This document shows positions 1-21,002 of a stretch of DNA of 21,002 bases, in pieces (the stretch's first letter is position 1; the number at the start of each line of letters is the position of its first letter). The position numbers and the translations under genes were made by a program. Location of the stretch: the IMG/VR virus record IMGVR_UViG_3300032223_001931, positions 1 to 21,002 of that record; one strand, 5' to 3'. Under the pieces are notes generated by a model, which searched no databases, had not been told where the DNA came from, and saw only the letters and a list, made by a program, of their open reading frames with translations. Origin of the DNA: a virus.

Positions 1-431
1 ATACCCTGACTCATCTTGAACCAATCGATGGCAGACTTGATAACAAAGTTTCTGTTATTCAAAGCCTTGATAAATTCTTCAATCATTTTAAGTTTAGTTT
101 CATTCAGAAGAATTTTAGATTTAAGTTCAATCACCTTTGGATCGGCTTCAATAAACTTTTCAACATCAGTCTTTAGAAGTGTATAATCCGAAGGCTCTTC
201 ACCCCATGCCTCAAGTTCTTCTTTACTGGCTTTTCCTGTATAGATCTTCCACATACGCAGTTTGAGAACCGCTAGATCGTTCACCTGCTTACCAAGAACC
301 AATTTAATGTCTGCAAGGATATTAAGATACTTGCCATGCAATTGAGGTGTTCTAGTAGCCTCTTTACCTAGTTCAGTATCATCTAATTGAGAGTCTTTGC
401 TAATATGTGCCTTTAAGTCTTCTAGATTCAT
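1..431 (-). CDS. uvsY: UvsY recombination mediator, 3' end cut by window edge
   Basis: In T4, UvsY loads the UvsX recombinase onto ssDNA covered by gp32 during recombination-dependent replication. Reading the minus strand from the ATG at 431-429 gives an open frame of 143 codons to the window edge, so perhaps only the last few residues are missing (T4 UvsY has 137). It opens MNLEDLKAHISKDSQLDDTE, close to the T4 start MRLEDLQEELKKD, stays helical and highly charged, and ends FVIKSAIDWF, matching T4 FAIKHI. There is no signal peptide or membrane segment. The gene is divergent from the glycan cluster and has its own promoter, whose -10 lies 7 bases before the ATG with no Shine-Dalgarno sequence. 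The identification rests on pattern memory of T4 UvsY, not on a search. Confidence 0.88.
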   Translation of the reverse strand, partial: MNLEDLKAHISKDSQLDDTELGKEATRTPQLHGKYLNILADIKLVLGKQVNDLAVLKLRMWKIYTGKASKEELEAWGEEPSDYTLLKTDVEKFIEADPKVIELKSKILLNETKLKMIEEFIKALNNRNFVIKSAIDWFKMSQG

Positions 432-438
432 TTGTTTT

Positions 439-466
439 ATTATGAAACCGGGTGTTAAAAAGTCAA
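439..466 (-). promoter_or_regulatory. Sigma70-like promoter of uvsY
   Basis: On the minus strand the -35 is TTGACT (466-461), the spacer is 16 bp, and the -10 is CATAAT (444-439). Seven bases separate the -10 from the uvsY ATG. Transcription would normally start about 7 bases past the -10, that is at or one base before the A of the ATG, so the message should be leaderless or nearly so. The geometry matches the promoters of gene 55 and of the small gene at 13803. Confidence 0.7.
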
Positions 467-474
467 CTAAATAC

Positions 475-502
475 TTGACAAATCGTTTGTATAATTTATA
501 CT
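475..502 (+). promoter_or_regulatory. Sigma70-like promoter of the glycan cluster
   Basis: A perfect -35 TTGACA (475-480) is followed by a 16-bp spacer and the -10 TATACT (497-502). The expected start near 509 leaves a leader of about nine bases that contains GAGG (509-512), five bases before the ATG at 518. It lies back to back with the uvsY promoter: eight bases separate the two -35 hexamers. An alternative TATAAT at 490-495 is only 9 bp from the -35 and unlikely to be the -10. Confidence 0.72.
478..501. promoter_or_regulatory. Two abutting palindromes inside the promoter (possible operator)
   Basis: ACAAA-TCG-TTTGT (478-490) and GTATAA-T-TTATAC (489-501) are perfect inverted repeats that share two bases and cover the end of the -35, the spacer and most of the -10. 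The gene 55 promoter carries a comparable dyad at the same place, ACAATT-5-AATTGT (10117-10133). Such positioning would suit a repressor, but AT-rich DNA makes short palindromes by chance. No binding protein is known to me. Confidence 0.3.
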
Positions 503-517
503 TGTTGCGAGGTCTTT

Positions 518-1156
518 ATGAAGATTGATTTACGTGATATTCCGGTTGTTTGGATTAATTTAGATTCAGCTACAAAAAACGCCGAAACAATGAAAATAAG
601 ATTTGAAAGATATGGGTTTAAAAATACTCATAGAAAATCAGGTCTTGTCATTCCACCTCCAAAAAATACACCACAATCAATTGCTCACTTTAGAGGTTGT
701 GGACAATCCCATATAGATATTTTGGATAACGAGCAGTATTCTACTCCACTTCTTGTTTTAGAAGATGATATTGAGTTTGCAGATAATTTTAATCCAGTTA
801 TAGAAATTCCAGATGATAGTGATGGCATATATTTGGGCATATCATCTGGAAATGTATATTATCAATCAAAAAGACATGATCCAAATTATTTAAGAATTGG
901 TGGAATACTTGCAGCCCACGCAATTCTTTATGTGACTCCAAGATTTAGACAAGCAATGTCTGAAGTTGGTAAGCACTGTCTTTATAATTTAAACCAACCG
1001 TGGGATGTTGGTACAGCGGGGATACAGCATCATTTTAAAGTTTATACTCCAAATACTCCTCTGATATATCAGTCTGATGATAGAGAGAGCTCAAATAAGT
1101 GGCAAAGACTAACTGACCAAGCTTTACAAGATAAAAATTCAACATTTATATCATGA
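518..1156 (+). CDS. GT25-like glycosyltransferase
   Basis: This 212-residue protein resembles family GT25, whose members add sugars to LPS in bacteria and galactose to collagen hydroxylysine in animals. The N-terminal strand (VVWINLDSATKNAETM, residues 10-25) is the usual start of the fold, CGQSHIDIL (61-69) fits the conserved Ser-His segment, and LEDDIEF (81-87) carries the acidic nucleotide-sugar/metal motif. There is no signal peptide, so a cytoplasmic enzyme is expected. It is the first gene of the glycan cluster, with GAGG five bases before the ATG. Its stop overlaps the next start as ATGA. The acceptor and sugar are unknown. It is at the short end for a GT25 catalytic domain. Confidence 0.72.
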   Translation: MKIDLRDIPVVWINLDSATKNAETMKIRFERYGFKNTHRKSGLVIPPPKNTPQSIAHFRGCGQSHIDILDNEQYSTPLLVLEDDIEFADNFNPVIEIPDDSDGIYLGISSGNVYYQSKRHDPNYLRIGGILAAHAILYVTPRFRQAMSEVGKHCLYNLNQPWDVGTAGIQHHFKVYTPNTPLIYQSDDRESSNKWQRLTDQALQDKNSTFIS

Positions 1157-1941
1157 TTACATTTAGCAATTTAGGTGCATATGGTCGTATGGGAAATCAA
1201 ATGTTCCAATACGCCACATTGTATTCGATAGCAAAGACTAAAAAATACGATTTTGGTATTCCTTTTAAATTAAAGACCAATAATCCATATTTTAATATGT
1301 GTTTGGATCAAGCCTTTCCAAATTTATCTGCAAAAGATTGTACTGGTATCCAACCAGCAAGACAAGCAAGAGAAAAAGTATTTACATACAATGCTGGAAT
1401 ATTTGGAATTCTTGATAATACAGATATTGTTGGTTATTTTCAAAGTGAAAAATATTTTAAAGATTATCGTGAAGATCTTTTAAAAGAATTTCAATTTAAA
1501 GAAGAAATAAAACAAAAAGCATCTGATATAAGAAATATTTCAAATAAAAAAGCAATTTCAGTTCATATAAGACTTGGAGATTATGAAAATCTCCAAGGAA
1601 AACATCCAATTTGTTCTGTTGAATATTACATTGAAGCGTTTAAACGATTGCCAGATGATTGTTTTGTTTATATTTTTAGTGATGATACAAAAAAAGCATT
1701 TGAGATATTTAAATTTTTAAATAAATCTTTTTTAATGCCAGAAACAAAAGATCAATTTGTTGATATGTGTTTGATGACTATGTGCGATTATCATATTATT
1801 GCAAACAGTTCTTTTAGTTGGTGGGGAGCATGGTTGAGTAATAGTAAACAAGTAATAGCACCATCAGAATGGTTTGGAACAGATCCATCAATGCCAAAAA
1901 ATTGGTCTGATATCTATTGTAAGGACTGGAAAGTAATATGA
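1153..1941 (+). CDS. GT11-like fucosyltransferase
   Basis: Residues 11-21 (GRMGNQMFQYA), HIRLGDY (138-144), FSDD (175-178) and NSSFSWWGAWL (218-228) are the motifs of family GT11, which includes bacterial alpha-1,2-fucosyltransferases using GDP-fucose. The classical HxRRxDY motif here reads HIRLGDY, with leucine at the second arginine, as in many divergent members. At 262 residues it is slightly shorter than typical enzymes of around 280-300. It is soluble, with no membrane segment. It overlaps both neighbours by four bases (ATGA), so translation is probably coupled. The fold family is well supported; fucose specificity is an inference. No GDP-fucose synthesis genes lie in the window, so the donor would come from the host or from elsewhere in the phage. 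Confidence 0.82.
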   Translation: MITFSNLGAYGRMGNQMFQYATLYSIAKTKKYDFGIPFKLKTNNPYFNMCLDQAFPNLSAKDCTGIQPARQAREKVFTYNAGIFGILDNTDIVGYFQSEKYFKDYREDLLKEFQFKEEIKQKASDIRNISNKKAISVHIRLGDYENLQGKHPICSVEYYIEAFKRLPDDCFVYIFSDDTKKAFEIFKFLNKSFLMPETKDQFVDMCLMTMCDYHIIANSSFSWWGAWLSNSKQVIAPSEWFGTDPSMPKNWSDIYCKDWKVI

Positions 1942-2756
1942 ATAATTTGCATATTTTTACAAATGCTTTTACTGGTGGGTCTTGTTTAAATAGTCCACCA
2001 AAAACATTTAAATGGATTTTTAATGAATATCCAAAAAACAATTCTCCGGTTGTTTATTTTGATGATGCTATTTTTAGATATATGAATGATGGATATAGTG
2101 GTCCAAAATATGGATGGCTTGGAGAATCATCAGAAATTATTGCAAATCTTATAATGGGAGTAACTTCAAATAAAGAAGTTTTAAAATTAAGATATAAAAA
2201 CATATTCACAAACGATAAAAGAATTATTAATATAGATCCAGAGTTTTTTAAATATAATCCACCAGCATCTAATATGCCATGGATCAAATCACCAGATCTA
2301 TATGAAAAAACAAAATTGTGTTCATATATAACAAGTTTCAAACAATTTACAAGCGGCCATATAAAAAGAATGGAATTGTTTGAAAAACTTAAAAACAACC
2401 CAACTTTTAAAGATCACATTTTTGGTAGAGATTATAAATTTATCAAAGATAAAATAGATGGATTAAAAGACTATATGTTCTCTATTGTTGTTGAGAATAG
2501 CATTTATCCAAAGTATTATACTGAAAAGATAACAGACTGTTTTGCCACAGGAACTATACCTATATATTATGGTGATAGGTCTATATGTGAGGATTTTGAT
2601 ATGAATGGTATTATTTTTATTGATGATCTTGAATCATTTGATTTACTTCATCCCGATTTATATTATTCAAGACTTCAATTTATACAATCTAATTTTGAAA
2701 AAGTAAATGCACTTAAAACTGCAGATGATTATATCTATAAGAGCATATATGGTTAA
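1938..2756 (+). CDS. GT10-like fucosyltransferase (first of a tandem pair)
   Basis: The C-terminal half of this 272-residue protein has the family GT10 signature: MFSIVVENS (180-188), YYTEKITDCFATGTIPIYYG (193-212), the donor-binding region of alpha-1,3-fucosyltransferases. Upstream, SYITSFKQFTSGHIKRMELF (129-148) matches the family pattern in which a Ser/Lys segment precedes an arginine-containing helix and then a predicted GR-D strand (163-165). The N-terminal acceptor domain is divergent. The gene starts inside the previous stop (ATGA) and overlaps the next by eight bases. The following gene is also GT10-like but only distantly similar, so the pair probably uses the same donor on different acceptors. 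The family call is firm; the linkage is unknown. Confidence 0.8.
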   Translation: MNNLHIFTNAFTGGSCLNSPPKTFKWIFNEYPKNNSPVVYFDDAIFRYMNDGYSGPKYGWLGESSEIIANLIMGVTSNKEVLKLRYKNIFTNDKRIINIDPEFFKYNPPASNMPWIKSPDLYEKTKLCSYITSFKQFTSGHIKRMELFEKLKNNPTFKDHIFGRDYKFIKDKIDGLKDYMFSIVVENSIYPKYYTEKITDCFATGTIPIYYGDRSICEDFDMNGIIFIDDLESFDLLHPDLYYSRLQFIQSNFEKVNALKTADDYIYKSIYG

Positions 2757-3615
2757 TTTAAGTATTCATAATTTTTGGCCAGATTTTAATTACAATGAGA
2801 ACATTTTTATCTCTATGTTAAAAGATATCTATGGAGATGAATTGGTTGTAACAAATAATGTAAATGATTGTAATCTTTGTTTAGTTGCCGAAAACTATGT
2901 TCCAAAAGAAATAGATAGATCAAAAACAAAAATTTTAACTTTTATGGCTGAACCAAAACCAGTTCAGTATCATGATGGAGATTATCATTTATCATTTGAT
3001 CCCGATAGAGCAGATTTAAAAAATATTAGAATGCCATTGTGGTACATTTATATAAATTTTTATAATCTTCAAAATCAATGTAATCCAATTCCTGCAGTCA
3101 CAGTAAATGAAATAGATAACAATAAATGGTCACAAACAGAAAAAGATAAATTTTGTGTTGCGCCATTTTCGGCAATTCATCAAAATAGAATAGATTTTTT
3201 TAATACGTTGAATACGTATAAACCTACATTTGGTTTCGGTCTACCATTTGGAAATGGAGATCATGACAGAAATCAATTGAGAAAATATGATGCCATTTGT
3301 ACATTTAAATTTGCAATGGCATTTGAAAATACATATAAAACGGGATATGTAACTGAAAAGTTTTTACAAGCAAAAACTGCAGGGTGCATTCCAATTTACT
3401 GGGGTGATTCATATGTATTGAGTGATTTTAATCCCGAATCATTTATATATGTTAATAATTTTAAGTCATTTGAAGAATGTTTGGAATATGTAAAATACGT
3501 AGATTCAAATGAAGATGTATATACAAAAATAAAAAATGCTCCCATGTTTAAATATGATATTTTAAAATCATTTGAAAATATCAAAACTTCTTTAAAAAAT
3601 ACCATATCTCTATGA
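2749..3615 (+). CDS. GT10-like fucosyltransferase (second of a tandem pair)
   Basis: From the ATG at 2749 this gives 288 residues. The GT10 core is clear: FKFAMAFENT (186-195), GYVTEKFLQAKTAGCIPIYW (199-218) and the following GD. An upstream ATG at 2707 would add 14 residues that lie wholly within the preceding gene and look unrelated to the family, so I prefer 2749, which starts the natural MVNLSIHNFW strand and overlaps the previous stop by eight bases. FMAEPKPVQYHDGDYHLSFD (65-84) fits the acceptor-domain region where GT10 enzymes have an E-P/N motif. Cytoplasmic, no membrane segment. The donor is probably GDP-fucose or a related deoxysugar (inference). Confidence 0.82.
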   Translation: MVNLSIHNFWPDFNYNENIFISMLKDIYGDELVVTNNVNDCNLCLVAENYVPKEIDRSKTKILTFMAEPKPVQYHDGDYHLSFDPDRADLKNIRMPLWYIYINFYNLQNQCNPIPAVTVNEIDNNKWSQTEKDKFCVAPFSAIHQNRIDFFNTLNTYKPTFGFGLPFGNGDHDRNQLRKYDAICTFKFAMAFENTYKTGYVTEKFLQAKTAGCIPIYWGDSYVLSDFNPESFIYVNNFKSFEECLEYVKYVDSNEDVYTKIKNAPMFKYDILKSFENIKTSLKNTISL

Positions 3616-4400
3616 AAATTAAAGTTATAAGTTTAGCTACGGCAGTAGAAAGACAACAAAAAATTAAACAAAATTTTGATGCCAAAAATATGGCATATGA
3701 ATTAGTCGAAGGTGTATCTATTAATGATATTAAGTTTGATAAGTCAAATTGCACATATAATTTTGATAATACAAATTTTTTAATAAACAAAGATAACTTA
3801 TTAAAGTACACCAATAGACTATGGGTTAGGTTTGGTGAGATGGCTGCTTTAATGGCTCACTATAGGCTCTGGAAAGCCTTACAGGATGATCTTGATGAGG
3901 AAGTATATCTTATATGCGAAGATGATTGTCTCCCTGCCGAGGGCTTTAAAATCGATCTATTGACCCAGTTTGATTACTCAAAAATTGATTTTCTTTATTT
4001 ACAAGCAATAACAGCTCACCATCAAAATAAACAAAATTTAATAGATTCTTTGCCATTTGTATCAAATGATTCTAATTTAAAATTGATAGATAGATTTAAA
4101 AATTATGTATGTGAAGGATTGGCAGCATATTGTATTACAAAAAAAGGTGCCAAAAAGCTTTGTGAATATATTGAATGTAATGGTTATGATGGTCCTGTTG
4201 ACAATATTATTACAAGACTTAAAAATTTTGATTGCATGTGTCCATCAAATTTAAATGATTACTTTTATTTGGATGACACGGCATCTTATTCTTATACACA
4301 TAGTGGTGATTTTTTTAACAAGTATGATTTAAATGGAATAGAATTACAATCTAAACAAAAATTAAACTTTATAACACAACATGCCAGCCTCATTTTATAA
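3612..4400 (+). CDS. GT25-like glycosyltransferase (LPS-type)
   Basis: This 262-residue protein is a second GT25-like enzyme. VISLATAVERQQKIKQNF (5-22) is the typical N-terminal strand and helix with the conserved arginine, RFGEMAALMAHYRLWKAL (74-91) matches the GE-x-G/A-x3-SH-x3-W block, and ICEDDCLP (101-108) is the acidic motif. EGLAAYCITKKGAKKL, in the C-terminal half, fits the family's G-x-AY-x-hydrophobic segment. It is more canonical than the GT25-like gene at 518 and not a close copy of it. Its start overlaps the preceding stop (ATGA) and its tail overlaps the next gene by 20 bases. Sugar and acceptor are not shown by the sequence. Confidence 0.82.
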   Translation: MKIKVISLATAVERQQKIKQNFDAKNMAYELVEGVSINDIKFDKSNCTYNFDNTNFLINKDNLLKYTNRLWVRFGEMAALMAHYRLWKALQDDLDEEVYLICEDDCLPAEGFKIDLLTQFDYSKIDFLYLQAITAHHQNKQNLIDSLPFVSNDSNLKLIDRFKNYVCEGLAAYCITKKGAKKLCEYIECNGYDGPVDNIITRLKNFDCMCPSNLNDYFYLDDTASYSYTHSGDFFNKYDLNGIELQSKQKLNFITQHASLIL

Positions 4401-5223
4401 TACCGGACATTATGGCGATATTTTTGTAAGTAGATCTTTCATAAAAGACATAATACAAAAAAAACCAGATAATTATTGTTATATACACAATTACAAAAAA
4501 AATTATTTGTTTAATGATATTGATATTAGAGAATTAAACAGAACAGAAATTGAAGCAATTAGATTAATTGTAAAAAATGAATATTGCTTCTATACATGGT
4601 ACGCTGCTCATGAACACAAGTATTTTAAAGATACTGGTTGTACGATACAAACATTATACAAATTATTTAAAGATGTTTATGATGCTTTAGGGATTCAAAT
4701 AGATTCAATTGAAAACTATATACCTGCAGTAAATTTTGAAAAATATAATCTAACAAATTATACAAGAAATAAAAATACAGTTTTAGTCTGTACGAATGTT
4801 CCATTATCAGGACAATCTTCTGAAAATAGTATGGATTATCTTGTAAACAGATTAGCCGAAAGATTTCCAGAAAAATTATTTCTAATAACAAATAGAATCA
4901 ATGGAATAAAAGAAAAAGAAAATGTTTTTTATACTGAAAATATTTTAAAAGAAAATAATTTAATAGAGTTGTCTTGGTTGAGTAAACAGTGTTCTTCAAT
5001 TATTGGTAGATCATCAGGTCCATATACATTTTCTTTATTAAAAGAAAATTTAGATGATGGTGTCAATTACTTTGAAATAGTTTATAGCTATCCTATTGGA
5101 GATTTTACATTATCTAATTTTGGATTATCCCAGATTGGATATAATAATTTTCATAATATATGTGCTCGTTCATCGTGGGATGATATTTATGATTTTATTG
5201 CAGATAGACATGATAAATTATAA
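4381..5223 (+). CDS. Probable GT-B fold glycosyltransferase of unknown family
   Basis: I do not recognise a firm family for this 280-residue protein. It begins with a glycine-containing turn, NTGHYGDIFVSRSFIKDI (7-24), like the first loop of heptosyltransferase-type (GT9) proteins. Near the C-terminus SSIIGRSSGPYTFS has the shape of the GT9 donor-site segment (I-G-x-x-S-G-P). The segment NTVLVCTNVPLSGQSSENS in the middle is where GT-B proteins start their second Rossmann domain. Setting within a glycosyltransferase array supports the idea. The start has no Shine-Dalgarno sequence and lies 20 bases inside the previous gene, so translation is probably coupled. It could instead be a non-catalytic relative. 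Confidence 0.5.
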   Translation: MPASFYNTGHYGDIFVSRSFIKDIIQKKPDNYCYIHNYKKNYLFNDIDIRELNRTEIEAIRLIVKNEYCFYTWYAAHEHKYFKDTGCTIQTLYKLFKDVYDALGIQIDSIENYIPAVNFEKYNLTNYTRNKNTVLVCTNVPLSGQSSENSMDYLVNRLAERFPEKLFLITNRINGIKEKENVFYTENILKENNLIELSWLSKQCSSIIGRSSGPYTFSLLKENLDDGVNYFEIVYSYPIGDFTLSNFGLSQIGYNNFHNICARSSWDDIYDFIADRHDKL

Positions 5224-5626
5224 AGAATATATAAAAGAAAATGATATAAGTTACTTACTTGATTTAAGTAGTAATGGAATAAAATTTTTTAAATACTTTA
5301 ATAAGAGACCATTAAGTACAGTCCTTGATCATAAATATAATGTAATGTATTATTTTAATGAAGAGCCAGTAGGTTATGGTCATTTAGATCATGATTCTGA
5401 TAAACTGTGGTTAGGTATTCTTGTATCAGATCATCATACTGGTAAAGGCTATGGCAAATTAATAATGACAAATTTAATAAAGGCATATAAAAATATGTCA
5501 TATGATTGTTTATATCTTACTGTAGATAAAACAAATGTAGGTGCTCAAAAATTATATGAATCATTTAACTTTGAAGTAAATGATATATATGATGATTATT
5601 ACGAATATGTATTAAGAAAGGAATGA
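5210..5626 (+). CDS. GNAT-family N-acetyltransferase
   Basis: From the ATG at 5210 this gives 138 residues of a GNAT enzyme, which transfers an acetyl group from acetyl-CoA to an amine. The central strand LWLGILVSDHHTGKGYGKLI holds motif A, with the pyrophosphate-binding G-K-G-Y-G loop. It is followed by a helix and LTVDKTNVGAQKLYESFNFE, the usual motif B with N and A-x-x-L-Y-x-x-x-F. The frame stays open upstream to an ATG at 5096, but those 38 residues overlap the previous gene and are not GNAT-like; the 5210 start overlaps by 14 bases and fits the fold. With the DegT aminotransferase close by, N-acetylation of an amino sugar is a reasonable inference. The substrate is unproven. Confidence 0.85.
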   Translation: MINYKEYIKENDISYLLDLSSNGIKFFKYFNKRPLSTVLDHKYNVMYYFNEEPVGYGHLDHDSDKLWLGILVSDHHTGKGYGKLIMTNLIKAYKNMSYDCLYLTVDKTNVGAQKLYESFNFEVNDIYDDYYEYVLRKE

Positions 5627-5627
5627 T

Positions 5628-5936
5628 ATGGCTGATACTTTAGGTGGTCTTATAGACAAAATAATAACTGTTGATATGAAAATGTGGAATAATCAAGAAC
5701 TTTTGTATGAGATCAGAAGAATGACTTTTGATGAATATAAAGCAAAATATTTTCAATCAGAATCCGGTGCAGAAGAATTGTGGAAATGTTTAAAGAAAGC
5801 TTGTGATTTAAACGTTCAAAGAAATCAATTGATTGATGAAATTGATGAAAAAATTATTGAAATGATTGATTCCAATAAAAATGGTGATGATTTAGATTCG
5901 GGTAAGTTTATTCAAAGAAAATATAAGACGTATTAA
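5628..5936 (+). CDS. Small helical protein in the glycan cluster
   Basis: This 102-residue, acidic, helical protein has no signal peptide or membrane segment. It starts MADTLGGLIDKIITVDMKMW and later has LNVQRNQLIDEIDEKIIEMI. That layout (L-x-x-L-I-D-K-x-x-I-x-x-x-K-x-W, then N-x-x-R-N-x-L-I-x-x-I-D) resembles short proteins I recall beside sugar-transfer genes in phages and Bacteroidetes, including the DUF4254 type, but I cannot place it firmly. AAGGA eight bases upstream of the ATG and a one-base gap after the GNAT gene support expression. It may be a partner or chaperone of a neighbouring transferase (inference only). No catalytic motif is visible. Confidence 0.6.
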   Translation: MADTLGGLIDKIITVDMKMWNNQELLYEIRRMTFDEYKAKYFQSESGAEELWKCLKKACDLNVQRNQLIDEIDEKIIEMIDSNKNGDDLDSGKFIQRKYKTY

Positions 5937-5941
5937 TTGGT

Positions 5942-7039
5942 ATGATTCCAATATATAAACCATTTTTACCAGAACAATCATTAAACCATTCTATCGATGC
6001 AATTAAAAGTGGTTGGATATCATCGTTAGGAAATTACAAAAATTTAGCATCAAATAAACTTTGTAATATTTTAAAATCAAATGATGCACTATTGTTAGCC
6101 AATGGTACCGTGGCAAGTCACCTTTTAATAAAAGCTTTACAGTACAAATACCCAAACATTAAAAAAATTGTTGTTCCAAATAATGTTTATGTAACTGCTT
6201 GGAATATTTTATTTTATGATCAGAATGATTATGAAATAATAACTGTAGATGCAAATTTAAAAACATGGAATGCCGATTATGAAACTTTGAATATATCAGA
6301 AACTGAATCTGATATTGCATTTTTAATAGTACACAATATGGGAAATATCGTGAATGTACCAGCATTAAAAAGAAAATATAAGAATGCAGTTTTTATTGAA
6401 GACAATTGTGAGGGTATTTTTGGTGAATATGAAGGTATTCCTTCTGGAACAGAATCTTTGTGTTCTTCATTATCATTTTTTGGAAATAAAAATATAACTA
6501 CGGGCGAAGGCGGCGCGTTACTTACAAATGATAAAAATTTATATGATTATCTGAACAAAGTACATGGTCAGGGGCAGACAGAAACCAGATTCATACATGA
6601 CATCTTGGGATACAATTATAGAATGACCAATGTACATGCAGCTCTTTTACTTGGCCAGCTAGAATTGTATGACCAAATCAAAGATAAAAAAGTTAAACTA
6701 TTTGGTAAATACAAATCACTATTAGAGGGTGTATCTGGCTTGCATTGGCAAGAGGAAGAATATGGATGTTCCCATTCTTGTTGGATGTTTGGTGTTCGTA
6801 TAGAAGGCAACAAATCATATAAAGCAAGTAAAGAATACTTTGACTCAAAAGGAATAGAAACAAGACCATTATTTTATCCAATAACACAGCATAAGCATTT
6901 ATCACATATTAAATCAGTTACAAAAAATGCTGAATTATTAAATAATGAATGTATAATTTTACCAAGTTATCCTGAATTAACAGATTTAGAGATAGAATAT
7001 ATAACTGATATTGTAAAAAAATATAAAAAACAAACATAA
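5942..7039 (+). CDS. DegT/DnrJ/EryC1-type sugar aminotransferase
   Basis: A PLP-dependent aminotransferase of 365 residues, the usual length for the family, which converts keto-sugar nucleotides to amino sugars. Visible marks: MIPIYKPFLPEQ (1-12) with SGWISSLGNY (23-32), the substrate-end pattern; LLANGTVASHLL (51-62), the cofactor phosphate site; FIEDNCEG (151-158), in which D154 should contact the pyridine nitrogen; and SFFGNKNITTGEGGAL (178-193), in which K183 is the expected Schiff-base lysine. GYNYRMTNVHAALLLGQL matches the conserved R-M-x-x-x-x-A-A segment. It lies five bases downstream of the small helical gene and two genes after the GNAT gene, so an N-acetylated amino sugar is a plausible product. 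It lacks dedicated dehydratase or nucleotidyltransferase partners here, so the keto-sugar must come from elsewhere. Confidence 0.92.
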   Translation: MIPIYKPFLPEQSLNHSIDAIKSGWISSLGNYKNLASNKLCNILKSNDALLLANGTVASHLLIKALQYKYPNIKKIVVPNNVYVTAWNILFYDQNDYEIITVDANLKTWNADYETLNISETESDIAFLIVHNMGNIVNVPALKRKYKNAVFIEDNCEGIFGEYEGIPSGTESLCSSLSFFGNKNITTGEGGALLTNDKNLYDYLNKVHGQGQTETRFIHDILGYNYRMTNVHAALLLGQLELYDQIKDKKVKLFGKYKSLLEGVSGLHWQEEEYGCSHSCWMFGVRIEGNKSYKASKEYFDSKGIETRPLFYPITQHKHLSHIKSVTKNAELLNNECIILPSYPELTDLEIEYITDIVKKYKKQT

Positions 7040-7044
7040 TATGT

Positions 7045-7052
7045 TATAAATA
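7045..7052 (+). promoter_or_regulatory. T4-type late promoter
   Basis: TATAAATA is a perfect match to the T4 late promoter, recognised by RNA polymerase carrying gp55. It is the only exact copy on the plus strand lying in a gene gap, 52 bases before the ATG of the DUF5672-type gene. Since gene 55 itself is in the window, use of this element is credible. It would place the last four glycan genes under late control, while the earlier nine depend on the promoter at 475. Confidence 0.65.
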
Positions 7053-7079
7053 ATTTGTATTTTGTAAGTTATGCGTTAT

Positions 7080-7092
7080 ATTTGTTATGTGA
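7080..7092 (+). promoter_or_regulatory. Start-stop element in the late leader, sharing a word with regA
   Basis: The leader downstream of the late promoter holds ATTTGTTATGT followed by GA, in which ATG (7087-7089) is followed at once by the stop TGA. The same eleven bases span the regA start codon (15979-15989). In T4, RegA binds RNA around start codons, and the sequence I recall from RNA selection has UUGUUAUGU at its core. A RegA site or a minimal upstream ORF is possible but unproven. Confidence 0.3.
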
Positions 7093-7104
7093 AAGTCATT
7101 TAAT

Positions 7105-7755
7105 ATGAGTGTAATTTTTAAAGATATCAGTGCTGTTTTTATAGATGGCGTTGGCAAAGATACAGAAGCCATTCAAAAGTTAATTAACGCTATTTCTAAA
7201 AAAATAGAATTTAAATCTATATTGCATTTTTCTGTAAATCCAATAGAAAATATAAAAAATGTAACTGGATTTAAAATAAATAAAATGAATTATGGGGAAT
7301 ACAACAATTTTTGTCTTAAAAATGTATACCCATTTATACAAACAGAATTTACCATCTGGATGCAACCAGATGGTTTTATTTTAAATCCAAATTTATGGAA
7401 TGATGACTTTTATAATTACGATTATATTGGTGCACCTTGGCCTTGGTTTAGATATTTTGTTGGTAATGGTGGCTTTTCATTCAGATCCAAAAAACTATTA
7501 CATGCAGCAACAAAACTTGGCTACACAGAAAGAAATGAAGATGCAGTAATATGTGATTTGGAAAGATCATATTTTTTATCTTTTGGATGCAAATATGGAA
7601 CTGCCGAAATAGGTTCAAAATGGGCTTTAGAAACAGAAATGCCAAATTTTGATAATGATTTAAACAATAAATTTGGATTTCATGGAAGAGAATTATTAGA
7701 TAGAGCAAAAATAATTTTTAATAAAAATTTTGAGGTTATAAATGAAAATATATGA
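7105..7755 (+). CDS. DUF5672-type putative glycosyltransferase
   Basis: This 216-residue protein has the marks of the DUF5672 family, thought to be glycosyltransferases of the GT-A type: TIWMQPDGFI (83-92), where the family has Q-x-D-x-x (a DxD-like position), DYIGAPWPWF (106-115) and VGNGGFSFRSKKLL (119-132), then an E-D segment (NEDAVIC) as in the family's catalytic end. There is no signal peptide. It is the first gene after the late promoter at 7045 and overlaps the next gene by 14 bases. No clear Shine-Dalgarno sequence precedes the ATG. The family match is good; enzymatic function within this family is itself mostly predicted. Confidence 0.75.
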   Translation: MSVIFKDISAVFIDGVGKDTEAIQKLINAISKKIEFKSILHFSVNPIENIKNVTGFKINKMNYGEYNNFCLKNVYPFIQTEFTIWMQPDGFILNPNLWNDDFYNYDYIGAPWPWFRYFVGNGGFSFRSKKLLHAATKLGYTERNEDAVICDLERSYFLSFGCKYGTAEIGSKWALETEMPNFDNDLNNKFGFHGRELLDRAKIIFNKNFEVINENI

Positions 7756-8539
7756 TTGTTTTCCTTTTTTTAATGAGTTAGATTTATTAGAAATAAGATT
7801 AAACATTTTAAATGATGTTGTAGATTATTTTGTTATTTCTGAGTGTACTCATACATTTACAGGAAATCCAAAACCACTTCACTATGAAGAAAATAAAGAA
7901 AGATTTAAAGATTTTCATCATAAGATAATTTATTCAACGGTTGAAGATTCTCCTGTAGAATATGACACGGCTTCAAGAGAGATTTTTCAAAAAAATCAAA
8001 TACACAGGGCATTACAAAAATGCAATGATGAAGATATTATTTTAATAAGTGATTTAGATGAGATTCCAAAACCTGAAAAAATAAATGAAGCAAAGCATTT
8101 AGATTTAAATAATAAAATTATTTGTTTAAAACAAAATTTTTATTTATATTATTTAAATTACTTTTTAGAAGAAGATTATACAGAAAGTAAAGAGTGGAAC
8201 GGTACAAGAATAATGAAATATGGTGTTATGAAGCGGTTACCAGTTAATGTAATAAGAAATCCATATTTAATAAATTATACTCCAGAGTACATAAGTGGTG
8301 GTGGATGGCATTTCACATTTTTAGGCGGTAAAGAAAAAATTCTTGAAAAATTAGATGCATATGCACACCAAGAATTTAATATTCCAGATATTAGAGATAA
8401 TATAGATAAAATTATAAATGAAAATACTCATGATCTATTTTTTAGAAAAATGAAAGCAAAAGTTGTTGATATAGATTCATCGTATCCAAAATATATTGTA
8501 AACAACATTGATAAGTACAAACATTTAATAAAGGCATAA
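7742..8539 (+). CDS. GT17-like glycosyltransferase
   Basis: This 265-residue protein matches family GT17, known from animal beta-1,4-N-acetylglucosaminyltransferase III and found in many phages and bacteria. Signature stretches are MKIYDCFPFFNELDLLEIRL (1-20), VDYFVISECTHTFTGNPKPL (27-46), FQKNQIHRAL (82-91) and ISDLDEIPKP (102-111), the last holding the acidic donor/metal motif; GGGWHFTFLGG lies in the C-terminal half as expected. It lacks the membrane anchor of the animal enzyme and should be cytoplasmic. It overlaps the preceding gene by 14 bases and is one base from the epimerase. GlcNAc as donor would be guesswork. Confidence 0.88.
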   Translation: MKIYDCFPFFNELDLLEIRLNILNDVVDYFVISECTHTFTGNPKPLHYEENKERFKDFHHKIIYSTVEDSPVEYDTASREIFQKNQIHRALQKCNDEDIILISDLDEIPKPEKINEAKHLDLNNKIICLKQNFYLYYLNYFLEEDYTESKEWNGTRIMKYGVMKRLPVNVIRNPYLINYTPEYISGGGWHFTFLGGKEKILEKLDAYAHQEFNIPDIRDNIDKIINENTHDLFFRKMKAKVVDIDSSYPKYIVNNIDKYKHLIKA

Positions 8540-8540
8540 T

Positions 8541-9533
8541 ATGAGTAAAATTTTAATTACTGGTGTAGCTGGGTTAATTGGATCTAGATTGGCAGACTAT
8601 TTGTGTGATAATCATGAGATAATTGGTATAGATGATTTAAGTGGTGGGTACATCGAAAATGTAAATAGCAAAGTTAATTTTTATAATATCAATTTATCTT
8701 CATCGAATGATCTAAAAAATATTTTTGAAAAACATAAACCAGAGTATGTATTTCATCTAGCAGCATATGCTGCAGAAGGTTTAAGTCCATTCATAAGAAA
8801 ATTTAATTATGAAAATAATCTAATTTCTACTACCAGATTAATAAATGAATCTATAAAACATGATGTAAAAAGATTTATTTTTACATCATCTATGGCAGTT
8901 TATGGAAAAGCAATTCCACCATTTAGAGAAGACTATATTCCAAATCCAATTGATCCATATGGTATTGCAAAATATGCATGTGAGATGGATTTGCAAATAG
9001 CAGGCGAACAGCATGGATTGGATTGGTGTATAATCAGACCGCATAATGTTTATGGAATTAAACAAAACATTTGGGATAAATATCGAAATGTTTTAGGTAT
9101 TTGGATGTACAATGTTTTAAATGGAAACCCCATAACAATATATGGTGATGGAAATCAAGAAAGAGCTTTCAGTTACATAGATGACTGTCTTCCCTATTTT
9201 TGGGAGAGTGCAATAAATCCAAAATGCTCTAAACAAATTTTTAATATGGGTGGAGATAGAACAACAACAATAAATGAAGCTTCAGAAATAATGTTAAAGG
9301 TAGTTGGCCCACATCCAATAATCTATCTAGAAGAACGACACGAAGTAAAACATGCATGGGTATCACACGATAAAATAAAAAATATTTTAAATTTTGAATC
9401 AAAAACTTCAATAGAAGATGGATTGACAACTATGTGGAATTGGGCAAAGACACAACCCAATAGAATTAGAAAAGAATGGTCCGAATATGAATTGGAAAAG
9501 GGAATTTATAATTTTTGGAAAGTAAAAAAATGA
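8541..9533 (+). CDS. NAD-dependent sugar epimerase/dehydratase (extended SDR)
   Basis: An extended short-chain dehydrogenase of 330 residues acting on sugar nucleotides. GVAGLIG (8-14) is the NAD-binding GxxGxxG loop, D31/D32 follow the second strand as in NAD-preferring enzymes, FTSSMAVYG (114-122) holds the catalytic serine region, and YGIAK (140-144) is the active-site Y-x-x-x-K. IRPHNVYG and AFSYIDDC in the C-terminal half are substrate-domain motifs shared with UDP-glucose 4-epimerase relatives. Whether it epimerises or dehydrates cannot be read reliably: the segment TSSMAVYG lacks the T-D/E-E signature typical of dehydratases, favouring epimerase. It lies one base after the GT17-like gene and overlaps the methyltransferase by four bases. 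Confidence 0.9.
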   Translation: MSKILITGVAGLIGSRLADYLCDNHEIIGIDDLSGGYIENVNSKVNFYNINLSSSNDLKNIFEKHKPEYVFHLAAYAAEGLSPFIRKFNYENNLISTTRLINESIKHDVKRFIFTSSMAVYGKAIPPFREDYIPNPIDPYGIAKYACEMDLQIAGEQHGLDWCIIRPHNVYGIKQNIWDKYRNVLGIWMYNVLNGNPITIYGDGNQERAFSYIDDCLPYFWESAINPKCSKQIFNMGGDRTTTINEASEIMLKVVGPHPIIYLEERHEVKHAWVSHDKIKNILNFESKTSIEDGLTTMWNWAKTQPNRIRKEWSEYELEKGIYNFWKVKK

Positions 9534-10108
9534 ATTATAATCTAGCATCAGAAAATACAGATAAATTTATTGGTGGAATTTTAAAATCAAATATTGGTCA
9601 TAATTATCAACTTTTATATAAAAATTTTTTAATAAAAAAACCAAATAGAATTTTAGAAATTGGAACTGCACATGGCGGGTTTGCAAAATTTTTAAGAGAT
9701 AATTGTATTGTCAATACATTAATTGGGGCAGATATTGCACCAAATGATTTTCATAATCATGTTTCAAATCATACAAATTACAATAATTTATACGATGATT
9801 TTTATATAGGAGATGCGTTTACACAAAATTTTATTGATTGGTTAAAAGAAAAAAATTATATTTTTGATTTTGTAATAGAAGATGCAGATCATTCACCACA
9901 AACACAAGCATTTATGTTAAAAAATTGCAATCATTTTTTATCTGATAACGGCGTATATATTGTAGAAGATGTTAGAAGCTATGAAATTGCAAAAGATCTT
10001 ATAGACTTTATTCCAGAAGAATACAGATTTTATAGTTATATTTGGGATGCAAGTGTAGCTACAAAAAGAAATGATGATATTTGTATTGTAATAGATTTGA
10101 GAAAATAA
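9530..10108 (+). CDS. SAM-dependent methyltransferase
   Basis: Starting at the ATG at 9530, which overlaps the epimerase stop as ATGA, gives 192 residues. An alternative ATG at 9515 adds five residues from within the epimerase and is less likely. RILEIGTAHGGF (40-51) is the SAM-binding motif I of class I methyltransferases, FVIEDADHS (114-122) and IVEDVRS (144-150) fit the Methyltransf_24/CmcI-like group that includes sugar O-methyltransferases. Its place as the last gene after the epimerase suggests methylation of a sugar, though protein or small-molecule targets are not excluded. Base composition is extreme: line 9601-9660 has 6 G/C in 60. Confidence 0.82.
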   Translation: MNYNLASENTDKFIGGILKSNIGHNYQLLYKNFLIKKPNRILEIGTAHGGFAKFLRDNCIVNTLIGADIAPNDFHNHVSNHTNYNNLYDDFYIGDAFTQNFIDWLKEKNYIFDFVIEDADHSPQTQAFMLKNCNHFLSDNGVYIVEDVRSYEIAKDLIDFIPEEYRFYSYIWDASVATKRNDDICIVIDLRK

Positions 10109-10113
10109 TATTA

Positions 10114-10141
10114 TTGACAATTCGATTAATTGTATTATACT
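10114..10141 (+). promoter_or_regulatory. Sigma70-like promoter of genes 55-47-46
   Basis: A perfect -35 TTGACA (10114-10119), 16-bp spacer and -10 TATACT (10136-10141). These are the same hexamers and spacing as the promoter at 475-502. Only six bases (GAAACC) separate the -10 from the GTG at 10148, so transcription would start at the start codon. The dyad ACAATT-5-AATTGT (10117-10133) fills the spacer. Confidence 0.72.
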
Positions 10142-10147
10142 GAAACC

Positions 10148-10717
10148 GTGAAAAAGAAAAGAAAAAAGTCTAAACCATCGGATGCCGATTATGTAGATAA
10201 TCAAGCATTATATAAATCATTAATAGAATACAAAGATAAATGTAAAGATGCAGAAAATGCAGGAAGAAAAAAGCCAAAACTTCCAGATTACATTGGTGAA
10301 TGTATTTTAAAAATAGCCACGAGATTATCATTTCGTCCTAATTTTATGAATTATCCGTATAGGGAAGAAATGGTATCTGATGGAGTATTAAACTGCATAA
10401 CATATATTGATAATTTTGATCCTAAACTTTCAACCAGCCCATTTGCCTATCTAAGTCAAATATGCTGGTTTTCTTTTGTTCGTATTATAAACAAAGAAAA
10501 GAAAGAAAAATATACTCAATATAAGTTTGCAGAACAACAAAATGATAAAGATTTCCACAATTGGTTTAATGAAACCTATGCAGGTGTAGATATAGGTAGA
10601 AGAGATTTCTTTGGGCTTACAGATTTAGATATGGAACGTTTTGATAAGATGTGTAGCCCTAAGCCATTAAAAAGAACAAGAAAAAGAAAAAGTAAAAAAG
10701 ATACTTTAGATATATGA
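10148..10717 (+). CDS. 55: Late-transcription sigma factor gp55
   Basis: gp55 is the T4-type sigma factor that directs RNA polymerase to TATAAATA late promoters, with gp33 and the sliding clamp gp45 as partners. The match to T4 is clear: YVDNQALYKSLIEYK parallels T4 YVNNKELLQAIIDWK, REEMVSDGVLNCITYIDNFD parallels T4 QEMIADGIEASIKGLHNFD, and PFAYLSQICWFSFVRIINKE parallels T4 [20 protein letters not shown]. Length from the GTG at 10148 is 189, against 185 in T4. An in-frame TTG at 10130 lies inside the promoter upstream of the likely transcription start, so GTG is preferred; no ATG occurs nearby in frame. No Shine-Dalgarno sequence is present, consistent with a leaderless message. The stop overlaps gene 47 as ATGA. 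Confidence 0.93.
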   Translation: MKKKRKKSKPSDADYVDNQALYKSLIEYKDKCKDAENAGRKKPKLPDYIGECILKIATRLSFRPNFMNYPYREEMVSDGVLNCITYIDNFDPKLSTSPFAYLSQICWFSFVRIINKEKKEKYTQYKFAEQQNDKDFHNWFNETYAGVDIGRRDFFGLTDLDMERFDKMCSPKPLKRTRKRKSKKDTLDI

Positions 10718-11760
10718 AAGCAATAATTCTTAACGATACACATTTCGGTTATAAAGCCGATTCTGCTGTAATGCTAGAATATTTTCTTACATTCTTTGAG
10801 GAACAGTTGTTTCCTTATATGAAAGAAAATAATATCTATACATTATTCCATTTGGGAGATGTATTTGATCGCAGAAAGTATATAAACTTTAAGACTCTTT
10901 ATGAAGTTCGTAAAAGATTTTTTGAACCTCTTCAGGAAATGGGTGTTAAATGTATTGCTATTTGCGGAAACCACGATACCTATTTTCGCAATAACAACAA
11001 TGTAAATTCTTTGGAAGAAATTGCTTCCAAGTATACAAATTGGGATATCTATTCGGAGCCAACTGAAATCCAGACAAACGCTGGATGTGTGGCTTTGCTT
11101 CCTTGGATTAATCCAGAGAATGAAGCAGAAGCTGCTAAGTTCTTAGCAGAATCAACGTGTTCTGTTTTACTAGGGCATCTTGAATTGTGTGGATTCCAAA
11201 GTATTAGAGGAATATTCATTGAACAAGGATATGATCCCAAGCATTTTGATAAATTTGAATATGTCCTTACTGGACATTATCATATCAAATCTAGTAGAGA
11301 TAATATTCATTATCTTGGTACTCAATATCAGATGGCATTTTCGGATGTATGGGAACCAAAAGGTTTCCATGTTTTTGACTTTGCAGAACGTTCATTGGAG
11401 TTCATTGAGAATCCAAGAAAGATTTTCTATACTTTAGATTATTATGAAGATAAACCAGAAAAGTTGGATTATTCAAAGTTCAAGGATACCTATGTCAAGA
11501 TATTTGTAAAGAATCGTACAAAGAGCAATCTATTTGAAAAATATTTGGATAAATTCTATGAAGCAGGTGTGATTGAATTGGCAGTCACCGAAGAGGTCAG
11601 CACAAATCCTGAGACTGTTGCCGTAGATATTCATAAAGATACATTACAATTATTGCACGAAGAGATAGACACGATCAGTGAAAAGTCTATTGACAAGAAT
11701 GTACTTGCCAACATCGTCAATTCGGCGTATAATTCTGCACTGTCAAAGGATGAAGAATGA
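10714..11760 (+). CDS. 47: Recombination nuclease subunit gp47 (Mre11/SbcD-like)
   Basis: gp47 is the metallophosphoesterase half of the T4 gp46/47 complex, which resects DNA ends for recombination-dependent replication. Metal-site motifs are in the usual order: NDTHFGY (7-13), GDVFDRR (48-54), CGNHDTY (84-90), LLGHLEL and TGHYHIKSS. Length is 348, against 339 in T4. The C-terminal third, after IENPRKIFYTLDYY, is the expected capping and gp46-contact region. The gene is joined to 55 and to 46 by ATGA overlaps, so the three should be translated together. All catalytic residues that I can place are intact. Confidence 0.95.
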   Translation: MKAIILNDTHFGYKADSAVMLEYFLTFFEEQLFPYMKENNIYTLFHLGDVFDRRKYINFKTLYEVRKRFFEPLQEMGVKCIAICGNHDTYFRNNNNVNSLEEIASKYTNWDIYSEPTEIQTNAGCVALLPWINPENEAEAAKFLAESTCSVLLGHLELCGFQSIRGIFIEQGYDPKHFDKFEYVLTGHYHIKSSRDNIHYLGTQYQMAFSDVWEPKGFHVFDFAERSLEFIENPRKIFYTLDYYEDKPEKLDYSKFKDTYVKIFVKNRTKSNLFEKYLDKFYEAGVIELAVTEEVSTNPETVAVDIHKDTLQLLHEEIDTISEKSIDKNVLANIVNSAYNSALSKDEE

Positions 11761-13478
11761 TTGAATTTTTAACAGTTCGGTTCAAAAACTTTGGATCGTT
11801 TGGTAATAATTTTTCAGAAATAAATTTAAATAATCACAAAACAACGCTGGTCACAGGAACAAACGGTAATGGAAAATCTTTTGCTCTTTTGGATTCTTTG
11901 TGCTTTGGACTATTTGGCAAACCATTCAGACCAATCAATATCCCACAATTGGTCAACTCGGTCAATGCTAAACAATGCCTGGTTGAAATCGAATTCAACA
12001 AATCCAAATCACATTATTTGATTAGGCGCGGTTTGAGTCCAAAGGTCTTTGAAATCATCAAAGACGGGGAACTTTTGGATCAAAATGCCAAATCAAAAGA
12101 TTACCAAGAATACCTAGAAGAACAAATTTTGGGCTTTGATTATTCGGCCTTTAAACAGGTTGTAATCCTCGGTAAGTCTAACTTCGTCCCATTCATGCAA
12201 TTGACCCCTGCAGAGCGTCGTAAGATCATTGAGGGGCTTCTGGACCTCGATATCCTAGCAGATATGGGTGTTTATGTCAAAGGGCAACTGGGGTCTTTAA
12301 AGGTCACTATTGCAGAGCATGAAAGTTTGGTAAAAATTGCCCATGAAAAGATTAAATCTCAAAAAGAATTCATAGAGCAAGTAAAATCAAGCAATGCTGA
12401 TGATATAAAGGCTATAGAAGATCGTATTGAGGAATATTATTCCGAGATAGATATAGCCACAAAAGAATTGGCTATTCGATTAAGCGAGCATACCAGAATT
12501 TCAGATTTAATAAAAAAGACAAAAAAGAATATTGAATCTCTGAAAGATGTTCCTGCAATGCTCATCAAAGCAGAGTCACTAAAAGCAACTCTTTTGGAAG
12601 AGATTAAGGCTTTGGAGGAAAATGCAACATGTAAGTGTTGCTTACAAGTTCTCCCAGAAGATCAAAAACAAAAGCATCTACAAGAAAAGCGCAAAAAGTC
12701 AGAAGATTGTTTTGAAGCACTTAAAGTTGCTAGAAAAAAAGAAGTAGAACTTGAAAAATTAAAAAAAGAATATGATAAATTTAATATTCTATTGAATACA
12801 GAATCTAGTGATATAAATGGTTTGAATTATCGTATCGGAAATGCTGAATCAAATATCAAAGTTTTGCAGAAAGACAAAAAAGACAAAGAAGCTGCAAACA
12901 ATCTGACATCAATACTAAATAGCCTCAAAGAGTCAGAGGACAACAAGAATGAAATTACAAGTAAGTTGGAAAAATTTGTTGCAGAACAAATTCACCATGA
13001 TGTGGTCTATGATATCCTCAAGGATGGTGGCCTTAAGAGTCGTATTATCAAACATTATGTTCCCATCATCAATGGACTCGTCAACAAGTTCCTTGGAAAA
13101 CTTAACCTATATGTGGACTTCACAATCGATGAAGAGTTCAAAGAAACAATACGATCAAGATATCGAGATGCATTCTCATATTCCTCTTTCTCTGAGGGAG
13201 AGAAACAGCGAATCGACTTGGCTATCCTTCTGACTTGGCGCGAGATCGCTAAGATGAAAAATAGCCTTAACTGCAATCTATTGATATTCGATGAGATTCT
13301 AGATTCATCTTTGGACGCAACTGGAACAGAATCATTCTTGAAGATCTTGAATAAGATGAAGAATAAATGTTCAATATACATCATTAGTCATAAGGCAGAT
13401 TCATTGGTTGATAAATTTGACCAATCTCTCCAGTTTGAGAAAAAGAATAATTTTTCTAAGATAAAGACCCAAGTCTAA
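11757..13478 (+). CDS. 46: Recombination nuclease ATPase subunit gp46 (Rad50/SbcC-like)
   Basis: gp46 is the ATPase partner of gp47. It has Walker A GTNGNGKS (34-41), the Q-loop region around FKQVVILGKSNFVPFM, two long charged coiled-coil arms, a zinc-hook CKCC (292-295) at the tip between them, the ABC signature FSEGEKQRID (near 477-486) and Walker B LLIFDEILD (near 508-516), followed by the H-loop ISHKAD. Length is 573, against 560 in T4. The arms (about 12340-12950) are clearly more AT-rich than the ATPase ends, as expected if the ends are under stronger constraint. The stop lies inside the late-promoter-like TCTAAATA of the next gene. Confidence 0.95.
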   Translation: MIEFLTVRFKNFGSFGNNFSEINLNNHKTTLVTGTNGNGKSFALLDSLCFGLFGKPFRPINIPQLVNSVNAKQCLVEIEFNKSKSHYLIRRGLSPKVFEIIKDGELLDQNAKSKDYQEYLEEQILGFDYSAFKQVVILGKSNFVPFMQLTPAERRKIIEGLLDLDILADMGVYVKGQLGSLKVTIAEHESLVKIAHEKIKSQKEFIEQVKSSNADDIKAIEDRIEEYYSEIDIATKELAIRLSEHTRISDLIKKTKKNIESLKDVPAMLIKAESLKATLLEEIKALEENATCKCCLQVLPEDQKQKHLQEKRKKSEDCFEALKVARKKEVELEKLKKEYDKFNILLNTESSDINGLNYRIGNAESNIKVLQKDKKDKEAANNLTSILNSLKESEDNKNEITSKLEKFVAEQIHHDVVYDILKDGGLKSRIIKHYVPIINGLVNKFLGKLNLYVDFTIDEEFKETIRSRYRDAFSYSSFSEGEKQRIDLAILLTWREIAKMKNSLNCNLLIFDEILDSSLDATGTESFLKILNKMKNKCSIYIISHKADSLVDKFDQSLQFEKKNNFSKIKTQV

Positions 13479-13481
13479 ATA
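13474..13481 (+). promoter_or_regulatory. Late-promoter-like element before the small virion-type gene
   Basis: TCTAAATA matches the T4 late consensus TATAAATA at seven of eight bases and overlaps the gene 46 stop codon. Six bases (TTTTAA) separate it from the ATG at 13488, so transcription would start about at the start codon, and no Shine-Dalgarno sequence is seen. A similar CCTAAATA lies before the virion cassette at 17644. Chance occurrence in AT-rich DNA cannot be excluded. Confidence 0.45.
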
Positions 13482-13487
13482 TTTTAA

Positions 13488-13772
13488 ATGTTCAAAGGTC
13501 AGTTTAAATTTAAAAATTCTACTGGTGTTCCCATTACATATAATAATGGAGATACTGTTGTTTATCAAGGTAAGATATATACTTCAAATAAAACAACACA
13601 ACAAAGTCCATTACAAGCACCAAAAGATTGGTCTTATAATAATTTAACTGAACCGTACAAGGGAACCAACCCACCTGTGAATCCGAAAGAAAATCAACTT
13701 TGGATATCAGATTCTGGTGTCATGTATATTTATTTTTATGATGGAAATTCATATCAATGGATTTCTGTTTGA
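13488..13772 (+). CDS. Small virion-type protein with a carbohydrate-binding-like motif
   Basis: This 94-residue protein has two recognisable parts. Residues 19-48 (N-N-G-D-T-V-V-Y-Q-G-K-I-Y, then P and K-D-W) follow the pattern of CBM5/12-like chitin-binding modules often found in phage fibres. Residues 61-94 (NPPVNPKENQLWISDSGVMY, then YFYDGNSYQWISV) follow a tail-fibre motif in which P-x-x-P-x-x-x-x-LW-x-D precedes a YIY strand and QW; the collagen-like fibre has a related segment at 535-562. It is probably a virion decoration or fibre component that binds glycans. It sits between genes 46 and 45, an unusual place for a virion gene, and its preceding element suggests late expression. Its stop overlaps the -35 of the next promoter. 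Confidence 0.62.
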   Translation: MFKGQFKFKNSTGVPITYNNGDTVVYQGKIYTSNKTTQQSPLQAPKDWSYNNLTEPYKGTNPPVNPKENQLWISDSGVMYIYFYDGNSYQWISV

Positions 13773-13796
13773 CTTTATTAATATTGGAGATATAAT
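13769..13796 (+). promoter_or_regulatory. Sigma70-like promoter of the clamp operon
   Basis: The -35 TTGACT (13769-13774), 16-bp spacer and perfect -10 TATAAT (13791-13796) precede the ATG at 13803 by six bases (AGAATC). Transcription should begin at the A of the ATG. The promoter would serve the small basic gene and 45-44-62-regA. The GGAG at 13786-13789 lies upstream of the -10 and so would not be in this message. Confidence 0.75.
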
Positions 13797-13802
13797 AGAA
13801 TC

Positions 13803-13955
13803 ATGAATGAAGAGAGTTTCGAAAAGTTTAAGAATCGCCGCAAGAATAAGCCTTCAGGCTTCAGCAAGAAGCAACAGGCAAGGAACAAGCGCGGCAATCG
13901 CCATGAGCAAAAACAGCAATTGAATGATGCTATGTATCGCAAAGAGAACGACTAA
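13803..13955 (+). CDS. Small highly basic protein upstream of gene 45
   Basis: A 50-codon open frame starts MNEESFEKFKNRRKNKPSGF and ends in DAMYRKEND. It is rich in Lys, Arg, Asn and Gln, has almost no hydrophobic core and could bind nucleic acid or a partner protein. Its codons are richer in G and C than those of the glycan genes and similar to those of gene 45, which supports real coding. The promoter placed exactly six bases upstream makes this start likely. In T4 the same place holds small genes (45.2, 45.1, rpbA); I cannot show homology to any of them. Sixteen bases separate it from gene 45. Confidence 0.6.
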   Translation: MNEESFEKFKNRRKNKPSGFSKKQQARNKRGNRHEQKQQLNDAMYRKEND

Positions 13956-13971
13956 TTTTTGAAAGATCTAT

Positions 13972-14643
13972 ATGACAACTGTGACTAAAATGCGTTTATC
14001 CAAAGAGACCTATAACATTCTCAAGAACTTTGCAGCGATCAACTCAAATATTCTTATCAACCCTGGAAACATTCTAAAGACTGTTTCTTCTGGTAAGAAC
14101 ATTTATGTTGAGGCCAAGGTCACTGAGGACTTTGATGTACCTGTTCCTATCTGGGATCTAAACAAGTTCCTAGGAGTTATCAGCATGTTTAATAACCCCG
14201 ATCTTGAGTTTCACGATACCCATGTCGTGATCACCAATGGTCGGTCCAGCGTAACTTATTACTATTCTGAGACTAGTCTATTGACTGTTCCTAAGAGTGA
14301 ATTGAAAATGCCCAAGACCAAGATCAGTTTTGATCTTGATGAGAAGGATCTGAATGAGATTCTGAAGGCCGCTAGCATTCTTCAGGTTAGCGATCTTCGA
14401 ATGATCGGTGGCGAAGGTAAGTTCCGCATCATGGTAGATGATGACAGTCAGAGCACTGCAAATAGCTTTGAGATCGTTCTTGATGAGAACTATAATGGTG
14501 ATGACTTTGAGGGAACCTTGAATGTGTCTGAGATCAAGTTTATTCCTGGTTCATATACCGTTGAGTTGACTGATACCATTATTTCTAAGTTCAAGCACAA
14601 GACTTTGGATCTATCCTACTATATCGCTATCAAGCGAGGTTAA
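13972..14643 (+). CDS. 45: DNA polymerase sliding clamp gp45
   Basis: gp45 is the trimeric ring that holds DNA polymerase on DNA and also activates late transcription by contacting gp55. The protein has 223 residues, against 228 in T4. It starts MTTVTKMRLSKETYNILKNF, similar to T4 gp45, in which an LSK-x-T segment starts the first helix. PVPIWDLNKFLGVISMF is the expected loop-strand of the first domain. The gene is followed after one base by gene 44, as in T4. The ribosome site before the ATG is weak (GAAAG). Base composition is distinctly less AT-rich than the glycan cluster, consistent with an abundant protein. Confidence 0.9.
   Translation: MTTVTKMRLSKETYNILKNFAAINSNILINPGNILKTVSSGKNIYVEAKVTEDFDVPVPIWDLNKFLGVISMFNNPDLEFHDTHVVITNGRSSVTYYYSETSLLTVPKSELKMPKTKISFDLDEKDLNEILKAASILQVSDLRMIGGEGKFRIMVDDDSQSTANSFEIVLDENYNGDDFEGTLNVSEIKFIPGSYTVELTDTIISKFKHKTLDLSYYIAIKRG
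14636..14639 (+). promoter_or_regulatory. Shine-Dalgarno sequence for the TTG start of gene 44
   Basis: GAGG within the last codons of gene 45 lies five bases before the TTG at 14645. No ATG or GTG in the reading frame fits the start of the conserved VEKYRP segment, so TTG with this ribosome site is the most credible start. Confidence 0.6.
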
Positions 14644-14644
14644 A

Positions 14645-15589
14645 TTGTCAGACATTACTAATCTGCTCTGGGTCGAGAAGTATCGCCCAAAGACTCTATC
14701 TGATTGCATTCTTCCGATTGACCTTAGCGCAGTTTTCAATGGTATGGTCAAGGAGCGTACAATCCCAAACATGCTGTTCTACGGTAAGGCTGGAACAGGA
14801 AAGACAACTGTAGCCCGAGCAATTGCCAATGACATTGGTGCAGATAACATCCTTATCAACTGCTCCGAAGAGAATGGTATTGACACGCTACGAACTAAGA
14901 TTCGTAACTATGCATCAACTGTATCTCTGAGTGGTGGGTTGAAGGTAATCATCCTAGATGAGTTTGATTACGCAAATGCCCAGTCTATCCAGCCAGCATT
15001 GCGTGGTGCAATTGAAGAGTTTGCAAAGAACTGCAGATTTATTATTACATGCAACTACAAGAGTCGTGTAATTGATCCATTGCACTCCCGCTGCACAGGA
15101 ATAGATTTCACCATTCCAACTGCAGAGAAGGCTGCTTCTGCAGCAGCAGTTCTTAAGCGGATTGAATACATTCTAACAAATGAAAAGATTCCTTATGAGA
15201 CACCAGTTCTTGTCAATCTTGTCAAGAAGCATTTCCCTGATATTCGCCGTATCATTAACGAGCTTCAGCGGTATTCTTCTTCTGGGAAGATTGATGTTGG
15301 AATCTTGGCACAGGGTAGCAGCGAGTCCTATAAGGAACTCCTAGGCTACATGAAGGGCAAGGATTTTGCATCTTGCCGCAAGTGGGTTGTACAGAATCTA
15401 GATCTCAACACAGCAGAGTTTTACAAGCGTCTTTATACAGAGATGTATACAGCGCTCAAGCAAAGTTCAATTCCGCAAGCAATCCTGATTATTGCGGAGT
15501 ATCAGCACAAAGCAGCATTTGCTGCAGATCAGGAAATCAACACAATGGCTCTTATTGTCCAACTAATGATGGATTGTGAGTTCAACTGA
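14645..15589 (+). CDS. 44: Clamp loader large subunit gp44 (AAA+ ATPase)
   Basis: gp44 is the ATPase subunit that, with gp62, opens and loads the gp45 clamp. The RFC-type order is complete: VEKYRPKTLSDCILP (10-24), Walker A GKAGTGKT (47-54), Walker B VIILDEFD (101-108), sensor 1 FIITCNY (132-138) and the arginine-finger motif HSRC (147-150), followed by the lid and collar helices. Length is 314, against 319 in T4. The start codon is TTG, one base after the gene 45 stop. The final TGA overlaps the gene 62 ATG as TGATG, similar in principle to the coupling of 44 and 62 in T4. Confidence 0.95.
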   Translation: MSDITNLLWVEKYRPKTLSDCILPIDLSAVFNGMVKERTIPNMLFYGKAGTGKTTVARAIANDIGADNILINCSEENGIDTLRTKIRNYASTVSLSGGLKVIILDEFDYANAQSIQPALRGAIEEFAKNCRFIITCNYKSRVIDPLHSRCTGIDFTIPTAEKAASAAAVLKRIEYILTNEKIPYETPVLVNLVKKHFPDIRRIINELQRYSSSGKIDVGILAQGSSESYKELLGYMKGKDFASCRKWVVQNLDLNTAEFYKRLYTEMYTALKQSSIPQAILIIAEYQHKAAFAADQEINTMALIVQLMMDCEFN

Positions 15590-15972
15590 TGAAACTGGGA
15601 GAATTTTTAACCAGTATCAATTACGACAAGACCCCTTTGCTGGATAAGGACGAATCCGCTGCTCGCCTTTATCCAGCATATGTCGTTAATCGATGTCTAT
15701 CATATTTTGCGGACACAATCTTTCACGCAAATGAAATGAATTGTGTCCCATGGTTGGACAATAAGAGCCAGTTTGATTTCCATCGTATGTCTGTTAGAAA
15801 AAGAAAGCGATTTTCTAAATGGGTCGAAAAGGAAGTCGAAGAAGACATTGATGCGATTAAACAGGCATTTGGTTATACAGAACAGAAGGCTAGGGAAGTC
15901 CTAAATATTATTGGACCACAAGAAATTGACCAAATCAAAAGGTCCTTGTATAAGGGTGGATCTGAAAAATAA
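15589..15972 (+). CDS. 62: Clamp loader small subunit gp62
   Basis: This 127-residue protein lies between 44 and regA, the place of gene 62 in T4-like phages. It begins MKLGEFLTSINYDKTPLLDK and has YPAYVVNRCLSYFADTIFHA, a segment that in T4-like gp62 proteins follows the N-terminal domain (Y-x-x-x-x-V-N-x-x-L-S). It is much shorter than T4 gp62 (187), as I recall also for cyanophage versions. Its function is the non-ATPase collar subunit of the loader. Translation is probably coupled to gene 44 through TGATG. The stop codon overlaps an AT-rich stretch just ahead of the regA ribosome site. Confidence 0.85.
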   Translation: MKLGEFLTSINYDKTPLLDKDESAARLYPAYVVNRCLSYFADTIFHANEMNCVPWLDNKSQFDFHRMSVRKRKRFSKWVEKEVEEDIDAIKQAFGYTEQKAREVLNIIGPQEIDQIKRSLYKGGSEK

Positions 15973-15974
15973 AT

Positions 15975-15989
15975 AAGGATTTGTTATGT
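15975..15989 (+). promoter_or_regulatory. regA translation start region, possible RegA self-binding site
   Basis: AAGGA (15975-15979) lies six bases before the ATG at 15986, with TTTGTT between. The word TTTGTTATGT spanning the start codon resembles the UUGUUAUGU core of RNAs that T4 RegA prefers, as I remember them. T4 regA is autoregulated, so a site here would be sensible. The same word is present at 7081-7090. Confidence 0.4.
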
Positions 15990-16411
15990 CTGATGTTTCT
16001 AAGCGTATTTTTAATGATGTTGGTGTACATATAAAATTATTTGATGACGAAGATTTTATGGTCGTCAGAGAAACCCTTACTCGTATGGGTGTCTCGCCAA
16101 AAGGTAAAAATATATTGTACCAGTCCTGCCACCTTGTCCATAAGGATGGCGTTTATGTCGTTGCACATTTCAAGGAATTGTTTGCTCTGGACGGGCTTCC
16201 TTCAAATGTATCAACCGAGGATGTCCAACGCAGAAATGCTATTGTAAAATTATTGGAAGACTGGGAGTTGCTTGAGGTAATTGATAAAGAAAAGATCAAG
16301 GACCAAATGCCACTCACTGGAATGAAGATAATTAAGTATGGAGAAAAGGATAATTGGGAATTGATTCCCAAGTTCAATCCAGGAACACTACGTAAGTTTT
16401 TTAATTCATAA
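15986..16411 (+). CDS. regA: Translational repressor RegA
   Basis: RegA binds start regions of early mRNAs and blocks ribosomes. The protein has 141 residues, against 122 in T4. The similarity is strong: DFMVVRETLTRMGVSPKGKN parallels T4 DFLKVKETLTRMGIANNKDK, ILYQSCHLVHKDGVYVVAHF parallels VLYQSCHILQKKGLYYIVHF, then RRNAIVKLLEDWELLEVI and NWELIPKF near the end. The extra length is an N-terminal extension (MSDVSKRIFNDVG) and a C-terminal tail. It has a good ribosome site. The T4 order 45-44-62-regA is kept, but the gene after it is a glycosyltransferase and not DNA polymerase. Confidence 0.95.
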   Translation: MSDVSKRIFNDVGVHIKLFDDEDFMVVRETLTRMGVSPKGKNILYQSCHLVHKDGVYVVAHFKELFALDGLPSNVSTEDVQRRNAIVKLLEDWELLEVIDKEKIKDQMPLTGMKIIKYGEKDNWELIPKFNPGTLRKFFNS

Positions 16412-16419
16412 GGATGACT

Positions 16420-17637
16420 ATGTATAATTTGACTTTGAGCATGATTGTTAAAAACGAGGCTCCAAATATTGAAAGATGCTTGGAATCTGTCGCACCATTT
16501 ATTGATTATTATATTATCTGTGATACAGGTTCTACAGATAATACAAAACAGATCATCAAAGATTTCTTTGATAAAAAAGGAATCCCCGGTGAAGTATTGG
16601 ATCATGAATGGTCCGATTTCGGAACCAATAGATCCATGGCTTTAAAAGCATGTCATGGAAAAACAAAATGGGCATTGATGATCGATGCTGACGATTTTAT
16701 TTCAGGAACATTGCCTATCAATACATTTGATGACAGTTTAGATGGTTATGTCGTCAAGATTGTTAGAGGACCATATTCATGGTATCGTGCACAAATTTTT
16801 AATCTTGCTAAAAAACTTTGGTGGTATGAAGAACCATTGCACGAATATTCAACATGTGAACAGCCAATGAATGTTAAAAAGCTTGAAGGCGACTATGCAT
16901 GGGAAGTCAGAACAGAGGGATGCCGTTCAAGAGAAACAAATGGCGATGATAGAGAAAAGTATCGTAGAGATTATGTTGTTCTAAAAAAATATTTGGATGA
17001 AAATCCAAATCAACCAAGAAAACAATTTTACGTTGCACAATCTGCATTTGATGCACACATGTTCGATGTTGCAGAAGTAGAATATGAAAAGAGAGCCCAA
17101 ATGGGTGCTTGGATTGAAGAAGTATTCTATTCATGGATGCGTGTTGGTATTTGCAGAGAACTTCAAGGAAAGCCAGTAGAACACACTATAGATGCCTTCA
17201 TGAAAGCATATGAAATTTTGCCAACAAGAATCGAACCTCTATATCATATGTCCTGCATCTACAGAAAGTACAATAGACCAAGAAATGCATTTGTAGTTGC
17301 ATATGCTGGTCTACAAATTCCAATGCCAACAGATCATATTCTGTTCTTGGATACAAGCAATTATCTATGGGGCATCATAGATGAAATTGCAACCACGGCA
17401 GCATATGTTGGCAAACACCATATGGGATTGGCTGCATGTGAAAAACTTCTTTCTGAACCACATCTTCCAGAAGAACACAGAGAAAGAGTTGCAAACAATA
17501 GAAAAATTTATGCAGATGCAGTTGCAAAATTTGAACAAGAGATTGCTGAAAAAAGAAAACTTGAAATGGAAAAACTCCAAGAAAAAAGAAAGACAACATT
17601 GGAAATTGATCCAACAAAGTTTGCAGTAAGGCTTTAA
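16420..17637 (+). CDS. Family 2 glycosyltransferase with a helical C-terminal region
   Basis: Residues 1-100 form a GT2 GT-A domain: LTLSMIVKNEAPNIERCLES (4-23), CDTGSTDNT (34-42), FGTNRSMAL (67-75) and MIDADDF (87-93) with the DxD-type motif. Then come KLWWYEEPLHEY and helical repeats (AQSAFDAHMFDVAEVEYEKR and FMKAYEILPTRIEPLYHMSC) with the look of TPR units, ending in a charged coiled coil. This arrangement is common in phage and bacterial GT2 enzymes that glycosylate proteins or cell-surface glycans. Length is 405 from the ATG at 16420. AAGGA at 16410-16414 is five bases upstream, which favours this start over the ATG at 16414 that overlaps the ribosome site. It lies between regA and the fibre cassette. 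Confidence 0.87.
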   Translation: MYNLTLSMIVKNEAPNIERCLESVAPFIDYYIICDTGSTDNTKQIIKDFFDKKGIPGEVLDHEWSDFGTNRSMALKACHGKTKWALMIDADDFISGTLPINTFDDSLDGYVVKIVRGPYSWYRAQIFNLAKKLWWYEEPLHEYSTCEQPMNVKKLEGDYAWEVRTEGCRSRETNGDDREKYRRDYVVLKKYLDENPNQPRKQFYVAQSAFDAHMFDVAEVEYEKRAQMGAWIEEVFYSWMRVGICRELQGKPVEHTIDAFMKAYEILPTRIEPLYHMSCIYRKYNRPRNAFVVAYAGLQIPMPTDHILFLDTSNYLWGIIDEIATTAAYVGKHHMGLAACEKLLSEPHLPEEHRERVANNRKIYADAVAKFEQEIAEKRKLEMEKLQEKRKTTLEIDPTKFAVRL

Positions 17638-17643
17638 TAAAAA

Positions 17644-17651
17644 CCTAAATA
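17644..17651 (+). promoter_or_regulatory. Late-promoter-like element before the virion cassette
   Basis: CCTAAATA matches the late consensus TATAAATA at six of eight bases and shares CTAAATATTT with the element at 13474. It lies 45 bases before the ATG of the first virion gene, in a gene gap, just upstream of a perfect hairpin. These two sites together suggest a CTAAATA late variant in this phage. Confidence 0.42.
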
Positions 17652-17655
17652 TTTG

Positions 17656-17682
17656 ATAATGACCTAGATAATAGGTCATTAT
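17656..17682 (+). promoter_or_regulatory. Hairpin in the leader of the virion cassette
   Basis: ATAATGACCTA (17656-17666) and TAGGTCATTAT (17672-17682) form a perfect 11-bp stem with a five-base GATAA loop. No T tract follows, so it is not a typical rho-independent terminator. It falls a few bases after the expected late transcription start and ends four bases before GGAG (17687-17690), so it may stabilise the mRNA 5' end or process the transcript. Confidence 0.55.
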
Positions 17683-17696
17683 TAATTGGAGAAAGT

Positions 17697-18092
17697 ATGA
17701 TACAAAATTATGATGTAACTGTAGTAAAAGGCGATACTGCAAGATGGTCGTACTTTTTCCCAGGTGTAACCAGTGGAAACACATTTAATTTTATAGGTTG
17801 CACACTTTATATGCAAGTTAGAACTGGATATTCTCCAGAACCACTGGTTGCAACCTATGCAACAAACATAATTTCAAATACAAATCTGTTTTATCCTGCA
17901 GGCATAACTGGTGGAATTTCTGCTGCTACAGGTGGAACAGTATACATGTGCTTAGGATCATCATATTCAAATAGTCTTACAACTGATAGAATCTGCAAAT
18001 ATGATTTGAAAGTTTATGAACCAAATCTTAAAGATTTGATAACTTTAATTCAAGGAAATATTCAGGTACTTCCTGAAGTAACAGATATATAA
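17697..18092 (+). CDS. Virion protein with Ig-like, BppU-type adaptor fold
   Basis: This 131-residue protein follows the pattern of the N-terminal domain of baseplate upper proteins (BppU-like) and other phage adaptor proteins: [16 protein letters not shown] at the start, [11 protein letters not shown] as the second strand, then a glycine-rich loop and the end segment [20 protein letters not shown] (about 101-120) followed by [12 protein letters not shown]. It is mostly beta-strand, without signal or membrane segments. GGAG is six bases upstream. Its stop overlaps the collagen-like fibre start as TAATG, so it may anchor that fibre to the virion (inference). I did not see a T4 counterpart. Confidence 0.62.
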
Positions 18093-20113
18093 TGTTCTTT
18101 GGAAAGAACAAAACATCTTTAAAATTGGCAAAATGGCATGAAGAACTGCCACAAGGATGTGAATTTTTTATTGTTGAGTCTGTACAATCACCAAAACGAA
18201 TAAAAATTGGTTCTGGTATAACTCAATTGTTATTGAGAAATTCTGATGGAGAAGAATATTTAATTGAAGGAAATTCTTCAAAAATTAAAGAACTATTCAT
18301 TCCATCAAAAACTTATGAATCCCTAGAAGGTAAAATATACAAATCAAAAAGACCTGTTGGAAATATTTTTCAAAATGAATTACTAAAAGAAATATCACCA
18401 TGTCAATATGATGAAAAAATTCAATTGGGACATGGGGTTTCAGAACATTATTTTATTCAAAAAAACAACAATAAAATTGTAAAAATTTATGGAAATTCAA
18501 ATCAAATAAAAAATTTATTTGAAGAAATTATTCCACCACAAAAAAATATAGAACCAAAAAAATTTTTAAAACCAATTCAACCAAAAATTGAAATTGTTGA
18601 AAAAACAATAATAAAAGAAAGCATTCCTGTAATTGGTGCACAGGGAATTCCCGGAGAAAAGGGAGACAAAGGAGATCTTGGTCCACGTGGTCCAAAAGGT
18701 GAACGTGGTGAAAAGGGACCAGAAGGATCTGTTGGACCCAAAGGTGATAGAGGAGATTTTGGTCCTCAGGGCGAAAGAGGACCAAAAGGAGAAAAAGGAG
18801 ATCCGGGATTAGAAGGATTGCAAGGTCCAAAAGGAGAAAAGGGAGATAAAGGTGATAAAGGAGATAAAGGTGATATTGGAATGGCTGGACCACAAGGTCC
18901 GCAAGGCATTCAAGGTGAAACAGGAGCCCCCGGTAGAGATGGTGCTCAAGGTCAGATTGGACCTCAAGGCCCCATTGGGCCGAAAGGTGATCGTGGAGAA
19001 AAAGGTGATAAAGGTGATCGAGGACCTGTGGGCCCTCAAGGTTATGTTGGAGAAAGAGGAGAAAGAGGCCCAGAAGGACCTAAAGGAGATAAAGGAGAAA
19101 CTGGGGTATTAGAGGCAAAGTACCCATTAGTTCTCAATGATGGAACACTCCATTTTGATTCAGAAAAATTTACTAAAGTTCTAGATCAATTTAAAAATAG
19201 TGACATACAAAGAGCAATTGATAAACTTGCCACAGCAATACCAACAGGTGGTGGTGCAGTTGGTATTAAAAAAGATGGAAAATATTTAATTAAATCAGTC
19301 AGTGATATTAATTTTATTGGTTCTGGTGTAGTAGTCAATCAAAATGGAAAGAATGTTGATGTAAACATTGGTGGTGTTGAAGGAGCTGTGACAAAAATTG
19401 TTGCAGGTCCAGGAATAAACATATCTCCAACTAGTGGTATAGGTGAAGTTACTGTAACAAATCATATCACTTTAAAAGCAGCTGCAGGATCAGTTCAATA
19501 TGCAAATAGTACAGTTGATGACTTAGCAGCCAATCAATATTTTACATTTAATGGTAGTGATTTAAATGTTCCTGGTGCATTGAATTTAAATGGAAATGGT
19601 AATATTCCATCTTATATTCAATTTAAAAATGGATCACAACAGGATACAGCAGCAATTAAATTTACATATGATACGACAGCACCTGCTGGTGCTACTCAGG
19701 GTGACCGTTGGATGGATTCCGATAACGGTATTGAATATGTATTAATTCAAGATGTAAGTGGTTCAACACAATGGGTCCAGCCAACAAATACCGGAGGTTC
19801 TAGTACACCTTCAGTATTGATCATGGCAACAACAACAGTTACTGGAGCAACATATTCAGCTCTCCCAACAGATTATTATATTGGTGTAAGTTACGCTGGT
19901 CCAGTCACTATAACTTTACCATCAAGCCCTGAAACTGGAAGAGAAATTGTAGTCAAAGACGAATCTGGAAATGCAGGAAACGGAGTCAATCGTTATATCA
20001 CGATTGTCGGAGCCACTGCATCACACAAGATAGATAATCAAAGTTCAGCAATAATAAACCTAGACAATGCTGCATTAAATTTCATTTATAGAAATGGATG
20101 GAGAATAATATAA
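18092..20113 (+). CDS. Collagen-like tail fibre protein
   Basis: A 673-residue fibre protein. Residues 1-180 form an N-terminal region with an internal repeat (36-71 and 109-148) and a lysine-rich linker. Residues 182-340 are 53 unbroken Gly-X-Y triplets, forming a collagen-type triple helix. Then [13 protein letters not shown], a segment [18 protein letters not shown] (411-428), [20 protein letters not shown] (437-456) seen in many phage fibres, the motif [14 protein letters not shown] (537-550) with QWVQ (560-563), and a C-terminal head [20 protein letters not shown] (608-627) ending [10 protein letters not shown], widespread in tail fibres. It probably forms a trimer that contacts the host. 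It overlaps the genes on both sides by one base (TAATG). Confidence 0.88.
18197..18535 (+). repeat. Duplicated module in the fibre N-terminus
   Basis: Residues 36-71 ([20 protein letters not shown] and on to [12 protein letters not shown]) and 109-148 ([20 protein letters not shown] and on to [15 protein letters not shown]) align through K-I-x-x-G-x-G, a charged D/N-rich turn, G-N-S-x-x-I-K-x-L-F and I-P. The copies are diverged at DNA level, so this is an old duplication. The module may mediate attachment to the virion. Confidence 0.6.
18635..19111 (+). repeat. Collagen-coding Gly-X-Y tract
   Basis: Fifty-three consecutive triplets begin with glycine. Lys or Arg in Y followed by Asp or Glu after the next Gly is frequent: I count 16 KGD/KGE steps, such as the run at 248-260. 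This is a pattern that stabilises collagen helices without hydroxyproline. The DNA is a purine-rich, near-repetitive array with GGAGA/GGTGA words. Confidence 0.92.
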
Positions 20114-21002
20114 TGTCATACCTATTCAACGATCAAGTTGGTTTTAAAGATAATGCAGTTGATGCATTCAATCGTTTAAAAACAAGCACTCCCTTTACTT
20201 TGTTCGATAGCCAAAACAGATACCAAGCAAATGATAAATGGGATGTTTTGGCAGCAACTGGTGGAACCTCGGGATATTTGCCAAACGAGAGCACAATAAC
20301 TTTAACAGCAGGAACAACAATAGGATCTAAAGTTTATAGAGAAACAAAAAGAGTATTTCCATATCAACCCGGAAAGTCATTGTTGGTTTTGCAAACATTT
20401 ACATTTCCTGCAAAAACAGAAGGTTTACGTACTAGAATTGGATATTTTGGAACTCAAAATGGCATTTATTTAGAACAAAATGGTCAAACTGCTTATTTTG
20501 CCATTAGATCTTACACTTCAGGTTCAGTAGACGATTCTAGAAAAATTCCACAAAGTCAATGGAATGTTGACACTTTTGATGGAAATGGCCCATCTGGAAA
20601 TATTTTGGATTTGACAAAGACACAAATTTTCTTCACGGATATGGAATGGCTTGGAGTAGGTTCTGTTCGTTGTGGATTCTTTGTTGATGGGAAACCAGTC
20701 GTTGCCCATAGATTTGATAATGACAATATTCAAACAGCCGTATATATGACAACAGCAGTACTTCCTTTGAGAAATGAAATTGAAAATTTAACTGGACAAA
20801 CTGCATCACACCAAATGAAAGTTATATGCGGTTCTGTAATGAGTGAGGCAGGTTATGAAGGATTTTCAAGAAGATACAATATGACTAAAAATGGTTCAAA
20901 TCCAACTACGCTTACTACAGCAGATACAGCATATCCAATGATTGCTTTAAGGTTGAATTCAAATCGATTGGACAGCGTAATAGTTCCTTCAAATTTGAGT
21001 GC
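20113..21002 (+). CDS. Virion structural/fibre protein, 3' end cut by window edge
   Basis: The open frame begins in the stop of the collagen-like gene (TAATG) and runs 296 codons to the window edge. It starts [78 protein letters not shown] and TTAVLPLRNEIENL match a protein family I recall from marine and freshwater T4-like phages, annotated as virion structural or fibre protein without assigned function. It looks beta-rich, with no signal peptide. Its position in a late cassette with the adaptor and collagen-like fibre fits. The complete length cannot be seen. Confidence 0.75.
   Translation, partial: MSYLFNDQVGFKDNAVDAFNRLKTSTPFTLFDSQNRYQANDKWDVLAATGGTSGYLPNESTITLTAGTTIGSKVYRETKRVFPYQPGKSLLVLQTFTFPAKTEGLRTRIGYFGTQNGIYLEQNGQTAYFAIRSYTSGSVDDSRKIPQSQWNVDTFDGNGPSGNILDLTKTQIFFTDMEWLGVGSVRCGFFVDGKPVVAHRFDNDNIQTAVYMTTAVLPLRNEIENLTGQTASHQMKVICGSVMSEAGYEGFSRRYNMTKNGSNPTTLTTADTAYPMIALRLNSNRLDSVIVPSNLS

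Follow-up and report, generated by a model that had tools for sequence, protein, structure and literature searches.

The question raised by the clamp operon of this T4-like virus is whether its promoter is placed so that transcription begins on the first codon of the first gene, which would make the message leaderless. The window (the whole stretch of 21,002 nucleotides that was analyzed, positions 1 to 21,002 of IMG/VR record IMGVR_UViG_3300032223_001931) contains a T4-like replication block composed of a gp55-like sigma, gp47, gp46, a 94-aa CBM-like gene, a small gene, gp45, gp44, gp62, and regA, of which the last four follow the T4-like clamp operon order (Table 1). The initial annotation had described a TTGACT-16-TATAAT promoter at 13769–13805 that is followed by six bases and an ATG. 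This arrangement was confirmed in the sequence, with ATG 13803 opening an ORF of 50 aa that extends to 13955.

Table 1. Features of the window that bear on leaderless expression.
Feature	Position	Strand	Evidence or remark
Promoter TTGACT-16-CATAAT, 7 nt before ATG 431 of UvsY-like gene	432..466 (hexamers 466..439)	-	phrog_231 2.3e-35
Promoter TTGACA-16-TATACT, 6 nt before GTG 10148	10114..10147	+	spacing conserved in gp55 orthologues
gp55-like late sigma factor, predicted leaderless, GTG start	10148..10717	+	phrog_234 1.5e-51
Late-promoter-like TCTAAATA + 6 nt before ATG 13488 of small CBM-like gene	13474..13487	+	overlaps gp46 end
Clamp promoter -35, TTGACT	13769..13774	+	overlaps TGA stop of upstream CBM-like gene
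Clamp promoter 16-bp spacer	13775-13790	+	sequence
GGAG within spacer, 13 nt 5' of ATG	13786..13789	+	conservation
Clamp promoter -10, TATAAT	13791..13796	+	TATAAT in 27/38 distinct upstreams
6-nt gap AGAATC	13797..13802	+	predicted +1 = A of ATG 13803
Conserved 50-aa basic protein, predicted leaderless first gene of clamp operon	13803..13955	+	conservation
gp45-like sliding clamp	13972..14643	+	phrog_223 1.5e-64
gp44-like clamp loader	14645..15589	+	phrog_168 5e-115
gp62-like clamp loader small subunit	15589..15972	+	PF16790 9.3e-10
RegA-like translational repressor	15986..16411	+	PF01818 2.3e-35

The clamp promoter shares 11 of 12 consensus positions with sigma-70-type promoters, and its conserved 16-bp spacer lies within the 16–18 bp typical of that class. 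Its TATAAT starts 12 nt 5' of ATG 13803, a distance kept in relatives and in agreement with the ~12 bp given for TA-led genes (Zheng 2011); there is no Shine-Dalgarno (SD) sequence at the working distance of 4–11 nt before this ATG, which also agrees with that description, although next to promoters the lack of SD sites is in part dictated by the sequence of the promoter itself. A second ATG at 13807, in another frame, was rejected as the start, being absent where codon 2 is AAC.

No close DNA relatives of the window were found in the phage collection. The relatives gathered with gp45 comprise 68 related IMG/VR contigs of 61–91% identity, and the 67 with an upstream region, together with the window, were collapsed to 38 distinct upstreams. 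The gap between -10 and ATG proved to be kept among them, with 6 nt in 33 of the 38, 7 nt in four, and 9 nt in one (L043); the script counted 32 with a gap of 6, and L026, which fits TAATAT at 6 nt as well, was added. Where the -10 is not TATAAT, it reads TATACT, TATATT, TATGAT, or TAATAT. The -35 varies among TTGACT, TTGATT, TTGACA, TGGACA, and TTGTAT, also where the upstream gene is absent, and the spacer is 16 bp throughout, as the four upstreams scored at 17 read TTGTAT at 16. L008 and L016 lack the CBM-like gene and keep the promoter with TTGACA; the -35 is therefore no by-product of the stop codon of that gene.

The strict search of the window (TTGAC-N17-NATA[ACT]T, 6–7 nt, then RTG with at least 40 codons) returned exactly three sites, at the minus-strand UvsY-like gene, the gp55-like late sigma, and the 50-codon gene, which makes the clamp promoter the third case with the same 16-bp spacer and 6–7-nt gap, as the initial annotation had counted. 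Its remark that chance is thereby less likely also held, the strict layout occurring 0 times in 300 dinucleotide-shuffled windows. A lax promoter scan of the window showed no enrichment (108 vs. 109.6 expected), and what lies beyond chance is therefore the strict combination together with its conservation. The promoter at 475 (TTGACA-16-TATACT) was rejected as a leaderless candidate, since it stands 15 nt from the ATG with GAGG between and is thus an ordinary leadered promoter. Positions 439–518 hold two divergent promoters, one serving the UvsY-like gene on the minus strand and the other a glycosyltransferase-like gene on the plus strand (ATG 518), a pair found again in several relatives; the predicted leader of the latter gene is ~8 nt and consists almost wholly of a GAGG site.

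The sharpest test of the spacing is gp55, where the upstream DNA has diverged to background and the hexamers and their spacing have stayed. Across 33 distinct upstreams of gp55 orthologues, background identity is ~40%, compared with 63–88% in the TTGA columns and 77–83% in the TA...T columns. In 28 of these upstreams, TAnnnT is placed at exactly 6 nt from the start codon, which is almost always GTG.

The group-wide statistics were drawn from eight long relatives (G001–G008; L074–L115) and the window, ~790 kb with 1046 called genes, the genes and their starts being those of a simple home-made caller. TTGACn-16-TATA[ACT]T occurs 58 times in this set vs. 0–12 times at other spacers. Among 45 mutually dissimilar promoters outside the clamp family, a start codon follows 6–9 nt downstream in 21 and at exactly 6 nt in 12. 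TATA[ACT]T peaks at a gap of 6, with 24 cases vs. a mean of 3.8 (maximum 11) in letter-shuffled upstreams, which keep base composition only; the peak covers 11 families, or 15 for gaps 6–7 together, families being counted because the contigs are related. Two further traits of G001–G008 are an almost fixed -35/-10 spacer (58 at 16 bp, 12 at 17), tighter than in E. coli, and a TRTG-like bias upstream of the -10.

A similar placement was found in the late promoters. T4 serves as the model for late transcription in phages, and in its late mRNAs there is space for an SD site. The T4 late octamer spans about -13 to -6; if the same holds here, an octamer 5 nt before the ATG would put +1 on the ATG. 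In the group, [TC]ATAAATA peaks at precisely this distance (31 genes from 18 families vs. a shuffled mean of 0.37), and NCTAAATA peaks at a gap of 5–7. With any first base allowed, the group has 81 late octamers at 4–9 nt and 53 at 10–34 nt before the ATG, whereas nine other T4-like phages (T4, KVP40, phiM12, five cyanophages, and marine virus AG-345-L05) have 2 and 119, respectively (Fisher p ~2e-27). T4 itself, unlike this group, has 24 at 10–34 nt and 0 at 4–9 nt. The Pelagibacter phage HTVC008M (L124–L130) shares the late pattern, with 10 of 16 late octamers at 4–9 nt, and differs from the group in lacking an early TATAAT peak at 6 nt and in having one TTGAC-16 promoter only. Among the control phages, it alone places late octamers 5 nt before the ATG (e.g., record positions 31132, 49760, and 6280), and several of its genes look leaderless too. 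The 94-aa CBM-like gene (13488–13772), which lies between gp46 and the clamp promoter, is present in some relatives and absent in others, like a mobile insertion equipped with a late-type promoter of its own.

The small gene is present in all 67 contigs and the window; its loss with the promoter kept, the outcome that the initial annotation had said would speak against it, was seen in only one contig (L061/G005), owing to one frameshift. Over 37 distinct ORFs, the omega-like value is 0.052 with changes chiefly at third codon positions, so the ORF is a real protein under strong purifying selection; its alignment has 23 invariant columns. The structure prediction gives two helices (pLDDT 79), and with its low pTM of 0.32, this model is not informative for function. 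No convincing homologue was found in annotated phages (tblastn), PHROGs, Pfam, or PDB, and an HMM of the 37 copies matched no ORF in the T4 stretch or nine other control phages (best E 0.74). T4 has rpbA and 45.2 where the window phage has the small gene, and both were rejected as counterparts, as there is no sequence similarity by HMM and no PHROG or Pfam match. The position of the small gene next to the clamp, and the charge of its product, hint that the protein may bind nucleic acid or clamp/polymerase.

Since the spacing of the -10 or the octamer recurs across families and is kept in relatives, the predicted +1 is the start codon, and with a probability of roughly 0.8, the clamp site is a sigma-70-type promoter that starts on the A of ATG 13803, yields a leaderless message, and is one case of a clade-wide early and late habit. 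Sigma-70 RNA polymerase starts ~7 nt after the -10. This distance would bring +1 onto the first base (A or G) of the start codon, and the clamp operon mRNA would open directly with the start codon of the conserved 50-aa basic protein. Ribosomes would bind the 5'-terminal AUG or GUG of such RNA and, it is inferred, translate it well, and downstream genes such as gp45 would depend on their own SD sites or on ordinary operon translation; genes deeper in the operon do carry SD sites, with a peak at 5–9 nt. In both its host-sigma (early) and its gp55-type (late) promoters, the clade would thus have +1 coincide with the first gene's start codon. For a wider account, the odds are about even: the clade, and partly HTVC008M, may have shifted early as well as gp55-dependent late promoters up to the start codons, leaderless mRNAs thereby opening much of the lytic program, including the GTG-started late sigma, with the clamp GGAG serving as a second mode on read-through RNA.

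The GGAG inside the clamp promoter has to be weighed against the leaderless reading, for it is found in 31 of 33 gap-6 upstreams, is about as conserved as the -10, and is replaced by SD-like letters (GAGG, AGGA) in L035, L066, and L045. It could be a long-spaced SD site on read-through mRNA, and in the extreme case, the small gene would be translated from it on a longer mRNA (gp46 read-through or an upstream promoter) and TATAAT would be a mere AT-rich stretch. This is very unlikely, as the 13-nt spacing falls outside the SD peak of these phages, which lies 5–11 nt before the start and reaches background by 13; in L040, L043, and L060, where the gap to the ATG changes, the GGAG stays at a fixed distance from the -10; L049 lacks it and yet keeps TTGACA-16-TATAAT; and a -35 at 16 bp would be left unexplained, as would the same layout at gp55, where GGAG is absent. 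A dual mode, in which translation is leaderless on mRNA from the gene's own promoter and SD-led through GGAG on gp47–gp46 read-through mRNA, would account for the conservation of both elements and suits the position of gp46 directly upstream on the same strand. With so poor a spacing, it is judged rather doubtful, all the more as these promoters in general favor a purine at -16 (87%), which covers part of the GGAG. Only that purine is common to these promoters, and the conserved GGAG is only partly explained.

Common descent alone, with no function in the constant gap, would fit the relatedness of all loci but is scarcely credible: it is contradicted by gp55, whose upstreams diverged to background with hexamers and spacing retained, and by the recurrence of the spacing in unrelated families and a second promoter class. 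The predicted start site on the ATG and the leaderless small gene are supported, with gap, gene, and spacing kept, whereas the further proposal that its translation delivers ribosomes to gp45 is unlikely. The weak gp45 ribosome site on which it drew is real in the window and nearest relatives (duplex ~-0.9 kcal/mol vs. an all-gene median of -2.95) and, together with a distance of 11–20 nt from the small-gene stop to the gp45 start, would suit a loading site; the same distance, which involves no overlap in any relative, also counts against ribosome entry. In the L037–L066 group, gp45 mostly has AAGGA (-5.4 to -6.2) and the small gene is equally kept, so a loader role is unnecessary, and the strong selection on the protein sequence makes the gene more than a ribosome ramp. 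An ordinary first cistron suffices to account for its position.

Leaderless layouts are known from bacteria, where a TA-like signal ~12 bp before the start is their published signature (PMC3160421). TA-led genes of Actinobacteria and Deinococcus-Thermus likewise have the -10 ~6 nt before the start, no usable SD, and ATG or GTG at +1, and conserved small leaderless first genes of operons have been described in mycobacteria (PMC3160421, PMC4633059, PMC12340547). Unlike these, the present cases belong to T4-like phages and have a well-kept TTGAC -35 at 16 bp plus a gp55-type late class. In the Thermus phage phiYS40, most middle and late mRNAs are leaderless (PMC3594737), and its type of strategy is for the phage to shift the IF2/IF3 balance in favor of leaderless mRNA; the present case involves a different phage and host, extends to early-type promoters, and relies on the gp55 octamer in its late class. 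With the T4 clamp operon, the window shares the order 47-46-(small gene)-45-44-62-regA, a gp55-like sigma, and the ATAAATA late octamer. No report of leaderless transcripts in T4-like phages or cyanophages was found in the openly accessible literature searched. For pelagimyophages, the prediction of middle and late promoters had proved impossible in a 2020 study (PMC7029224).

If the prediction is true, the gp55 late system would be uncoupled from SD-led translation in a clade where two classes of promoter put +1 on the start codon. Such placement would also give an exact rule for locating early and late promoters in uncultured T4-like phages, correct start-codon annotation (gp55 begins at GTG), and offer a hint that the host is good at translating leaderless messages with ATG and GTG. 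The group consists of T4-like viruses known mainly from environmental DNA and is presumably freshwater, given the sample sets and the absence of close marine isolates. The eight long relatives carry no psbA and no WhiB, and no gp45 relative was found in any bacterial genome contig searched. A leaderless GTG start works in mycobacteria and poorly in E. coli (PMC4633059); the GTG-started gp55 is therefore a hint about the host, no more, and would fit one that favors such messages. Elsewhere in the window, positions 18092–20113 encode a 673-aa protein with a long collagen-like Gly-X-Y stretch, which is probably a fibre.
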